Part shown: one piece after another, positions 1-64,000 of the stretch
Position numbering within the stretch: position 1 is the stretch's first letter
How the letters are laid out: each line of letters begins with the position of its first letter
Assembly: GCA_019637295.1 (NCBI GenBank)
Contig: JAHBVX010000003.1
Coordinates: forward strand, 1-64,000
DNA length: 64,000 nt
Source of the DNA: Polyangiaceae bacterium
GTDB lineage: Bacteria; Myxococcota_A; Polyangia; Polyangiales; Polyangiaceae
Direction: 5' to 3'
Position numbers and translations under genes: made by a program
The notes under the pieces: generated by a model
The model's input: only the letters and a program-made list of their open reading frames with translations
What the model was told of the DNA's origin: nothing
The model's database searches: none

Positions 1-183
1 TCCGCCTCCGCTCCCGCCAAAGCCCCCGCTGCCGCCTCCGCCCCCAGTCGCCGCTCCGCCGTCCGGAGAGCCGCCGCAGTTGTTCGCCTCGTCGCAGGTG
101 AAGTCGCTGCCGCAGGCCTGCAGCGCGACGACCGACAGCGAAGCCACTCCTAGAAACGCCAAGCTCGATACGGATCGCATCAT
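1..183 (-). CDS. Gly-rich lipoprotein, N-terminal part (runs off window start)
   Basis: Only the first 61 codons are inside the window; the frame is still open at base 1. The product begins with a hydrophobic signal segment ending in a lipobox-like VALQAC at about residues 19-24. A short Cys-containing stretch follows (two Cys within about 12 residues) and then an almost pure Gly/Ser linker. This design is common for myxobacterial outer-membrane-anchored surface lipoproteins. Two ATG codons are adjacent (at 183 and 180), with GGAG 4 or 7 bases upstream. It starts 11 bp after the TPR-PEGA gene on the same strand, so it is probably the last visible gene of that operon. Function is unknown; the C-terminal domain is not visible. 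Confidence 0.7.
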   Translation of the reverse strand, partial: MMRSVSSLAFLGVASLSVVALQACGSDFTCDEANNCGGSPDGGAATGGGGGSGGFGGSGGG

Positions 184-194
184 GTTTCTCCAGC

Positions 195-1262
195 TCAAAA
201 GAACGACTTGCGAAAACTCAAGGTCGCTCCGCCCGCCGTGGGCGTCGCCTCCACGCGCAGCGCCGCGGGCTGCACCCCAGCTCCACCCTCGGGCCACAAC
301 ACCAGCGCAGCCACCGTGGCCGCGCCGAACACTCCCGCTCCGATGAAGCCAACGGTGGACAGCGTAGCGGCAGATTCTCGCCGGTCCAGCGCGTCGACCA
401 AGTCGCGGCAGACTGTGGCATTAGGCGACACTGCGCAGCCGTTCGGCCCGAGCTCGGTGCGGGCGCGGCGCTGCAACGAATCGGCGTCGCTCTGCGCGCT
501 GCCGCGGCTCACCAGCCCCGCGATGCCGACGCCGAGCCCCACCGCGGTCAGGGCGCTGCCGCCGATGAGCACCGCCGTCTTCGTCGACAGCCCCGAGCTC
601 GACGCCCCGGCCCCGCGCTCCTGCGCCGGGGGCCGAGCGGGGGCGGGCGGCTCCGGGGGCGGAGTCGGCGCGACCGCCGGCGCTGCTTCGGGCTGCAACG
701 AGATCACCAAGCTCTTGGCCTCACCGCGATCGAGGGCGACGGTGCGTCGCTCCTCCGCGTAGCCTGGCGCCGTCACGCGCACGTGCGTCGCGCCCGCCTC
801 GACGTAGAGCTCGTGCTCGAGCGGCGCCCGGCCCACCTCGCGCTCGCCGAGCAGCACTCGCGCGCCCTCCACGTTCACCGTGACCGTGAGCGTACCGACC
901 AGCGCCTTCGCCTGCGCCAGGCGCTCCTCCGCCCGCTGCCGAGCCTCGGGCTTGCCCGTCGGGAAGTGCCGCAGCGCCAGCGCCAGGTGCTCGGCCGCTT
1001 CACGCGGCTTGCCCAGGGTCAGCGCCACGTCGCCGAGGTTGCCGGCGATGTCGACGCTCTTGCGCACCGCGAACGCCGCGACGTAGGCGTCGTACGCCTC
1101 CTGCCACCGCTTCTGCCGGTACAGCTCGTTGCCCCGCCGGTACAGCTCCTCGACCGAGTCGGCCCGGGCTGGAGCCGGCGCAAACGCGACGACGCCGAGC
1201 GTCAGGCCCGTGGCGAGAGCCACCAGCGAGCAGGAGCGGGCCGCAGGGCGAAGCGAGGGCAT
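195..1262 (-). CDS. TPR and PEGA domain envelope protein
   Basis: The 355-residue protein has a cleavable signal peptide at residues 1-34. A short TPR-like helical region follows at about 36-115 (YRRGNELYRQKRWQEAYDAY). A PEGA domain lies at about 124-190, with the typical GxREVGRAPL turn and APGY motif. A Pro/Ala-rich linker (195-220) precedes two hydrophobic segments at about 229-252 and 301-322. Between those segments is a small domain with two Cys that could form a disulfide. PEGA domains usually sit in the periplasm or at the cell surface and are thought to mediate binding. It sits between a Pro-rich membrane protein and a lipoprotein on the same strand, so an envelope role is likely. The exact function is unknown. 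Confidence 0.75.
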   Translation of the reverse strand: MPSLRPAARSCSLVALATGLTLGVVAFAPAPARADSVEELYRRGNELYRQKRWQEAYDAYVAAFAVRKSVDIAGNLGDVALTLGKPREAAEHLALALRHFPTGKPEARQRAEERLAQAKALVGTLTVTVNVEGARVLLGEREVGRAPLEHELYVEAGATHVRVTAPGYAEERRTVALDRGEAKSLVISLQPEAAPAVAPTPPPEPPAPARPPAQERGAGASSSGLSTKTAVLIGGSALTAVGLGVGIAGLVSRGSAQSDADSLQRRARTELGPNGCAVSPNATVCRDLVDALDRRESAATLSTVGFIGAGVFGAATVAALVLWPEGGAGVQPAALRVEATPTAGGATLSFRKSFF

Positions 1263-1311
1263 GGCGGGGATTGTGGTCGATGCGGGAGCGGCGGCCCAAA
1301 AACGGCTCGGC

Positions 1312-2019
1312 TCAGTCGAAGATGGGCTGCGGCTCGGACTCTGGTTTGTTCTTTGGTTTCGATGCTTTAGGAACAGAGGGCGCGGGTCCGATGGGCGCCG
1401 CCACGGCCGCCGGCGCGGGGGGCTCGGGCGCTCGGACGCTGGCGATGGGAGCGGGTGGCTCGCTCGGGGCAGGCGCCTGAACCCTCGCCTTGGGCTGGGG
1501 CGGCGCGGCCACGGCAGGGGCCGTGGGCGCGGCGGGCGCGTCCAAGTCGAGCGTGCCCAGGGACGGCTCGGGCTCCGTTTGACCGCCGCGGCCGCTCCAC
1601 ACGACGAGGGCCGCGACGCACAGACCCAAGGCCAGCACCATGACGGTGCCCACGAGCCACCCCGCCGGACGCGGCCGCCGCGCAGGGAGCGGCTGTGCCA
1701 TGGGCTCGGCCTGGGCCGAGGGCGCGGGGGCAGCAGGCGCGCGCAGCTTGCGCATCGTGGCCATTCTCCGCGGATCGGCCTCGGGGGAGACCTTCACGGT
1801 GTCCATCTCGAAGGTGCGCTGGGGCGCGCGCTTGGGGATGGCCGTCGGCGCGACGTAGTCGTAGGCGTGATCCGGCGCGGGGGAATCCGGCGTGGAGCCG
1901 AGCTTGACGGTGTCGCGCCGCCCGCCGAGGGACGCGTCGAGCGCGTCGAACGCGGGCGCTCCCTCGAGGGGCGTGTCGTCGTCGGGCCCGCGGCGAGGGG
2001 GATCTTCTCGCTGACTCAT
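1312..2019 (-). CDS. Pro/Ala-rich single-pass membrane protein
   Basis: This 235-residue protein is not recognised. Residues 1-115 are acidic to neutral and low complexity. They contain two short related motifs (DTVKLGS at about 37 and DTVKVSP at about 73), which could be phosphorylation or interaction motifs. One transmembrane segment follows at about 120-141 (GWLVGTVMVLALGLCVAALV), then a Pro/Ala-rich tail ending in a charged KSKPKNKPES region. I chose ATG 2019 over an in-frame ATG 21 bp upstream because the protein then starts MSQRED; either is possible. The TPR-PEGA gene starts 50 bp downstream on the same strand. The position suggests a partner of that envelope protein, but no enzymatic domain is visible. 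Confidence 0.6.
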   Translation of the reverse strand: MSQREDPPRRGPDDDTPLEGAPAFDALDASLGGRRDTVKLGSTPDSPAPDHAYDYVAPTAIPKRAPQRTFEMDTVKVSPEADPRRMATMRKLRAPAAPAPSAQAEPMAQPLPARRPRPAGWLVGTVMVLALGLCVAALVVWSGRGGQTEPEPSLGTLDLDAPAAPTAPAVAAPPQPKARVQAPAPSEPPAPIASVRAPEPPAPAAVAAPIGPAPSVPKASKPKNKPESEPQPIFD

Positions 2020-2195
2020 CGTTTCCGCTCTCCAAGACACCCGGGGCGCTTCCTCTCATGCTCGGCGCGCCCGCCATTGGCCTCGGACCCGAGCCGAGGC
2101 GAACCCGCGCGCAGCGTACACCCTCTCGGTCGGAAGGGCAGATCGGTTGCGTGAAAAATGAACGCCCCGCGCTACCCGCGTGCGCGGCCGCGACA

Positions 2196-2215
2196 AACCC
2201 GCTATTCTGCGGGTT
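2196..2215 (+). promoter_or_regulatory. Perfect 7-bp hairpin just upstream of a ribosome binding site
   Basis: AACCCGC (2196-2202) and GCGGGTT (2209-2215) are perfect inverted arms around the loop TATTCT. The structure abuts a GGAGAG Shine-Dalgarno sequence (2216-2221) and lies 13 bases before the ATG at 2229. TATTCT also resembles a -10 hexamer. It could be an operator overlapping a promoter or a 5' UTR hairpin. No regulator is identified. Confidence 0.3.
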
Positions 2216-2228
2216 GGAGAGCACACCG

Positions 2229-4403
2229 ATGAAGACCTGGCTGAAGGGCGCGGCGTGGGGACTGTCGGCAGTGGGTGCGGCCTTGGCGGCCGCGTGCGGG
2301 AGCGGAGCGGACAGCTCGTCCGGCTACAACACCGGCGGCAGCGGCGCGTCGGGCGGCACCGACGGCGGCTTCAGCGGGTTCGGCGGCAGCGGCGCCAGCG
2401 GCGGCAGCGGCGGCAGCAGCGCCTCCGGGGGCAGCGGCGCGACCGGCGGCCTCGCGGGGAGCGCCGGCAGCGGCGGGGCGCCCGGCTGCACCAGCGCGGC
2501 GGATTGCATTGGGCACCCCAGCGGTCCCGCGTGCGATCCGACCAGCGGCGACTGTGTCGGCTGCGTCGGGCCCACCGACTGCCCCACGGGACAGTTCTGC
2601 GACACCGGCGCGCAGCAGTGCAAGGCCGGCTGCGATGACGCGGGCGACTGCTCCGCGCCCGCGGCTCAGTGCGACACCGCGACCAACACCTGCAAGGAGT
2701 GTCTGCAAGACACGCACTGTCCGTCGGGCCAGATCTGCGTCGGCGGCGCGTGCGCCACGGGCTGCTCCACGACGCAGCCCTGCCCGTCGACGAGCCAGAC
2801 CTGCTGCGGAACGAGCTGCCACGATCTCAGCTCGGACATCACCAACTGCGGCACCTGCGGGGTGGCCTGCCCGCTGGTGCAGAACGCCGCCACCGTGTGC
2901 ACCAATGGCGTGTGCGGCATGGGGGGTTGCGCGGTCGGCTTCGCGGACTGCAACCAGAACCCGGCGGACGGCTGCGAGCACAACGTCACCCAGCTCGGTC
3001 CCTGCATCTGCACTCCGGGCCAGACCCAGACCTGCTACGACGGCCCGCCGGGAACGCTGAACGTCGGGGTGTGCAAGTCCGGCACGCGCACCTGTCAGCC
3101 GAGCGGCCTGCTGTGGGGCTTCTGCCTCAACCAGGTGCTGCCCCAAGCCGAGACCTGCACCGCGAACAACCAGGACGACGACTGCGACGGACAGGTCGAC
3201 AACGTCCCGGACATCGACGGCGACGGCTGGAACGCGTGTCAGGGCGACTGCTGCGAGACGCCCGCGGACTGCAGCCAGCCCACCCTCGTGAACCCGGGCG
3301 CCTACGACGTGCCCGGCAACAACGTCGACGACGACTGCGACGGCCAGATCGACAACCCGCCCGCCTCCTGCGACGGCCCGCTGACCAGCAACGCGGCGGA
3401 TCCGGTGGACTACGCTCGCGCCATCGACTTGTGTCAGACCACGACCGAGAACCCGCCGCTCGCCACCAAGAAGTGGGGCGTGATCACCTCCGGGGCCACC
3501 GCGTTCCATCGCGCCAACGGCACCAGCACACCGAACGCGATGCAGCGCTCGATCCGCACGGGCTTCGGCGGCGGCGTCACGCCGCTCATGGGCACCAAGC
3601 TCGCGGTGCTGTCCACCGGACGCGCCGCGGCCCAGGCCGCGCCCAACAACGCCAACCCCGCCTACGCCGCCTTCCAGGGCGGCCAGAACATGGCGACCAC
3701 CAGCCCCGTGCCAGCGGACTGGCTCGCCGCGAACGGCAGCAACTTCCCGAACGCGCCCGGCTGCCCGGGGCCGCAAGGCGGCACCACCGCGTACGATCCG
3801 ATCATGCTCAAGCTGCGCATCCGGGTCCCCACCAACGCCAAGTCCTTCAACGTCAGCTCCTTCTTCTACTCGAGCGAGTACCCCGAGTGGGTCTGCAGCG
3901 CGTTCAACGACTTCTTCCTGGTGCTGCTCGACTCCACCTTCGTGCCCGCGGCGGGCGAGGCGCCGAACCCCACCGACAAGAACCTCGCGTTCTACGATCC
4001 GCCCCCGGTCGGCGGCGCGGTGTACCCGGTGGGCGTGAACCTGGCGTTCGGCAACACGGGCCTGTTCCAGGTGTGCGTCAACGGGCCCACCGGCTGCGGC
4101 AGCGGCGCCGTCGCGGGCAACACGAACACCTGCACCGGCATCACGCAGCTGCTCGGCACCGGCTTCGACGTGCTCAACCCTCCGAGCCAGTTCCCGGCGG
4201 ATCCGGGCTGGTGCGGCGCCAGCAACCGCGCCGGCGGCGGCACCGGCTGGCTCACCGTGCGCGGCAACGTCAAGCCCGGTGAGACCATCGAGATCCGCTT
4301 CGTGACCTGGGACACCGGCGACCCCTGGTACGACTCCCTCGTGCTGCTCGATCGCTTCCAGTGGCAGCTCGACGCGTCGCAGCCCGGCACTGGGCCGGGC
4401 TGA
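2229..4403 (+). CDS. Large Cys-rich surface lipoprotein with MopE-like and choice-of-anchor-type regions
   Basis: The product is 724 residues. A lipoprotein signal ends in ALAAAC at about residue 21, followed by a Gly/Ser-rich linker to about residue 95. A Cys-rich region with many CxxxxxC spacings follows (about 95-300). Two Asp-rich DDDCDGQxDN motifs at about 314 and 366 are MopE-type putative calcium or metal-binding repeats, and the first is followed by DIDGDGW. The C-terminal 300 residues (QRSIRTGFGGG, then SSFFYSSEYPEW, FNDFFLVLLD and DTGDPWYDSLVLLD) look like the choice-of-anchor L type surface domain. The start is ATG 2229, which has a GGAGAG box 7 bases upstream and gives a clean signal sequence. 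It is probably displayed on the outer surface. Binding partner unknown. Confidence 0.8.
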   Translation: MKTWLKGAAWGLSAVGAALAAACGSGADSSSGYNTGGSGASGGTDGGFSGFGGSGASGGSGGSSASGGSGATGGLAGSAGSGGAPGCTSAADCIGHPSGPACDPTSGDCVGCVGPTDCPTGQFCDTGAQQCKAGCDDAGDCSAPAAQCDTATNTCKECLQDTHCPSGQICVGGACATGCSTTQPCPSTSQTCCGTSCHDLSSDITNCGTCGVACPLVQNAATVCTNGVCGMGGCAVGFADCNQNPADGCEHNVTQLGPCICTPGQTQTCYDGPPGTLNVGVCKSGTRTCQPSGLLWGFCLNQVLPQAETCTANNQDDDCDGQVDNVPDIDGDGWNACQGDCCETPADCSQPTLVNPGAYDVPGNNVDDDCDGQIDNPPASCDGPLTSNAADPVDYARAIDLCQTTTENPPLATKKWGVITSGATAFHRANGTSTPNAMQRSIRTGFGGGVTPLMGTKLAVLSTGRAAAQAAPNNANPAYAAFQGGQNMATTSPVPADWLAANGSNFPNAPGCPGPQGGTTAYDPIMLKLRIRVPTNAKSFNVSSFFYSSEYPEWVCSAFNDFFLVLLDSTFVPAAGEAPNPTDKNLAFYDPPPVGGAVYPVGVNLAFGNTGLFQVCVNGPTGCGSGAVAGNTNTCTGITQLLGTGFDVLNPPSQFPADPGWCGASNRAGGGTGWLTVRGNVKPGETIEIRFVTWDTGDPWYDSLVLLDRFQWQLDASQPGTGPG

Positions 4404-4519
4404 GCTAGCGGTCACGGCGGCTGCGTCTGCGCGGGGGGCTTGGGGGCAGTGGGCAGAGGCGCGCCGCGCCCCGCGCATTTGTCGCCCACGCCCCGCCCGC
4501 GCGTTACGCTCCCGCCCTC

Positions 4520-5908
4520 GTGTCTCCGCGCATTCTCCCGCTCGCGTGCCTGTTCGGGTTGAGCGCGCTCGCCTGCAGCAAGGCCGACCCCAAGGCCGCG
4601 CCCGCAGCCCCGGCCGAGGCCCAGCCGAGCGCGCCCGCGCCCGCGCCTACGCCCGCGCAGCCCGAGCCCGAGAAGCCCGTCGAGCACCTGATCCTGCTCA
4701 CCGTGGACTCGCTGCGCGCGGACATGCCCTGGCTCGGCTACCCGCGCGACATCGCGCCGAACCTGACGAAGCTGGCCGAGAGCAGCGTGGTGTACAGCCG
4801 GGCGTACTCGATCTCGAGCTACACCAGCATGTCTCTGGCGGGGCTGATGAGCGGACGCTACCCCGGCGAGCTGGCGCGGGATGGCCGCACGACGAGCCGC
4901 TTCGGGCCCGAGGCGCTGATGCTCGCGGAGGTGCTCGCCGAGCGAGGCTTCCACACCCTCGGCGTCCACGGTCACGTCTACTTCCTGGGCGACACGGGGA
5001 TCAAGCAGGGCTTCGCCGAGTGGCACGTCGTGCCGCGCATCACCATGCGCCCCGCCCGCGACGGCCACGTCACCGACGCCGAGCTCGCCGATCTCTTGCT
5101 CGACGCGCTCCGCAGGCACGCGAGCGAGCGCCCCAAGCAGCGGCTGTTCGCCTGGGCGCACTTCATGGACCCGCACTACGCGTACGTGGCCCACGAGCTG
5201 GTGAACTACAGCGGCGACCCCTACGCGCTGCCGGACGGCGGCAGCGCCGAGCCGCTCGAGCCCGGCGCGCGGCTCTCCGCCGTCGGTCAGCGTCTACGCA
5301 ACTTGTACGACCGCGAGGTGCGCTTCACGGACGCGCAGGTCGGACGCGTGCTCGACTACTTGCAGCAAGAGCCCGCCTTCGCGGGCGCCGCGATCGTGGT
5401 CAGCGCGGATCACGGCGAGGCCTTCGGCGAGCACAAGAGCTACTTCGAGCACGGCTACTACCTGCACGAGGTCGTCACGCGAGTACCGCTCTTGGTGCAC
5501 GCCCCGGGGCTTCGGCCGAAGCGCCTGGACGTGCGCCGCAGCCACATCGATCTCCCGCGGACGTTCCTCGAGCTGCTCGACGTCCCCGCGCCCGAGAGCT
5601 TCCGCGGCACGAGCCTGGTAGCGGAGCTGCGCGGGGGCGAGGCCGCTCCGCGGGACATCGTGCTGGATCTGCCGTACACGGATCAGACCCCGCGCCGGCG
5701 CGCGCTCATCCACGGCTCGCACAAACTCGTGGTCACCGAGACCGAGCAGGTCCCCACCCTGTTCGATCTGACGCGCGATCCGAGCGAGCGCCAGGATCTC
5801 GCGAGCACGGACACCGCGCGCCTGACCGACATGTTGACGCGCTACGAGCGGATGAACACCGCGCTGCCGGACTTCCCGGCGCCGCGGCGCGCCACCCGCT
5901 CGTACTGA
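4520..5908 (+). CDS. Sulfatase/alkaline-phosphatase-superfamily lipoprotein with Thr at the nucleophile position
   Basis: The 462-residue product has a GTG start, a lipobox-like SALAC at about residues 15-19 and a Pro/Ala linker to about residue 54. The sulfatase fold follows: TVDSLRAD (61-68, metal ligand), an active-site segment ending LMSGRYP (109-115) and VVSADHGE (293-300, metal ligands). The usual CxPSR formylglycine motif ten residues before GRYP is replaced by TSMSL, so Thr102 occupies the nucleophile position. Thr nucleophiles occur in phosphoethanolamine transferases and lipoteichoic acid synthase of the same superfamily. The enzyme may therefore be a phosphohydrolase or transferase rather than a sulfatase. 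It is probably anchored in the periplasm. No good Shine-Dalgarno supports the GTG, so the exact start is uncertain. Confidence 0.78.
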   Translation: MSPRILPLACLFGLSALACSKADPKAAPAAPAEAQPSAPAPAPTPAQPEPEKPVEHLILLTVDSLRADMPWLGYPRDIAPNLTKLAESSVVYSRAYSISSYTSMSLAGLMSGRYPGELARDGRTTSRFGPEALMLAEVLAERGFHTLGVHGHVYFLGDTGIKQGFAEWHVVPRITMRPARDGHVTDAELADLLLDALRRHASERPKQRLFAWAHFMDPHYAYVAHELVNYSGDPYALPDGGSAEPLEPGARLSAVGQRLRNLYDREVRFTDAQVGRVLDYLQQEPAFAGAAIVVSADHGEAFGEHKSYFEHGYYLHEVVTRVPLLVHAPGLRPKRLDVRRSHIDLPRTFLELLDVPAPESFRGTSLVAELRGGEAAPRDIVLDLPYTDQTPRRRALIHGSHKLVVTETEQVPTLFDLTRDPSERQDLASTDTARLTDMLTRYERMNTALPDFPAPRRATRSY

Positions 5909-5915
5909 CCGGTCG

Positions 5916-6851
<936 letters not shown>

Positions 6852-6936
6852 ACGCTTCTCACTTTCCGAGCTTGCGCCACCGCCCGCGGTCGCGCGGTGC
6901 GACCGGGCGGGGCGAAACAATTGACGATGAACTCGC

Positions 6937-7869
6937 TCAGCTCTCCGCGCCGCGGCGCGACGAGTAGATGACCTGAGCTTCCGGACCACCACCCTGCCCG
7001 CCCTCGCGCTCCCGCGGGGCGTGCTCGCGGCGACGCGAGGCGCCAAACAGACAGGCGTCGGCCACGGCGCCGCAGATCAGCCGGATGGACCGGATCGCGT
7101 CGTCGTTGCCCGGGATGACGTAGTCCACCAGATCCGGATCGCAGTTCGTGTCCGTGATGGCCACGATGGGCACGCGCAGCTTGCGCGCTTCGCTCACCGC
7201 GATGGTCTCTTGGGCCGGATCGATCACGAACAGGGCGTTCGGGATGCTGCCCATGCCCTTGAGCCCACCGATGTACTTCTCGAGACGCGCGCGCTCCTTC
7301 TCGAGCTTGACGGTCTCTTTCTTGGGCAGCTGCTGGTAGGTGCCGTCCTCGCGCATGCGCTCGAGGGTGCGCAGCCGCTCGAGCCCGCCCTTGATGGTAC
7401 GGAAGTTCGTCAGCGTGCCGCCCAGCCAGCGGTTGGTCACGTAGTACTGGCCCGCGCGCGCCGCCTCTTCCTGCACGATGGAGGCCGCTTGACGCTTGGT
7501 GCCCACGAACAGCACGTGCCCATTGCGAGCGACGGTGTCGGCCAAGAAGTCGAACGCCCGCTTGAACAGCCGCGAGGACTGATCGAGATCGATGATGTGG
7601 ATGCCGCTACGCGCGCCGTAGATGTACTGGCGCATCTTCGGGTTCCAGCGCTTGGTCTGGTGGCCGAAGTGCGCGCCCGCCTCGAACAGCTCCTTCACCG
7701 GCAGGGGGTTGCCGGGATCCCGCGGCTCGCGGCGCTCGTCGCTCGCGGCGCGCTCGGCGGCCAGCATCGCGGTGCGGCTGACGGCGGTAGCGTTCTCCAC
7801 GGCGCCCTCGACGCCGGGCGGAGGGGAAATGTTCGTGGTCGTGTCGGTGGTCTCGGTCGTGTCGGTCAT
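6937..7869 (-). CDS. rpsB: 30S ribosomal protein S2 with N-terminal extension
   Basis: The core is clearly S2: LFEAGAHFGHQTKRWNPKM, then GIHIIDLDQ, TNRWLGGTLTNFRTI, NALFVIDPAQE and VAITDTNCDPDLVDYVIPGNDDA. S2 assembles onto the 30S platform late and is needed for S1 binding. The protein is 310 residues, longer than the usual roughly 240. About 55 extra N-terminal residues are rich in Thr, Glu, Asp and Ala, and there is a short Arg/Glu/Gly-rich tail. The extension is supported by an AGGAGA Shine-Dalgarno 6 bases before ATG 7869. tsf follows on the same strand. The 199 bp between the upstream kinase gene and rpsB probably carry the promoter, but no clear hexamers are visible. Confidence 0.96.
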   Translation of the reverse strand: MTDTTETTDTTTNISPPPGVEGAVENATAVSRTAMLAAERAASDERREPRDPGNPLPVKELFEAGAHFGHQTKRWNPKMRQYIYGARSGIHIIDLDQSSRLFKRAFDFLADTVARNGHVLFVGTKRQAASIVQEEAARAGQYYVTNRWLGGTLTNFRTIKGGLERLRTLERMREDGTYQQLPKKETVKLEKERARLEKYIGGLKGMGSIPNALFVIDPAQETIAVSEARKLRVPIVAITDTNCDPDLVDYVIPGNDDAIRSIRLICGAVADACLFGASRRREHAPREREGGQGGGPEAQVIYSSRRGAES

Positions 7870-7874
7870 CGCGC

Positions 7875-7880
7875 TCTCCT
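7875..7880 (-). promoter_or_regulatory. Shine-Dalgarno site of rpsB (decides the extended start)
   Basis: AGGAGA on the minus strand lies 5-6 bases before ATG 7869. It is the best ribosome binding site near this gene. It argues that the Thr-rich N-terminal extension of S2 is really translated and that translation does not begin at an internal codon. Confidence 0.6.
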
Positions 7881-8068
7881 CTGCCGGTTCTTCTTCCGCC
7901 CCGCCGCTGGCAGGCCTCGCGTCAGGCGAAGCACCGGCACCAGTCGGTTGCGCTCGGGGCGTGCGATTTGGGGGCGGCGCGAGAAGTGCCCCGCGCCGGC
8001 CCGGGGGACGCGAAACCTAGGCGACGCCCCCCCCTTCGTAAAGGGAAAATCGTCCAGCGCAGGCGGGG

Positions 8069-9895
<1,827 letters not shown>

Positions 9896-10102
9896 CCTGC
9901 GCCTTGGCGTCCGCCACAGCCCACCCGTCACGGGTCCGGTCTCGGCGGACGAGCTGGAGGATAGTAGCGCGCCCTGCCGGCGTCGAGCCTCGCCTGACAT
10001 GCGGGCCCCCTCGGTCAGGCCGGCCGCGAGTTGCGCACGACCTCGCCCGGCGTCGCAGAGACTTGTGGTGCCGCGGGGCCACTCCCTGGTACAAGGTTCG
10101 GG

Positions 10103-10597
10103 ATGGAGCGTCACGCTCAGGGCGGCGGCTACGGCCCCCCAGGAGGCTACGGTCCGCCCGGTGGCTACGGTCCGCCCGGCGGCGGAGGGTTCGGTCCCCC
10201 GGGCGGTGGCGGGTACGGCGGCCCCCCGGGCGGGCACGGCGGAGGTTTCGCTCCACCCGGCGGCCCCGGCCCGAAGCCCATCACCGGCGGCAAGGCGACG
10301 ATCGCCATGCACCAGATGTCGATCGACCCGACCACCGGGATGCCCAAGGGCGAGAAGCCCCCCGCCAGCACCGCCGCGGTACTCTCGCTGGTGTGCGGTT
10401 TGCTGCTGTGCCTCGGCCCGCTCACGGGCATCACGGCCATCGTGGCGGGGTTCATGGGCATGAGCGCGGTCAAGAAGGATCCGTCCGGCGTTGGCGGCCG
10501 CAGCATGGCCATCACGGGCATGGTCCTCGGCGTGCTCAACCTGGTGCTCACCGCGGTCGGGATCGTGCTGGCGCTGGTGGGCGTGATCGCCACTTGA
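10103..10597 (+). CDS. Gly/Pro/Tyr-rich DUF4190-type small membrane protein
   Basis: The 164-residue protein has an N-terminal low-complexity half of tandem GGYGPPGGYGPPG-type repeats (residues 6-60). A DUF4190-like module follows with two hydrophobic segments: AVLSLVCGLLLCLGPLTGIT, then the conserved GRSMAITGMVLGVLNLVL turn leading into the second. DUF4190 proteins are two-helix membrane proteins of unknown function, often with disordered Pro/Gly-rich cytoplasmic tails. The start at ATG 10103 follows an AAGG box. It is divergent from the kinase gene and may share a regulatory region with it. No catalytic residues are apparent. Confidence 0.72.
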   Translation: MERHAQGGGYGPPGGYGPPGGYGPPGGGGFGPPGGGGYGGPPGGHGGGFAPPGGPGPKPITGGKATIAMHQMSIDPTTGMPKGEKPPASTAAVLSLVCGLLLCLGPLTGITAIVAGFMGMSAVKKDPSGVGGRSMAITGMVLGVLNLVLTAVGIVLALVGVIAT

Positions 10598-10668
10598 TTT
10601 CGCCGCCGTTGAGGCGCAAACAGGGCGCCTGACGCCGCCGGTGCGGCGCCGCCTCCGGGAGCGCACAC

Positions 10669-12090
10669 ATGGCATCGAAGTCGGCTGGCTCGCTGAAGAT
10701 GGCGGAGCCCCCGCCCGAAACCTGGGCGCCGGCGCGCACCGCCGCGCTCGCGCTGTACCGGCCCATCGAGCGGTTCCTCTCGGTGCAAGCGGCGAGCGGC
10801 ATCTTGCTCATGCTCGCGGCGCTGGTCGCCATGCTGTGGGCGAACTCGCCCTGGAAGGACAGCTACCACGCGATCTTGCACACCAAGATCCTGCTCGGGG
10901 TCGGCGAGCTCAGCTTCAAGCAGGACGTTCACTTCTGGGTGAACGACGGCCTGATGGTGATCTTCTTCTTCGTCGTCGGGCTCGAGATACGGCGCGAGAT
11001 CCACGAGGGAGAGCTGAGCGAGCTGAAGCGCGCCGCGCTGCCGGTGGCCGCGGCGTTTGGCGGGATGATCGTGCCCGCGTGCATCTACTTGCTGTTCAAC
11101 CATGGCACCGCTGCGCAGCACGGCTGGGGCGTCCCGATGGCGACGGACATCGCCTTCGCGGTCGGCATCCTGACGTTGCTCGGACCGCGCGTGCCGGCGG
11201 CGCTGCGGGTGCTGCTGCTCGCGCTGGCGATCATCGACGACATCGGCGCGATCTTGGTCATCGCCGTGTTCTACTCGTCCGGGGTAAAGGTGGCAGGGCT
11301 GCTGCTGGCAGCGGCGGGGGTGGGCCTGGTGTCCGTGCTGCAGCGCATCGGCGTGCGCCGGCCGCTGGTGTACGTGCTGCCAGGAGCGGTGGTGTGGGGC
11401 GGCATGCTCGGCGCGGGCGTCCACCCGACCATCGCGGGGGTGATCTTGGGGCTGCTCACGCCGGTGCGACCCTGGTTCGGTGAGCGCGGCTTCATCACCG
11501 AGGCCGCCGACGCGCTGGCGGAGTTCACGCACAAGAGCAAACAGCACGACGAGACCCACGCGCTGCTCGCCCCCCTCGAGCGGCTGGAGACCGCGCGACG
11601 GGAGGCCGTGGCGCCGGTGGTGCGGCTGGAGGTCGCGCTGCACCCGTGGGTCGCCTACGGCATCATGCCCATCTTCGCGCTGGCCAACGCCGGCGTCACG
11701 CTGGACGCCATCGATCTGAACGCGCCGGGCGCCACGTCCATCGGGCTGGGGGTGGCCCTCGGGCTGCTGCTGGGCAAGCCCATCGGCATCGTGCTGGTGT
11801 CGCTGCTCGCCGTGCGCATCGGCGTCTCGGCGCTGCCGCGCGGCGTGGACTGGCGCGGGCTGCTCGTGGTGGGTTGCGTGGGCGGCGTGGGCTTCACCAT
11901 GGCGCTGTTCATCGCCGAGCTCGGCTTCTCGGACCCGAGCAGCCTGGGTGTCGGCAAGGTGTTCGTGCTCGTCGGCTCGGTGCTCGCCGCCATCGTCGGG
12001 GTCATCGTGGGGCTGGTCGTGCTGCCCAAGACGCTCCCTACCGGCGCCGCGGCGGACGTTCACGTTGCCGAACGCTCCACGGACCTGTAG
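10669..12090 (+). CDS. nhaA: Na+/H+ antiporter NhaA
   Basis: NhaA exports Na+ in exchange for H+ at the inner membrane, giving salt and alkaline pH tolerance. The 473-residue sequence shows the NhaA hallmarks: [12 protein letters not shown] near residue 99, the [10 protein letters not shown] segment with Asp160, and the ion-binding pair in AIIDDIGAI (Asp190-Asp191). The C-terminal half carries [12 protein letters not shown] and [16 protein letters not shown]. Length is somewhat above the usual 390-440 because of an N-terminal tail of about 30 residues and a C-terminal extension. ATG 10669 has GGGAG 7 bases upstream. It is followed 12 bp later by gatC, so partial cotranscription is possible. 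Confidence 0.96.
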
Positions 12091-12102
12091 CTTGCCGCCG
12101 CG

Positions 12103-12396
12103 ATGTCCATCGAGCAGCACGACGTTCGCCACCTCGCTCGCCTCGCCAAGCTGGCGCTCGACGAGCCCGACATACCCGCGCTCGCGACCGAGCTCGCGCG
12201 CATCGTCGAGTACGTCGCCGAGCTCGCGGCGGTGGACACCACCGGCGTCGAGCCATGGCTGCCCGGCGCCGTGCCCGCGGCGCCCCTGCGCCCAGACACG
12301 CCCGCGCGGGGTTTGTCCGCGGAGCTGGCGCTCGACCAGGCGCCGCGCCGCCGCGAGCGCGCCTTCGCCGTGCCCGCCTTCGTGGACGACGAATGA
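12103..12396 (+). CDS. gatC: Asp-tRNA(Asn)/Glu-tRNA(Gln) amidotransferase subunit C
   Basis: The 97-residue GatC stabilises the GatA-GatB heterodimer that converts Glu-tRNA(Gln) and Asp-tRNA(Asn) to the amidated forms. Family features are the opening [13 protein letters not shown], the [12 protein letters not shown] helix, the DTTGVEP turn, and a C-terminal [21 protein letters not shown] that matches the usual 'RE...F.VP' ending. Its stop overlaps the gatA start (ATGA at 12393-12396), indicating translational coupling. gatB is not within the window and must be elsewhere in the genome. Confidence 0.93.
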
Positions 12397-13880
12397 GCGA
12401 GTCCGTGCCGAGCCTCGTGAGCGGCGTGCAGGCCGGCCGGCTGAGCGCCGAAGCCCTGACCGAGGGCGCGCTCGGAGTCATCGAGCGCGCCGGGCCGCTC
12501 AACGCGTTCTTGCACGTCGATGGCGAGGGCGCGCGCGCCGCCGCTCGCGGCCTCGACGAGCGCCGCGTCCGTGGCGACGAGCTGGGCCCCCTGGCAGGCA
12601 TCCCCATCGCCGTGAAGGACTCGCTGTGCACCCAGGGCATGCCGACGACCGCCGCCTCCCGCAGCTTGACCCGCGACGGTAGCGCGCGGTCGGGCTGGCG
12701 GCCGCCCTATGACGCGACGGTCGTGTCGAGGCTCCGCGCCGCGGGCGCCGTGATCGTGGCCAAGACCAACCAGGACGAGCTGGCCATGGGCTCGTCGAGC
12801 GAGAACAGCGCCTTCGGTGCGGTGAAGAACCCCTGGGACTTGGCGCGAACTCCGGGTGGCTCGAGCGGCGGCAGCGCCGCGGCGGTGGCGTGCCGCGCTA
12901 CCCCGCTCGCCCTCGGCAGCGACACCGGCGGCTCCATCCGCCAGCCGGCGGCGCTGTGCGGCGTGGTCGGCATCAAGCCGACGTACGGTCGTGTCTCGCG
13001 CTATGGGCTGATCGCCTTCGGCTCCAGCCTCGATCAGGTCGGACCGCTGGCGACGGACGTGCGCAGCGCGGCCCGTCTGCTGGGCGTGCTGTCCGGCCAC
13101 GATCCGCTGGATTCGACCAGCGCCACGGTGCCGGTAGACGACTACGAAGCGGCCTGCGAGCGCGGCGCGCGCGGCCTGCGCATCGGCGTGCCGAGCGAGT
13201 ACTTCGCCTCCGGTCTCTCGCCCGAGGTCGAGCGCGCGGTGCGCGCGGGGCTCGACGCGTTGCGCGACGCGGGCGCCACCATCGTCGACGTGGAGCTGCC
13301 GCACACGCGCTACGGAGTGGCGACGTACTATGTGCTGGCCACCGCGGAAGCGTCGAGCAACCTCGCGCGCCTCGACGGCGTTCGTTTCGGACTGCGCGTC
13401 GAGGCCGAGCGCGGCAACCTCGACGGCCTGTACGGCGCGTCACGCAGCGCGGGCTTCGGACGCGAGGTGCAGCGGCGCATCCTGCTGGGCACGTTCGTGC
13501 TCAGCTCGGGTTACTACGACGCCTACTACGCCAAGGCGCAGCGGGTCCGCGCGCTGGTGGCGCGTGACTTCGAGCGTGCCTTCGCGCGAGTCGACGCCAT
13601 CGCCGCGCCCACGAGCCCGACCGTCGCCTTCCGACTCGGGGAGCGGCTGACGGATCCGCTCGCGATGTACCTGGCGGACGTGTACACGCTGCCGGCGAGC
13701 CTCGCCGGCCTGCCCGCGCTGAGCGTACCCGCGGGGCTGTCCACCGCGACGGACGCGGACCCGGCGCTGCCCGTGGGATTGCAGCTCATCGGCCCGGCGT
13801 TCGCTGAAGCGTCGCTGCTCGCCCTCGCCGCCTGCGTGGAGGCCGCCTGCCCGCCCTCCACCCCCGAGCCCTGGGCATGA
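12393..13880 (+). CDS. gatA: Asp-tRNA(Asn)/Glu-tRNA(Gln) amidotransferase subunit A
   Basis: GatA is the amidase-signature subunit that hydrolyses glutamine and channels ammonia to GatB. The 495-residue protein has an intact Ser-cisSer-Lys triad: Lys75 in PIAVKDS, Ser157 in [10 protein letters not shown] and Ser181 in [12 protein letters not shown]. The GatA signatures [15 protein letters not shown] and DQVGPLA follow. A small insertion (about residues 92-103) precedes PPYDATVV. It starts inside the gatC stop codon and its own stop overlaps the next start (ATGA at 13877). gatC, gatA and a GNAT gene are therefore probably translated from one message. Confidence 0.95.
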
Positions 13881-14470
13881 GCTGGCAGACGAGACCGATC
13901 GGCGCGTCCGACGGCGACGCCCTCGCCCGCTTGTTCGAGCGCACCGGGTCGAGCTGCTACTGCCGCTGGTGGCACTTCAGCGGCGACAAGAACGCCTGGC
14001 TCGCGCGCGCGGCGCACGCGCCGGCCGACAGTCGCGGCGAGCTGCTGCGAGCGGTCGCAGGCGGCAGCGACGAGGCGCTCGGCGTCGTGGCCGTCGAGCA
14101 CGCCGAGATCGTCGGCTGGATGAAGCTCGCGCCCGCCGCCGCGCTGGCCAAGCTGTACGCCAGCCGTCCCTATCGCGGCATGCGCGACCTCGGCTCCGAG
14201 CGCGAAGGCGTGTGGACCATCGGCTGCTTCTTGGTCGACGAGCGGCAGCGCCGACGCGGGCTGTCCGTGGAGCTGGTGCGCGCCGGCTTGCAGCTGGCAA
14301 CCGCGCGCGGCGCCGTCGCGGTGGAGGCGTTCCCGCGCCGGGCCGACGGTCTCGCCCCAGAGGAGCGCTGGACGGGTTCCTACGGCGCCCTGCTGGCCGC
14401 TGGCTTCGTGGTCATCCACGACTACGCTCAGTATCCCGTGATGAGATGCACCCTGCCGCCCGCGCCCTGA
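13877..14470 (+). CDS. GNAT family N-acetyltransferase
   Basis: The 197-residue protein looks like a GNAT-fold acyl-CoA transferase. The acetyl-CoA pyrophosphate-binding segment is [15 protein letters not shown] (about residues 116-130), preceded by the beta strand [10 protein letters not shown], and a late [11 protein letters not shown] strand. The N-terminal [15 protein letters not shown] region is typical of a small GNAT group that carries the same 'C.C..W' element. The start overlaps the gatA stop by 4 bp. The end overlaps the following lipoprotein gene by 25 bp. Substrate is unknown; linkage to gatCA need not mean a role in translation. Confidence 0.8.
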
Positions 14471-15633
14471 TCGCGGTGCTCGCGACCGCCGCGACGGCGT
14501 GCTCGCGCTGCGATGCTTCGGCCCCCTCCGGCGCCGCGGACGGCGGGACCGTGGAGGTGGACTTGCCCGCGGCCTCGCCGCTGGTCTGGCCGGCGCTCGA
14601 GCCCCGGAGCTCGCCGCAGGGCATCGGGCTACCCGAGCCGTGCCGCGCGGAGCTACCCTGGCACGAGGCCGACTTCGGCGAGCGGCGCGTGCGCTTCGTC
14701 GCCGCGCCCCACGCCCTGGACGAGCTCGCGCTGGTCGAGCTCGGCGACGGCGAGCGCGCCACCGCCCGCGGCGTGCGGACGCTTCCCACCGGCGCGCCGC
14801 GGGAGCTGCCCTGGACCGTCGGGGCGCCGCCGCCCCTCGACGTGAGCGCTCGGGGCTGGGTCGCGGCGCTGACGCTGCCTGCGGCCGACGGTGAGCGGCA
14901 GGCGGTGCTGTGGCGAGAGTGGGGCCCAGCGCTCGGGCTGGCGCGAGGTGACCAGCTGGTCGCCGAGGACGTGCGCTGCAGCGGCGAGCTGTGCGCCGTA
15001 CTCTCGACCCTGGCGCAGCGCACCCTCGGGCCGGGCGCGACCCTGAGCTTCAGCGACGGCACCGCGCCCGTCGCCATCGAAGCGCCCGTGGACGAAGCCT
15101 GGCGACCGCTCTGCATCGCGCGCCTGCAGGCCAGCCCCGCTCGCGCACGCGTCGCCCTCACCGCCCCCGGCAAGACCGCGCTGTGGGAGATCGCCGACAA
15201 CCGGGCGACGCGCTCCGAGCCGCTGTTCGACACGCCCCACGGCAGCTACGAGGTCACCGACGCCCCGCGCTCGCTGGTGGTCGCCGCCGGCGCCCCGCCG
15301 GACGAGCCCTGCGTCGACCACTTCCCCATCGTCGTTCACGGCGGGCAAGGCGGCCCGCTCACGCTGCGCGCGTCTGGGCCGCCCCGCGGCGTGTTCGCCC
15401 GCGCCGTGGGCGAGCTGACCCTGGTCGCGTGGCTCGCGCCTGCTGCCTGCCGGCTGACCGAGCGCACGGTGGTGACCGCGGTCGTGCTCGACGCGCGCGG
15501 GCGCCCGCGTTCGACCCCCATGACCGTGAGCGAGGCCCAGGGCTTCGCCATCGCGACGCGTGGCGACCGCTTCGCCCTGTGGCTGCTGCGCGACCGCCGG
15601 CTCGCGTGGGTCACCGGCCGCTGCGCGACCTGA
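14446..15633 (+). CDS. Predicted lipoprotein of unknown function
   Basis: The product is 395 residues. An Ala-rich signal ends in an ATAC lipobox at about residue 19, followed by CSRCDAS and an Ala/Gly linker. The rest is rich in beta-strand-like alternation and reads like a repeat or propeller-like secreted domain (VAALTLPAADGERQAVLW, then LCAVLSTLAQRTLGPGA and LVVAAGAPPDEPCVDHFP). Several Cys could pair in the periplasm. I do not recognise a family. ATG 14446 is inside the GNAT gene, giving a 25-bp overlap. The stop lies 4 bp from the convergent kinase gene. Confidence 0.6.
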   Translation: MHPAARALIAVLATAATACSRCDASAPSGAADGGTVEVDLPAASPLVWPALEPRSSPQGIGLPEPCRAELPWHEADFGERRVRFVAAPHALDELALVELGDGERATARGVRTLPTGAPRELPWTVGAPPPLDVSARGWVAALTLPAADGERQAVLWREWGPALGLARGDQLVAEDVRCSGELCAVLSTLAQRTLGPGATLSFSDGTAPVAIEAPVDEAWRPLCIARLQASPARARVALTAPGKTALWEIADNRATRSEPLFDTPHGSYEVTDAPRSLVVAAGAPPDEPCVDHFPIVVHGGQGGPLTLRASGPPRGVFARAVGELTLVAWLAPAACRLTERTVVTAVVLDARGRPRSTPMTVSEAQGFAIATRGDRFALWLLRDRRLAWVTGRCAT

Positions 15634-15637
15634 GGCC

Positions 15638-16681
15638 TCAGGCGCCGGGGGGACGCGAGTGCCTGGCCTCGAGCGCCTCGACCGCGCGGAGCACGTCGGT
15701 CGGATCGCTCGGGCGAACCGCCGCGCGCAGGCCGCTCTGCGCGGGCAGCACGTCCAGGCTGACCAGCCAGGGCAAGAGCCGCCCCTCGGTCAGCGAGATA
15801 CCGAGCACCCGCGCGACGTGCCTCAGCTCGTCGGCCATCTCGCTCGCGAGCTGAAAGCGCATGGTCGAACGGCGCTGCAGCGTCCGACGCAGGAAGGCCT
15901 GCAGCGCCGCGGGCAAGTACCGGCCGTGATGATCGAGCACCGACAGATCCACGTCGCGGATGCGCATCAGGATCTCGAGCTCCGTCTGGCCGGGGAACAG
16001 CGGACGCGCCGTGAGCATCTCCGCGAGCACGATGCCGAGCGCGAACAGATCCGAGCGCGAGTCGACCAGCGCGCCGAGGGCCTGCTCCGGCGCCATGTAG
16101 CCGAGCTTGCCCTTGAGCTGACCCGGCTCGGTGCGTCGATCCACGTACGTGCTCTGCAGGATGCCGAAGTCCGCGAGCTTCACGTCGCCCGCGCGCCCCA
16201 GCAGGATGTTGCCGGGGGATACGTCGCGGTGCACCAACTGTTGAGCGCGACCTTGCTCGTCGCGCACCGAGTGCACGAAGTCGAGCGCGCGCAGCAACTC
16301 GTGGGTGATGTACAGCGCGGCGCCGATCGGGAAACGCTCCCCTCGCTCCGCCACGAAGCGCAACAGCTTCGCGCAGCTGACGCCGTCCACGTACTCCATG
16401 GCCATGTACAGCTGGCCGTCCTGCTCGCCAAAGTCCACGACCTGGACGATGTTCGGATGCGTGAGCGTCGCACCGATGCGCGCTTCATCGCAGAACATCG
16501 AGACGAAGCGCGGTTCGTCCGCCAAGTGCGGCAAGATGCGCTTGACCGCGAAGCGCTTGGCGAAGCCGTGAGGCCCTGCGCGTCTGGCCAGGAACACCTC
16601 GGCCATGCCACCAGAGCCGAGGCGCTCGACCAACTCATAGGCGCCGAGGCGCTTCGGAGCCATGGCTAGAGTCGCGCGCAT
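15638..16681 (-). CDS. Soluble Hanks-type Ser/Thr protein kinase
   Basis: This 347-residue kinase has the glycine loop LGSGGMAEVF (21-30), Lys47 in AVKRIL, HRDVSPGNILL with Asp153, DFG at 171-173 and GKLGYMAPEQALG. All catalytic motifs are intact. After the kinase domain (to about residue 285) come about 60 residues with no transmembrane segment, so it is probably cytoplasmic. The HRDVSPGN variant is common in myxobacterial kinases. ATG 16681 has AGGA 7 bases upstream; ATG 16663 is an alternative. It faces the lipoprotein gene tail to tail with only 4 bp between stops and diverges from the epimerase gene. Substrates unknown. Confidence 0.9.
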   Translation of the reverse strand: MRATLAMAPKRLGAYELVERLGSGGMAEVFLARRAGPHGFAKRFAVKRILPHLADEPRFVSMFCDEARIGATLTHPNIVQVVDFGEQDGQLYMAMEYVDGVSCAKLLRFVAERGERFPIGAALYITHELLRALDFVHSVRDEQGRAQQLVHRDVSPGNILLGRAGDVKLADFGILQSTYVDRRTEPGQLKGKLGYMAPEQALGALVDSRSDLFALGIVLAEMLTARPLFPGQTELEILMRIRDVDLSVLDHHGRYLPAALQAFLRRTLQRRSTMRFQLASEMADELRHVARVLGISLTEGRLLPWLVSLDVLPAQSGLRAAVRPSDPTDVLRAVEALEARHSRPPGA

Positions 16682-16885
16682 CGTCTCATCCTAGCGTCCA
16701 TTGGCTCGACAAGCAGCAGCCGAGCAGCAGAGCAGGGCTGACTACATGCCCCTACCTGGGGCCGCCGCGCCGCGCCTCCGCCCCGCCTCGAACCCGCGGA
16801 CCTAGGACCAAAGGAGGGAAAATCGGCGCTCTGCTCGCGACGGTTGTGACGCGGCAAGGGGCTTTTAGTACGGTTCGCTGACCCC

Positions 16886-17938
16886 ATGGGCAGCCGCTCC
16901 GCATCCACCGATCGGGACCGTCCGAGTCAGCCCCTCGCCACTCGCCCGGCGTCGCAGCGGTCCGTGGCGATCACCGGCGCCAGCTCCTTCCTTGGCCAAG
17001 ACCTGATCGGGCTGCTCGAGGAGGACCCCCGGGTGCGTCGCATCACCGCCCTCGACGTCACCGCGCCGACCACGGCAAAAGCCAAGACGCGGGTCTACGA
17101 GCTCGACCTCACCGAGCCGGCGACGGAGGAGCGCGTCGCGGAGATCTGTCAGGCCGACGAGATCGACACGCTGGTCCACCTGGCGTTCTTGGGCTCACCG
17201 ACCCACGCCCGCGCCTGGGCGCACGAGCTCGAGAGCGTGGGCACCATGCACGTGCTCAACGCGTGCCGGCGAGCGCGCGTGCAGAAGCTCGTGATGTGGA
17301 GCCAGACGGTGCTGTACGGCGCGCAGCCCACTCACCCCAACTTCTTGAGCGAGCAGCACGCCCTGCGCGCCCGACGCGACGATCCATTCTTCGCCGACAA
17401 GATCGAGGCGGAGCAAGACGCGCTGCGCTTCGGCAAGCCGGGCAAGGGGCGACTCGTGACCATCTTGCGCACCGCTCCCATTCTCGGGCCCAGCGTGGAC
17501 AACTACGTGACGCGCTACCTCGGGCGACGCTTGGTGCCCACCCTGCTCGGGTTCGATCCGCTGTGGCAGTTCCTGCACGAGGCCGACGCTGCGTTGGCCT
17601 TCAAGCTCGCCGTCGATCGCGACGTGGGCGGCGTGTTCAACATCGTGGGCGACGGCGTGCTGCCGCTGTCCACCGTGGTCAAGCTCAGCGGACGCGTCGC
17701 GGTGCCGCTGCCGGGGCCGCTGATGCGGGGCGTCGCCCGGGCGCTGTGGCTGGCGCATCTGTCCGAGGCGCCGCCGTCGTTCATCGACTATTTGAAGTAC
17801 CTGTGCGTGGCCGACGGCGCGCACGCCGAGCGCGTGCTCGGCTTCAAGCCGCTGTTCAGCACTCGCGACGCGGTGCTCGATTTCGCCACCGCCCAACACC
17901 TGCGCGACGTGCGACTGTTGACGGAGAGCGCGGCATGA
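16886..17938 (+). CDS. NAD-dependent epimerase/dehydratase (extended SDR) with Phe for the catalytic Tyr
   Basis: The 350-residue protein is an extended short-chain dehydrogenase. The Rossmann motif is [11 protein letters not shown] (30-40), followed by the acidic LDVT strand, VHLAFLG and the catalytic-region strand [12 protein letters not shown] with Ser139. The expected YxxxK is FFADK at 168-172: Lys172 is present but Tyr is Phe168. The C-terminal half ([37 protein letters not shown]) matches sugar epimerase-like proteins. It is translationally coupled by ATGA to a lysophospholipid acyltransferase-like gene, which suggests a lipid or glycolipid context. The Tyr loss makes normal redox catalysis doubtful. 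Confidence 0.82.
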
Positions 17939-19320
17939 GCACGAAGCCACGCGTCAAGAAGGCCAAGGCCGCGGGGGCGAAGCGCCGCCCCACCGTCGCC
18001 GCGACTGGCGCGAAGAAGAAGACGAAGAAGAAGGCGAGCCCGCGACGCCGCACGCCGAGCGTGGAATCGGCGACGGAGCAGCCCACCAAACCCCAGCGCG
18101 CGGCGGCCCCGCCGCGGACCCGCGCCGCGCGCACGCGTGTGCGAGCGCCCGCGCACACGCCCGTGCGCCGCGAGCCGCCCGCGCCGTCGCTCACCGACGA
18201 AGACGACGACGATCGGCTGGACGCCGAGCTCGGCATTGGCTCGCGAGTCGTGCCGCCGCTGGTGACCTTCGACGACGCGGCCCCGGACTCGTCGCCCCCG
18301 GCGAGCGGATTCGATGCGGAGCGCGACGTGGACGCACAGATTCGCGCGCTCGAGGCCAGACTCGATGGCCTGCTCGGCGCGAGCACGGCGCTGCCCGTCT
18401 CGAGCCCCGTCGCGACCCGCGTCGAGCCCTCGGCTGAGCACGACGGCGCCGCGACGTCGCCGAAGGCCGACGCGGTGGCAGAGCTGATCACGAGCGAGTT
18501 CTTCGCCAGCAAGTGGAGCCGACGTGGCCTGCAGGGTCGCAGCCACGAGGTCGACGACTTCGGACTCGACCCGGCCTTCGAACGCCGCATCGAGCCGCTG
18601 ATCGACTTCCTGTTCCAGCGCTATTTTCGCACCGAGGTGCGCGGCATCGACGCGGTGCCGGCCGAGGGGCGCTGCATGGTGGTGGCCAACCACTCGGGCA
18701 CCGTGCCCTTCGACGGCTTGATGCTGCGAGCGGCGCTGCGGCTCACGCACCCAACACGCCGCGAGCTGCGCTGGCTGGCGGAGGACTTCGTCTACTACCT
18801 GCCCTTCATCGGCTCCTTCGTGAGCCGCGTCGGCGCAGTGCGCGCATGCCAGGAGAACGCCGAGCGGCTGTTGCAGAAAGACGCGCTCGTCGGTGTGTTT
18901 CCGGAGGGAGTCAAGGGCATCGGCAAGCGCTTCAGCGAGCGCTATCGGCTGCAGCGCTTCGGGCGCGGCGGCTTCATCCGCTTGGCGCTGCGCACCCAGT
19001 GCCCGATCGTGCCCTGCGCCATCATCGGCGCCGAGGAGACCAACCCGCTTCTCTACCGCTTCGAGACCTTCACCAAGGCGCTCGGCGTGCCCTACGTGCC
19101 GGTCACTCCCACCTTCCCGTGGCTCGGCCTGGCCGGGCTGGTCCCTGCGCCGACGAAGTGGACGATCGTGTTCGGCGCGCCGCTTCATCTCGACGCCTAC
19201 GGTCCCGAGGCCGCCAGCGACCACATGCTCGTGGGGCGACTCGCCGAGCGCGTGCGCCACGGCATCCAGGAGCTGCTCGACGGCGGGGTCGCGCGGCGCA
19301 AGAGCGTGTGGTTCGGTTGA
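17935..19320 (+). CDS. PlsC-like acyltransferase with long basic N-terminal extension
   Basis: The 461-residue protein has a disordered N-terminal extension of about 195 residues. This is first very Lys/Ala/Arg-rich, histone-tail-like (residues 1-85), then acidic. The acyltransferase domain follows: VANHSGTVPFDG with His253 and Asp260, then the acceptor-region VGVFPEGVKGIGK and PIVPCAIIGAEE. The His-to-Asp spacing is HX6D rather than the textbook HX4D. This NHSGT(L/V)P form is, as I recall, its own acyltransferase subgroup. It is expected to act at the inner membrane on a phospholipid-like acceptor. It starts within the epimerase stop (ATGA), and its own stop overlaps the truB TTG start. Confidence 0.85.
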   Translation: MSTKPRVKKAKAAGAKRRPTVAATGAKKKTKKKASPRRRTPSVESATEQPTKPQRAAAPPRTRAARTRVRAPAHTPVRREPPAPSLTDEDDDDRLDAELGIGSRVVPPLVTFDDAAPDSSPPASGFDAERDVDAQIRALEARLDGLLGASTALPVSSPVATRVEPSAEHDGAATSPKADAVAELITSEFFASKWSRRGLQGRSHEVDDFGLDPAFERRIEPLIDFLFQRYFRTEVRGIDAVPAEGRCMVVANHSGTVPFDGLMLRAALRLTHPTRRELRWLAEDFVYYLPFIGSFVSRVGAVRACQENAERLLQKDALVGVFPEGVKGIGKRFSERYRLQRFGRGGFIRLALRTQCPIVPCAIIGAEETNPLLYRFETFTKALGVPYVPVTPTFPWLGLAGLVPAPTKWTIVFGAPLHLDAYGPEAASDHMLVGRLAERVRHGIQELLDGGVARRKSVWFG

Positions 19321-20192
19321 CGGCCGAGCCGGCCGTAGTCGTCTTCGACAAGCCCGAGGGCCCGACGAGCCACGACGTCGTCGCGCGCACGCGCCGATTG
19401 GCGGGGACCCGACGCGTCGGTCACGCCGGGACCCTCGACCCAATGGCGTCGGGCGTGCTGCTGATCCTGCTGGGCGAAGCGACCAAGCTGTCGGCCTACC
19501 TCACCGGCTCGGACAAGACCTACCTGGCCGAGGTGCGCTTCGGCAAGAGCACCACCACCCTCGATGCCCAGGGCGAGCCCACCGCCGAAGCCGCCTTGGC
19601 GCCCGGCTGGCTCGATGCCCTGAGGCTCGACGCTGCGCTCGACGCTGCGCGCGAGCAGACCGAGCAGATCCCACCATCGGTCAGCGCCATCCACGTCGCC
19701 GGGGCGCGCGCCCACGAGCGTGTGCGCCGCGGCGAGACGTTGCAGCTGCCGCCTCGCGCGGTCGCGGTGCGCTCGCTCACCCTCGAGTCAGTGGGGCCAG
19801 AGCGCGTCACGCTGCGGCTCACCGTGAGCGCCGGCTACTACGTGCGCGCCCTGGCGCGGGATCTGGGCCAGGCGCTGGGCGTGCCAGCGCACCTGTCCGC
19901 GCTGCGACGCGAGCGCAGCGGCAGCTTCACCCTCGCGCAGGCCAGCCCCTTCCCGCCCCCGAGCTGGCCACCCGCGCGCCTGTCGATGACCCAAGCCATC
20001 GAGCGCACCTTGCCGGTCGCGCGGCTCGGCCCGGCGGAAGCCGTCCTGGCGCGTCAGGGCAAGCGCCTGCCCGCGGGGCCTGACCACGAGGCGGGACCGA
20101 TCGCGCTGCTCGGGCCCGACGGCGAGCTCGTGGCCATCGCCGCTCGGGACGGCGAGACGCTGCGGGTGCTGCGCGGGTTCACCGCACCGTGA
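19317..20192 (+). CDS. truB: tRNA pseudouridine-55 synthase
   Basis: TruB makes pseudouridine 55 in the T-loop of tRNAs. The 291-residue protein carries FDKPEGPTSHDVV, the catalytic GHAGTLDPMASGVL (Asp41), SDKTYLAEVRFG, IPPSVSAIHVAGARAHERVRRG and the GYYVRALARDLG motif. The C-terminal domain carries a PUA-like extension. The only sensible start is TTG 19317, whose TTGA overlaps the acyltransferase stop. No ATG or GTG occurs between it and the conserved FDKP. Its 3' end overlaps the convergent SctP/FliK-like gene by 14 bp. Confidence 0.95.
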   Translation: MTAEPAVVVFDKPEGPTSHDVVARTRRLAGTRRVGHAGTLDPMASGVLLILLGEATKLSAYLTGSDKTYLAEVRFGKSTTTLDAQGEPTAEAALAPGWLDALRLDAALDAAREQTEQIPPSVSAIHVAGARAHERVRRGETLQLPPRAVAVRSLTLESVGPERVTLRLTVSAGYYVRALARDLGQALGVPAHLSALRRERSGSFTLAQASPFPPPSWPPARLSMTQAIERTLPVARLGPAEAVLARQGKRLPAGPDHEAGPIALLGPDGELVAIAARDGETLRVLRGFTAP

Positions 20193-20826
20193 GCTCGCGC
20201 ACCGCGACGCCGCGCTGACGGAGCCGCGCCGAGAGCCGCTCCTCCCAGTCGCCGGCGCCGGCGCCGGGCGGCAAGCTCAGCTCGATGCTCACCTCGCCGG
20301 CCTCGGCGACCACCGTCACCGTGGCGCCGGCGAGCGCGCCGGCGCCGAGCTCGATGCGAGCCGCCCCCCGGCGCGCCGAGCCGCCGATGGCGATGCGCCG
20401 CACGAGCTGCTCGGCGAGCACCTCGAGGGGCAGCCCGTGGGGCGGCGGCGGGGCCGCCGCGGCGGGAGGCGCGAACGCGAACCCCGGCGGTCGGCACAGG
20501 GTGAGCTGCAGGGGATCGACCCACGGGGCTGGCTCCCGGTGCTCGCCGAGCGCGGGCGCCTCCCGCTCGGGGTCGCCGTCGGCAGCCGGTGGAGCCAAGG
20601 CGGCGGGGTCGCGGGCCGGCGACGTCGTCCCAGCAGGCAGGGCCAGCGAGAGGTCGCCAAACGTCGCCGCAGGCCGGGCCGGGCGCTCCGGGCCCCCCTC
20701 GAGGGCGCGTCTGTCGCCCAGAAAGTAGCGAAATGTCAGGGGCGGCGACGTCGGCGCCGAACGCGCCGCGGGCGCCGGTGGCAGGCGGGAGGCAGCTGCG
20801 GCGCCCCGCGGCGGTTCGGTCTTCAT
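20179..20826 (-). CDS. Possible SctP/FliK-type hook- or needle-length control-like protein
   Basis: The protein is 215 residues (or 218 from an ATG 9 bp upstream). Residues 1-130 are Pro/Ala/Gly-rich and low complexity. The last 75 residues look structured: LEVLAEQLVRRIAIGG, then RIELGAGALAGATVTV and VSIELSLP, closing with WEERLSARLRQRGVAV. That beta-rich pattern followed by an amphipathic helix resembles the C-terminal domain of FliK and type III secretion SctP/HpaP proteins. Those proteins control flagellar hook or injectisome needle length. No other flagellar or type III genes are nearby, so the assignment is an inference from a short region. The gene diverges from the CBS-domain gene and overlaps truB at its end. 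Confidence 0.5.
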   Translation of the reverse strand: MKTEPPRGAAAASRLPPAPAARSAPTSPPLTFRYFLGDRRALEGGPERPARPAATFGDLSLALPAGTTSPARDPAALAPPAADGDPEREAPALGEHREPAPWVDPLQLTLCRPPGFAFAPPAAAAPPPPHGLPLEVLAEQLVRRIAIGGSARRGAARIELGAGALAGATVTVVAEAGEVSIELSLPPGAGAGDWEERLSARLRQRGVAVRELTVR

Positions 20827-20928
20827 GGCGGGCACATCGGCCGCCCGGCGCCGTGGGTTGCGCGGACGCTGGGGTCGTGGCTACCTTGGAGCCTTCGGAG
20901 GGGCCGCGTACGCCCCAGGACGCCAGAG

Positions 20929-22222
<1,294 letters not shown>

Positions 22223-22239
<17 letters not shown>

Positions 22240-22265
22240 AGAAGATCCACGCCGTCACCGCGGCG
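22223..22265. repeat. 14-bp direct repeat across the 3' end of the CBS-domain gene
   Basis: The 14-mer CCGTCACCGCGGCG occurs at 22223-22236 and again at 22252-22265, 29 bp apart. The first copy encodes the last codons of the CBS-domain protein; the second is in the short convergent gap. It may reflect a small duplication. No function is evident. Confidence 0.5.
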
Positions 22266-22286
22266 CGAAGGCCCAAAGATCCCTCG

Positions 22287-23423
22287 CTACGGCGAGCCGA
22301 TCATCTTGAGCCGCTCGTTGAGCGTGCGTCCGGTGTCGATCAGGCCGTCCTTCTCGTTGCCGGGCGTCTTGTCGCCGCGCAGCGTACGCTCCAGATCGCT
22401 CAGCTCGCGGGTGAGGCGAACGATGACGTCCGTGGGGCACACGGCGGCCTGAGTGTCCGGGTTGACGGGCATCAGATCCGGGTTCTCGCGATTGCGGGTC
22501 GGATCCCCGCTGGTGTAGCGCTTGAGCTTGAAGGTGCGGTCGCCCTGCTTGATCTCGAAGTCGTCCGGCCACTTGTAGGGCTTCTTGTCCTTGTCGCCTT
22601 CCTTCTTCTCGGAGAAGTCCTTGGCGTCGAAGGGCGCGGGCAGCGGCTGCATGCTGACCCAGGGACCGTGCGGTCCGTTCTCCACGAACACGCTCCAGCG
22701 CACCTTGGGCTTCTCCTTCTGAGCCAGGAAGTCCTCGATGGCCGGCTTGGCGCTGGTCAAGATGCTGCGGATCTTGTCCTTCTGATCGTTGGCCTCTTCC
22801 GAGCCGGCGGCGAAGTTGATCAGCATGGTGACGATCTGGGGGTTGAAGCGGCCGATGCCCTTACCCGCCAGGGTGGCGCCAGAGAACGGGATGTTGATAC
22901 CGCCGAGCTTGCTCACCTCTTCGGTCGGGTACTTGCTGCTCGACAGCTTCTCGCGCGCGCTCTTCAGCGCGTCGGCCAGCTCTTCGATCTGGGTGTTGGC
23001 GGTGTCCACTTCCTTGACCAACTCCTGGGCGCCGGACAGCGCCGCCGTGGCGCCCTTGCCCCGCTCGACACCACCGCCGACGGCGTAACCAACCACGCCG
23101 CCTACGACGCAGGCGACGAACGCGAGCACGACGACCTTGGCGCGGCCCTTCTTCTGAGCTTGGACGACCTCCTCGCTCATCTCGATCTTGATCGCGGCGG
23201 GCTCCGCGCGCACCGGCGCCTGATCCGCGGAGATGGCAGAGTAGGGATTGCTCGCGTCGATCTTCGGGCGCTCGGGGGCGGCAGAGCCGAAGGGCGGCGC
23301 CGGCACCCCCGACGGCTTGGGCAGCCCGACCGGCGGCGGAATGGATGCGCCCGCAGGCGCGGTCACGGTCTTCTTCCCGAGGCGAGCCTTCAGGTCGATC
23401 TTGGGCTTCTTTTCGTCGGCCAT
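22287..23423 (-). CDS. Membrane-anchored periplasmic protein of unknown function
   Basis: The 378-residue protein starts with a cytoplasmic region of about 95 residues (KIDLKARLGKK then Pro/Ala-rich). One transmembrane helix lies at about 96-117 (KVVVLAFVACVVGGVVGYAV). A helical, partly coiled-coil stretch follows, rich in Glu/Lys/Leu (VKEVDTANTQIEELADALKS), and then a larger soluble domain (VRWSVFVENGPHGPWVSMQP). The KARLGKKTV element after the start and the same layout appear to me typical of a myxobacterial family without assigned function. ATG 23423 was preferred because upstream codons look like non-coding sequence. It converges with the CBS-domain gene and diverges from the hydrolase gene. 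Confidence 0.68.
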   Translation of the reverse strand: MADEKKPKIDLKARLGKKTVTAPAGASIPPPVGLPKPSGVPAPPFGSAAPERPKIDASNPYSAISADQAPVRAEPAAIKIEMSEEVVQAQKKGRAKVVVLAFVACVVGGVVGYAVGGGVERGKGATAALSGAQELVKEVDTANTQIEELADALKSAREKLSSSKYPTEEVSKLGGINIPFSGATLAGKGIGRFNPQIVTMLINFAAGSEEANDQKDKIRSILTSAKPAIEDFLAQKEKPKVRWSVFVENGPHGPWVSMQPLPAPFDAKDFSEKKEGDKDKKPYKWPDDFEIKQGDRTFKLKRYTSGDPTRNRENPDLMPVNPDTQAAVCPTDVIVRLTRELSDLERTLRGDKTPGNEKDGLIDTGRTLNERLKMIGSP

Positions 23424-23589
23424 TGCTTTGGTCGCGGGCAGCCCATCGATGGCACGCCCAGCGCGCGCGACACTACCGGCCACGGCGCGAGCCGGCAAGA
23501 ATGAAACTGCCGGTGCACGCCGGGGAGGGCCGGAGCCTCTTTACGGCGGCGCGACGGACGGGCATGGTCGCTGGCTTCGGACCCGATCG

Positions 23590-24465
23590 ATGCGCGCCCA
23601 GCTGGTGCCCCGCACACTGACCACGGACGACGGCGCCACAATCGCCTACTACGACACGGGCGGCGCTCTACCCGCGATCGTGCTGGCCAACGGCCTGGGA
23701 GGCCCCATCGCCGCCTGGAAGCACCAGATCGACTACCTGTCGGATCGCTACCGCTTCATCAGCTGGGACTACCGAGGGCTGTACTCCTCCCCCCGGCCGC
23801 CCGGCGACAAGCCGGCCCTCGGGATCCGGACTCACGCCCGCGACCTCGAGGCGGTGCTCGCGGTCACCGGGGTGGAGCGCGCGGCGCTCGTGGGTTGGAG
23901 CATGGGCGTGCAGGTGCTGCTCGAGCTGTACGAGGTCCACCCGGAACGAGCCAGTCATCTGGTGCTGATCAACGGCACCTACGGCAGGCCCTTCACCACC
24001 GTCGCCCTGCCGCTCATCGCCGGACACATTCCCCAGCTGGTGCGACGCGCACGCAGCCTCAAGGACCTGGGCAAGCGACTCATCAAGCGCGCGAGCGTAC
24101 AGCCCGAGACGCTGCCCTGGCTCAAACGGCTCGGGCTCGTGGGCGCCACCCTGGACGACGAGGTGTTCGCCGAGATCGCCGAGCAGTTCGCGAACCTGGA
24201 CCTGACCACGTACCTCACCATCCTCGAGGAGCTCGGCTCGCACGACGCGTCGCGGGTACTCGACACGGTGGACGTCCCGGCGCTGGTCATCGCCGGTGAG
24301 CGCGACCTGTTCACGCCCAAGCAGGTGGCCCAGCAGATGGCGCGTCGGATCCGCGGGGGCGAGATCCTGATCGTGCGAGGCGCGAGCCACTACGCGGCCA
24401 TCGAGTATCCCGAGCTAGTGAACCTTCGCATCGAGAAGTTCTTGCGCGAGCACGACTACGGCTGA
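23590..24465 (+). CDS. Alpha/beta hydrolase
   Basis: The 291-residue alpha/beta-fold hydrolase has an oxyanion-loop NGLGGP (34-39), the nucleophile elbow GWSMGV with Ser104, Asp239 in AGERDLFTP and His267 in GASHYAAIEYPE, so the triad is complete. The cap region (about 145-205) is helical and basic. The best match by eye is the broad family of esterase/lipase and C-C hydrolase-like proteins; the substrate cannot be inferred. ATG 23590 was chosen because the protein then begins just before the first strand. The last 10 bp overlap the convergent PilZ gene. Confidence 0.88.
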   Translation: MRAQLVPRTLTTDDGATIAYYDTGGALPAIVLANGLGGPIAAWKHQIDYLSDRYRFISWDYRGLYSSPRPPGDKPALGIRTHARDLEAVLAVTGVERAALVGWSMGVQVLLELYEVHPERASHLVLINGTYGRPFTTVALPLIAGHIPQLVRRARSLKDLGKRLIKRASVQPETLPWLKRLGLVGATLDDEVFAEIAEQFANLDLTTYLTILEELGSHDASRVLDTVDVPALVIAGERDLFTPKQVAQQMARRIRGGEILIVRGASHYAAIEYPELVNLRIEKFLREHDYG

Positions 24466-24761
24466 GCGACGAAGCGCCGCAGGCGTGCCTGATCCTTGGC
24501 GCCGAGGTTCACGAAGCTCAGGGCCTCCCGCCCGCCCCGGCGGCCCACGCTCCGAACCCACAGCCACGCCGGCTCCCGCTCCCCGGGCAAGGTCAGCTCT
24601 ATGGCGAAAGAAGGCGCCACGTCCCGCGGCTCGAGCAGAGTGTCGACCAGGATCCCGGTCGTGGACACGTCCACCGTGCGAGACAGGTGAGGATGACCGG
24701 CGATGTACTTGTTGAAGTACACCCGGAAGGGCTTGCGCGCGGCGCGACGACGTTCGGACAT
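24456..24761 (-). CDS. PilZ domain protein (c-di-GMP receptor)
   Basis: The 101-residue protein is essentially one PilZ domain. The N-terminal RxxxR motif is at Arg5/Arg9 and the DxSxxG motif (VDVSTTGILVD) has Asp31, Ser33 and Gly36, together the c-di-GMP-binding signature. The rest is beta-barrel-like: FAIELTLPG, then WLWVRSVGRRGG and ALSFVNLG. Such proteins couple cyclic-di-GMP to motility, exopolysaccharide or transcription. A diguanylate cyclase is encoded about 20 kb away in this window, but no functional link is shown. ATG 24761 is divergent from trpG, 63 bp away. The 3' end overlaps the hydrolase gene by 10 bp. Confidence 0.88.
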   Translation of the reverse strand: MSERRRAARKPFRVYFNKYIAGHPHLSRTVDVSTTGILVDTLLEPRDVAPSFAIELTLPGEREPAWLWVRSVGRRGGREALSFVNLGAKDQARLRRFVAQP

Positions 24762-24824
24762 GGCCGCCGGATCATGCGCCACTCGGCGGGGGCGCGCGAG
24801 TTTGTGGTAACGTTCGCGTAGCTC

Positions 24825-25406
24825 ATGCTGCGGCGCATCGTCGTGGTCGATAACTACGACTCGTTCACCTACAACCTCGTGCAGTACCTGCTCGCCCTCG
24901 GAGCCGAGTGCGACGTACGGCTCAACGATCGCGTCAACGTCGACGCGATCGACGCCGCCGCGCCGGACGGCATCCTGCTGTCGCCGGGGCCGGGCAACCC
25001 GGACGACGCAGGCGTCACGCTTCAGGTGCTGCGCGAGCTGTCCCCGCGCATCCCCACCCTCGGGGTGTGCCTGGGTCACCAGGCGCTGGCCCAGGCCTTT
25101 GGCGGCACGATCGTGCGCGCCGACCGGCTGATGCACGGCAAGGTCAGCCCCGTCGAGCACGACGGTCGCACCCTCTTCGCCGGCCTGCCCTCACCCTTCG
25201 TCGCCACCCGCTATCACTCGCTGATCGTCGCGCCGGACAGCCTGCCGGCGTGCCTCGAGGTCAGCGCGCGCACCGCCGAGGGCGAGATCATGGGCCTGCG
25301 GCATCGCTCGCTGCCCATCGAGGGGGTGCAGTTTCACCCCGAGTCCATCCTCTCGGAGCAGGGCGAGGCGCTGCTCCACAACTGGCTTCGGGGTCTGTCG
25401 CGATGA
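24825..25406 (+). CDS. trpG: Anthranilate/aminodeoxychorismate synthase glutamine amidotransferase subunit
   Basis: The 193-residue class I glutamine amidotransferase supplies ammonia to anthranilate synthase (TrpE) or aminodeoxychorismate synthase (PabB). It has [27 protein letters not shown], the nucleophile Cys82 in [10 protein letters not shown], and His171/Glu173 in QFHPESIL, all intact. Linkage to trpD and trpC favours tryptophan synthesis, but dual use as pabA is common. Its stop overlaps the trpD start (ATGA). trpE is not in the window. Confidence 0.93.
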
Positions 25407-26434
25407 ACGCCATCCCCTTCCCCGAGGCCTTCGCCGAGCTCGAGCGTCCCGCGGGCGCCACGGCCGAGACGGTGCGACGCGTGTTCGACGCCATCCTGCG
25501 CGGCGAGTGGACGCCGGTGCAGGTCGCCGGCTTCGCCATCGCGCTGCGCCTGCGGGGCGAGACGCCCGAGCAGATCGCCGCGGCCGCGGAGGCGCTGCGC
25601 GCGACGATGGTCGCCGTCGACCACGACTTCCCGCTGGTGCTCGATACGTGCGGCACGGGCGGAGATGGCCAAGGCACGCTGAACCTGTCCACCGGGGCGG
25701 CGCTGATCGCGGCGGCGTGCGGCGTGGTCGTGGCCAAACACGGCAATCGGGGCGTCTCCAGCCGGGCGGGCAGCGCCGACGTGCTCGAGGCCCTCGGCAT
25801 CCCGCTCGAGCTCGGCGCCAGTGACGCCGGGGTGCTGCTCGGCGAGGTCGGGATCACCTTCCTGATGGCGCCCGCGCACCACCCGGCCATGCGCCACGGC
25901 GGCGTCGCGCGGCGCGAGCTGGGCGTGCGCACCATCTTCAACTGCCTGGGACCGCTGGCCAACCCGGCGCGCGCCAGCCACCAGCTGCTCGGCGCCTACG
26001 ACGACGCGCTCAGACCGATCCTCGCGCGCACCCTCGCCCGGCTGGGCAGCGAGCGGGCGTGGGTCGTGCGCGGCGCCGACGGCCTCGACGAGGTGAGCCC
26101 ACACGGCGTCACCCGCGTCAGCCGCCTGCAAGGAGGCGTCATCGACGAGCTCGAGATCCACCCGGAGGACTTCGGCTTGGCGCCGAGCCCCCGCGGAGCC
26201 ACCCAGGGCGGCTCCGCCGACGACAACGCGCGGGCCCTCGGCGCCATCCTCGCCGGCGAGGCGCACCCGGCCCGCGACGCGCTGCTGCTCAACGCCGCCG
26301 CCGCCCTCGTGGTCGCCCTCGACCTGCCGCCGCGGGACGCGCGGGCGCGAGCTCAGGAGGCGCTGGACTCCGGCGCCGCGGCCCACACCCTGGAGCGCTG
26401 GCGCCGGGCGGCGCGTGCGCGAATCTCCGCCTGA
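25403..26434 (+). CDS. trpD: Anthranilate phosphoribosyltransferase
   Basis: TrpD transfers phosphoribose from PRPP to anthranilate, the second step of tryptophan synthesis. The 343-residue protein shows the N-terminal helical domain, the PRPP-binding [20 protein letters not shown], and [21 protein letters not shown]. The anthranilate-site region ([20 protein letters not shown]) is followed by [14 protein letters not shown], all typical. The start overlaps trpG by 4 bp. The stop and the trpC start share one base (TGATG), so the three genes form a tightly coupled operon. Confidence 0.95.
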
Positions 26435-27195
26435 TGGGCGTGCTCGACGACATCCTCAGCGCGAAGCAGCGGGAGATCGCCGCGCTCGGCGGGGCCCCAC
26501 TGCCCGCGCCCCCGCCGCCGCGCGCGGCTGAGCTCGTGCGCCCCGCGGGCGCGCCCCTGCGCGTCATCGCCGAGATCAAGCATCGCTCGCCCTCGGCGGG
26601 CGAGCTGTCGCGCGCGCTCCCGGTCGAGGAGCGCGCCCGCCGCTACGAGCGCGCGGGCGCGGCGCTGGTGAGCGTGCTGACGGACCAGAGCTTCTTCGGC
26701 GGCAGCTACGAGGACCTGGCCCGCGCCCGCGCGGGCACGACCCTACCCATCCTGGCCAAAGAGTTCGTGCTCGACGAGAGTCAGCTCGAGCGCGCGCGCG
26801 CGTTCGGCGCCGACGCGGTGCTGCTCATCGTTCGCATCCTCGACGCCCGGCGGCTCGGTCAGCTGCTGGAGGCGGCGCGGGGGTTGTCGCTCGAGCCGCT
26901 GGTGGAGGTGACCACCCACGACGAGGCCCGCATCGCGCTCTCTGCGGGAGCCGAGCTGGTCGGCGTCAACGCGCGGGATCTGGACACGCTCCGCATGGAC
27001 CCGGCGCGCGCGGCGGCGGTGCTCGCGTCGCTGCCGCGCTGGGTGACGTCCGTCCACCTGTCGGGCCTCGCCTCGGCCGATGACGTCGCGCGCATCGCGC
27101 GCTCGCCCGCGCACGCGGCGCTGGTGGGTGAGGCGCTGATGCGCACGGACGATCCCGAGCCGCTGCTCGCGGAGTGGGTGCGCGCCGCCGGCTAA
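26434..27195 (+). CDS. trpC: Indole-3-glycerol-phosphate synthase
   Basis: TrpC closes the indole ring from carboxyphenylaminodeoxyribulose phosphate. The 253-residue TIM barrel begins with LDDILSAKQREIAAL and contains EIKHRSPSAGEL (catalytic Lys and phosphate contacts), LTDQSFFGGSYEDL, LAKEFVLDESQ with the general acid Lys, EVTTHDEARIAL and VGVNARDLDTL. A C-terminal GEALMR phosphate-binding segment is present. The start is shared with the trpD stop. trpF, trpB and trpA do not follow: the next gene is a Xer recombinase after 36 bp. Confidence 0.95.
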   Translation: MGVLDDILSAKQREIAALGGAPLPAPPPPRAAELVRPAGAPLRVIAEIKHRSPSAGELSRALPVEERARRYERAGAALVSVLTDQSFFGGSYEDLARARAGTTLPILAKEFVLDESQLERARAFGADAVLLIVRILDARRLGQLLEAARGLSLEPLVEVTTHDEARIALSAGAELVGVNARDLDTLRMDPARAAAVLASLPRWVTSVHLSGLASADDVARIARSPAHAALVGEALMRTDDPEPLLAEWVRAAG

Positions 27196-27231
27196 GTTGC
27201 CCGGCCGGCGGCCCGCACCTAAGACAGTGGG

Positions 27232-28131
27232 ATGCGACTCGAGTCCCAGGTCGACGCCTACCTGGCGCAGCTGCGGGTCGAGCGCGGGCTGTCCCCCAAC
27301 ACCGTGGCCGGGTACGGCCGGGACCTGGCCAAGCTGGTCGCGTTCTGCCAGGAGCGCGGCGTCGCCGAGGCCAAGCAGATCGATCTGGGGCTGCTCAGCG
27401 CCTGGCTGGGTGGTCTGGCCAAGGCGGGGCTGTCCGCCCGCAGCGCCGCGCGGCACCTGTCGGCGGCTCGCGGCTGCCTGCGCTTCCTGGTCAAGGAGGG
27501 CGTCCTCGATGGGGACCCGACGACGCGTTCGGCGCGGCCCCGCTTCGGGCGCAAGCTCCCCCACACGCTGAGCGAAGCGGACCTCGTGCGGCTGATCGAG
27601 ACGCCCCCCGCCGACAAGCCGCGCGGGCTGCGGGACCGCGCGATGCTGAGCGTGGGCTACGCCGCGGGGCTGCGGGCCAGCGAGCTGGTGGGACTGCGGC
27701 TGAGGGATCTGGATCTCACCCGCGGCGTGGTGGCCGTCACGGGCAAGGGCAACAAGCGCCGACTCGTGCCCCTGGGGGAGCTCGCCCTCGCGCACCTCGA
27801 GGCGCACCTCGAAGCGCGCCAGGCGACCGAGTCGAGGCGCCGCCGCGCTCCCTCGCCCTACGTCTTCACCTCGCCGCGGGGTGGTCCCCTCACGCGCCAG
27901 GCGTACTGGAAGATCGTCAGGGCCACGGCCCGCGCCGCGGGCATCCGCGAGGCGGCCTACCCCCACCAGCTGCGTCACTCCTTCGCGACCCACCTGCTCG
28001 CGGGCGGCGCGGATCTGCGCAGCGTGCAGGTGATGCTCGGTCACAGCGACGTGGCCACGACGGAGATCTACACCCACGTCTCGCAGGGCCACGTCCGCCA
28101 GGCCCACCGCCGAGCCCATCCCCGGGGCTGA
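27232..28131 (+). CDS. xerC: Xer-type tyrosine recombinase
   Basis: The 299-residue protein has an N-terminal SAM-like core-binding domain (residues 1-95) and a catalytic domain. All active-site residues are present: Arg148 (GLRASELVGL), Lys172 (GKGNKRR), His245/Arg248 (HQLRHSFATHLL), His271 (LGHSDVATTEIYTH) and nucleophile Tyr280. Length and sequence fit the chromosome-dimer-resolution XerC/XerD family rather than phage integrases. XerC versus XerD cannot be settled by eye, so the symbol is provisional. Nothing around it suggests a mobile element. It follows trpC by 36 bp on the same strand and may be cotranscribed. Confidence 0.88.
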   Translation: MRLESQVDAYLAQLRVERGLSPNTVAGYGRDLAKLVAFCQERGVAEAKQIDLGLLSAWLGGLAKAGLSARSAARHLSAARGCLRFLVKEGVLDGDPTTRSARPRFGRKLPHTLSEADLVRLIETPPADKPRGLRDRAMLSVGYAAGLRASELVGLRLRDLDLTRGVVAVTGKGNKRRLVPLGELALAHLEAHLEARQATESRRRRAPSPYVFTSPRGGPLTRQAYWKIVRATARAAGIREAAYPHQLRHSFATHLLAGGADLRSVQVMLGHSDVATTEIYTHVSQGHVRQAHRRAHPRG

Positions 28132-28183
28132 CGGGCTTGCCGGTCCGACGCGGCCACGACGCGTCGCGCCCCGCCCGGCGGGG

Positions 28184-29041
28184 TTGTGGCGCCTGGCGCG
28201 ACAGCGTAAAATCTTCGCCTTGCCGCCGAGCTTCGAGCGCATCCACCCCCGCGCGGCGGCCATCCCCGTCGTCGTCGAGGTTCCCCACGCCGGCCTCGCG
28301 GCGGACGCGGAGGCCCTCGCCACCCTGGTGGCGCCGGCCCGGAGCCTGGCCCGGGACGCGGACCTCTACGTCGACGAGCTGTTCGAAGCTGCTCCCGCGC
28401 TGGGCGCGACCCTGCTCGTGGCTCGCATCAGCCGCTATGTGTGCGATCTCAACCGCGGTCCCGCGGACGTGGACGCGCGCGCGGTCGAGGGCGCCCAGGG
28501 CGCGGGACACGCGCACGGCTTGGTGTGGCACCGGACCACCGACGGCCAGCCCGCGCTGGACCGCCCGCTGCCCCGCGCCGAGCTAGAGCGCCGAATCCAC
28601 GGCATTTACCGTCCGTATCACGCAGCGCTGCAAGAGGCGCTGGACGAGGTCCGCCGGCAGTTCGGCTTCGCGATCCTGCTGTGTGGGCACTCGATGCCGA
28701 GCCGGGGCCGGCGTGACCACTCGGATCTGGGCCAAGAACGCGCGGACGTGGTGCCCGGCTCGCGGGGCCGGACCAGCGCTGCGGCGGCGGTGATCGACGC
28801 CGTCGAGTCCGTCGCCCGCGCCCGGGGCCTGCGAGTGCGCCACGACGAACCCTACCGGGGAGGCTACAGCACGGGGCGCTACGGCCGTCCGGAGGAGCAC
28901 ATCCACGCCATCCAGGTCGAGCTGAACCGAAAGCTCTACATGAACGAGCGATCGCTCCAGAGAAAGCCTAATGATTTCGAGGCAACGCGCGCTCTATGTG
29001 GCGCGCTGGTGGCAGAGCTGGGAAAGCTTGCGCTAGCATGA
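28184..29041 (+). CDS. N-formylglutamate amidohydrolase-like protein
   Basis: This is a 285-residue member of the N-formylglutamate amidohydrolase (HutG/FGase) family. Visible features are VVVEVPHAG near residue 30, the CDLNRGPADVDARAVEG segment (the DxNR motif of the family), a WHRTTDG region, the GHSMPSRGRRDHSDLG motif around residues 170-185, and a late HIHAIQVELNRKLYMNE. Members cleave N-formyl-glutamate or similar acylated amino acids in the cytoplasm using a metal. The start is uncertain: GTG 28184 or TTG 28220 (MPPSFERIH), neither with a strong Shine-Dalgarno. The stop overlaps the next start by 4 bp. No histidine-degradation genes are adjacent. Confidence 0.82.
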   Translation: MWRLARQRKIFALPPSFERIHPRAAAIPVVVEVPHAGLAADAEALATLVAPARSLARDADLYVDELFEAAPALGATLLVARISRYVCDLNRGPADVDARAVEGAQGAGHAHGLVWHRTTDGQPALDRPLPRAELERRIHGIYRPYHAALQEALDEVRRQFGFAILLCGHSMPSRGRRDHSDLGQERADVVPGSRGRTSAAAAVIDAVESVARARGLRVRHDEPYRGGYSTGRYGRPEEHIHAIQVELNRKLYMNERSLQRKPNDFEATRALCGALVAELGKLALA

Positions 29042-29988
29042 GGCCCTCCCCCCCGATGGGAACCGTCAATCCCAGCACCGAGTCGGTGACCCGCGGCCCG
29101 ACCTCCGGCATCCACCGTGCAGCCACGACCCCGCAGAAGCCCCTGCTCGCTTCCGAGGTGCTGCGCGAAGAGCTCGCCCCGCTGCAGCCCGCGGGCGCGG
29201 AGTGCAGGCGCTGGCTGCTCATCGTCGCCGCGGCGCTGTCGCTGCTGGGCGTAGGTATTCGCTTCGGTCTCGGCGCGCCGGCGCTCAACGCCGACAACGC
29301 AACCATCGGTTTTTCCGCTGCGGGCGCGCTCGCCGCCATCGCCCTGCTGCCCTTCCCCTACGCGCTGCGGGCGGGCCTGTCCTCCGGGCTCGCCGTCACG
29401 CTGGTGGCCCTGGGCGTGCGCGGCGCCGGCCCCCTCGCCGGGCTCGACGTGGATGGCGGCTGGCTGTCCGCGGTCGCGCGCATGGTCGCGCTCACGGCGG
29501 TGCCTGCCGCGTTGCTCCTGCGCGCCCGCTACCGAGCCTACCAGCGCGCCCGCCACGTCTTGGCGGCCGCGCTGGTCCTGAGCGTGCCGTTCGTGGCTCA
29601 AGAGGCGTGGCTGGCGCTCGACGGCTCCGCAGCCCTGATCTCGCGCATCGGCAGCGCCTCCAGCGTGGCGGTGGTGGCGTGCGCACTGTTCGGCTTCATG
29701 GGCCAGGGTACCACCGGCCTCGGCAACCTCTGGGCCTGGTTGGTCTGGCTCGTCCTCAGCGCCGAGATCGGCCTGCGCCAGCTGACCCCCCTGGGCGACT
29801 CGGAGGCCGGCCTCCTCGTGTACCCGGCGACCAGCGTCGGGGTCCTGTGCGCCGCCATCCTCGGCAGCCTCGGCCTGTTCCAGCTGCTCGCCGCCTGGCT
29901 GGGCCCCGAGGCCCGGCGCCAGTCCCTGCCCAGCCCCAAGGCGCCTCCGAAAGTGACCGAAGAGCGCTTGAACGAGCCTGTTGCTTGA
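29038..29988 (+). CDS. Polytopic membrane protein of unknown function
   Basis: The 316-residue protein has a soluble N-terminal part of about 60 residues and then about eight hydrophobic segments, for example WLLIVAAALSLLGVGIRFGL, ATIGFSAAGALAAIALLPF, AGLSSGLAVTLVALGV and GLLVYPATSVGVLCAAILGS. It has a short hydrophilic tail and no signature I recognise. The start (ATG 29038) is inside the preceding stop codon (ATGA), so it is translated with the amidohydrolase-like gene. rpmB follows after 21 bp. Confidence 0.68.
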   Translation: MRPSPPMGTVNPSTESVTRGPTSGIHRAATTPQKPLLASEVLREELAPLQPAGAECRRWLLIVAAALSLLGVGIRFGLGAPALNADNATIGFSAAGALAAIALLPFPYALRAGLSSGLAVTLVALGVRGAGPLAGLDVDGGWLSAVARMVALTAVPAALLLRARYRAYQRARHVLAAALVLSVPFVAQEAWLALDGSAALISRIGSASSVAVVACALFGFMGQGTTGLGNLWAWLVWLVLSAEIGLRQLTPLGDSEAGLLVYPATSVGVLCAAILGSLGLFQLLAAWLGPEARRQSLPSPKAPPKVTEERLNEPVA

Positions 29989-30009
29989 GCTAGGGTCCGC
30001 GCCCTTCCC

Positions 30010-30237
30010 ATGGCCCGCAGCGAAATCACCGGAAAGCGGCGCATGAGCGCCCGCAACGTCTCCCACTCCAACATCAAGACGCCGCGCTGGCAGAACGTGA
30101 ACGTTCAACGGCGGAGGCTCTGGGTGCCCGAGCTCGGCCGCTACGTGTCGCTCAAGCTCACGACCAGCGATCTGCGGACCGTGGACAAGATCGGCCTGGT
30201 GGCCTTCGCCAAGAAGCACGGCCTGCGCGTCGACTGA
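30010..30237 (+). CDS. rpmB: 50S ribosomal protein L28
   Basis: This 75-residue L28 starts MARSEITGKRRMSARNVSHS, the family opening, continues with NVQRRRLWVPELGRYVSLKL and ends with LRTVDKIGLVAFAKKHGL. L28 binds the large subunit near the E site. It lacks the Cys found in the zinc-binding form, so it is the zinc-independent (C-) type. It stands 21 bp after a membrane-protein gene and converges with the GGT-like gene, 13 bp apart. rpmG is not adjacent. Confidence 0.95.
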   Translation: MARSEITGKRRMSARNVSHSNIKTPRWQNVNVQRRRLWVPELGRYVSLKLTTSDLRTVDKIGLVAFAKKHGLRVD

Positions 30238-30250
30238 CGACGCCGGCCGT

Positions 30251-31213
30251 TCACGCGCTCTTGACGCTCTCTATCTCCTTGCTGGACGGCGACCGCCGGA
30301 CCGCGAGGCGAGGCCCAGCTGCGCTCGGATCCAGCCGCCGCGACGTCGGCATCGCGATGGCCTCCACCCAGCCGCCGTGCTCATCCGCGATCACGGCGAC
30401 GGGCGCCGGCGCCGCCAACCGATGCCCCGGCGCGACCCGACGAACGCCGCGCCGAACCGGCACCGCGCAGAGCGGCGCCTCGATCTCGAGTTCCTCGAGT
30501 GGAAAGCCATCGACGACGCGGCGGTAGCACAGGGCCGCGAGCTGACCGCGCACATCCGCAGCCACGATGGCCTGGCCGAGGCCGAGCTCGCTCACGTCCA
30601 CGGCTTCGCCTTCGTCCGCCCAGGGCGCTTCGTACAGCTCCCGGCCACCGACCGTGCGCTTGACTGCCGCGTGATCGATGTCCGTGACGCTGCCGAAATC
30701 CGTGGACGTGAGCAGGCCCCCCTGGCTGGGACCGGCGACGCGGAGCATGGCGCGCACGAAGGCGGTGTCCGAGAACGTGCCCGCCCCACTCGCGCGGACC
30801 TGCCGCAGCAACCCCTCCCGCGCCTGCGCGCCCGCGCGCAGCGCGCGCGCGAGGCCCGGCCGGAGGATGCTCGCGAGCTTCTGACTGCCGTCGTACGCGA
30901 GCGCCACGAACAGGGCCGGGACCGTGGCGGGCACCGCGAGCCGCGCCTGCTCCGGGACCTGGGCGCCCAGCGTGCCGCGCGGGCGCTTGGACCCGTGGCC
31001 CGGCTGGCGCATCCGCCCGTCGAAGGCGCGTGCGCCCGAGCCGATGCCGGCGACGACGAGGGTGAGCGGACCGAACAAGACACCGCTGTGCGCACCCGCG
31101 GCGGCAAAGAAGCCGCACAGCACTGCGCCGGTGGCCGAGCCAGCGAGGCTCAGATAGTCCTGCGCCGCCTCCTCGGCGATGGGGTCATTGGCTATCGCTA
31201 CGGAACGCGACAT
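30251..31213 (-). CDS. Gamma-glutamyltransferase-like protein lacking the catalytic Thr
   Basis: The 320-residue protein resembles a shortened gamma-glutamyltransferase (normally 500-600 residues). The N-terminal GSATGAVLCGFFAAAGAHSG, GIGSGARAFDGRMR (56-69) looks like the 'DAAVA...HSSGIGGGGF..DGRE' region of GGT. FSDTAFVRAMLRVAG with QGGLLTSTDF (147-173) looks like the end of the large subunit. APGHRLAAPAPVAVIADEHG (261-280) looks like a small-subunit strand pair. At the small-subunit start, where GGT has the autoprocessing TTH(F/L)SVVD Thr, this protein reads GQAIVAADVRGQ (213-224). A GGT-type peptidase reaction is therefore unlikely. There is no signal peptide. It follows a DUF72 gene by 6 bp. 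The assignment is by eye and needs profile confirmation. Confidence 0.6.
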   Translation of the reverse strand: MSRSVAIANDPIAEEAAQDYLSLAGSATGAVLCGFFAAAGAHSGVLFGPLTLVVAGIGSGARAFDGRMRQPGHGSKRPRGTLGAQVPEQARLAVPATVPALFVALAYDGSQKLASILRPGLARALRAGAQAREGLLRQVRASGAGTFSDTAFVRAMLRVAGPSQGGLLTSTDFGSVTDIDHAAVKRTVGGRELYEAPWADEGEAVDVSELGLGQAIVAADVRGQLAALCYRRVVDGFPLEELEIEAPLCAVPVRRGVRRVAPGHRLAAPAPVAVIADEHGGWVEAIAMPTSRRLDPSAAGPRLAVRRSPSSKEIESVKSA

Positions 31214-31219
31214 GACTGT

Positions 31220-31876
31220 TCAGTGCTCCCCGCCAACCGTCGGCTCGGACCCTAGCATTTCGTGCAGCTGCCGCGCGATGGACTTGGCGCCCGGAGCGTC
31301 GACGACGACGAACACTTCGTCCACCTCGCCGAGCGCGTCCGCGACGCGCTCGGCGGCGCTCTCGGGCAGCCGCCCCGCCCGACCCAGGCTCCGCAGCCGC
31401 GTGTACACCACCGGCCCCGGCGCGGGATCGACTCGGGAGAGATCGCGCACCAGCGTCAGTGACAGGCGCGCGGCGAGGTGCTCGGTGTTGCGGTCGTCGA
31501 ACAGCCCGGCCGGCTCCCACGCGACGCGCTGACCGTGTAGCCGCTCCACCAGTCGCTCGAGCTTCGCGGCGGTCCGCTCTCCCGGTCTGACGCTGCTGGG
31601 GGTGCGCAGCAGCAGCCACTCCGCCCGCAGCAGCTCGACGATGCCCAGCGCGCGAACCAGCTCCGCCTCCGTCTCGGGGGTCGCGTCCAGGGACGCCACC
31701 GCCGTGGGCAGCACCACGCTGAACACGAAGTCTTCGGGCGCCTGCTCGCGCAGCTGCTGAAGCCGCTGGCGCCGAGGCGCTCGCCCCACGTCCGCCGGCA
31801 CCTCGAGCAAATTCAGCTCTTCGCAGTAGCGTTCGAAGCTGCCGTGAAGCGCGGCGTGGCCGACGCACAGTCTCAT
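31220..31876 (-). CDS. DUF72 family protein
   Basis: The 218-residue protein opens with MRLCVGHAALHGSFERYCEE and LNLLEVPADVG, similar to the start of DUF72 (YecE-like) TIM-barrel proteins (usually 'xRIGTSGW...F..YFxxVEVNSTFY'). It continues with FVFSVVLPTAVASL, matching the 'F.F.VK.P' strand, and LLLRTPSSVRPG. The Trp/Tyr-rich hallmarks of DUF72 are reduced, so this is a divergent member. Function is unknown in the family. ATG 31876 was preferred to an ATG 30 bp upstream because the conserved strand begins here. It lies between the acyltransferase gene (56 bp) and the GGT-like gene (6 bp) in one operon. Confidence 0.65.
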   Translation of the reverse strand: MRLCVGHAALHGSFERYCEELNLLEVPADVGRAPRRQRLQQLREQAPEDFVFSVVLPTAVASLDATPETEAELVRALGIVELLRAEWLLLRTPSSVRPGERTAAKLERLVERLHGQRVAWEPAGLFDDRNTEHLAARLSLTLVRDLSRVDPAPGPVVYTRLRSLGRAGRLPESAAERVADALGEVDEVFVVVDAPGAKSIARQLHEMLGSEPTVGGEH

Positions 31877-31932
31877 GGCTCGGGTACATGCCAAAGGTCG
31901 GGCCAATACGCCAGCGCCGAGTCAGGCCGCGG

Positions 31933-32784
31933 CTAGCTGTCCCCGAAACAGAACCATTGAGTGGGGTGGGCGCGCAGGAATCGCTCCAGAGTCTGCATCA
32001 CCTCGTCGGCAGCTGCCCCGAGCTCGGCCTCCCGGGCGCGGCGAGGAACCCGCACCGGCGCCCCCCCCCATAGCTCGTAGCGGAACGGAGCAGCACGCCG
32101 AGCGAACAGCGGCAGCAGCGGCACGCCGGCCAAGCCGGCCAGCACGAACGGCCCCGCCGGGACGGCGAAGGGCGCCTGGCCCAGCCGGGTCTCGATTCGG
32201 CGCAGGCCGGGCGGCGCCCGGTCGATCTGCGCAGCCACGAGCTCCCCCCGCTTCAGCCGCGCGAGCAGGGGGACGGCCGAGAGCGGATCGTCGCCGACGT
32301 GCAGCACCTCGACCCCCGCACCGCGACGAACCGAGTCGTGCAGCCGTCGCGCGCTCGCGTCCGGCTCCGCGTGCATCAGCACGGTGACCTTGCGCCCGAG
32401 ATCACGCGCCAGCAAGGGCCCCGCTGCATCCCATGCGCCCGCGTGCGCCGTCACGATCACGGCGCCCTGCTCGCCTCGCAGGTGCTCGAGCACTCGCGGC
32501 TCACGCACGGTCACCGTGGCCGCGCTGGCCTCCGCTCGGCCGGCGGCCAGCGCCTCGGCGAGACACTGCGCATAGGCGACGAACGTGCGCGACGCGTCCA
32601 GCGCCTCCCGCCCGCTCGGGCGCGGGCCCAGCAGGGCGCGCTGGTGCTCGGTCACCCGCGCGCGGAGCGCAGGCATGCTGGCGAAGCACCCCAGCCCGAT
32701 CAGCGTGGGGCTAGTGCGAAGCCACCAACTCGGACCGTGTCTCGCTCCCCAGCGAGCCAACCCGCGAAGTCCGCCGCCGATCAT
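31933..32784 (-). CDS. LpxL/HtrB-type lipid A acyltransferase-like protein
   Basis: The 283-residue protein matches the LPLAT/LpxL family by the block GAVIVTAHAGAWDAAGPLLAR. His114 and Asp119 form the HX4D motif (family consensus HX4[D/E]). VLMHAEPDAS, AAQIDRAPPGL, and FAVPAGPFVLAGLAGVPLLP (the substrate-pocket region) follow. Such enzymes transfer acyl chains to Kdo2-lipid IVA at the inner membrane. The N-terminal transmembrane anchor typical of LpxL is weak here. It is downstream of a TPR-protein gene (10 bp gap), in an operon with a DUF72 protein and a GGT-like protein. Its acceptor could be a lipid other than lipid A. Confidence 0.82.
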   Translation of the reverse strand: MIGGGLRGLARWGARHGPSWWLRTSPTLIGLGCFASMPALRARVTEHQRALLGPRPSGREALDASRTFVAYAQCLAEALAAGRAEASAATVTVREPRVLEHLRGEQGAVIVTAHAGAWDAAGPLLARDLGRKVTVLMHAEPDASARRLHDSVRRGAGVEVLHVGDDPLSAVPLLARLKRGELVAAQIDRAPPGLRRIETRLGQAPFAVPAGPFVLAGLAGVPLLPLFARRAAPFRYELWGGAPVRVPRRAREAELGAAADEVMQTLERFLRAHPTQWFCFGDS

Positions 32785-32794
32785 GCTCTCCGCG

Positions 32795-34075
32795 TCAGCG
32801 CAGCGCCGCGAGCTTCTTGCTCACGCCGGCGCGATCGACACTGCCCGATTTCGCAGCGAGCGCGCGCTGGTAAGACAGCTTGGCACGCTTGCGATCCCCC
32901 TCCTTGTTCGCGACGTCGCCGCGCACCTCCCAGGCCGGGCCGTGCTCGGCGAACTCCTGCGTCGCGCGGTCCGCGAAGGCTCTCGCCGTCGTGGGACGAT
33001 CCGCGGACAGGCAGGCACGGGCGGCGTGCACCAGAGGCGTCGGGTCGGTCCGCGCGTGACCAAAGGCTCGCTCGTACGCCTCGATCGCGAGATCGATGTC
33101 GCCTTCCAGCGCCAGCGCGTCCGCGAGCACCAGCAGGGCCGCCGCGTGATTGCTCACCAGCTTGGTGGCGCGGCCGCTGGCCGCGCGCGCGGCGGCGGCA
33201 TCTCGGCCCGCCAAGTGAACGCGCCCGAGGCTCGCGTGCCAGTCGGCCACTTTGTCGTTCCCCGCGATCGCCTGCTCGAGCGCCAGCTTGGCGCCCTCGC
33301 GGTCGCCGAGGGCGAGTCGCAGCTCGCCCAGACGCGCGAGGGCGGCCCCGAAGCCAGGCCGCAGGGCAATGGCTTTCTCGAGCGCCTCGCGGGCCTTGGC
33401 GCCCACCGGTAGCAGCGAGCCGAGCGCCAGCCAGGGCGCTGGCTCCTCCGGCGCGATGGCCACCGCGCGCTCGAGCGCGGCGAGCGCTTCCTTGGTCTTG
33501 CGGCGTGCGGCGAGGGCTTCGCCGAGGTAGTAGTGGGCCTCGTACCGCGACGGAGCGACGGTGGCGGCCCGCTTCAGCGCGGCCTCGGCCTCCGCTGCCT
33601 GCCCCATCTGCTCGAGCGCGCGGCCCTTGGCCACCAGCGCGTCGTAGTGATCGGCCGTCCGCTCGAGCACCCCGTCGGCGAGCGGCAGCGCCAGCGAGGC
33701 CCGCTTCCACAGCAAATGCGCCTCGGCCGTGCACACGTCCCGCGCGCTGGGATCGACAGCGCCGAGCGCGCGGCACTCCTTGACGGCCGCCTGCTGCTCG
33801 CCCGCGTCGATGAGCGCCCGTGCGGCCTCGAGCCGGACGCGGACGGCGAGCTCGCCTTTGGTGGCTCGCGGGTACGCTCGGCGCAGTACCCGCGCCGCCT
33901 CCAGGAACAAACCACCCCGCCGCAACTCGACGCCAAGGTCGAGCAGGCCTTGCGCGTCCTTGGGCGGACGCTTGGCCCGGTCGACCAAACTCGGCGAGGC
34001 CGCGACCGACGTCGCTGCCGCCGCCGCGGCCAGCGCCAAAAGTCCTGAACAAAACGCGCTACGCCAGGTGTTCAT
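32795..34075 (-). CDS. Exported TPR-repeat protein
   Basis: The 426-residue protein has a signal peptide (residues 1-26, ending SVAAS). An array of about nine TPR-like helical pairs follows, including YDALVAKGRALEQMGQAAEA, ALAALERAVAIAPEEPAPWL, WHASLGRVHLAGRDAAAARA and IDLAIEAYERAFGHARTDP. TPR arrays are scaffolds for protein complexes; here the scaffold is probably periplasmic. ATG 34075 gives a good signal peptide and has GAGAGGTGG just upstream. It heads an operon with an LpxL-like acyltransferase, which suggests an envelope-biogenesis role. The partner is unknown. Confidence 0.8.
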   Translation of the reverse strand: MNTWRSAFCSGLLALAAAAAATSVAASPSLVDRAKRPPKDAQGLLDLGVELRRGGLFLEAARVLRRAYPRATKGELAVRVRLEAARALIDAGEQQAAVKECRALGAVDPSARDVCTAEAHLLWKRASLALPLADGVLERTADHYDALVAKGRALEQMGQAAEAEAALKRAATVAPSRYEAHYYLGEALAARRKTKEALAALERAVAIAPEEPAPWLALGSLLPVGAKAREALEKAIALRPGFGAALARLGELRLALGDREGAKLALEQAIAGNDKVADWHASLGRVHLAGRDAAAARAASGRATKLVSNHAAALLVLADALALEGDIDLAIEAYERAFGHARTDPTPLVHAARACLSADRPTTARAFADRATQEFAEHGPAWEVRGDVANKEGDRKRAKLSYQRALAAKSGSVDRAGVSKKLAALR

Positions 34076-34225
34076 CGCCACCTCTCGGAGGCTGCGCCGC
34101 GACCGTCCCGCGGCGCTGCCGCAAGACGTAGTGGGAAGGGACGGGGAAGTTGTGCCATGGTTGACGCCTCCCCCTAACCCGCTGGGCGGCCGGGGGCTTG
34201 GCACTTTAGCTCTCGAGGTTCGTTC

Positions 34226-35404
34226 ATGCACCGTTTCCGTGGCTTGTGGGTTCTCGGGTTCGTTTCCATGGTGACCTACGCTTGCTCCTCCGACAGCGGC
34301 GACGGCGGAACTGGCGGCGCCGGCGGCGGAGGGGGCTGCAGCGCGCAGATCCCACAGAACGCGGAGTTCTGCGAGGGCAGCTGCCTCGGCGAGCCGACCT
34401 GCACGGCGCCGGGCAAGCCGGTCAACTCGTGCTGCGTCCCGGTGGGTGAGCCCGGGCGCTCGACCTCCAACCCGTTCCTGAAGCGCACCACGGACACCAA
34501 AGACTTCTCGGATCCGACCGGCGCCGCGCCCAACCTCGACTGCTTCGATCCGAGCGGCTACCCCCCGGCACCGCCAGCGGACGGGGACAAGCAGCTCGTC
34601 TCGCTCAAGGGCGTGATCAAGACCTTCGCGAACGGCGGCTGCACCCCCGCGGATCTGATCGGCTCGAGCGCCGTCAACGTCGAGGTGTATCGCGTACAGC
34701 GCACCGGTGACCCGGCGACGGACGGCGCGCTCGGCGCGCTCGTCGGCAGCGCGGTGGTCGCCAACGACAGCATGCCGATCGTCGAAGAAGAAGTGAACAA
34801 CTGCAAGGGCGATCCGCGCTTGAATCGCGAGTACGAGTACCCTTCCGTGCCGATGTACACCGAGCTGGTCGTCAAGAGCTATGGCAACGGCTGGTCGCCG
34901 CTGTACGCGTACAACCTCTACATCTCCGCCGCAGACCCGGACTACGACGACGCCTCCAAGAGCTACAAGTACGACGTGCGCGCGCTGGGCAGCGACGACT
35001 TCAACACCATCCCCACGCTCGCCATCGGCACCACCATCAGCGCGGGCAACGGCGCCATTGGCGGCGAGGTGCACGACTGCAACAACATTCGGCTGCAGTT
35101 CGCGCGCGTGGACATCTCCGTGCCGCGCAAAGGGCTGGTCTACTTCAACGACGACCAAGACGACCCGCGCCCGGACGTCAACCGCAACGACATCGGCACG
35201 GGCCGCACGGCGCTGTACTCGGCGCTCGACATCAAGGTCGATGACGCCGCCGGTACCTACGCACGCGTCGCCGGCGCCGGCATGGTGCCCGGCGACGGCG
35301 GCGCCAAGGTGCTCAAGAGCCTCGGCTACTTCGATGTTCGGGTCTTCCCCAACAGCGTCACCAGCATCACCCTGCGTGGCCTTCGGCCCTTCCAGGTTCC
35401 GTGA
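34226..35404 (+). CDS. Secreted lipoprotein of unknown function
   Basis: The 392-residue lipoprotein has a signal ending VTYACSSD at about residue 20 and a Gly-rich linker (25-37). A Cys-rich patch follows (38-72, about seven Cys) and then a long domain of beta-strand character: LVSLKGVIKTFANGGC, SSAVNVEVYRV, YTELVVKSYGNGWSPLYAYN, GGEVHDCNNIRLQFARVDIS and SITLRGLRPFQV. The last part suggests an Ig-like or carboxypeptidase-regulatory-like fold, and the GEVHDCNNI element resembles those beta-sandwich proteins. It diverges from the TPR operon by 150 bp. Its stop overlaps the methyltransferase start (GTGA). Confidence 0.7.
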   Translation: MHRFRGLWVLGFVSMVTYACSSDSGDGGTGGAGGGGGCSAQIPQNAEFCEGSCLGEPTCTAPGKPVNSCCVPVGEPGRSTSNPFLKRTTDTKDFSDPTGAAPNLDCFDPSGYPPAPPADGDKQLVSLKGVIKTFANGGCTPADLIGSSAVNVEVYRVQRTGDPATDGALGALVGSAVVANDSMPIVEEEVNNCKGDPRLNREYEYPSVPMYTELVVKSYGNGWSPLYAYNLYISAADPDYDDASKSYKYDVRALGSDDFNTIPTLAIGTTISAGNGAIGGEVHDCNNIRLQFARVDISVPRKGLVYFNDDQDDPRPDVNRNDIGTGRTALYSALDIKVDDAAGTYARVAGAGMVPGDGGAKVLKSLGYFDVRVFPNSVTSITLRGLRPFQVP

Positions 35405-36165
35405 CCGGCCTCGACCCCGCGCAGTCGCTCGGGGCAACGCTGGATCGACTGTCCGGCGTGACGCTGTGGCAACCCAACACGGGCCACCGGACCACCATCG
35501 ACACCCTGCTGCTCGCCCGGTTCGCGGCGCGCGGACGTCACCCGCGTTCCGTGCTCGATCTGGGCTGCGGCGCCGGCGCGGCGGCGCTGGTCTTGCAGCA
35601 CAGCGGCGTGGGCGAGGACTTCGTGCTCTGGGACAACGACGAGGCGGCGTGCGCCCTCGCGCGACTCAACGCAGAGCGCAGCGGCCTGGCGGCCGAGATC
35701 GTTCAGCGCGACGTCGCGTCGGGCATCGGCGACGAGTTCGCCGGTCGCTTCGACTTGGTCGTGATGAACCCGCCCTATTTCGAGCCGGGCAGCGCTCGGC
35801 CGCCCCGACAGGCGCCAGGCGCCGCGATCGGGGCTCTGGCGCCCTTTCTGACGCTGGCGCGCGACGCGCTGGCGCGGCGTGGGCGCGTCTGCGTGTGCTA
35901 CCCCGCCCGCTCGCTGCCGGAGCTACTGAGCCACGCAGCGCGGGTCGGCCTGCTCGCCAAGCGACTCCGACTCGTCCACGCCTACGCCGACCGCGACGCG
36001 CGCTTGGCTCTGACCGAGTTCAAGCCGGGTCGCCCGGGTGGCCTGTGCGTCGAGCCTCCGCTCGTCGAGTGGCGCTCTGCGGGCGTACCGAGCGCCGAGC
36101 TGGCCGAGCTCAGCGCACCCCGAGCAGTCGATCGAGCAGAATCGCCGCCGCCGCCCGCACGCTGA
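35401..36165 (+). CDS. TrmN6/YfiC-type tRNA adenine-N6 methyltransferase-like protein
   Basis: The 254-residue class I SAM-dependent methyltransferase has VLDLGCGAGAAALVL (SAM loop, 51-65), an acidic LWDNDEAACALARLNAE strand and the N6-adenine signature NPPY at 123-126, followed by F. The leading LWQPNTGHRTTIDTLLLARF matches the YfiC/TrmN6 family, which methylates A37 of tRNA1(Val). The GTG start overlaps the lipoprotein stop. The C-terminal 18 codons overlap the convergent SPOUT methyltransferase gene by 56 bp, so two RNA methyltransferase-like genes share antisense ends. Specific tRNA target is inferred. Confidence 0.85.
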   Translation: MTGLDPAQSLGATLDRLSGVTLWQPNTGHRTTIDTLLLARFAARGRHPRSVLDLGCGAGAAALVLQHSGVGEDFVLWDNDEAACALARLNAERSGLAAEIVQRDVASGIGDEFAGRFDLVVMNPPYFEPGSARPPRQAPGAAIGALAPFLTLARDALARRGRVCVCYPARSLPELLSHAARVGLLAKRLRLVHAYADRDARLALTEFKPGRPGGLCVEPPLVEWRSAGVPSAELAELSAPRAVDRAESPPPPAR

Positions 36166-36667
36166 GGTGGTTGTAGCCGTCTTCTCGCGGTGAGCGCAGC
36201 GGGGCTAGGCGCACCGTGGCCTGCTCCAGGATGCTGGGCCCGAGGCCCCAGCCCGTGCCGAGCACGAGCAGCACCGGCGGCCCGGGCGACTCGAGCCGCG
36301 CGCGGGCGTCCTCGAGTCCGAGCTCGCTCGCTCCCCCGCTCCGGGCGCTGGTCACCCAGGTCTCGGCGCCGGGCCCGAGCTCGGCCACGGCCTCGTCGAG
36401 GGACGCCACGATGCGGAGCAGCTCCATCGCCGGCCGACGATCCGGGATGCGCCGCGCTCCGCTGCCCGTCGTCCAGTGCTCACGAACACGCGCAGCGAGC
36501 TCCCGCTGGGCGGCGATGGGGTGAGTCACGAAGTAGTGGCTGACACCAAAGGTGCGGGCGCTGCGCGCGATGTCGTGCAGGTCCAGGTTGGTGATGGCCG
36601 TGGTCACGATCGCGCTCTGCCGGTCCAGCACCGGGTGATGCACGAGCGCGAGCGCGACAGTCCTCAC
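36110..36667 (-). CDS. SPOUT-type RNA methyltransferase (trmD-linked)
   Basis: The 185-residue protein begins VRTVALALVHHPVLDRQSA and continues AIVTTAITNLDLHDIARSAR, TFGVSHYFVTHP and LVLGTGWGLGPSILEQ. It ends LRSPREDGYNHLSVRAAAAI. The 'HHPV..TAITNLD.HDIARSARTFGV' block and the Gly-rich LGTGWG match the SAM-dependent SPOUT family (Pfam Methyltrn_RNA_4) seen next to trmD in deltaproteobacteria. Its target is not established. The GTG start overlaps the trmD stop (GTGA), so it is coupled to the rpsP-khpA-rimM-trmD operon. Its 3' 56 bp overlap the opposing methyltransferase gene. Confidence 0.85.
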   Translation of the reverse strand: MRTVALALVHHPVLDRQSAIVTTAITNLDLHDIARSARTFGVSHYFVTHPIAAQRELAARVREHWTTGSGARRIPDRRPAMELLRIVASLDEAVAELGPGAETWVTSARSGGASELGLEDARARLESPGPPVLLVLGTGWGLGPSILEQATVRLAPLRSPREDGYNHLSVRAAAAILLDRLLGVR

Positions 36668-37365
36668 GACGACCCGCCGGGCAAGAGATCCGGCCGGCGC
36701 TCGGCGGTGCGCGCGAGCGCCTGCTCTCTGCGCCACTGGCTGACCTTCTCGTGGTGACCGCTCTTGAGCACCTCGGGCACGCCGAGCCCACGAAATTCGG
36801 CGGGGCGCGTGTACTGGGGGTACTCGAGCACCCCGGCTGTCTCGGCGCTGAAAGACTCTTCGCGACTCGACTCCGCGTTGCCCAGCACGCCAGGCACCAG
36901 CCGTACGCACGCTTCGATCACGGCCATGGCGGCGACCTCGCCGCCGGTGAGCACGAAATCTCCCAGGCTCAGCTCCAGATCCACGAAGCTCCGCACGCGC
37001 TCGTCGAAGCCCTCGTAGCGGCCGCACACCAACACCAGCGGCGCTCGGGTGCCCAGCTCGACCACGCGCGCCTGGGTCAGGCGCTGACCTTGCGGCGTGA
37101 GCAGCACGCGGTGAGCACGCGCTCCGAGCTTGCGCTCCGCCTCCTCGATGGCCGCCACCACGCAGTCGACCCGCAGCACCATGCCCGAACCGCCGCCGTA
37201 GGGCGCATCGTCCACGCTGGCGTGGTTGCCCAGGCCGTGCGCACGCAGCGGCTCGAAGCCGAGCTCGAGCGCGCCGCTGCCTTGCGCCCGACCCACGAAG
37301 CTGGTCACCGCGAAGGTGTCGAAGAGCTCGGGAAAGAGCGTGACGACGACCACGCGCAGGCTCAC
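36664..37365 (-). CDS. trmD: tRNA (guanine-N1-)-methyltransferase
   Basis: TrmD makes m1G37 in tRNAs reading CNN and GGG codons. The 233-residue SPOUT protein shows VVTLFPELFDTFAVTS, VDDAPYGGGSGMVLRVD, LLTPQGQRLTQ, VCGRYEGFDERV, DFVLTGGEVAAMAVIEA and the C-terminal GLGVPEVLKSGHHEKVSQWR. GTG is the start and overlaps the rimM stop by 4 bp. An extra SPOUT methyltransferase follows instead of rplS. Confidence 0.96.
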   Translation of the reverse strand: MSLRVVVVTLFPELFDTFAVTSFVGRAQGSGALELGFEPLRAHGLGNHASVDDAPYGGGSGMVLRVDCVVAAIEEAERKLGARAHRVLLTPQGQRLTQARVVELGTRAPLVLVCGRYEGFDERVRSFVDLELSLGDFVLTGGEVAAMAVIEACVRLVPGVLGNAESSREESFSAETAGVLEYPQYTRPAEFRGLGVPEVLKSGHHEKVSQWRREQALARTAERRPDLLPGGSS

Positions 37366-37889
37366 TCGATCAAGCCCTCTCGCGACGCGAGCTGCACTAC
37401 GCCCCGCTCCAGATCCACGGCGTCGATCCAGTGCTCCACGAGCGGCTGCTCGACGCGCCGGCCGTCGGAAAGCTCGATCACGAGCACGTCGACGGTGGGG
37501 TGCGTGACTACCGCCACGGCGCGCCCGACCTCACCGTCCGGCGCGTTCACGATGGCGCCCACCAGATCGCTCAAGTAGTACTCGCCAGGGCCGAGGGGCG
37601 GCATCGCCGCGCGCTCGACCGCGACCACCGCACCCTTGAGCGCCGCCGCAGCGTCGACGTCGTCGACGCCCTCGAGCGCGAGCAGCACCGCCTTGTTCGC
37701 GGCGCGCGCACGGCTCACGCGATGAGTCCGCTCGCTGCCGTCCGGCAGACGGAGCAGCACCTGGGCCACCTCGAGCAGCGCGCGACTCTGGGCCCAGAAC
37801 GGGACGACCCGCAGCTCACCCTGCAGGCCGTGGGCACGCGAGACCCTGCCCACCTCGACCGGAGTCTCACCCGAGCCGGCGCTGGTCAC
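37362..37889 (-). CDS. rimM: Ribosome maturation factor RimM
   Basis: RimM assists 30S head maturation around S19. The 175-residue protein has the N-terminal barrel EVGRVSRAHGLQGELRV and a C-terminal PRC-barrel-like domain (EYYLSDLVGAIVNAPDG, then VVTHPTVDVLVIELSDGRRV and WIDAVDLERGVVQL). Length is normal. The GTG start at 37889 follows the khpA stop by 1 bp. Its stop overlaps the trmD start. Confidence 0.94.
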   Translation of the reverse strand: MTSAGSGETPVEVGRVSRAHGLQGELRVVPFWAQSRALLEVAQVLLRLPDGSERTHRVSRARAANKAVLLALEGVDDVDAAAALKGAVVAVERAAMPPLGPGEYYLSDLVGAIVNAPDGEVGRAVAVVTHPTVDVLVIELSDGRRVEQPLVEHWIDAVDLERGVVQLASREGLIE

Positions 37890-37890
37890 G

Positions 37891-38127
37891 TCAATCGACG
37901 ATGTCCAAGTGGGCCCGACGCCCCAGCTTGGTCGAAGCGGCGGTGAGGATGGTGCGCATGGACTGCGCCGTGCGCCCGTCCTTGCCGATCACCTTGCCGA
38001 TGTCGCTCTTGGCGACCTTCAGCTCGATGAGCGAGTTGTGGTCACCTTCGATTTCGGTGACCTCCACGCTCTCCGGCTCGTCCACGAGCGCTCGAGCAAT
38101 GGTCGAGATCAGTTCCTTCAAGGCCAT
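37891..38127 (-). CDS. khpA: KH-domain RNA-binding protein KhpA
   Basis: The 78-residue protein is a single KH domain: MALKELISTIARALVDEPES, then ELKVAKSDIGKVIGKDGRTA with the GxxG-type loop IGKDGR. It is the standard gene between rpsP and rimM (YlqC/KhpA), a small RNA-binding protein. ATG 38127 has GGAG upstream. An open frame extends about 30 codons further but without homology. Confidence 0.94.
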   Translation of the reverse strand: MALKELISTIARALVDEPESVEVTEIEGDHNSLIELKVAKSDIGKVIGKDGRTAQSMRTILTAASTKLGRRAHLDIVD

Positions 38128-38236
38128 GAGATACGTAGCTCCGGGGGGATCGGTGGCTCCGCCTGCCGGCGGTGCCCAGGGTGCGCGGGAATGTCGGGGA
38201 AGTGTGTCCGTGCCCACCGCAAGGCCCGAGGCCTCC

Positions 38237-38473
38237 TCAGGCCTGCAGCGGCCGCTTCAGGAGCCGCTCGATCGTGGCCGAGGGCTTGGCCCCTTGTGAG
38301 CGCCAGTGCTCGAGCCGCTCGCGGTTGACCTCGAGCGCGTCCGAGTCCGGGTTGAAGGTCCCGAGGTTCTCGATGAAGCGCCCATCCCTGGGGTTGCGCT
38401 GGTCGGTGACGACGATGCGGTAGAAGGGGGTCTTCTTGGCGCCGTGTCGGGCAAGACGAATGTGAACAGCCAT
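38237..38473 (-). CDS. rpsP: 30S ribosomal protein S16
   Basis: The 78-residue S16 reads [20 protein letters not shown], then [20 protein letters not shown] and [19 protein letters not shown], matching the family end to end. It heads the rpsP-khpA-rimM-trmD-SPOUT operon on the minus strand. A GAGGA Shine-Dalgarno lies 3 bases before the ATG, and a candidate promoter about 120 bp upstream is annotated separately. Confidence 0.97.
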
Positions 38474-38594
38474 GATTCCTCGAAAAAGACAGTGGGATTG
38501 GGGTGCGGCAAGCCCGGACCCGACAAGCTAGCACTCAGTCGGCCTCGCGCCAGAGTGTGCGCCGGCGAGCGGCCAATCCCGGGGCGGGCGGCGG

Positions 38595-38624
38595 AACTTA
38601 GTGGAAGGGCCGGGGCCGGGTCAA
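38595..38624 (-). promoter_or_regulatory. Candidate sigma70-type promoter of the rpsP operon
   Basis: On the minus strand TTGACC (38619-38624) and TAAGTT (38595-38600) are separated by 18 bases. The site is about 120 bases before the rpsP ATG, in the intergenic region shared with the divergent Nfu-like gene. The -35 is close to consensus and the -10 only half matches. Confidence 0.35.
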
Positions 38625-38687
38625 GCGAGACCGAGGTCGGCTGCCCAACCCGGCCAACCCGCGGCGTGGTAGGGTCCGAGGCTCGAA

Positions 38688-38942
38688 ATGACCCGCGACC
38701 TCGATCAAGTGGTCCGAGAGGTGCTCGCGCCGCTGCTGCGCGCCGACGGCGGCGAGCTCCACCTGGTCGTGCTGGACGGCACCCGGGTGCACCTGCACCT
38801 GTCCGGTCGCTTCGCGGGCTGCCCAGGCAACACACTGGCGAAGAACCGCGTGCTCCTCCCGGCGTTGCGCGCCGTCGATCCGGACGCCGAACTCGTGCTC
38901 ACCTCTGGCGCTCTCGTCCCCGAGGGCGCCGAGAAGCTCTGA
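38688..38942 (+). CDS. Nfu/NifU C-terminal-like protein missing one Fe-S Cys
   Basis: The 84-residue protein resembles the NifU C-terminal (Nfu) domain: VREVLAPLLRADGGELHLVV, HLHLSGRFAGCPGNTLAKNR, then RAVDPDAELVLTSG. Nfu domains carry a CxxC that binds an intersubunit 4Fe-4S cluster for delivery to client proteins. Here the first Cys position is Phe42 (FAGC) and only Cys45 remains. A classical bridging cluster from this protein alone is therefore doubtful. It is divergent from rpsP. It might bind a cluster with a partner, or might be an inactive scaffold. No other Fe-S assembly genes are nearby. Confidence 0.75.
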   Translation: MTRDLDQVVREVLAPLLRADGGELHLVVLDGTRVHLHLSGRFAGCPGNTLAKNRVLLPALRAVDPDAELVLTSGALVPEGAEKL

Positions 38943-38945
38943 GCT

Positions 38946-39803
38946 TCACTTCTTCTTCTTCTTCTCTTCCGGCGGCGGCTTGGGCTCTTCTTTGCGGGTG
39001 GCCGCGGCGACGTCCTTGTCGAGGGCGTGGGGATCCTCCACCCGATTCTTGCGATGGCTCGACAGGTTGTTCCAAATGTTGGCGTCCGCGTAGGCCATGC
39101 CGACCACCTTGCCGTGCTCACGGTTGATGGCGCGAACCACCAGACCGCCGTCGGTCCACCGGGCCTCGGTGAAGTTTCGACCGCGGGCGTAGTCGGGCTC
39201 CACGATCTGGGGAGCCACCTCGCCGAATCGCTTGGTCAGGATCTTGAGCGCCTCCTCGAAGCTGGCGCCGTAGGGCCCACCTTCGCGCAGCTTGTGTTCG
39301 TCGTAGATGAGCCAGAGCTTGTCCGCGAAGAAGAAGAAGTTGCGGGTCGTGCCGGTGCGCAGAGTGGTGCGAGTCATGCTCTCGCCGTTGCCGTAGCTGT
39401 ACTCGCCCTTTAGCTCGGACTGGTCGATCCCCGTTGGCAGCGTGCCGAACAGGATCTTGTTGCGGCGCAGCACCGATTTCTTGGTCTCGAGTTCTGCGTC
39501 CAGCGCGTCCATACGCGGGCCCGGCGAGACTTTCTGGTACAAGGGCACGAACTCCTTGTCGAACACCTTGTCGTACACCTTCGCGAGCGCCTCCACGGAC
39601 ATCCCCCACTTGAGGCCCGCGGGTGACAGCGCGATCTTCTTCTTCATCGCCGCGGGGCGGTCCGGCGGCGGCGGCGGCGCCTTCTTGGCCGCCTTCTTCG
39701 CCTGACCGAGAACCAACCCTGGAGCTGCGTCCACCGGAGCGGACCACGACAAACCGACCAAGCTGGCCCCCACGACCAGCGCCCAAATAGACCGGACCTT
39801 CAT
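38946..39803 (-). CDS. Secreted protein with Lys-rich tail, unknown function
   Basis: The 285-residue protein has a signal peptide (residues 1-26, ending PVDAA) and a short Ala/Lys/Pro-rich segment. A soluble domain of about 210 residues follows (LSPAGLKWGMSVEALAKVYD, LKGEYSYGNGESMTRTTLRT, FFFFADKLWLIYDE, FGEVAPQIVEPDYARGR). The tail is acidic then Lys-rich, ending in six Lys. The WGMSVEAL turn and FFF..LW strand suggest a small secreted domain, but no family comes to mind. The ATG has a GGAGGATAGC upstream region. It converges with the Nfu-like gene, 3 bp apart. Confidence 0.65.
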   Translation of the reverse strand: MKVRSIWALVVGASLVGLSWSAPVDAAPGLVLGQAKKAAKKAPPPPPDRPAAMKKKIALSPAGLKWGMSVEALAKVYDKVFDKEFVPLYQKVSPGPRMDALDAELETKKSVLRRNKILFGTLPTGIDQSELKGEYSYGNGESMTRTTLRTGTTRNFFFFADKLWLIYDEHKLREGGPYGASFEEALKILTKRFGEVAPQIVEPDYARGRNFTEARWTDGGLVVRAINREHGKVVGMAYADANIWNNLSSHRKNRVEDPHALDKDVAAATRKEEPKPPPEEKKKKK

Positions 39804-39922
39804 TGCTATCCTCCCGGAATCCTTCTCAGGTGGAGTGTGCTGTGGCAGGACGCTAGCATCGCGACGCGGGCTGGCTCAAGCCACCGACGAGACCCAGGTT
39901 AGACGGCAGCCGCATCGATCCC

Positions 39923-40504
39923 ATGGAACAGTTTCGAATATCTTGCGCCCCTGGGGCCGTTGGCCGACGGCTCCTGCTGGCTTTTGCGCTGCTGGTGCTC
40001 GTCTCGTGCGGGTCGCCTCCGCCCGCCCAGGGCGCTCGGACCGGCCAGCCCCCGGTCTACACTCCAGCCGAAGCCAGCCTGTTCGGCGACACCTTCTCGC
40101 CTGATTTCTTCGGCGCCGAGCGCCCCATCCCCCTGGAGCTGGACCAGAAGCTGGTACGCCGGGTCGCCGCTGCGGACGTGGTGATCGGGGCTCGGTTCTC
40201 CACCGTCAACCGTGAGCGACGGGGCGACCGCCAGCATTTCACGTTGGCGATCAGCCCGCACGGCCCCCAGCTCGCCGGCCCCGGCCGCCCCGAGATCTGG
40301 ACCCTGGAGGTGCCGCCCGAGAGCCCCTCGTACGCCTGGCTGTCCAGCGTCGGCGGTTCCCTCGTGGGAAAATACCTCATCGTGTTCCTGAAGCGCTATA
40401 ACGTCGCGGGCTCGGTCGCGGTCCACTGGCACATCGAGCCGGACACCGAACCCGTGCGCGCCGCCATCGGGCGCGCCAGACTCATCACCGAGGTCGGCAC
40501 ATGA
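39923..40504 (+). CDS. Predicted lipoprotein of unknown function
   Basis: The 193-residue protein has a 28-residue signal ending in LVLVSCGSPPP, so it is a lipoprotein. The mature part has a YTPAEASLFGDTFSPDFFG start, a charged middle, an IWTLEVPPESPSYAWLSSVG core, and a KYLIVFLKRYN strand near the end. Function is unknown. The stop overlaps the map start by 4 bp (ATGA), so it is coupled with methionine aminopeptidase. Confidence 0.65.
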   Translation: MEQFRISCAPGAVGRRLLLAFALLVLVSCGSPPPAQGARTGQPPVYTPAEASLFGDTFSPDFFGAERPIPLELDQKLVRRVAAADVVIGARFSTVNRERRGDRQHFTLAISPHGPQLAGPGRPEIWTLEVPPESPSYAWLSSVGGSLVGKYLIVFLKRYNVAGSVAVHWHIEPDTEPVRAAIGRARLITEVGT

Positions 40505-41328
40505 AGCGTGCGTTGGGCTTTCGTTCGGGAGCCATCGAGATCAAGAGCGCGAAGGAAGTGGACGCGATGCGCGAGGTGGGTCGCCTCGCCGCGGACACGC
40601 TGTGCAAGGTTGGACAGCTGATTCGTCCCGGGCTCACCACTGAAGACATCAACACCTTCGTGCATCGCGAGACGCTGCGTCTGGGTGCCACGCCCGCACC
40701 GCTCAACTACCGCGGGTTCCCCAAGAGCGTGTGTACGAGCATCAACGAGGTCGTGTGCCACGGCATCCCAGGCCCGCGGGCGCTGCAGCAGGGCGACATC
40801 ATCAACGTCGACGTCACGCATATCTACAAGGGCTACTTCGGCGACACGTCGGCCACGTTCTACGTGGGCGAGCCCAGCGACGAGGCGAAGCACGTCACCG
40901 AGGTGTCCCGCCGAAGCCTGCAGCTGGGCCTGGAGCAGGTGCGGGCCGGCGCCCGCCTGGGCGACATTGGAGCCGCGATCCAGGAGTTCGCGGAAGGTCA
41001 GGGCTGCTCCGTCGTTCGCGACTTCGTCGGCCACGGGATCGGCAGGATCTTCCATGACGAGCCGAAGGTCAGCCACGTCGGACAGTGGGGTCGGGGGGCG
41101 CGGCTCAAGGCCGGGATGACCTTCACCATCGAGCCGATGATCAACGTCGGCACCTACGAGGTGCGGATACTGGACGATGACTGGACGGCCATCACGGCGG
41201 ACGGGAAGCTGTCCGCGCAGTTCGAGCACACCGTGCTGGTGACGGAGAGCGGCTACGAGATACTGACCGCGCGCGCTGAGCCGCTGCAGAACAGCGAGCT
41301 GTTCGGCGAGTACTTCGCGGCTGGCTGA
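40501..41328 (+). CDS. map: Type I methionine aminopeptidase
   Basis: Map removes the initiator Met from nascent proteins with small second residues. The 275-residue enzyme carries all five metal ligands: two Asp in INVDVTHIYKGYFGDTSATF, His in GHGIGRIFHDEP, Glu in FTIEPMIN and Glu in QFEHTVLV. The PLNYRGFPKSVCTSINEVVC segment is the family entrance loop. It overlaps a lipoprotein gene by 4 bp. A possible terminator hairpin begins immediately after the stop. Confidence 0.95.
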   Translation: MKRALGFRSGAIEIKSAKEVDAMREVGRLAADTLCKVGQLIRPGLTTEDINTFVHRETLRLGATPAPLNYRGFPKSVCTSINEVVCHGIPGPRALQQGDIINVDVTHIYKGYFGDTSATFYVGEPSDEAKHVTEVSRRSLQLGLEQVRAGARLGDIGAAIQEFAEGQGCSVVRDFVGHGIGRIFHDEPKVSHVGQWGRGARLKAGMTFTIEPMINVGTYEVRILDDDWTAITADGKLSAQFEHTVLVTESGYEILTARAEPLQNSELFGEYFAAG

Positions 41329-41387
41329 GCGGCCAGCCGCCCGGGATCGGGGCTACGCCCAGCCGGCGGGGCCCCCTCACTGGCCGC
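41329..41387 (+). terminator. Candidate stem-loop after map
   Basis: GCGGCCAG (41329-41336) pairs perfectly with CTGGCCGC (41380-41387), with an inner CCGCC/GGCGG pairing. It begins right at the map stop and ends where a promoter-like TTGACG starts. The loop is long and no U-tract follows, so this is a weak terminator prediction. Confidence 0.3.
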
Positions 41388-41416
41388 TTGACGAAATCGC
41401 TACCGGGCGACTAGTT
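41388..41416 (+). promoter_or_regulatory. Candidate sigma70-type promoter for the Fic-like gene
   Basis: TTGACG (41388-41393) and CTAGTT (41411-41416) are separated by 17 bases, about 70 bases before the predicted ATG 41485. The -35 fits well; the -10 is a partial match. It separates map from the Fic-like gene. Confidence 0.4.
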
Positions 41417-41484
41417 TCCTGGAGCCTTGGGTCCGGGTCGGCCGTCCGCCGCTCGGACGCGAATCCTTGCACGTTCGACGGCAA

Positions 41485-43212
41485 ATGACGCCGATGTCGG
41501 CCCGCACCCCGAAGAAATCCCCTCGAAAGGCCGCTCCGTCCCGCCCCAAAGCCGGAGGGAAGGGCAATACTTCGCGAAAAGTGAGCAAGAAGGCGACGGC
41601 TCGACCGGCGCGGCGCCCGGCCAAGCGCAAGCCCGTGGCTTCCCGCCCCGCCGCCAAGCCCCGCAAGAGCTCGCCGAAGGCGAAGTCGAGGAAGCCGCCG
41701 GCTCGACCGGCCCGGAGCAAGGTCGCCCCCAAGAAGGCCCCGCCCAACAAGGCGCGACTGGCGCGAGCGCGCGAGCAGGCGCAAAAGGCGCGAGAGCGCG
41801 AGCGCCTCGCGAAGGAGCGCGAGCGCGAGCGGGCCCGACAGGCGCGCGAGAAGGAAGCCGACAAGCTCGCCAAGCTGCGCGCGAAGGAGAAGCTCGCCAA
41901 GGAGCGGGAACGACAGAAGCTGGCGAAGGAGCGCGAGCGGGAGCGGCAGCTGCGCGCCAAGGAGAAAGCGCGCCTCGAGAAGGAGCGCCAGAAGGCCCGG
42001 GACGCGGAGAAGCGCCGACGGGAGGCCGAGCGCGAGCGGGAGCGACTCGAACGGGAGGCCGAGCGCGAGCGCGTGCGCGAAGAGGCCCGTCGGGCAAAAG
42101 AAGAAGAGCGCGCGCAGCGTGAAGCCGCGCGTGAGGCGTATCGGCTAGCCAAGGAGGCCGAGCGCGAGCGACTACGACGAGATCGCGAGGCCGCCAAGCG
42201 TGCGCTCGAGGGCAAGGTGGCACGCTTGACGAAGCGGGCCCAGCGCGCCGCCGGCGTGGGACGCTCCAGCACCACGCGGGTCTATCGCCCGGACGCCATC
42301 CCGAACCAGAGCGGTACGTCCCTGCGCCGGTCCTCCGACGACAGTCGCTTCGCCAACCTGCGCGCCCCCGCGACGGTTACGCCCGAGGTGCTGCTGGAGC
42401 CCCCCCCGGAGCCGCCCGCGCCCGCGCCGCCGCCCCCGCCCCCGCCGCCGGATCGGGTGGAGGAGCGCTACGCGCTGATCCAGACTCGGCTCGCCGACTG
42501 CGGGGAGGAGTTCCGCCGCGAGTACAGCGAGAGCTTCGACATGTCGTGGATCTATCACGACAGTGCGCTCGAGGGCGTGGTCTACACCTACCAAGAGCTC
42601 AAGACCGCCATCGACCCCAGAGTGACCGTCGTGCCCGACTCGAGCATGCAGCCCGTGTGCGAGGAGATCCGCCGGCACAAGTCCGCGCTCGACCTGGTAC
42701 GGGACCTCGGAGAGAAGAAGCGTTCGCCCATCACGGTAGACGTGATCAAGAAGATCTACCTGGTGCTTCACCCGGAGGAGGGGGACCTCAAGAGCGTGAA
42801 GTATCGTAAGGACATCCCTCAGCATCGTCTGTATTTCCACGAGTACGCGCCCCCGGACAAGATCGCCTATCGCGTGCGCCAGGTCGTGGATTGGCTCAAC
42901 GGCCCCGAGCCCAAGAAGATCAAGGACCCCATCCGAGTCGCCGCGCGCGTGCAGTACGATCTGGTTCGCGTCTTTCCGTTCGCGCAAGACAGCGGCAAGG
43001 TGGCGCGCTTGCTCATGAACATACTCTTGCTGCGCGCCGGACACCCGCCCGCCATCATGCACTCGACGGAGCGGCAGCGTTACTACGAGGCGCTCAAGGG
43101 CTCACTGCCGGTGATCATCGCCATGGTCCGTGAGGCGATCAACAACGGCCTCACGAGCATCGAGAAGCGACTCGACGACCGAGACGCCAAGCTGCGCGGT
43201 TTCGCGGGCTGA
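41485..43212 (+). CDS. Basic coiled-coil protein with a degenerate C-terminal Fic domain
   Basis: The 575-residue protein has three parts. Residues 1-90 are very Lys/Ala/Pro/Arg-rich. Residues about 90-255 are an almost uninterrupted E/R/K/A coiled-coil or charged helix. After a Pro-rich linker (about 305-323) comes a Fic-like domain (about 351-549). It keeps the Fic layout: an inhibitory-helix-like DSALEG (coding 42559-42576), HRLYFHEYAPPDKIAYRV, VDWLNG, and the core followed by LLMNILLLRAGHPPAI. The core HPFx(D/E)GNGRxxR is FPFAQDSGKVAR (residues 497-508): the catalytic His is Phe and Asp/Glu, Asn and the first Arg are replaced. AMPylation is unlikely. ATG 41494 is an alternative start. Confidence 0.8.
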   Translation: MTPMSARTPKKSPRKAAPSRPKAGGKGNTSRKVSKKATARPARRPAKRKPVASRPAAKPRKSSPKAKSRKPPARPARSKVAPKKAPPNKARLARAREQAQKARERERLAKERERERARQAREKEADKLAKLRAKEKLAKERERQKLAKERERERQLRAKEKARLEKERQKARDAEKRRREAERERERLEREAERERVREEARRAKEEERAQREAAREAYRLAKEAERERLRRDREAAKRALEGKVARLTKRAQRAAGVGRSSTTRVYRPDAIPNQSGTSLRRSSDDSRFANLRAPATVTPEVLLEPPPEPPAPAPPPPPPPPDRVEERYALIQTRLADCGEEFRREYSESFDMSWIYHDSALEGVVYTYQELKTAIDPRVTVVPDSSMQPVCEEIRRHKSALDLVRDLGEKKRSPITVDVIKKIYLVLHPEEGDLKSVKYRKDIPQHRLYFHEYAPPDKIAYRVRQVVDWLNGPEPKKIKDPIRVAARVQYDLVRVFPFAQDSGKVARLLMNILLLRAGHPPAIMHSTERQRYYEALKGSLPVIIAMVREAINNGLTSIEKRLDDRDAKLRGFAG

Positions 43213-43225
43213 GCTTGGCCCGCGC

Positions 43226-44611
43226 TCAGCGCGCGGTCTCGCGACGGCGCGGGGCGCCGATCGCGTCCCAGCCGGTGGCCAACCCGAGCCTCGCGACCGC
43301 GACGTTGTAGTCGAACACCGCGGACATGTAGCCGAAGCGCTTGAGCGCGTACTCCTTGGCGGGGTCGGCGATGTCGTCGTCATCGAAGGTCCCCACGTCG
43401 ATGCCTTGCTGCACCTTGATCAGCCACTGCTTGGCCAACTTGAGCGCGCGGCGCGCCGTCTCCAGCCGTTTGGCAGCGGACGTCGCCTCGGCGAACGCCT
43501 CCTCCACCTCGACCGCCACGCCGCCGAGGGCGAACCGCTCGGTGGCGCGCATCTCCTCCAGCTGCGCCTCCGCTTGCGCGACGCGCGCCGTCTGCGGCAA
43601 GAAGTCGAGCTTCCATCGCAACACGAGCGCAGCGCCGTAGTGGAAGTAGTTGGCGCGATCGTAGACGTACGGATTGGTCTGATCGGTGACCTCGGGCGCG
43701 CGCGCCCAGCGCGCGTGCGCGCCGACGCCGAGATCCGGGTAGTAGCGGGAGCGCTCGAGCGCGACCTGTGCCCGGCGCGCGCTGACGCCGGCGCGAGCCA
43801 TGTTCACTTCCGGGCGAAAGAGCCGCGCCGCGTCCAAATAGCGAGGCAGTGGGCCGAGGGTGTGGGGGTGGCGCTCGAGCGGGCGATCCGGCACGTCCAT
43901 GGCGCCGCGGACGCCGGTGAGGAAACGCAGGCCAGACAGCGCGATCGTCTCCTGCTTCTTGGCTTCACTCTCGCGCCCCTCGAGATCCGCCCGGTGGAGC
44001 TTGAGCTTGATCAGCTCGATGTCGTCACCGTCACCGTCCTCGATCTTGTCCTCCATGCGGCCGATGTACTTGTCCATGCGCCGGGTGGCATCGTCGATGA
44101 GCAGCAGCGCGTCACGGGCCAGTTGCACCCCGTAGAAGGCGCGATGGACGGCCAAGCGAACCTGGTTCTTCTCCTTCTTGACCTCGTGCTCGCCAACCGA
44201 CACTTGCGCCTCGGCCGCGCTCCACAGGTTGGTGATCTTGCCGAAGGTCCAGAGCGGCAAGGCGCCCTCGATGCCCAGCTGCCAGGCCAGCGCCATGTTG
44301 CTCGTGAGCGAGGCGTCCGTGTTCGGGCTGTACACGTTCGTGCCCCGGATGGTGGGCGCGGGGCCGAGCCCACCGCTCAGGGAGAACTCACTGTACGGCT
44401 GAGTCTTGGCCTGACGCAGCTGGGCCCGCTTGTGATCGAGACGCGCCATGGCCTCGTGGACCTTGGGGTAGTTCCGCTCTGCCAGCAGCAGGCAGCGCTC
44501 CAGCTCGTAGACCGGCCCGCGGCCGCCGCCCGACCGCGTGTCCGCCGCCGCGGACGCGGCCAGCGTCAAGCTGAGGGCGCAGCCGGATGCGCAGAGCGCC
44601 GATCGCATCAT
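43226..44611 (-). CDS. TolC family outer-membrane channel protein
   Basis: The 461-residue protein has a signal peptide (residues 1-22) and the two-repeat, long-helix pattern of TolC-family outer membrane factors. The first part carries LLLAERNYPKVHEAMARLDH and LAVHRAFYGVQLARDALLLI. The second has ARAGVSARRAQVALERSRYY then PDLGVGAHARWARAP and EVEEAFAEATSAAKRLETAR. It probably forms the exit duct of an efflux pump or type I secretion system. No inner-membrane pump genes are adjacent. Two ATG codons in a row (44611 and 44608) start the reading frame. It lies 77 bp downstream of a diguanylate cyclase gene and converges with the Fic-like gene. Confidence 0.82.
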   Translation of the reverse strand: MMRSALCASGCALSLTLAASAAADTRSGGGRGPVYELERCLLLAERNYPKVHEAMARLDHKRAQLRQAKTQPYSEFSLSGGLGPAPTIRGTNVYSPNTDASLTSNMALAWQLGIEGALPLWTFGKITNLWSAAEAQVSVGEHEVKKEKNQVRLAVHRAFYGVQLARDALLLIDDATRRMDKYIGRMEDKIEDGDGDDIELIKLKLHRADLEGRESEAKKQETIALSGLRFLTGVRGAMDVPDRPLERHPHTLGPLPRYLDAARLFRPEVNMARAGVSARRAQVALERSRYYPDLGVGAHARWARAPEVTDQTNPYVYDRANYFHYGAALVLRWKLDFLPQTARVAQAEAQLEEMRATERFALGGVAVEVEEAFAEATSAAKRLETARRALKLAKQWLIKVQQGIDVGTFDDDDIADPAKEYALKRFGYMSAVFDYNVAVARLGLATGWDAIGAPRRRETAR

Positions 44612-44688
44612 CGTGGCCAGCGTACTGCCCGATCCCGGAAGTCTCAATCGGGATTCGGCCCGAGCGGCGCCGGCACCGCGCCGCAGCG

Positions 44689-45804
44689 TCACTCCGGTTT
44701 GCGACGGCTCGCCGGCGGGTGGTCCGAGCGAGGGCGCTTGGGCGGTCGGCTCGACAAGGGGCGCGGACGGTCGCGCTCTGCCACGGGCTCTCCCACCACG
44801 GGGGTGTACAGGTAGCCATGCTGCTGAAACACGCAGATGCGACTGCCACCGTCACGCTTGGCCTGGTGCAGCGCTGCGTCCGCGGCGCGCAGGAGCGCGT
44901 CCTTGGTGCGGACGTCCCGCGACGGGTACAGCGCTACGCCCATCGACAGGGTCATGCGAAAGGGTCGCGCCCCTTCGCCGAAGAAGGTCTTGTCGGTCAC
45001 CTCTCTCCAGATCCGTTCGGCCACGGTGACCGAGCCGGCGAAGTGGGTGCTGGGCAGCACGACGAGGAACTCGTCTCCGCCGAAGCGAGCGACCACATCC
45101 ACCTCGCGTACGCTGCGTTTGATCGTCTCCGACACGCCCTGGATCACCTCATCGCCGCTGGCGCGACCGTCCGAGTCGTTGAGGCCTTGCAGGCGGTCGA
45201 TGTCGATCACGACGCAGGCGAGCGGATCGTGATAGCGCTCGGCCCGCTTGAACTCCTCGGCCAGGCGTGAGTGCAGGTAGCGATAATTGTACAGCCCCGT
45301 CAGCTCGTCGTGAACGCTGAGTTGCTCGAGCTTGGCGCGGGCGGTGACCACATGATCGTGCAGCTTCTTGATGCGCAGCATGGCCTCGACGCGCGCGATG
45401 AGCTCGCGCTCGTCATAGGGCTTGCACACGTAGTCGTCCGCGCCGAGACGGAGCCCCTCGACCCGGCTGGCGGTGTCGGTCTTCACGGTCACGAGCACGA
45501 CCGGGAGGAACGTGTCCGCTGTCATGCTCTTGAGCAGACGGCAGGCCTCGAGGCCCGTCAGACGAGGCATCAAGATGTCGAGCAGCACGAGGTCGACCCC
45601 GCCCCGCCCCACGCGCTCCACCGCCGCCTGTCCGTCGTCCACCGCCTCGACGCGAAAGCCGTGACTACGCAGCATGTTGACCAACAGTTCCCGCGTGAGC
45701 CGCTCGTCATCTGCGACCACGATGGTCGAGCCGATCACCGAGCGGGTCACGCCGCTGGCCGACAGAGGAGGCTCGCTCGGGCGCGGCGGCTCGCTGGTCG
45801 TCAT
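44689..45804 (-). CDS. Response regulator diguanylate cyclase (REC-GGDEF)
   Basis: The 371-residue protein has a receiver domain (about 26-145) with VVADDE, phospho-acceptor Asp76 in LVLLDILMPRL, and KPYD. A GGDEF domain follows (about 160-330), with an intact RFGGDEF (242-246) and a product-inhibition I-site RxxD at 233-236, five residues before GGDEF. It should make c-di-GMP upon phosphorylation. The N-terminal Pro/Ser tail and C-terminal Arg/Pro-rich tail are low complexity. No histidine kinase is adjacent. It is upstream of tolC on the same strand. Confidence 0.93.
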   Translation of the reverse strand: MTTSEPPRPSEPPLSASGVTRSVIGSTIVVADDERLTRELLVNMLRSHGFRVEAVDDGQAAVERVGRGGVDLVLLDILMPRLTGLEACRLLKSMTADTFLPVVLVTVKTDTASRVEGLRLGADDYVCKPYDERELIARVEAMLRIKKLHDHVVTARAKLEQLSVHDELTGLYNYRYLHSRLAEEFKRAERYHDPLACVVIDIDRLQGLNDSDGRASGDEVIQGVSETIKRSVREVDVVARFGGDEFLVVLPSTHFAGSVTVAERIWREVTDKTFFGEGARPFRMTLSMGVALYPSRDVRTKDALLRAADAALHQAKRDGGSRICVFQQHGYLYTPVVGEPVAERDRPRPLSSRPPKRPRSDHPPASRRKPE

Positions 45805-45880
45805 GCGCTCACAGGCTACTCGAAATCGGGCCCGCCGGCGTGCTGGACCCCACGGGACCGAGTTTCTGGCGCTGGTGGGG

Positions 45881-47671
45881 TCAGGGCAACAGGTCGAGGG
45901 TCACGACCGCGTCCACGCCGCCGCGCCCGATGCGCCTGCTCACGCCGGCCTGGGCCGACAGGCAATCACACGGGTGCCGATAGCCGAGCGCCTTGCCCAG
46001 GCTGACGTACTCGCGTCGCTGCAGATCCCAGTCGCTGGTGACGCTGCTCGCGAGCCACCGCGTCCAACCGAGGCCTGCGTCGACACCGAGCGACCAACCC
46101 GCGCGAGCGAGGGCGCCGAGCTCGAGGCCATCCCAGTCCTGTGTGGCCACCGCGCGACCCGTAGCCGAGCTCCGCGCTCGACGCCCGGCGAGGCGCGAGG
46201 TGAGGTGCCAGCCACGTTCATTGCCGGCGCGGGCCAGGGCTTGTGCGTGAAGCGCGTCGTGACCATCGAGCGGCGCCGAGCCATCCAGACCCAGCGCGCC
46301 CTGGGCGAAGTCGGCCACCGCGCGCCCGCCGACCCACGGCTGGAGCCGCTCGCCGGCGCCCGCGTGGCCTCCCCGGACGCGCACCGTCAGCCCCTCGCCC
46401 GTCGACCAGCGTCCCAGGGTGCTGTCCACGCCCGCGAGCGCGAAGACCGCGGCGGATGGCGGCGCGATCGGCGAGCCCGGGCCCGGCGGCCCGCCGCGCC
46501 AGACCGCCTCCAGCAGCGGCTCGACGCGATGACGGAGGCCGCCCGCAAAGCGCCGCTCGAGCGCTACCCCGCTACGCGCGCGGAGCGTCGCCCACAGGGC
46601 GCTGTCTGCGCGTCGATCCGTCTGCTGCACCAGGCTGCCCTGCGTGGCTTCGAACTCGCTCCGCACCACCCCGACGGCCGGAGAGACGACGAGGCGGGCT
46701 CGCTGCAGCGACACCATTTGCTCGCCCTCGCCGCCGCTGAGGCTGAGCACCGCCGCCCCTGCGCTCAACTCACCCGCGTCGCCGAGGGGGTGATCGGCGC
46801 CGAGCACCAGACGCGGGCCCCAGGACCACGGCGCGGTGAGCGCCGCCCCGCGCGGCGCGAGGCCAACGGCGCCGACGCCGAAGGTCAGCGGCGGGGCGCG
46901 CGTCGCCGCGTCCAGCCGTGCGCTGTCCCAGCGTCGGGCCGGGGGCTCGACCTCCGTCACTCCACGGGCGGCTCGTGCGCCGCGCAGGGAGTCCACGCTG
47001 GCGGTCACCGCGCCGCTCGGTGCCACCCGGCCGTAGCCTCGCATGTCGACGGTCGCCAGGCTCTGCCGCAGATGGTCGAACCGGACGCGCGTCGAGGTCG
47101 TGCGCGTGCTGAGCTCGACGCGCGCATCCACCCCGCCCTGCAGGTAACCGCCCGCCCGCAGCGCGACGCTGGCGTCCTGTCCGAGCGGCAGATGCACACC
47201 GGTGGACAGCAGCAGGCCGTCCTCTCCGCGATAGGCGAGGTTGGGCAAGAGCAGGCCCGGGCGGTTCGGAGCGCGCAGCCAGATGGCGGGCGCCCACAAG
47301 ACGGGTACGCCGTAGACCCGGACCGTCGGCTGACGAACCAACAGATCCGTCGGTGGCGCGACCAGCGCCGAGGAGAAGCCCAAGGAAACCGGCGAGTCGT
47401 CGCAGGGACAGAGCTGCACCGAGCCGCTGCCGTCGGCCTCCACACCAGACGGTCCGCGCCGCAGCACCAGTCGCTCGCTGTGCAGCCGGTAGCGTCCAAC
47501 GCGGATCTCCACGTCACCCTCGAGCTTCAGCGTCTGCAGCTCGGGGTCCAGCTCGACCTTCCCCGCGCTGAAGTCCACGCGATACTCGAGCGGGTCCGCC
47601 TCGGCAGCGAGCGCAGACCGGGCGCCCAGCAGCAATACGACACCGAGTCGGCACCCTGCGCGACTAGTCAC
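45881..47671 (-). CDS. LptD-like outer-membrane LPS-assembly protein
   Basis: The 596-residue protein has a signal sequence (ending ALAAE). An OstA-like N-terminal region follows (VELDPELQTLKLEGDVEI, YRLHSERLVLRRGP), then VYGVPVLWAPAIWLRAPNRP with GLLLPNLAYRGEDGLLL. That 'vpv...aPaiWlr..nRpGLLLP' block is characteristic of LptD. The rest is beta-barrel-like, ending VDAVVTLDLLP. It is shorter than typical LptD (about 780). It carries a CPC pair at 88/90 and a CDC pair at 568/570, in places similar to the disulfide pairs of E. coli LptD. It is coupled with a 195-residue partner upstream. Confidence 0.75.
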   Translation of the reverse strand: MTSRAGCRLGVVLLLGARSALAAEADPLEYRVDFSAGKVELDPELQTLKLEGDVEIRVGRYRLHSERLVLRRGPSGVEADGSGSVQLCPCDDSPVSLGFSSALVAPPTDLLVRQPTVRVYGVPVLWAPAIWLRAPNRPGLLLPNLAYRGEDGLLLSTGVHLPLGQDASVALRAGGYLQGGVDARVELSTRTTSTRVRFDHLRQSLATVDMRGYGRVAPSGAVTASVDSLRGARAARGVTEVEPPARRWDSARLDAATRAPPLTFGVGAVGLAPRGAALTAPWSWGPRLVLGADHPLGDAGELSAGAAVLSLSGGEGEQMVSLQRARLVVSPAVGVVRSEFEATQGSLVQQTDRRADSALWATLRARSGVALERRFAGGLRHRVEPLLEAVWRGGPPGPGSPIAPPSAAVFALAGVDSTLGRWSTGEGLTVRVRGGHAGAGERLQPWVGGRAVADFAQGALGLDGSAPLDGHDALHAQALARAGNERGWHLTSRLAGRRARSSATGRAVATQDWDGLELGALARAGWSLGVDAGLGWTRWLASSVTSDWDLQRREYVSLGKALGYRHPCDCLSAQAGVSRRIGRGGVDAVVTLDLLP

Positions 47672-47686
47672 GTCCTTCGAGCAGCC

Positions 47687-48274
47687 TCAGCGCCGCGTCG
47701 GACGCGGTCTGGCCTCGTCCCAAGCGTAGCTCCGAGCGGCCTTGGGCAATCGGATGCGGAGCCGGACCGTCCCACCCGGGCCGTCCTCGACCACGTGCTG
47801 CGGCGCGCCACCCTCGCGCAGCTCGAGCACGAGCTGAGCGCCGGCCTTGTCGCGCACCAACCGTGCACGACTGAGCGGCGTGTCGAAGTACTCCGTCACG
47901 AGGGCGTTCGTGTTGTTCCTCACCGCCACGTCCGCGCCCGCGAGCAGGTAGGTGACGCGCCCCGGAGCCTGGCTGACCGAGACCGTCACCTTCTTGCTGA
48001 GGTACACCCAGACCTGACTGCTGCCGTCCGGCAGCATCATGAACCCCGGAAAGGTCGCGATGGCGGCGTTCGGATCCACCTTGTGCCGCGGGGCCCGGCG
48101 CTTGCCAGTCGGCTTGTTCGACCAGGAGTAACCGCCGGTAGACGTTGGCGCCTGCTTGGCCGCGGCCTCGCCCTGGGCCGGCTCGGGACCGGCCGCCTGC
48201 TCCTGCGCCAGCGCCGGCCAGGTGACGAAGGCCAGGCCGGCGAGCACCGCCTGGACCGCTTGGCTCTTGCGCAT
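47687..48274 (-). CDS. Exported protein next to the LptD-like gene, AMIN-like
   Basis: The 195-residue protein has a signal peptide (ending PALAQ) and an Ala/Gln/Glu linker. The domain that follows carries MLPDGSSQVWVYLSKKVTVS, GRVTYLLAGADVAVRNNTNA and LVTEYFDTPLSRARLVRDKA, ending GPGGTVRLRIRLPKA. This resembles AMIN-type periplasmic domains, found in secretin and amidase proteins and believed to bind the envelope. It lies 15 bp before the LptD-like gene on the same strand, so it may assist LPS or outer-membrane assembly. Function is unproven. Confidence 0.65.
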   Translation of the reverse strand: MRKSQAVQAVLAGLAFVTWPALAQEQAAGPEPAQGEAAAKQAPTSTGGYSWSNKPTGKRRAPRHKVDPNAAIATFPGFMMLPDGSSQVWVYLSKKVTVSVSQAPGRVTYLLAGADVAVRNNTNALVTEYFDTPLSRARLVRDKAGAQLVLELREGGAPQHVVEDGPGGTVRLRIRLPKAARSYAWDEARPRPTRR

Positions 48275-48380
48275 GGCGGTATTTCACCACGCCAGCCCCC
48301 CGAGCGCCAGCCCAGGGTCGTGACCGCAGCTATCGGGCGCTTTCTGCTGTCACGGACCTCGCTCGCGCCTAGCATGGCCC

Positions 48381-49151
48381 ATGGATCTGGGACTGGCCGA
48401 CCAAGCCGTGCTCGTGACCGGGGCAAGCCGCGGCATCGGGCGCGCGACAGCCATCGCGCTCGCGGCCGAGGGCGCTCGCGTCGCCGTCGTGGCCCGGGGA
48501 CGGGAAGCGCTCGACGACGTCGTGCGCACCATCGAGGACGCGGGCGGGCGCGCGCACGCCATCGTTGGGGATGTCGCCAGTCGAGAGGACGCCGCCGAGG
48601 TAGTCACCGCCGCCGCGCGCGCCCTCGGCGCGCTCGACGTGCTCGTCAACAACGTCGGCGGAAGCGGCGGCTCGGGCCCCTTCGATCATGCGGATGACGA
48701 CGCCTGGGAGCGCGTCGTCGATCTCAACTTGATGAGCGCGGTGTGGTGCAGCAGGGCCGCGCTGCCTTGCTTCGAAGCGCGTGGGGGCGGAACCATCGTG
48801 AACGTCACGTCCATCTGCGGGCTCGAGTACTGCACCAGCGCGCCTTACACGGCGGCCAAAGGAGCGCTCGCCGCGCTGACCAAAGAGATGGGCGTCGATC
48901 TGGCGCCCAAGAAGGTCCGCGTCGTAGCGGTCGCGCCCGGCTCCATCCTCTTCCCCGGCGGCTCCTGGGATCGCAGGCGCAGCACCCACCCCGAGCTGAT
49001 CGCGAAGATGCTCGCGGACGAGCTGCCTTGGGGTCGCTTCGGGACGGCCGAAGAGGTGGCCGCCGCGATCTGCTTCGTCGCTTCGCCCCGAGCCAGCTGG
49101 ATCACGGGCACCAGTCTGGTCGTGGACGGCGGACAGAGTCGCCGCGTGTAG
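48381..49151 (+). CDS. Short-chain dehydrogenase/reductase
   Basis: The 256-residue classical SDR has TGASRGIGRAT (13-23, NAD(P)-binding), NNVGG (90-94), Ser144 (VNVTSICG) and YTAAK with Tyr156 and Lys160, so the catalytic set is intact. The C-terminus GTSLVVDGGQSRRV is the usual family ending. Arg following the TGAS and the ARGRE pattern after the second strand favour NADP. Members reduce many alcohols, ketones or acyl-ACPs; the substrate is unknown. It is divergent from the exported-protein/LptD-like operon and converges with the histone-like gene, with terminator hairpins between. Confidence 0.92.
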   Translation: MDLGLADQAVLVTGASRGIGRATAIALAAEGARVAVVARGREALDDVVRTIEDAGGRAHAIVGDVASREDAAEVVTAAARALGALDVLVNNVGGSGGSGPFDHADDDAWERVVDLNLMSAVWCSRAALPCFEARGGGTIVNVTSICGLEYCTSAPYTAAKGALAALTKEMGVDLAPKKVRVVAVAPGSILFPGGSWDRRRSTHPELIAKMLADELPWGRFGTAEEVAAAICFVASPRASWITGTSLVVDGGQSRRV

Positions 49152-49240
49152 GCTGAAGGGCTGTCAAGAATTGACCCAGTTCGCGCCGGCGGAGCCGGCC
49201 CGCGTGGGGTGGGGCCCCGACGAATTCACTTCGGCGGGGC

Positions 49241-49260
49241 GGGGAGGCGCGTGCCTCCCC
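49241..49260 (+). terminator. GC-rich hairpin downstream of the SDR gene
   Basis: GGGGAGGC (49241-49248) and GCCTCCCC (49253-49260) form a perfect 8-bp stem with loop GCGT. It lies 90 bp after the SDR stop. No U-tract follows on the plus strand. It probably acts as part of a terminator region together with the hairpin at 49275-49300. Confidence 0.4.
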
Positions 49261-49274
49261 GGTGAAAGAATGAG

Positions 49275-49300
49275 AGAGCTGTCGATTATTCGACAGCTCT
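49275..49300. terminator. Strong 11-bp hairpin between convergent genes
   Basis: AGAGCTGTCGA (49275-49285) and TCGACAGCTCT (49290-49300) are perfect inverted arms around loop TTAT. The hairpin ends 8 bases past the stop of the minus-strand histone-like gene. On that strand it is followed by a CTCATTCTTTC pyrimidine-rich stretch, as expected of an intrinsic terminator. Confidence 0.6.
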
Positions 49301-49307
49301 TGAGGCC

Positions 49308-49853
49308 TCAGCGACCCGCTAGCACCCTGGCAGCCTTCTTCACGCGCCGCACGAGCTTGTCCGCTTCGCCACTGATGGCGCCCGCCGCGCGGCTCACCTC
49401 GCGTCGAGCGACGCCGCGCTGCTTCTTCACGGATTTCTTCACGCGACGGACCAGCTTGTCGGCCTCGCCGGTGATGACCCGCGCGGCCCGGCTCACTTCG
49501 CGCTGAGCGACGCGACGCTCCCGCTTCACCTCGCCGACGACCACGTCGAGCTCCGCCGCGACCTCGGTGCCGGCCCGCTCGAGATCACGACCCACCGCGG
49601 CGCGCAACTTCTGTGCGCGGCCCCGCTTCGCGGCCTTGTTCGGCTTGGCGGCCTTGGTCGGCTTGACGGCCTTGGTCGGCTTGACGGCCTTGGTCGGCTT
49701 GACGGCCTTGGTCGGTGTGGCGGGCTTGGTCGGCTTGGCGGGCGTCGCCGCTCGGGCGGGCTTGCTCGCCGGGGCGGACCTCTTGCTCGTGACGGCGGGC
49801 GCCGACCGGCGGGTCGACGTCGCGCGCTTCGCGCTCTGCTTCTTGGTAGCCAT
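49308..49853 (-). CDS. Histone H1-like Lys/Ala-rich protein with duplicated C-terminal helix
   Basis: The 181-residue protein begins MATKKQSAKRATSTRR. It has a Lys/Ala/Pro/Thr-rich region containing KPTKAV-type hexapeptide repeats encoded by an 18-bp tandem repeat. It ends with two related 28-residue units (REVSRAARVITGEADKLVRR and REVSRAAGAISGEADKLVRR, each followed by VKK). The composition resembles eukaryotic H1 tails and bacterial histone-H1-like DNA-binding proteins such as AlgP. DNA or RNA binding is likely but unproven. Repeat copy number may vary between strains. It lies 48 bp downstream of an outer-membrane protein gene on the same strand. Confidence 0.75.
   Translation of the reverse strand: MATKKQSAKRATSTRRSAPAVTSKRSAPASKPARAATPAKPTKPATPTKAVKPTKAVKPTKAVKPTKAAKPNKAAKRGRAQKLRAAVGRDLERAGTEVAAELDVVVGEVKRERRVAQREVSRAARVITGEADKLVRRVKKSVKKQRGVARREVSRAAGAISGEADKLVRRVKKAARVLAGR
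49632..49739. repeat. Six-unit 18-bp tandem repeat inside the H1-like gene
   Basis: The unit GGCCTTGGTCGGCTTGAC occurs in six consecutive copies (some divergent) from 49632 to 49739. Three are identical (49650-49703). It encodes the AVKPTK hexapeptide. The in-frame, multiple-of-three length means copy-number change would not frameshift the protein. Confidence 0.85.
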
Positions 49854-49901
49854 GGGTCGAGCGTTGCCCACCCGACCGTCGAAGTCCACCCCTTCGCTCG
49901 C

Positions 49902-51233
49902 TCAACGCTGGGCGACGGTGCGGACCGGCGGAGCGGCGGCGCTCTGGCTCTGGCGGTTGCCCGAGGCCGTCGTGTAGATCTCGTCGAGCTTCGCCGTCAC
50001 GGTGAGGTACACGCGGGAGTCGGGGCTGCCGAAGATGTTGCGACGGGTGCCGTCCGGGCCGACCTGCAGCGTGAGGTTGGCGTAGCCAGCCGCCACGCTC
50101 AGCTCGTCGAGCACGTCGACGCTGACCTCGCTGCCGAACAGGGTGATGACCGAGAAGTTGTTCGGACTGTCCACCGTCTGAGGCGTCACGCACCCGGTCA
50201 CGACGTTGTTGCACACCTCTCGATTCTCGAAGGTGTACTTCCAGGACGGCCGCCACGAGAAGGTCATGCCAAACGACACCCGATCGATGATCGAGAGATC
50301 CGCGAGCAGGTCGAAGTTCGCCTGGTGGTTGGCGAAAGCCGCGCCGCCAAGCTGGTCGCCGGGCAGCGAGCGCCCGTCCGGGCCCATGCGTACGCGCTGT
50401 AGGTCCGAGCTCGTCGGCTGAGTGGCCTCAGTGAACCAGTGGTTATAGCCCACGCGCGCGGTTACTCCCGCTCGCTTGAACGCCGAGCTGTCCTCTCCCG
50501 CGAGGGGGAAGCCCTGGGCGACGAACACCTGCGCGCCGGCAGCGAAGATGCGGCCGTTGTTGGCGCTGACCTTCGAGGTGGGGAACGCCAGCGTGGGCAA
50601 CCGAATGCCCAGATCCGTAGAGACGAGGCCGTCCTTGTACAGGTTCCTACCGTACTGCGGGAACAGAGACAGGTCGGTGAGCGTCCATTCGCCCTCACGC
50701 GTCGTGGTGTCGCTGTTGGTGAACTCGCGGACGAGATCGATGCGCGCGCGCAGCGAGATACTCTGGTTCGCCTCCTCGGTCTCCCACAGGTAGTAGCGAG
50801 GCTGAAACGCGAACGACATCTCGTAAGTCGGGTTGCGCGATTGCTGCTCCTGCAGCCCCACGGTGTGGGTGGTGGCAGAGTTGTCCCAGCCGAGGGACGT
50901 ACCGCGCCACACGAGCGGCTTGGGCTTGCTGTCCGGGCCCGCGCCGGGTCCGCCAGCTCCCGTGTCGGCCTGCGGTGCGGTCGAGGCGCCGAAGCCAAAT
51001 CCGACGCCTCCCGCCGGCGCGGGCTGACCAGCCGGCCCAGGCGGCTGTGCGGGCGGCGGCGGAGCGGTCGGGTCGTCCTTCTTCTCTTCGTCGTCCTCGG
51101 CCGCGGGCGGCTTGGGCAGCGGCGCCTCTTCGTCGGCCGCCTCTTCCGGAGGGTCTTGGGCCAGCGCACCCGGGGCCCAGAGCAGCCCCAATGCCGCGAG
51201 AAGGCTCGAAAGCCCCATGCCTCTCAGCTTCAT
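49902..51233 (-). CDS. Outer-membrane beta-barrel-like protein with acidic Pro-rich N-terminal linker
   Basis: The 443-residue protein has a signal peptide (ending GALAQ) and a long acidic/Pro/Ala/Gly-rich linker (about 27-100). Many alternating beta-like strands follow, typical of outer-membrane porin-like proteins: TYEMSFAFQPRYYLWETEEA, ISLRARIDLVREF, GVTARVGYNHWFTEA, RVSFGMTFSWRPSWKY and VYLTVTAKLDEIYTT. Two Cys near residue 340 could pair. ATG 51233 has GGAG upstream and gives a normal signal peptide; an ATG 66 bp further upstream does not. It is followed by the H1-like gene. Function unknown; a porin or adhesin-like barrel is a guess. Confidence 0.65.
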   Translation of the reverse strand: MKLRGMGLSSLLAALGLLWAPGALAQDPPEEAADEEAPLPKPPAAEDDEEKKDDPTAPPPPAQPPGPAGQPAPAGGVGFGFGASTAPQADTGAGGPGAGPDSKPKPLVWRGTSLGWDNSATTHTVGLQEQQSRNPTYEMSFAFQPRYYLWETEEANQSISLRARIDLVREFTNSDTTTREGEWTLTDLSLFPQYGRNLYKDGLVSTDLGIRLPTLAFPTSKVSANNGRIFAAGAQVFVAQGFPLAGEDSSAFKRAGVTARVGYNHWFTEATQPTSSDLQRVRMGPDGRSLPGDQLGGAAFANHQANFDLLADLSIIDRVSFGMTFSWRPSWKYTFENREVCNNVVTGCVTPQTVDSPNNFSVITLFGSEVSVDVLDELSVAAGYANLTLQVGPDGTRRNIFGSPDSRVYLTVTAKLDEIYTTASGNRQSQSAAAPPVRTVAQR

Positions 51234-51594
51234 CACTCCAGAGTCCTTTCTCGAGTCCATCGACCGACCCGCGGGCCACCATCCGACCGGCTCCCGCAAG
51301 CCCGGGTCCGGGCAGGGCTTTCACGGAACCCAACCCGAGTCAATCCGAGCGTCCAAGACAGGCCCAGGCCCATCCGCCTGCGCGACGGTGCAGGATTCGT
51401 TCCGCGTCGAGCGTTGCCTTCAACGCACCGGAATTAATGTTCTTTTTGTTGTGACCCGCGGCGTTCGTCACGAAACGCACGCCCGGCCGCGCCGAGCTCG
51501 TCGCGAACCTGACGGTCCCGGAGTGTGCGCGCTGCCGCGGGCTGGCGGACGGATCTGGGCCGGCCTTCGCTCCGGGGGCGCTACCATCACCCTC
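51234..51594. other. 361-bp intergenic region with a local AT-rich patch
   Basis: No convincing gene, tRNA or repeat is seen between the divergent outer-membrane protein gene and bactofilin gene. The only notable feature is a local drop in GC at about 51428-51453 (GGAATTAATGTTCTTTTTGT). It may hold promoter or operator elements for one or both genes, but I could not assign hexamers with normal spacing. Confidence 0.4.
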
Positions 51595-51951
51595 ATGGAC
51601 CCCACCCTCCCCGCGACGGAGATCACCGCGCTGCTCGGTCACGGCACCCGCTTCGAGGGCAAGCTGCTGTTCGATGGCCGCGTGCGGATCGACGGCGAGT
51701 TCCGGGGTGAGATCCGCAGCAGCGACGTGCTCATCATCGGCGAGGGCGCCGACGTGGACGCCGAGATCGACGTGGCGACGGTCATCATCCGGGGTGGCAC
51801 GGTGAAGGGCAACGTGCGCGCTCGAGCGTCGATCGAGCTGTACGTGCCCGCGAAGGTCAGCGGCTCGCTGCACGCGCCGGAGATCTTCATGGACAAAGGG
51901 GTACAGTTCTCCGGCAGTTGCACGATGGCGGAGCTGCCCCCCGAGTCATGA
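51595..51951 (+). CDS. Bactofilin
   Basis: The 118-residue protein is a bactofilin (DUF583), a polymer-forming cytoskeletal protein with a right-handed beta-helix. It has ITALLGHGTRFEGKLLFDGR, VRIDGEFRGEIRSSDVLIIG, VATVIIRGGTVKGNVRARAS and GVQFSGSC with the periodic G-x-V/I pattern. Short N- and C-terminal tails flank the core. Bactofilins shape cells and position machinery in myxobacteria. The next gene starts 69 bp downstream and is probably cotranscribed. Confidence 0.92.
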   Translation: MDPTLPATEITALLGHGTRFEGKLLFDGRVRIDGEFRGEIRSSDVLIIGEGADVDAEIDVATVIIRGGTVKGNVRARASIELYVPAKVSGSLHAPEIFMDKGVQFSGSCTMAELPPES

Positions 51952-52003
51952 CGGAAGATCGCGCGGCCGCCAAGCGTAGTAGTCGTTGCCCGAGGTCGGG
52001 TCG

Positions 52004-52011
52004 AAAGGAGG
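52004..52011 (+). promoter_or_regulatory. Strong Shine-Dalgarno site deciding the start at 52020
   Basis: AAAGGAGG lies 8 bases before ATG 52020. This is the strongest ribosome binding site I noticed in the window. It favours that codon over an in-frame ATG at 51948 that overlaps the bactofilin stop. Confidence 0.7.
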
Positions 52012-52019
52012 CGCGCCGG

Positions 52020-52637
52020 ATGTACCTTGGACGCAGATCGCTACTCGCACTCTCGGCGGCGGCGTTGGTCGGCTTTCCCCGGGCCGCGCGCGGCCAAGCC
52101 GACGAAGAAGCCAAGCGGCTCATCAAGAAGCGCGACTCCGAGCGCTACGAGGTGAAGACACCGAAGAGCTCGATCAAGGCGGGCTGCGCCCGGGTCCACG
52201 TCGCCGCGCCGACCGCCGAGGTCCTGGCGGTCATCCAAGACTTCAAGAACTACGAGAAGTTCATCAAGCGCTTCGAGAAGTCCAAGGTCGTGGGTCGGTC
52301 GGGCAAGAGCACCGACGTCTACCTGCAGGTCCCCATCCTGAAGGGCGCCGCGAAGATCTGGGCCATCGTGCGCTTCGCGCCGGTCACGACGGAGCGTGGC
52401 ATACAGATCCTGCGCGGCGAGATGGTCGACGGCAACGTGCGCTACCTCGACGCGGTGTGGAAGCTGAAGCGCATCGACGACGAGAACTCGCAGCTCAACC
52501 TCGAGCTGCTCATCGTTCCCAAGTTGCCGGCGCCTGGCTCGGTGGTGACCGGTGAGGTGGCCTACGCCGCCGACACCGCCGTGATGGGGAGCCGCAATCG
52601 CGCCGAGTCGCGCTACCAGCAGAAGAAGAAGAGCTGA
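52020..52637 (+). CDS. Exported START/SRPBCC-like domain protein
   Basis: The 205-residue protein opens MYLGRRSLLALSAAALVGFP, a twin-arginine-like export signal (GRRSLLAL). The mature part has the SRPBCC/START-like pattern: VHVAAPTAEVLAVIQDFKNY, EKFIKRFEKSKVVGRSGKST, LQVPILKGAAKIWAIVRFAP and VWKLKRIDDENSQLNLELLI. SRPBCC proteins bind hydrophobic ligands in a deep cavity. An exported version could carry a lipid or polyketide. ATG 52020 is chosen for its AAAGGAGG. It lies downstream of bactofilin and 30 bp before a lipoprotein gene. Confidence 0.78.
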   Translation: MYLGRRSLLALSAAALVGFPRAARGQADEEAKRLIKKRDSERYEVKTPKSSIKAGCARVHVAAPTAEVLAVIQDFKNYEKFIKRFEKSKVVGRSGKSTDVYLQVPILKGAAKIWAIVRFAPVTTERGIQILRGEMVDGNVRYLDAVWKLKRIDDENSQLNLELLIVPKLPAPGSVVTGEVAYAADTAVMGSRNRAESRYQQKKKS

Positions 52638-52667
52638 GTCGGGCCCGGCGACTCTCAGGAGCAGCGC

Positions 52668-53279
52668 GTGCCAACCGGAGCTTCGACTGAGGGCCGCGGC
52701 CGAGCGCGCGCCGTCGCGCTCGTCGCGGCGGGGCTGGCGCTGCTCGGCTGCAAGCCGCGGGCGTCGGCGCCGGCCGAGGCGCAGCCGGGCGCCGCCTCGG
52801 CCGCGCCCGCCGCCGCGAGCTCGGCCCGCGGGCACGACGCGCCGGCGCCCCGGGTCCCGGCGCGAGTGGGCTGCTGGAGTGACGCGCCGGTGGGCATGCG
52901 CTCCCCGCGGGAGCAGCTGGCCGCCCTCGAACAGCACTGTCTCTCGGGCACCGTCACGCTGGCGGAAGGCTCTGCCCACGCGGACGAGCCGCTCAGCGCG
53001 GAGCTGCCCGAGGGCGTGAGCTGCGTGCGCGCCGTGGGCGCGGCGGAGGGCGCCCACGTCGAGCTCGAGCTGGCGCTCGTCGGGCCTGGAGGTCCCTCCT
53101 CCGATGGCCTCGACGGTCCGCTCGCGGTGGTGCCGGCGGACGGCCCGCGCTGCTTTCGCGGGCCGACCACCGTCGAGCTGACGGTGCGCACCACGCCCTC
53201 GGCGAAGGCTTGGGTCCGGCTCGCGCGGGTCAGCGCGCCGTCAACGACCAGAGCGGCTGGCCCCGACGCGTCACCGTGA
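52668..53279 (+). CDS. Predicted lipoprotein of unknown function
   Basis: The 203-residue protein starts at GTG 52668 with CAGGAG 6 bases upstream. The signal ends in GLALLGCKPR (lipobox LLGC at about residues 25-28). The mature protein is Ala/Pro-rich first, then carries VGCWSDAPVGMRSPREQLAA, ALEQHCLSGTVTLAEGSAHA and LPEGVSCVRAVG, whose spaced Cys residues may pair. Function unknown. The last 50 bp overlap the end of the convergent membrane-protein gene. Confidence 0.6.
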   Translation: MPTGASTEGRGRARAVALVAAGLALLGCKPRASAPAEAQPGAASAAPAAASSARGHDAPAPRVPARVGCWSDAPVGMRSPREQLAALEQHCLSGTVTLAEGSAHADEPLSAELPEGVSCVRAVGAAEGAHVELELALVGPGGPSSDGLDGPLAVVPADGPRCFRGPTTVELTVRTTPSAKAWVRLARVSAPSTTRAAGPDASP

Positions 53280-54741
53280 AGGTCGCGTCGGGTTGGGCTC
53301 CGCGAGCGAGCGTCGCGTCCGCACCTGCCGCGAGTACCACGGCGGTGCGCATCCGACCCGTGCGCTCGAGGTAGGCGAAGTAGTTGGCGGGGACCTCCGG
53401 AGCAGCGAGCGAGAGCTCGGTTCGTCCGAGTGAGTCGATGTCCCGCGCGAGCACACCGACCTCGCTGCCATCCGGCAGGAAGCGCGCGTGCAGCGACGCG
53501 GGCAGCGCCGAGCGCGCCGCTCCCGCGCTGGGCAGCCCAACCAGCGTCGGGACCCACACGCCGAGCAGCGCGACGGCGCCGAGCGCCGGCCCGAAGCGCG
53601 GCACCTTGGCCCAGAGCTCGGCGACGGCGAGCGCCACCCCGCACGCGAACAACGGCTGGGTCAGCGCCACCAGCGGCGGGAAGTCCAACAGCACGTTCGG
53701 CGCGACCGTCGGCCACAGGACGCCGAGGGCGAGCAGCCCGAGGGCGCTGCCCGGCCGGGCGGCACCCGGAGGCACCGGCGCGCGACGACGAAGCGTGGCC
53801 ATGGCGCCGGCGACGGCCAGCCCCAGCACCCAGAGCGGAGTGTTCGAGAGCACCCGCAACGGGCCGTAGGCGCCGGGCACCGGTGGCGCCAGCACGACGG
53901 TGCCTGCGTAGTGAGTGGGCTCGACTCGCGGCGCGAGGGACTGCAGCCCGTCACGCGCGATACCCACCGGCCCCGCCGTCCACAGCGCTGGGTCGAGCGC
54001 GATCCACAGCAGCGGCGCGAGGGGCAAGGTCAGGAGCAGCCAGGCCGGCACCGCGACGCGGCCGCGCCGCAGCGACCTGCGAAGCCACCGGCGTTCGACC
54101 CACAGCTGGTGAGCGACGAGCCAGGGCAGCACCCAGAGGACCTGGTGCGTCTCCGCCAAGCCAGCGCCGATCACGGCGGCGACGCCGACGCCCGCCAGGA
54201 TCCGGCGCCGTCCCCGACGCGCACGGTCGGCCAGCCAGGCCGCCGCCAGCGCGATGCTGGTGAGCACGATCCCTCGCTCGGCCACCGCGACGCCGTGCGA
54301 CCAGTGAGGAAGGCCCATCAGCGCCGCGGCGGCTAGCGCGCCCACCCATGGTCCACGTCGCGCCGCCACCAAGCCATAGAGCGCGCACGGGCCGAGCGCC
54401 GCGATGACGAGCCACGGCAGCCGCATGGCCGTGAGCGGGTCGAGCAGCCCGACCCGCGCGATGCTCAGCTTCGACCAGCCCGCGAGCAGTGAGAGCAGCG
54501 TGCCGTGCTCGAGCCGCGCGAGCTCCGCCCCGGTGGCGGTCGTGGCGAGGGAGCCCAGACCCCGCTCCGCCAGGCGAGCGACCACCGCCGCGGCGGCGTC
54601 CACGGAGCCGAGGCGCGACAGCTCGCGAAATGCCGGCGCCGTCACGCGGGATGCCCACAGCGCGGAGCCAAGGGAAATTACCGCCAGAGCCGCTGGCAGA
54701 GCGCGGGGGAGACGGGCAGCGAGCGAGGCAGGAACGACCAT
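53230..54741 (-). CDS. Large polytopic membrane protein, possibly glycosyltransferase-like
   Basis: The 503-residue protein has about ten hydrophobic segments, for example AALAVISLGSALWASRV, MRLPWLVIAALGPCALYGLV and LALGVLWPTVAPNVLLD. A first extracytoplasmic loop is followed by a C-terminal soluble domain of about 110 residues rich in beta structure. The layout of many helices then a small soluble tail, and the early LLDPLTAMRLPWL, resembles ArnT/PMT-type glycosyltransferases. I could not place the catalytic Asp/Glu motif. ATG 54741 was chosen because the upstream frame lacks membrane-like sequence. It is divergent from the next lipoprotein gene by 36 bp. Confidence 0.6.
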   Translation of the reverse strand: MVVPASLAARLPRALPAALAVISLGSALWASRVTAPAFRELSRLGSVDAAAAVVARLAERGLGSLATTATGAELARLEHGTLLSLLAGWSKLSIARVGLLDPLTAMRLPWLVIAALGPCALYGLVAARRGPWVGALAAAALMGLPHWSHGVAVAERGIVLTSIALAAAWLADRARRGRRRILAGVGVAAVIGAGLAETHQVLWVLPWLVAHQLWVERRWLRRSLRRGRVAVPAWLLLTLPLAPLLWIALDPALWTAGPVGIARDGLQSLAPRVEPTHYAGTVVLAPPVPGAYGPLRVLSNTPLWVLGLAVAGAMATLRRRAPVPPGAARPGSALGLLALGVLWPTVAPNVLLDFPPLVALTQPLFACGVALAVAELWAKVPRFGPALGAVALLGVWVPTLVGLPSAGAARSALPASLHARFLPDGSEVGVLARDIDSLGRTELSLAAPEVPANYFAYLERTGRMRTAVVLAAGADATLARGAQPDATFTVTRRGQPLWSLTAR

Positions 54742-54777
54742 CGACGACAGGGCGGCGGGAGTGTAACCTACGGCTCG

Positions 54778-55278
54778 ATGAAGCGCGCATGGCTTACGGG
54801 GCTGCTCCTGGCTGCTCTCGGGCTCGGCGGCTGCCGGTCCGCCCACATCGTGGACCTGTACGTCGCTCGCGACGAAGACGGCGTCCGGCGTACGTCCTGC
54901 GTCAACGCCAACGCCGAGGACTTCTTCGTCTTCATCGAGTTCATGAGCTTTCGGGACGACACCCTCATCTGGCCCGTGTTCGGCGTCGAGAAAGAGGTCG
55001 ACAGTGTCCCGGATCCCCCGTTCACCTTCGGCGGGGAGTTGTCCGAGCAGCTCGCGGAGTTCGCCAACTACGCCCCCGGCAAGGGCGACGGGATCCTGAA
55101 GATCGAGGTGCTCAGGGAGTTCAAGGACGGCGAGCCGCCGCCCCCGCCCTTCCCCCGCGGCGTCTTTCGGATGGACGTGTACCTGAACGACGAAGGCGCC
55201 CCGCGAGACAGCATCTTGTGGACCGTGGACGACGACGAGGCCAAGTGCCCCCTCTCGCCCATCCCCGACACCTACTGA
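54778..55278 (+). CDS. Predicted lipoprotein of unknown function
   Basis: The 166-residue protein begins MKRAWLTGLLLAALGLGGCR, a good lipoprotein signal. The mature region has IVDLYVARDEDGVRRTSCVN, FFVFIEFMSFRDDTLIWPVF and LKIEVLREFKDGEPPPPPFP, suggesting a compact beta-rich domain. It ends DDDEAKCPLSPIPDTY. I do not recognise the family. It converges with the TPR lipoprotein gene (20 bp gap). Confidence 0.68.
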   Translation: MKRAWLTGLLLAALGLGGCRSAHIVDLYVARDEDGVRRTSCVNANAEDFFVFIEFMSFRDDTLIWPVFGVEKEVDSVPDPPFTFGGELSEQLAEFANYAPGKGDGILKIEVLREFKDGEPPPPPFPRGVFRMDVYLNDEGAPRDSILWTVDDDEAKCPLSPIPDTY

Positions 55279-55297
55279 GCCCGGCCCAGACGCGCGC

Positions 55298-56041
55298 TCA
55301 CTCGTCGTCGCGCATCTTCTTCAGGATCTGGTTGTAGCGCGGATCCCGACGCAGCGCGGGAAACTCGGACTGGGTTCGGGAGCGGCGAATCCAGTCGTCC
55401 AGCGAGCGATGCGTGCGCAGGAACTTGGGGCGGCGTAGAGACTTGGCGATTTCGAGCGACTTCTCGAAGTCGGCGACGCAGCCGTCGAGATCCTTGTCGA
55501 GACACTTGGCGCGCGCCGCGTTGTAGAAGACCTCGGCGCTGTTGTCCCACTGCTTGCGCGCCGGCTCGAGGTGCTCGAGGGCCTTGGCCCCGTCCTTCTT
55601 GCGCAGGTAGGCGTAGGCGAAGCCCATACGCAGATAGTAGTGCTCGCTCTCGGGCAGCGCGCAGCCCTTGCCGTGGATCTTCAGCGCCTCCTCGTAGAAC
55701 GGGAGCGAGTTGTCCGCGGCGGTGAGCTCCTTCACCTTGTTGTCGAACAAGGCGGCGTCGCCGCGCCACACGCGCACGGTGGCGCTGTTCGGATACTTGG
55801 TCATCATGTTGTCGAGGAGCAGCTGCGCGGTCGCGTATTGCTTCTCCTGAAAGGCCGTCACGGCCGGGCGGAACTCGCCTTGCCCGGGGTCGGCGCTCGC
55901 ACCCGTGGGGCACGGGCCGGACGCGGTGGGTGCAGCGGGAGGTGGACTCGGCGGCGGCGCCGGGTCGCTCTTCGACTTGCAGGCGAGCAGCGCGAGCGCG
56001 AGGACCAAGAGGGCGGCGACGGGTGTTCGGACATCGGCCAT
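55298..56041 (-). CDS. TPR-containing lipoprotein
   Basis: The 247-residue protein has a lipoprotein signal (LALALLAC, lipobox Cys at about 21) and a Pro/Ala-rich linker. TPR-like helix pairs follow: FRPAVTAFQEKQYATAQLLL, PFYEEALKIHGKGCALPESE, YLRKKDGAKALEHLEPARKQ and AKCLDKDLDGCVADFEKSLE. Paired Cys occur in or near the repeats. The C-terminus RRDPRYNQILKKMRDDE is typical of solo TPR lipoproteins. It probably acts as a periplasmic scaffold. It diverges from gltB by 111 bp. Confidence 0.75.
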   Translation of the reverse strand: MADVRTPVAALLVLALALLACKSKSDPAPPPSPPPAAPTASGPCPTGASADPGQGEFRPAVTAFQEKQYATAQLLLDNMMTKYPNSATVRVWRGDAALFDNKVKELTAADNSLPFYEEALKIHGKGCALPESEHYYLRMGFAYAYLRKKDGAKALEHLEPARKQWDNSAEVFYNAARAKCLDKDLDGCVADFEKSLEIAKSLRRPKFLRTHRSLDDWIRRSRTQSEFPALRRDPRYNQILKKMRDDE

Positions 56042-56152
56042 GGCAGCGGGAGTATCAGTCGGGCTCCTACCTGACAACGAAAACGCCGCGCCGGCGCCAG
56101 CCTGCCTCGCCTTGCGCGGCGCGTCAGAACGTGGCCCAATTGCGCCCCCCGC

Positions 56153-60696
<4,544 letters not shown>

Positions 60697-60697
<1 letters not shown>

Positions 60698-62118
60698 TGG
60701 GCAAGATAACCGGCTTTCTGGAGTATCCGCGACGCGAGCCAAAGAAGCTACCGGTGGTGCAGCGGGTGCGCTCCTACTCGGAGTTCGAGCTGCCGCCGGA
60801 GCGCGCCGTCTTGAACGAACAGGCCGCGCGCTGCATGGACTGTGGCATTCCCTTCTGTACCGCAGGCTGCCCCCTGGGCAACCTGATCCCGGACTGGAAC
60901 GAGAGCGTCTACCAGGGCCGTGACGACGCGGCGGCGGCGCTGTTGCACGCGACCAACAACTTCCCCGAGGTGACCGGTCGGGTCTGCCCGGCGCCCTGCG
61001 AGGCGGCGTGCGTGCTCGGCATCAACGCCGCCCCGGTGAGCATCAAGCTGGTGGAGCGCGCGATCGCCGATCACGTCATCGCTGCGGGCCCGCTGGCGGC
61101 TCAGCCGGCCGCGACGTCGAGCGGCCACGCTGTCGCGGTGATCGGCTCGGGTCCCGCCGGGCTCGCCGCCGCACAGCAGCTCGCCCGCCTCGGACACGCG
61201 GTCACGGTCTACGAGCGCGCGGATCGCATCGGGGGGCTGCTCACCTACGGCATCCCCGATTTCAAGCTCGAGAAGTCCTTGGTCGCGCGTCGCGTGGAGC
61301 AACTGCGCGCCGAGGGCGTGCGCTTCGTCACCGGCGCGGACGTGGGCCAGGGCTTGCCCGTCGCGGAGCTCGAGCGGGACTTCGACGCGATTTGTCTGGC
61401 CATCGGCTCCCGCACCCCACGCGATCTCCCGATCGAGGGCCGGGCTCTAGCCGGCATCGAGTTCGCGATGGACTTCCTGGAGCAACAGAATCGCCGCGTC
61501 GCGGGCGACTCGGTGCCCGACGCCGCGGCCATCCTCGCGACGGGCAAGCACGTCGTGGTGATCGGCGGCGGAGACACGGGCAGCGACTGCATCGGGACCA
61601 GCCACCGTCAAGGCGCGCTGAGCGTCAGCAGCCTGGAGATCATGCCGCGCCCGCCAGAGCAACGAGACGCCAGCACCCCCTGGCCTCTGTGGCCGCTCCT
61701 GTTGCGCACCAGCAGCTCGCACGAGGAAGGCGGCGAGCGCCTGTACAGCGTGATGACGACCCGCTTCGTTGGTGAGCAGGGGCGTGTCACCGGGCTGTGC
61801 GGTGTGCGGGTGGAGCTCCGTGACGGTCGTCCCGAGCCGATCTCGGGCACCGAGTTCACCTTGCCCGCGGACCTCGTGTTGCTCGCGATGGGCTTCGTGC
61901 ACCCCGAGCGCGAAGGTCCGATCGAGGCCTTCGAGCTCGCGCTCGATCGTCGCGGCAATGTCGAGATCGACGAGCGCTGCATGACCAGCCGCGACGGCGT
62001 GTTCGCGGCCGGGGACTGCCAGCGAGGCCAGTCGCTCGTGGTGTGGGCCATCGCCGACGGGCGCCGGGCCGCCGCGGGCATCGATCGCTGGCTCGCCGAG
62101 CGCCGTAGCGCGCACTGA
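60697..62118 (+). CDS. gltD: Glutamate synthase small (beta) subunit
   Basis: GltD uses NADPH, FAD and two 4Fe-4S clusters to supply electrons to GltB. The 473-residue protein has the N-terminal Fe-S motifs ([20 protein letters not shown] and [14 protein letters not shown]). The FAD-binding [20 protein letters not shown] follows with [20 protein letters not shown], then the NADPH-binding [20 protein letters not shown] and [20 protein letters not shown]. The GTG start overlaps the gltB stop by one base, so gltBD is a coupled operon. Confidence 0.96.
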
Positions 62119-62221
62119 AGAGCTCTCGGGAATTGGCCCAGCCCGGGAATCTGCGGCACTTGTCGCCCTCCGCGCGCGGGAGGCTGACGCGGCGACCGAT
62201 CGATGGAATACTCCGGATCGT

Positions 62222-62986
62222 TTGGCCATCAAGCGCAAGAAGCCTCCGCTCCCCCCCCGGCTCGCTCCCCTGCTCGCCCCGCAGCGAGCGCCCGTGGTCT
62301 CCGCTCCGGACGTGCGAGTGACCTACGGCCCCGCGGGGCGCGACACCCTCAGCGCCATCGCGGACGCCGCGCGGGCCAAGACCCCGCCCCAGACCTCGAG
62401 TCCAGACCTCTCCTTCGAGATGGCGCCGGCGGGTCGTGAGACCTTGGCCGTGCTGGTGGGCGAGACACGCCGACACGTGGCCACCGACATACGCCCCGCC
62501 ATGAGCACGCTCGACTACGGGGAGAGTGACCACGCCTCCCTGGCACCCGAGATCGAGGTGAGCGAGCAGCCCGCCGGGCGCGAGACGTTGGCCGCGATCG
62601 CCAGCGCCCTCGGAGCGGATCCGGAGGCGTCGCGCCGGCGGCGGGTCGCCACCCGCGGCTTCGACGAGGTGAGCCAAGTTCGTTCCGTCGAGGTCGGACG
62701 GGACACGCTCGACGCGCTAGCTCGCGCCGTGGCGCACGAGCCCTCTCCCGAGTCCGGCGTCGCGCCCGGGTTCGAGATCTTCGAGACCGCCTCGTTCCTG
62801 GTACGCGCGACGGACCTGACTCGCCTGTCGACGGACGCGCAACGACGCGCCTTCGTTCAGGAGCGCTTGCTGCATCGCCTGCCGGTGACGGAGGCCTCGG
62901 ACATCGACCGCGTGGACGCCACTCCGTTCACGGAAAAGAACACGGTCGTGCTCCGGGTCTGGTGCCGGGTTCGCCCCCGAGTGTAG
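62222..62986 (+). CDS. Protein with four AGR(D/E)TL repeats, unknown function
   Basis: The 254-residue protein is not recognised. It carries four short related units: GPAGRDTLSAIADA (37-50), APAGRETLAVLVGE (69-82), QPAGRETLAAIASA (117-130) and VEVGRDTLDALARA (157-170). Each is preceded by a few variable residues with a hydrophobic position (VRVTY, LSFEM, IEVSE). A more structured C-terminal region follows (FEIFETASFLVRATDLTRLS, then VTEASDIDRVDATPFTEKNT and LRVWCRVRPRV). There is no signal peptide, so it is probably cytoplasmic. The TTG start at 62222 is the only suitable one near the conserved MAIKRKK. It precedes a PlsB-like gene by 12 bp. Confidence 0.6.
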   Translation: MAIKRKKPPLPPRLAPLLAPQRAPVVSAPDVRVTYGPAGRDTLSAIADAARAKTPPQTSSPDLSFEMAPAGRETLAVLVGETRRHVATDIRPAMSTLDYGESDHASLAPEIEVSEQPAGRETLAAIASALGADPEASRRRRVATRGFDEVSQVRSVEVGRDTLDALARAVAHEPSPESGVAPGFEIFETASFLVRATDLTRLSTDAQRRAFVQERLLHRLPVTEASDIDRVDATPFTEKNTVVLRVWCRVRPRV

Positions 62987-62998
62987 GCTCGGCGCAGG

Positions 62999-64000
62999 AT
63001 GCGCCAGGAAGACCGTGAACGCGCGACGATCGAGGCGGCGACGCGAGTCGTCGATCGTCTGGTGGTTCGCGCCAAGACCCCGGAAGATCTCGAAGTCGCC
63101 CTCAGCGACACGCTCTACCACGAGCGCCGGCGCCTCGAGCGCGAGCGGTCGAGCCGGCCGCGGACGCGGAGCGATCAAGCCTTCTATCACGACATGCAGC
63201 GGCGCCTCCGGCACGCCTCCGCGGCGGATCTGCGGCGCGCCCTCGACGAGGTCGCGCGCCGGTTCGCGCGCGAGATCGTGGGCAGCTTCGATGACCGCGT
63301 CTACCGTCTGTCCACCACGGTCGTGCCCACCGGCCTGAGCCTGCTGCTCGGCGCCACCACGCCGACCAAGCTGCGCTCCCTGTCGGGTCTCAGGCGTGGC
63401 CTGTCGGATCACCTGGAGCTGCAGGGCGCACTGGAGTCGGTCCGCCGACTCGAGAAGCTGGGCACCCTGATCGTCGTTCCCACCCACTCCTCCCACTTGG
63501 ACAGCCTGGTGATGGGCTACGCCATCCACCTCATGGGCTTGCCTCCGCTGCTGTACGGCGCGGGGCTGAACCTGTTCGAGAACCCGCTGATGTCGTTCTT
63601 CATGAACAACCTCGGCGCCTATCGCGTGGATCGCAAGAAGCAGTCGGCGCTCTACAAGGAGGTCCTCAAGGAGTACGCCACCGTCGCGCTCGAGTTTGGC
63701 TACCACAACCTCTTCTTCCCGGGCGGCACCCGCAGCCGCAGCGGAGCGGTCGAGCGTCATCTCAAGCGCGGGCTGCTCGGCACCGGGCTCGCGGCGTTCA
63801 TCAACAACCTGCGCGCGGGCCGCGAGAAGCCGCGCCTGTACGTCGCGCCCTGCACCATTTCCTACAAACTCGTGCTCGAAGCCGAGACGCTGATCGACGA
63901 CCACCTGAAAGAGGTCGGGAAGTCTCGCTACATCATCGAGGATGACGAGTTCTCCCATCCGCGCAAGATCCTCCGCTTCTTCTCGGACCTCGTGTCCTTG
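62999..64000 (+). CDS. PlsB/PlsC-like glycerol-phosphate acyltransferase, N-terminal part (runs off window end)
   Basis: The first 334 codons are visible and no stop is reached. A helical N-terminal region (about 1-120) precedes the acyltransferase block: VVPTHSSHLDSLVMGYAIHL with His163 and Asp168 (HX4D), NNLGAYRVDRKKQSALYKEV and FFPGGTRSRSG, which corresponds to the PlsB 'F.EGGRSRTG' acceptor motif. YVAPCTISYKLVLEAE then matches the following family strand. Such enzymes acylate glycerol-3-phosphate or lysophosphatidate at the inner membrane. The start is ATG 62999. It lies 12 bp downstream of the AGR(D/E)TL-repeat gene and is probably cotranscribed. Confidence 0.85.
   Translation, partial: MRQEDRERATIEAATRVVDRLVVRAKTPEDLEVALSDTLYHERRRLERERSSRPRTRSDQAFYHDMQRRLRHASAADLRRALDEVARRFAREIVGSFDDRVYRLSTTVVPTGLSLLLGATTPTKLRSLSGLRRGLSDHLELQGALESVRRLEKLGTLIVVPTHSSHLDSLVMGYAIHLMGLPPLLYGAGLNLFENPLMSFFMNNLGAYRVDRKKQSALYKEVLKEYATVALEFGYHNLFFPGGTRSRSGAVERHLKRGLLGTGLAAFINNLRAGREKPRLYVAPCTISYKLVLEAETLIDDHLKEVGKSRYIIEDDEFSHPRKILRFFSDLVSL

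Follow-up and report, generated by a model that had tools for sequence, protein, structure and literature searches.

One gene in the 64,000-nucleotide stretch of Polyangiaceae DNA analysed here (the window) encodes a protein whose C-terminal domain has a Fic fold without the catalytic histidine, and the fold is kept in this His-less form through nearly the whole class, which suggests that it has a second job. We consider this pseudo-Fic protein to be probably (at a probability of roughly 0.6) a non-catalytic binding or regulatory module, judging from sequence comparisons and structural models. Most descriptions of Fic proteins treat them as enzymes or toxins, and many belong to toxin-antitoxin modules or are secreted effectors. 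Neither the class-wide conservation nor the GTP cyclohydrolase II neighbour found in other families is visible from the window sequence alone.

The open frame is a real gene, and its parts and neighbours are listed in Table 1. A second ATG at 41494 gives a protein of 572 residues. The closest homologues (L002 and L003) begin with MAARTKKK and MPARTKKK, and therefore this start fits better than 41485 and is, from the sequence, more likely the true one. A promoter scan of 41200-43400 found none, and terminator-like sites in it were at chance level.

Table 1. The pseudo-Fic gene of the window, its parts and the genes around it.
Feature	Coordinates	Strand	Description and basis
Type I methionine aminopeptidase	40501-41328	+	Neighbour of the pseudo-Fic gene
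Pseudo-Fic gene	41485-43212	+	Open frame to the stop at 43212; 575 aa
Basic Lys/Arg/Ala/Pro head	41485-41745	+	Residues 1-87; composition; residues 1-86 unstructured in the single-sequence model
ER/K-rich helix	41743-42249	+	Residues 87-255; predicted uninterrupted helix of 169 residues; composition
Pro-rich linker	42250-42456	+	Residues 256-324; sequence; Pro 27% in residues 259-324
Pseudo-Fic domain	42457-43209	+	Residues 325-575, domain numbering 1-251; Pfam Fic, AF2 model, FICD match
Inhibitory-helix motif DSALEG (D35 to G40)	42559-42576	+	FICD alignment; site counts
Flap HRLYFH (H123 to H128)	42823-42840	+	Site counts in class rows
Degenerate FIC motif FPFAQDSGKVAR (F173 to R184)	42973-43008	+	FICD alignment; site counts
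Outer membrane efflux (TolC-type) protein	43226-44692	-	Neighbour of the pseudo-Fic gene
Response regulator-GGDEF protein	44689-45804	-	Neighbour of the pseudo-Fic gene

The C-terminal 251 residues match the Pfam Fic profile (PF02661) at 39.1 bits against a curated cut-off of 24 (E 1.3e-9), and phmmer aligns the domain with a FICD chain at E 2.3e-19. The AF2 model of the domain, built from the window sequence and 53 homologues, has a mean pLDDT of 92.3 and a pTM of 0.90. When this model was compared with the PDB, the top solved structures were Fic proteins, with human FICD at Z 25.7 (rmsd 2.6, 238 residues aligned); an AvrB chain matched at Z 11.8 with 10% identity. Since the profile match, the FICD match and the predicted fold agree, the Fic homology is not by chance. 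The Fic framework that the sequence-only reading had recognised in this domain is thus borne out by a profile match above the cut-off and by structure searches, and the unrelated fold that it had allowed for did not appear, Fic structures being the first matches.

In the phmmer alignment, FPFAQDSGKVAR of the window lies on HPFIDGNGRTSR of FICD, with Phe on the catalytic His, Gln on the metal Asp, Asp on Gly, Ser on Asn and Lys in place of the first Arg, while the second Gly and the second Arg are retained. The window sequence FPFAQDSGKVAR departs from the active-enzyme motif HxFx(D/E)GNGRxxR, and the changes listed before the alignment was made (Asp/Glu to Gln, Gly-Asn to Asp-Ser, first Arg to Lys) are all found in it. 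Glu39 of the domain is the equivalent of FICD Glu234 and adjoins the end of a helix that spans domain residues 17-38 in the AF2 model. The inhibitory motif of the window reads D-x-x-x-E-G, with Asp where (S/T)xxxE(G/N) has Ser or Thr; of the features of class II Fic proteins, the Glu and Gly at the N-terminal helix are present, but not the Ser/Thr. The earlier identification of DSALEG as the inhibitory helix is therefore sound as to the Glu, the Gly and the N-terminal helix, but not as to the Ser/Thr position.

Residues were counted in 96 rows, one per genome, comprising 53 from the window's order, 22 from other orders of the class and 21 from other classes, after leaving out L054 (a fragment), L220-L222 (split or duplicate matches) and L212-L218 (canonical Fic). 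At the position of the catalytic His there are 55 Phe, 33 Tyr, 6 Trp, 1 His and 1 Ser, that is, an aromatic Phe, Tyr or Trp in 94 of the 96 rows and no His in 95. The second Arg of the motif (Arg184) is present in all 96 rows, as is the Gly that follows the inhibitory Glu39, the latter being Glu in 94 rows and Asp in 2; the Ser/Thr position of the inhibitory motif holds Asp or Glu throughout (96/96). Gly180 is kept in 94 rows and the motif Asn in 2, the position of the first Arg (181) holds Lys in 60 rows and Arg in 12, and an acidic residue at the metal position is kept in at least 14 of the 96. In the class, the flap residues H123, R124, Y126 and H128 are found in 75 of 75 rows, Ser179 in 68 and Lys/Arg181 in 71. 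The flap residues are not retained as a set in the 21 rows from outside the class, where His123 occurs in 6, His128 in 6, Tyr126 in 20 and Lys/Arg181 in 1. The family-wide constants are the fold, the inhibitory Glu and the second Arg, to which the class adds its own strict flap. Around the motif, the family follows the pattern aromatic residue, Pro, aromatic residue and then the kept second Arg. It had been proposed that FPFxxDSGKxAR might be conserved across species; the exact string is found only near the window, and what is conserved is the degenerate core without His.

The named set L055-L134 was counted separately because its genomes overlap those of the 96 rows; it has 63 Phe and 17 Tyr at the His position in the 80 rows with letters, and 3 further rows are gapped there. 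Another 12 rows from outside the class (L253-L258 and L260-L265) all have Phe or Tyr, and in L259 the motif was not found by pattern search. Only one of the counted orthologues, L043 (G054), has the catalytic His; it reads HPFARHSGKLAR, nests among Tyr rows in the tree and is still without the Asp/Glu, the Asn and the first Arg, and its His is probably a late change. Some pseudo-Fic domains of family f6 (L221, G206:C91; and G184:C44) matched in two pieces, with extra residues between approximately positions 107 and 111.

The family is widespread. In a 59-genome sample that includes the window's own genome, 53 genomes carry a full or nearly full-length orthologue, 1 a fragment and 3 weak matches only, and 2 carry none. 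In the class sample, 185 of 192 genomes carry an orthologue, the best E being below 4e-25 in every case. At 1e-10, 165 of the 185 show one match and 20 show a second one as well, the second matches being, among those inspected, canonical Fic proteins, fragments or split frames. The phylum sample has matches at 1e-10 in 112 of 282 genomes, namely 58 from the class, 45 with a pseudo-Fic gene outside it and 9 weak ones, of which the 3 inspected (L212-L214) are all canonical Fic. The members outside the class are diverged, and the 45 genomes belong to six families (f38, 18; f48, 13; f46, 6; f66, 4; f59, 3; f57, 1), with the motif read in 21 of the 45 and then in 12 more, and the others counted from their family and score. 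A contig scan gave 206 relatives; the best 80 of these are in records titled Myxococcales, Polyangiaceae, Sorangium, Deltaproteobacteria and similar, and those named among the 80 are Polyangiaceae (such as Sorangium, Polyangium, Minicystis and Labilithrix) and uncultured Myxococcales. The window's genome has one pseudo-Fic copy and two other Fic-domain matches, both on other contigs; L226 is canonical (HPYLDGNGRIGR), and in L225 no motif was found by pattern search.

We placed the 96 pseudo-Fic rows in a tree with 19 other Fic rows from the same phylum (18 with His and L236 with Leu). All 96 lie on one side of a single branch (support 94/71; 92% of 200 bootstrap trees). The tree broadly follows kinship, with imperfect clustering of labels (5 changes against a minimum of 3), some weak deep forks and several rows on long branches. 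NG86 dN/dS is about 0.05 to 0.25 in 11 pairs, some with dS near saturation; one pair duplicates another, since L056 and G210 seem to represent a single genome. Descent is largely vertical and selection is purifying. Class-wide orthologues, His-less rows, vertical descent and purifying selection together argue, on these sequence data, that this is an old pseudo-Fic family rather than decay or one mutated copy, and the idea of a pseudo-Fic subfamily holds, the His-less fold being conserved as such across species. L236 (G028:C3:54349-55940) has Leu for the catalytic His with the rest of the motif kept (LPFNDGNGRIAR), and falls outside the pseudo-Fic family.

The loss of the His, first read as Phe in the window, is shared by 95 of the 96 counted orthologues, so that homologues with the canonical His, which might have marked the window copy as a mutated enzyme, are missing apart from L043; a mutated single enzyme copy is ruled out. 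Survival by chance of a decaying Fic toxin or mobile gene, to which the degenerate motif alone could point, is extremely unlikely given the class-wide presence, the descent along kinship and the purifying selection. In addition, one pattern-based scan of viral contigs found no relative, and all 161 plasmid records with a match are below 60% identity, the ten listed being at 25 to 30%. A toxin-antitoxin or mobile origin was likewise rejected from the distribution, the phylogeny and the viral and plasmid scans.

The missing His and phosphate-binding residues support the earlier view that AMPylation or other NMP transfer by this protein is unlikely, and the sequence suggests that nucleotide transfer has been lost. 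Residual nucleotide binding through Gly180, Lys181 and Arg184, whether in a weak enzyme of NMP transfer or de-modification or in an NTP sensor, would be consistent with the retention of Gly180 (94/96), Arg184 (96/96), Lys/Arg181 (72/96) and the inhibitory Glu (94/96). We regard it as quite unlikely, since the catalytic His is missing in 95 and the motif Asn in 94 of the 96 rows, and FICD is reported to use Asn369, Arg371 and Asp367 with magnesium to hold a diphosphate (PMC12974487).

Loss of the His and of the phosphate loop, with Glu and Arg strictly kept, fits a domain that holds the inhibited shape and is used for binding. In the non-catalytic module that we favour, the FICD-type fold and the inhibitory helix are kept without the catalytic His and several phosphate-binding residues, and the retained Glu39 and second Arg would keep the helix docked. 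A helix held docked in this way would make the domain a stable binding module, which may bind a protein or a small ligand as a regulator or scaffold. An acidic residue at the metal position, still there in at least 14 of the 96 rows, speaks against this reading. The strict flap of the class and Lys/Arg181 would be superfluous for a plain scaffold, and thus hint at a ligand site or at new chemistry. The latter would make the protein a re-purposed Fido enzyme that works without His through class-specific flap and loop residues, as AvrB does, a glycosyltransferase with a divergent motif (PMC10866546) whose fold is matched at Z 11.8. The 75/75 conservation of H123, R124, Y126 and H128, together with Ser179 (68/75) and Lys/Arg181 (71/75), is in its favour. 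But the same set is not kept outside the class (His123 and His128 in 6/21 each, Lys/Arg181 in 1/21), so that new chemistry could not be family-wide, and overall we find this alternative unlikely.

The N-terminal arm is a younger part of the protein. The head (residues 1-87) contains 36% Lys and Arg, 20% Pro and 18% Ala and no Asp or Glu, with a net charge of +31. In composition it would suit a Lys/Ala/Pro-rich, disordered basic stretch that binds DNA, as in histone H1-like tails. Its first description as Lys/Ala-rich was correct as to Lys, Ala and basic character, but a disordered Lys/Arg/Ala/Pro head free of acidic residues is more accurate. Residues 88-258 contain 39% Lys and Arg, 24% Asp and Glu, no Pro and 16 LIVMF residues in 171. 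The full-length single-sequence model has a mean pLDDT of 57 overall and contains one helix (87-255) at about 90 over most of its length. This stretch has the features of an ER/K single alpha-helix, being a long uninterrupted predicted helix, rich in Glu, Arg and Lys, with few aliphatics. The arm was at first called a coiled coil, a description that does not suit a predicted single helix of 169 residues without Pro and so poor in LIVMF; from the model, it is better read as a disordered head followed by a single ER/K helix.

Within the window's family (f1), some members have arms of 170-500 residues and others have tails of 23 to 123 residues that are mostly basic, that of L038 not being so. 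Beyond f1, the families examined showed no such basic arm, and in them the gene begins at or near the pseudo-Fic domain. The arm is restricted to part of f1 and is therefore a late addition, the domain being the old part. The sequences of the window protein and of L002, L003, L005, L007 and L009 show a Glu-rich helix, and the Glu content of L004, L006 and L008 suggests the same; the single ER/K helix of 169 residues is predicted to be a feature of the window's subclade. Composition points, less firmly, to a nucleic-acid-binding role for the arm. In the window lineage, the basic head may bind a polyanion such as DNA or RNA, and the domain might be spaced from it by the ER/K helix, which at 0.15 nm per residue would be about 25 nm long; both steps are weaker than the docking proposed above.

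Methionine aminopeptidase lies upstream on the same strand in 33 of the 62 loci with at least 4.5 kb upstream (the window included), within approximately 0.6 kb of the Fic frame in 18 of the 33. At 33/62 loci it was rejected as a meaningful partner and represents local synteny only. Elsewhere the neighbours include a divergent mraW methylase with a penicillin-binding transpeptidase, argininosuccinate lyase-type and PLP decarboxylase genes downstream, and a histidine kinase upstream. In L171, L173, L179 and L184-L189, all of other orders, the pseudo-Fic gene is divergent from mraW, with the transpeptidase beyond in most; this mraW-side position resembles the edge of a division cluster.

The recurring neighbour in five other families is a standalone GTP cyclohydrolase II on the same strand; the one in L194 matches PF00925 at 3e-64 and NCBIfam RibA above the cut-off. 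By locus, it lies beside the pseudo-Fic gene at 14 of the 21 loci from outside the class (f38, f46 and f66) and, among the 22 loci from other class orders, at 4 (L182 of f31; L186, L187 and L189 of f18). It was not found in the window's order with flanks of 0.3 to 8 kb (0/23 in L031-L053, 0/80 in L055-L134), nor by locus in f48 (0/13), f59 (0/3) or f57 (0/1). In the phylum sample it lies within 0.5 kb in 15 of 18 f38, 6 of 6 f46, 4 of 4 f66 and 5 of 6 f18 genomes, a distance that may include small genes lying between the two; the remaining f18 genome, G102, has no cyclohydrolase II match at 1e-70 and none in its locus L188. This gives linkage in 25 of the 45 pseudo-Fic genomes outside the class. 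Of the 34 typed genomes of four families, 30 are linked within 0.5 kb; in these the cyclohydrolase II gene is downstream in 29 and upstream in 1 (f66), and in L182, of the fifth family, it is downstream. The table of positions does not include f48 (13), f59 (3), G102 of f18 or the remaining genomes of the class. The loci of f48, f59 and the three unlinked f38 genomes were inspected directly, that of G431 with 0.8 kb of downstream sequence only.

At 1e-70, cyclohydrolase II is present in 235 of the 282 phylum-sample genomes, many of them without a pseudo-Fic gene. All 15 genomes tested have at least two matches, one of them in a longer frame that is probably bifunctional. The window's own genome has one standalone and one in a longer frame (G000:C12:398104-398700 and G000:C24:318452-318901), on contigs other than that of the pseudo-Fic gene.

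There is close to an even chance that the pairing is a gene-order fossil without functional meaning. The pair was not seen in the window's order, at 18 of the 22 loci of other class orders or in f48, f59 and f57, and cyclohydrolase II is commoner than pseudo-Fic (235/282 at 1e-70 vs 112/282). On the other hand, the two genes lie on the same strand within 0.5 kb in 30 of 34 typed genomes of four families and are paired in L182 of a fifth, and the other genes around the linked pair differ between families. For the binding module, the standalone cyclohydrolase II, recurring in distant families, is the first candidate partner, and the weakest step that we propose is that the partner may be linked to it. 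It is rather improbable, as a whole, that the pseudo-Fic protein is a class-wide, non-catalytic core regulator that originally worked for a dedicated second GTP cyclohydrolase II, continues to do so in several families, and was later tethered to the nucleoid in one lineage by the basic head and the 25 nm ER/K helix.

Several other leads on the neighbourhood were rejected. A search for a flavin riboswitch before the cyclohydrolase gene gave nothing at Rfam gathering scores in 25 sources, and a riboswitch was dropped as the reason for the gene order. A pterin or folate theme from the divergent folK in f46 (L208) is weak, and the adjacent class IV aminotransferase of L193 (f48), considered as PabC, is a branched-chain transaminase (IlvE). 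A link of fic with pabA and folate is familiar from E. coli, and the work listed in a literature search on it is unrelated.

Among the matches listed in a search of titles and abstract starts of the open-licence literature, none reports a Fic family of Myxococcota without the His, or a connection between Fic and cyclohydrolase II. Fic/Doc clades without crucial motif residues have been noted as possibly inactive (PMC4454073). They share degenerate motifs with the pseudo-Fic family, but the passages on these clades describe no His-less class-wide family, and the words myxo and Sorangium are absent from the main text of that study.

Human FICD/HYPE and bacterial class II Fic proteins share with the window protein the fold, the N-terminal inhibitory helix with its Glu and the second Arg, whereas the window protein has neither the catalytic His nor the GNGR loop and has Asp for Ser/Thr. 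FICD, as described, has TPR repeats, in place of which the window protein has the basic arm. The inhibitory Glu234 of FICD forms a salt bridge with Arg374, for which it competes with the gamma-phosphate of ATP, and Asn369, Arg371 and Asp367 with magnesium hold a diphosphate (PMC12974487); the inhibitory principle is reported to be common to the three Fic classes (PMC3667792). The family raises a testable question, namely what purpose a lock between inhibitory helix and Arg serves when there is no catalysis to inhibit. Bartonella BepC is reported to act without FIC catalysis, by binding (PMC7842960), which is what we propose likewise for the pseudo-Fic domain. BepC, however, is described as keeping the His and GNGR with one changed motif residue, and is a secreted effector rather than a core gene as here. 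Pseudomonas AvrB resembles the pseudo-Fic domain in its Fido fold (Z 11.8) and in missing the conserved motif (PMC4454073), with little sequence likeness (10% identity). It transfers rhamnose (PMC10866546), and so serves as a warning that a Fido protein may lack the motif and yet be an enzyme.
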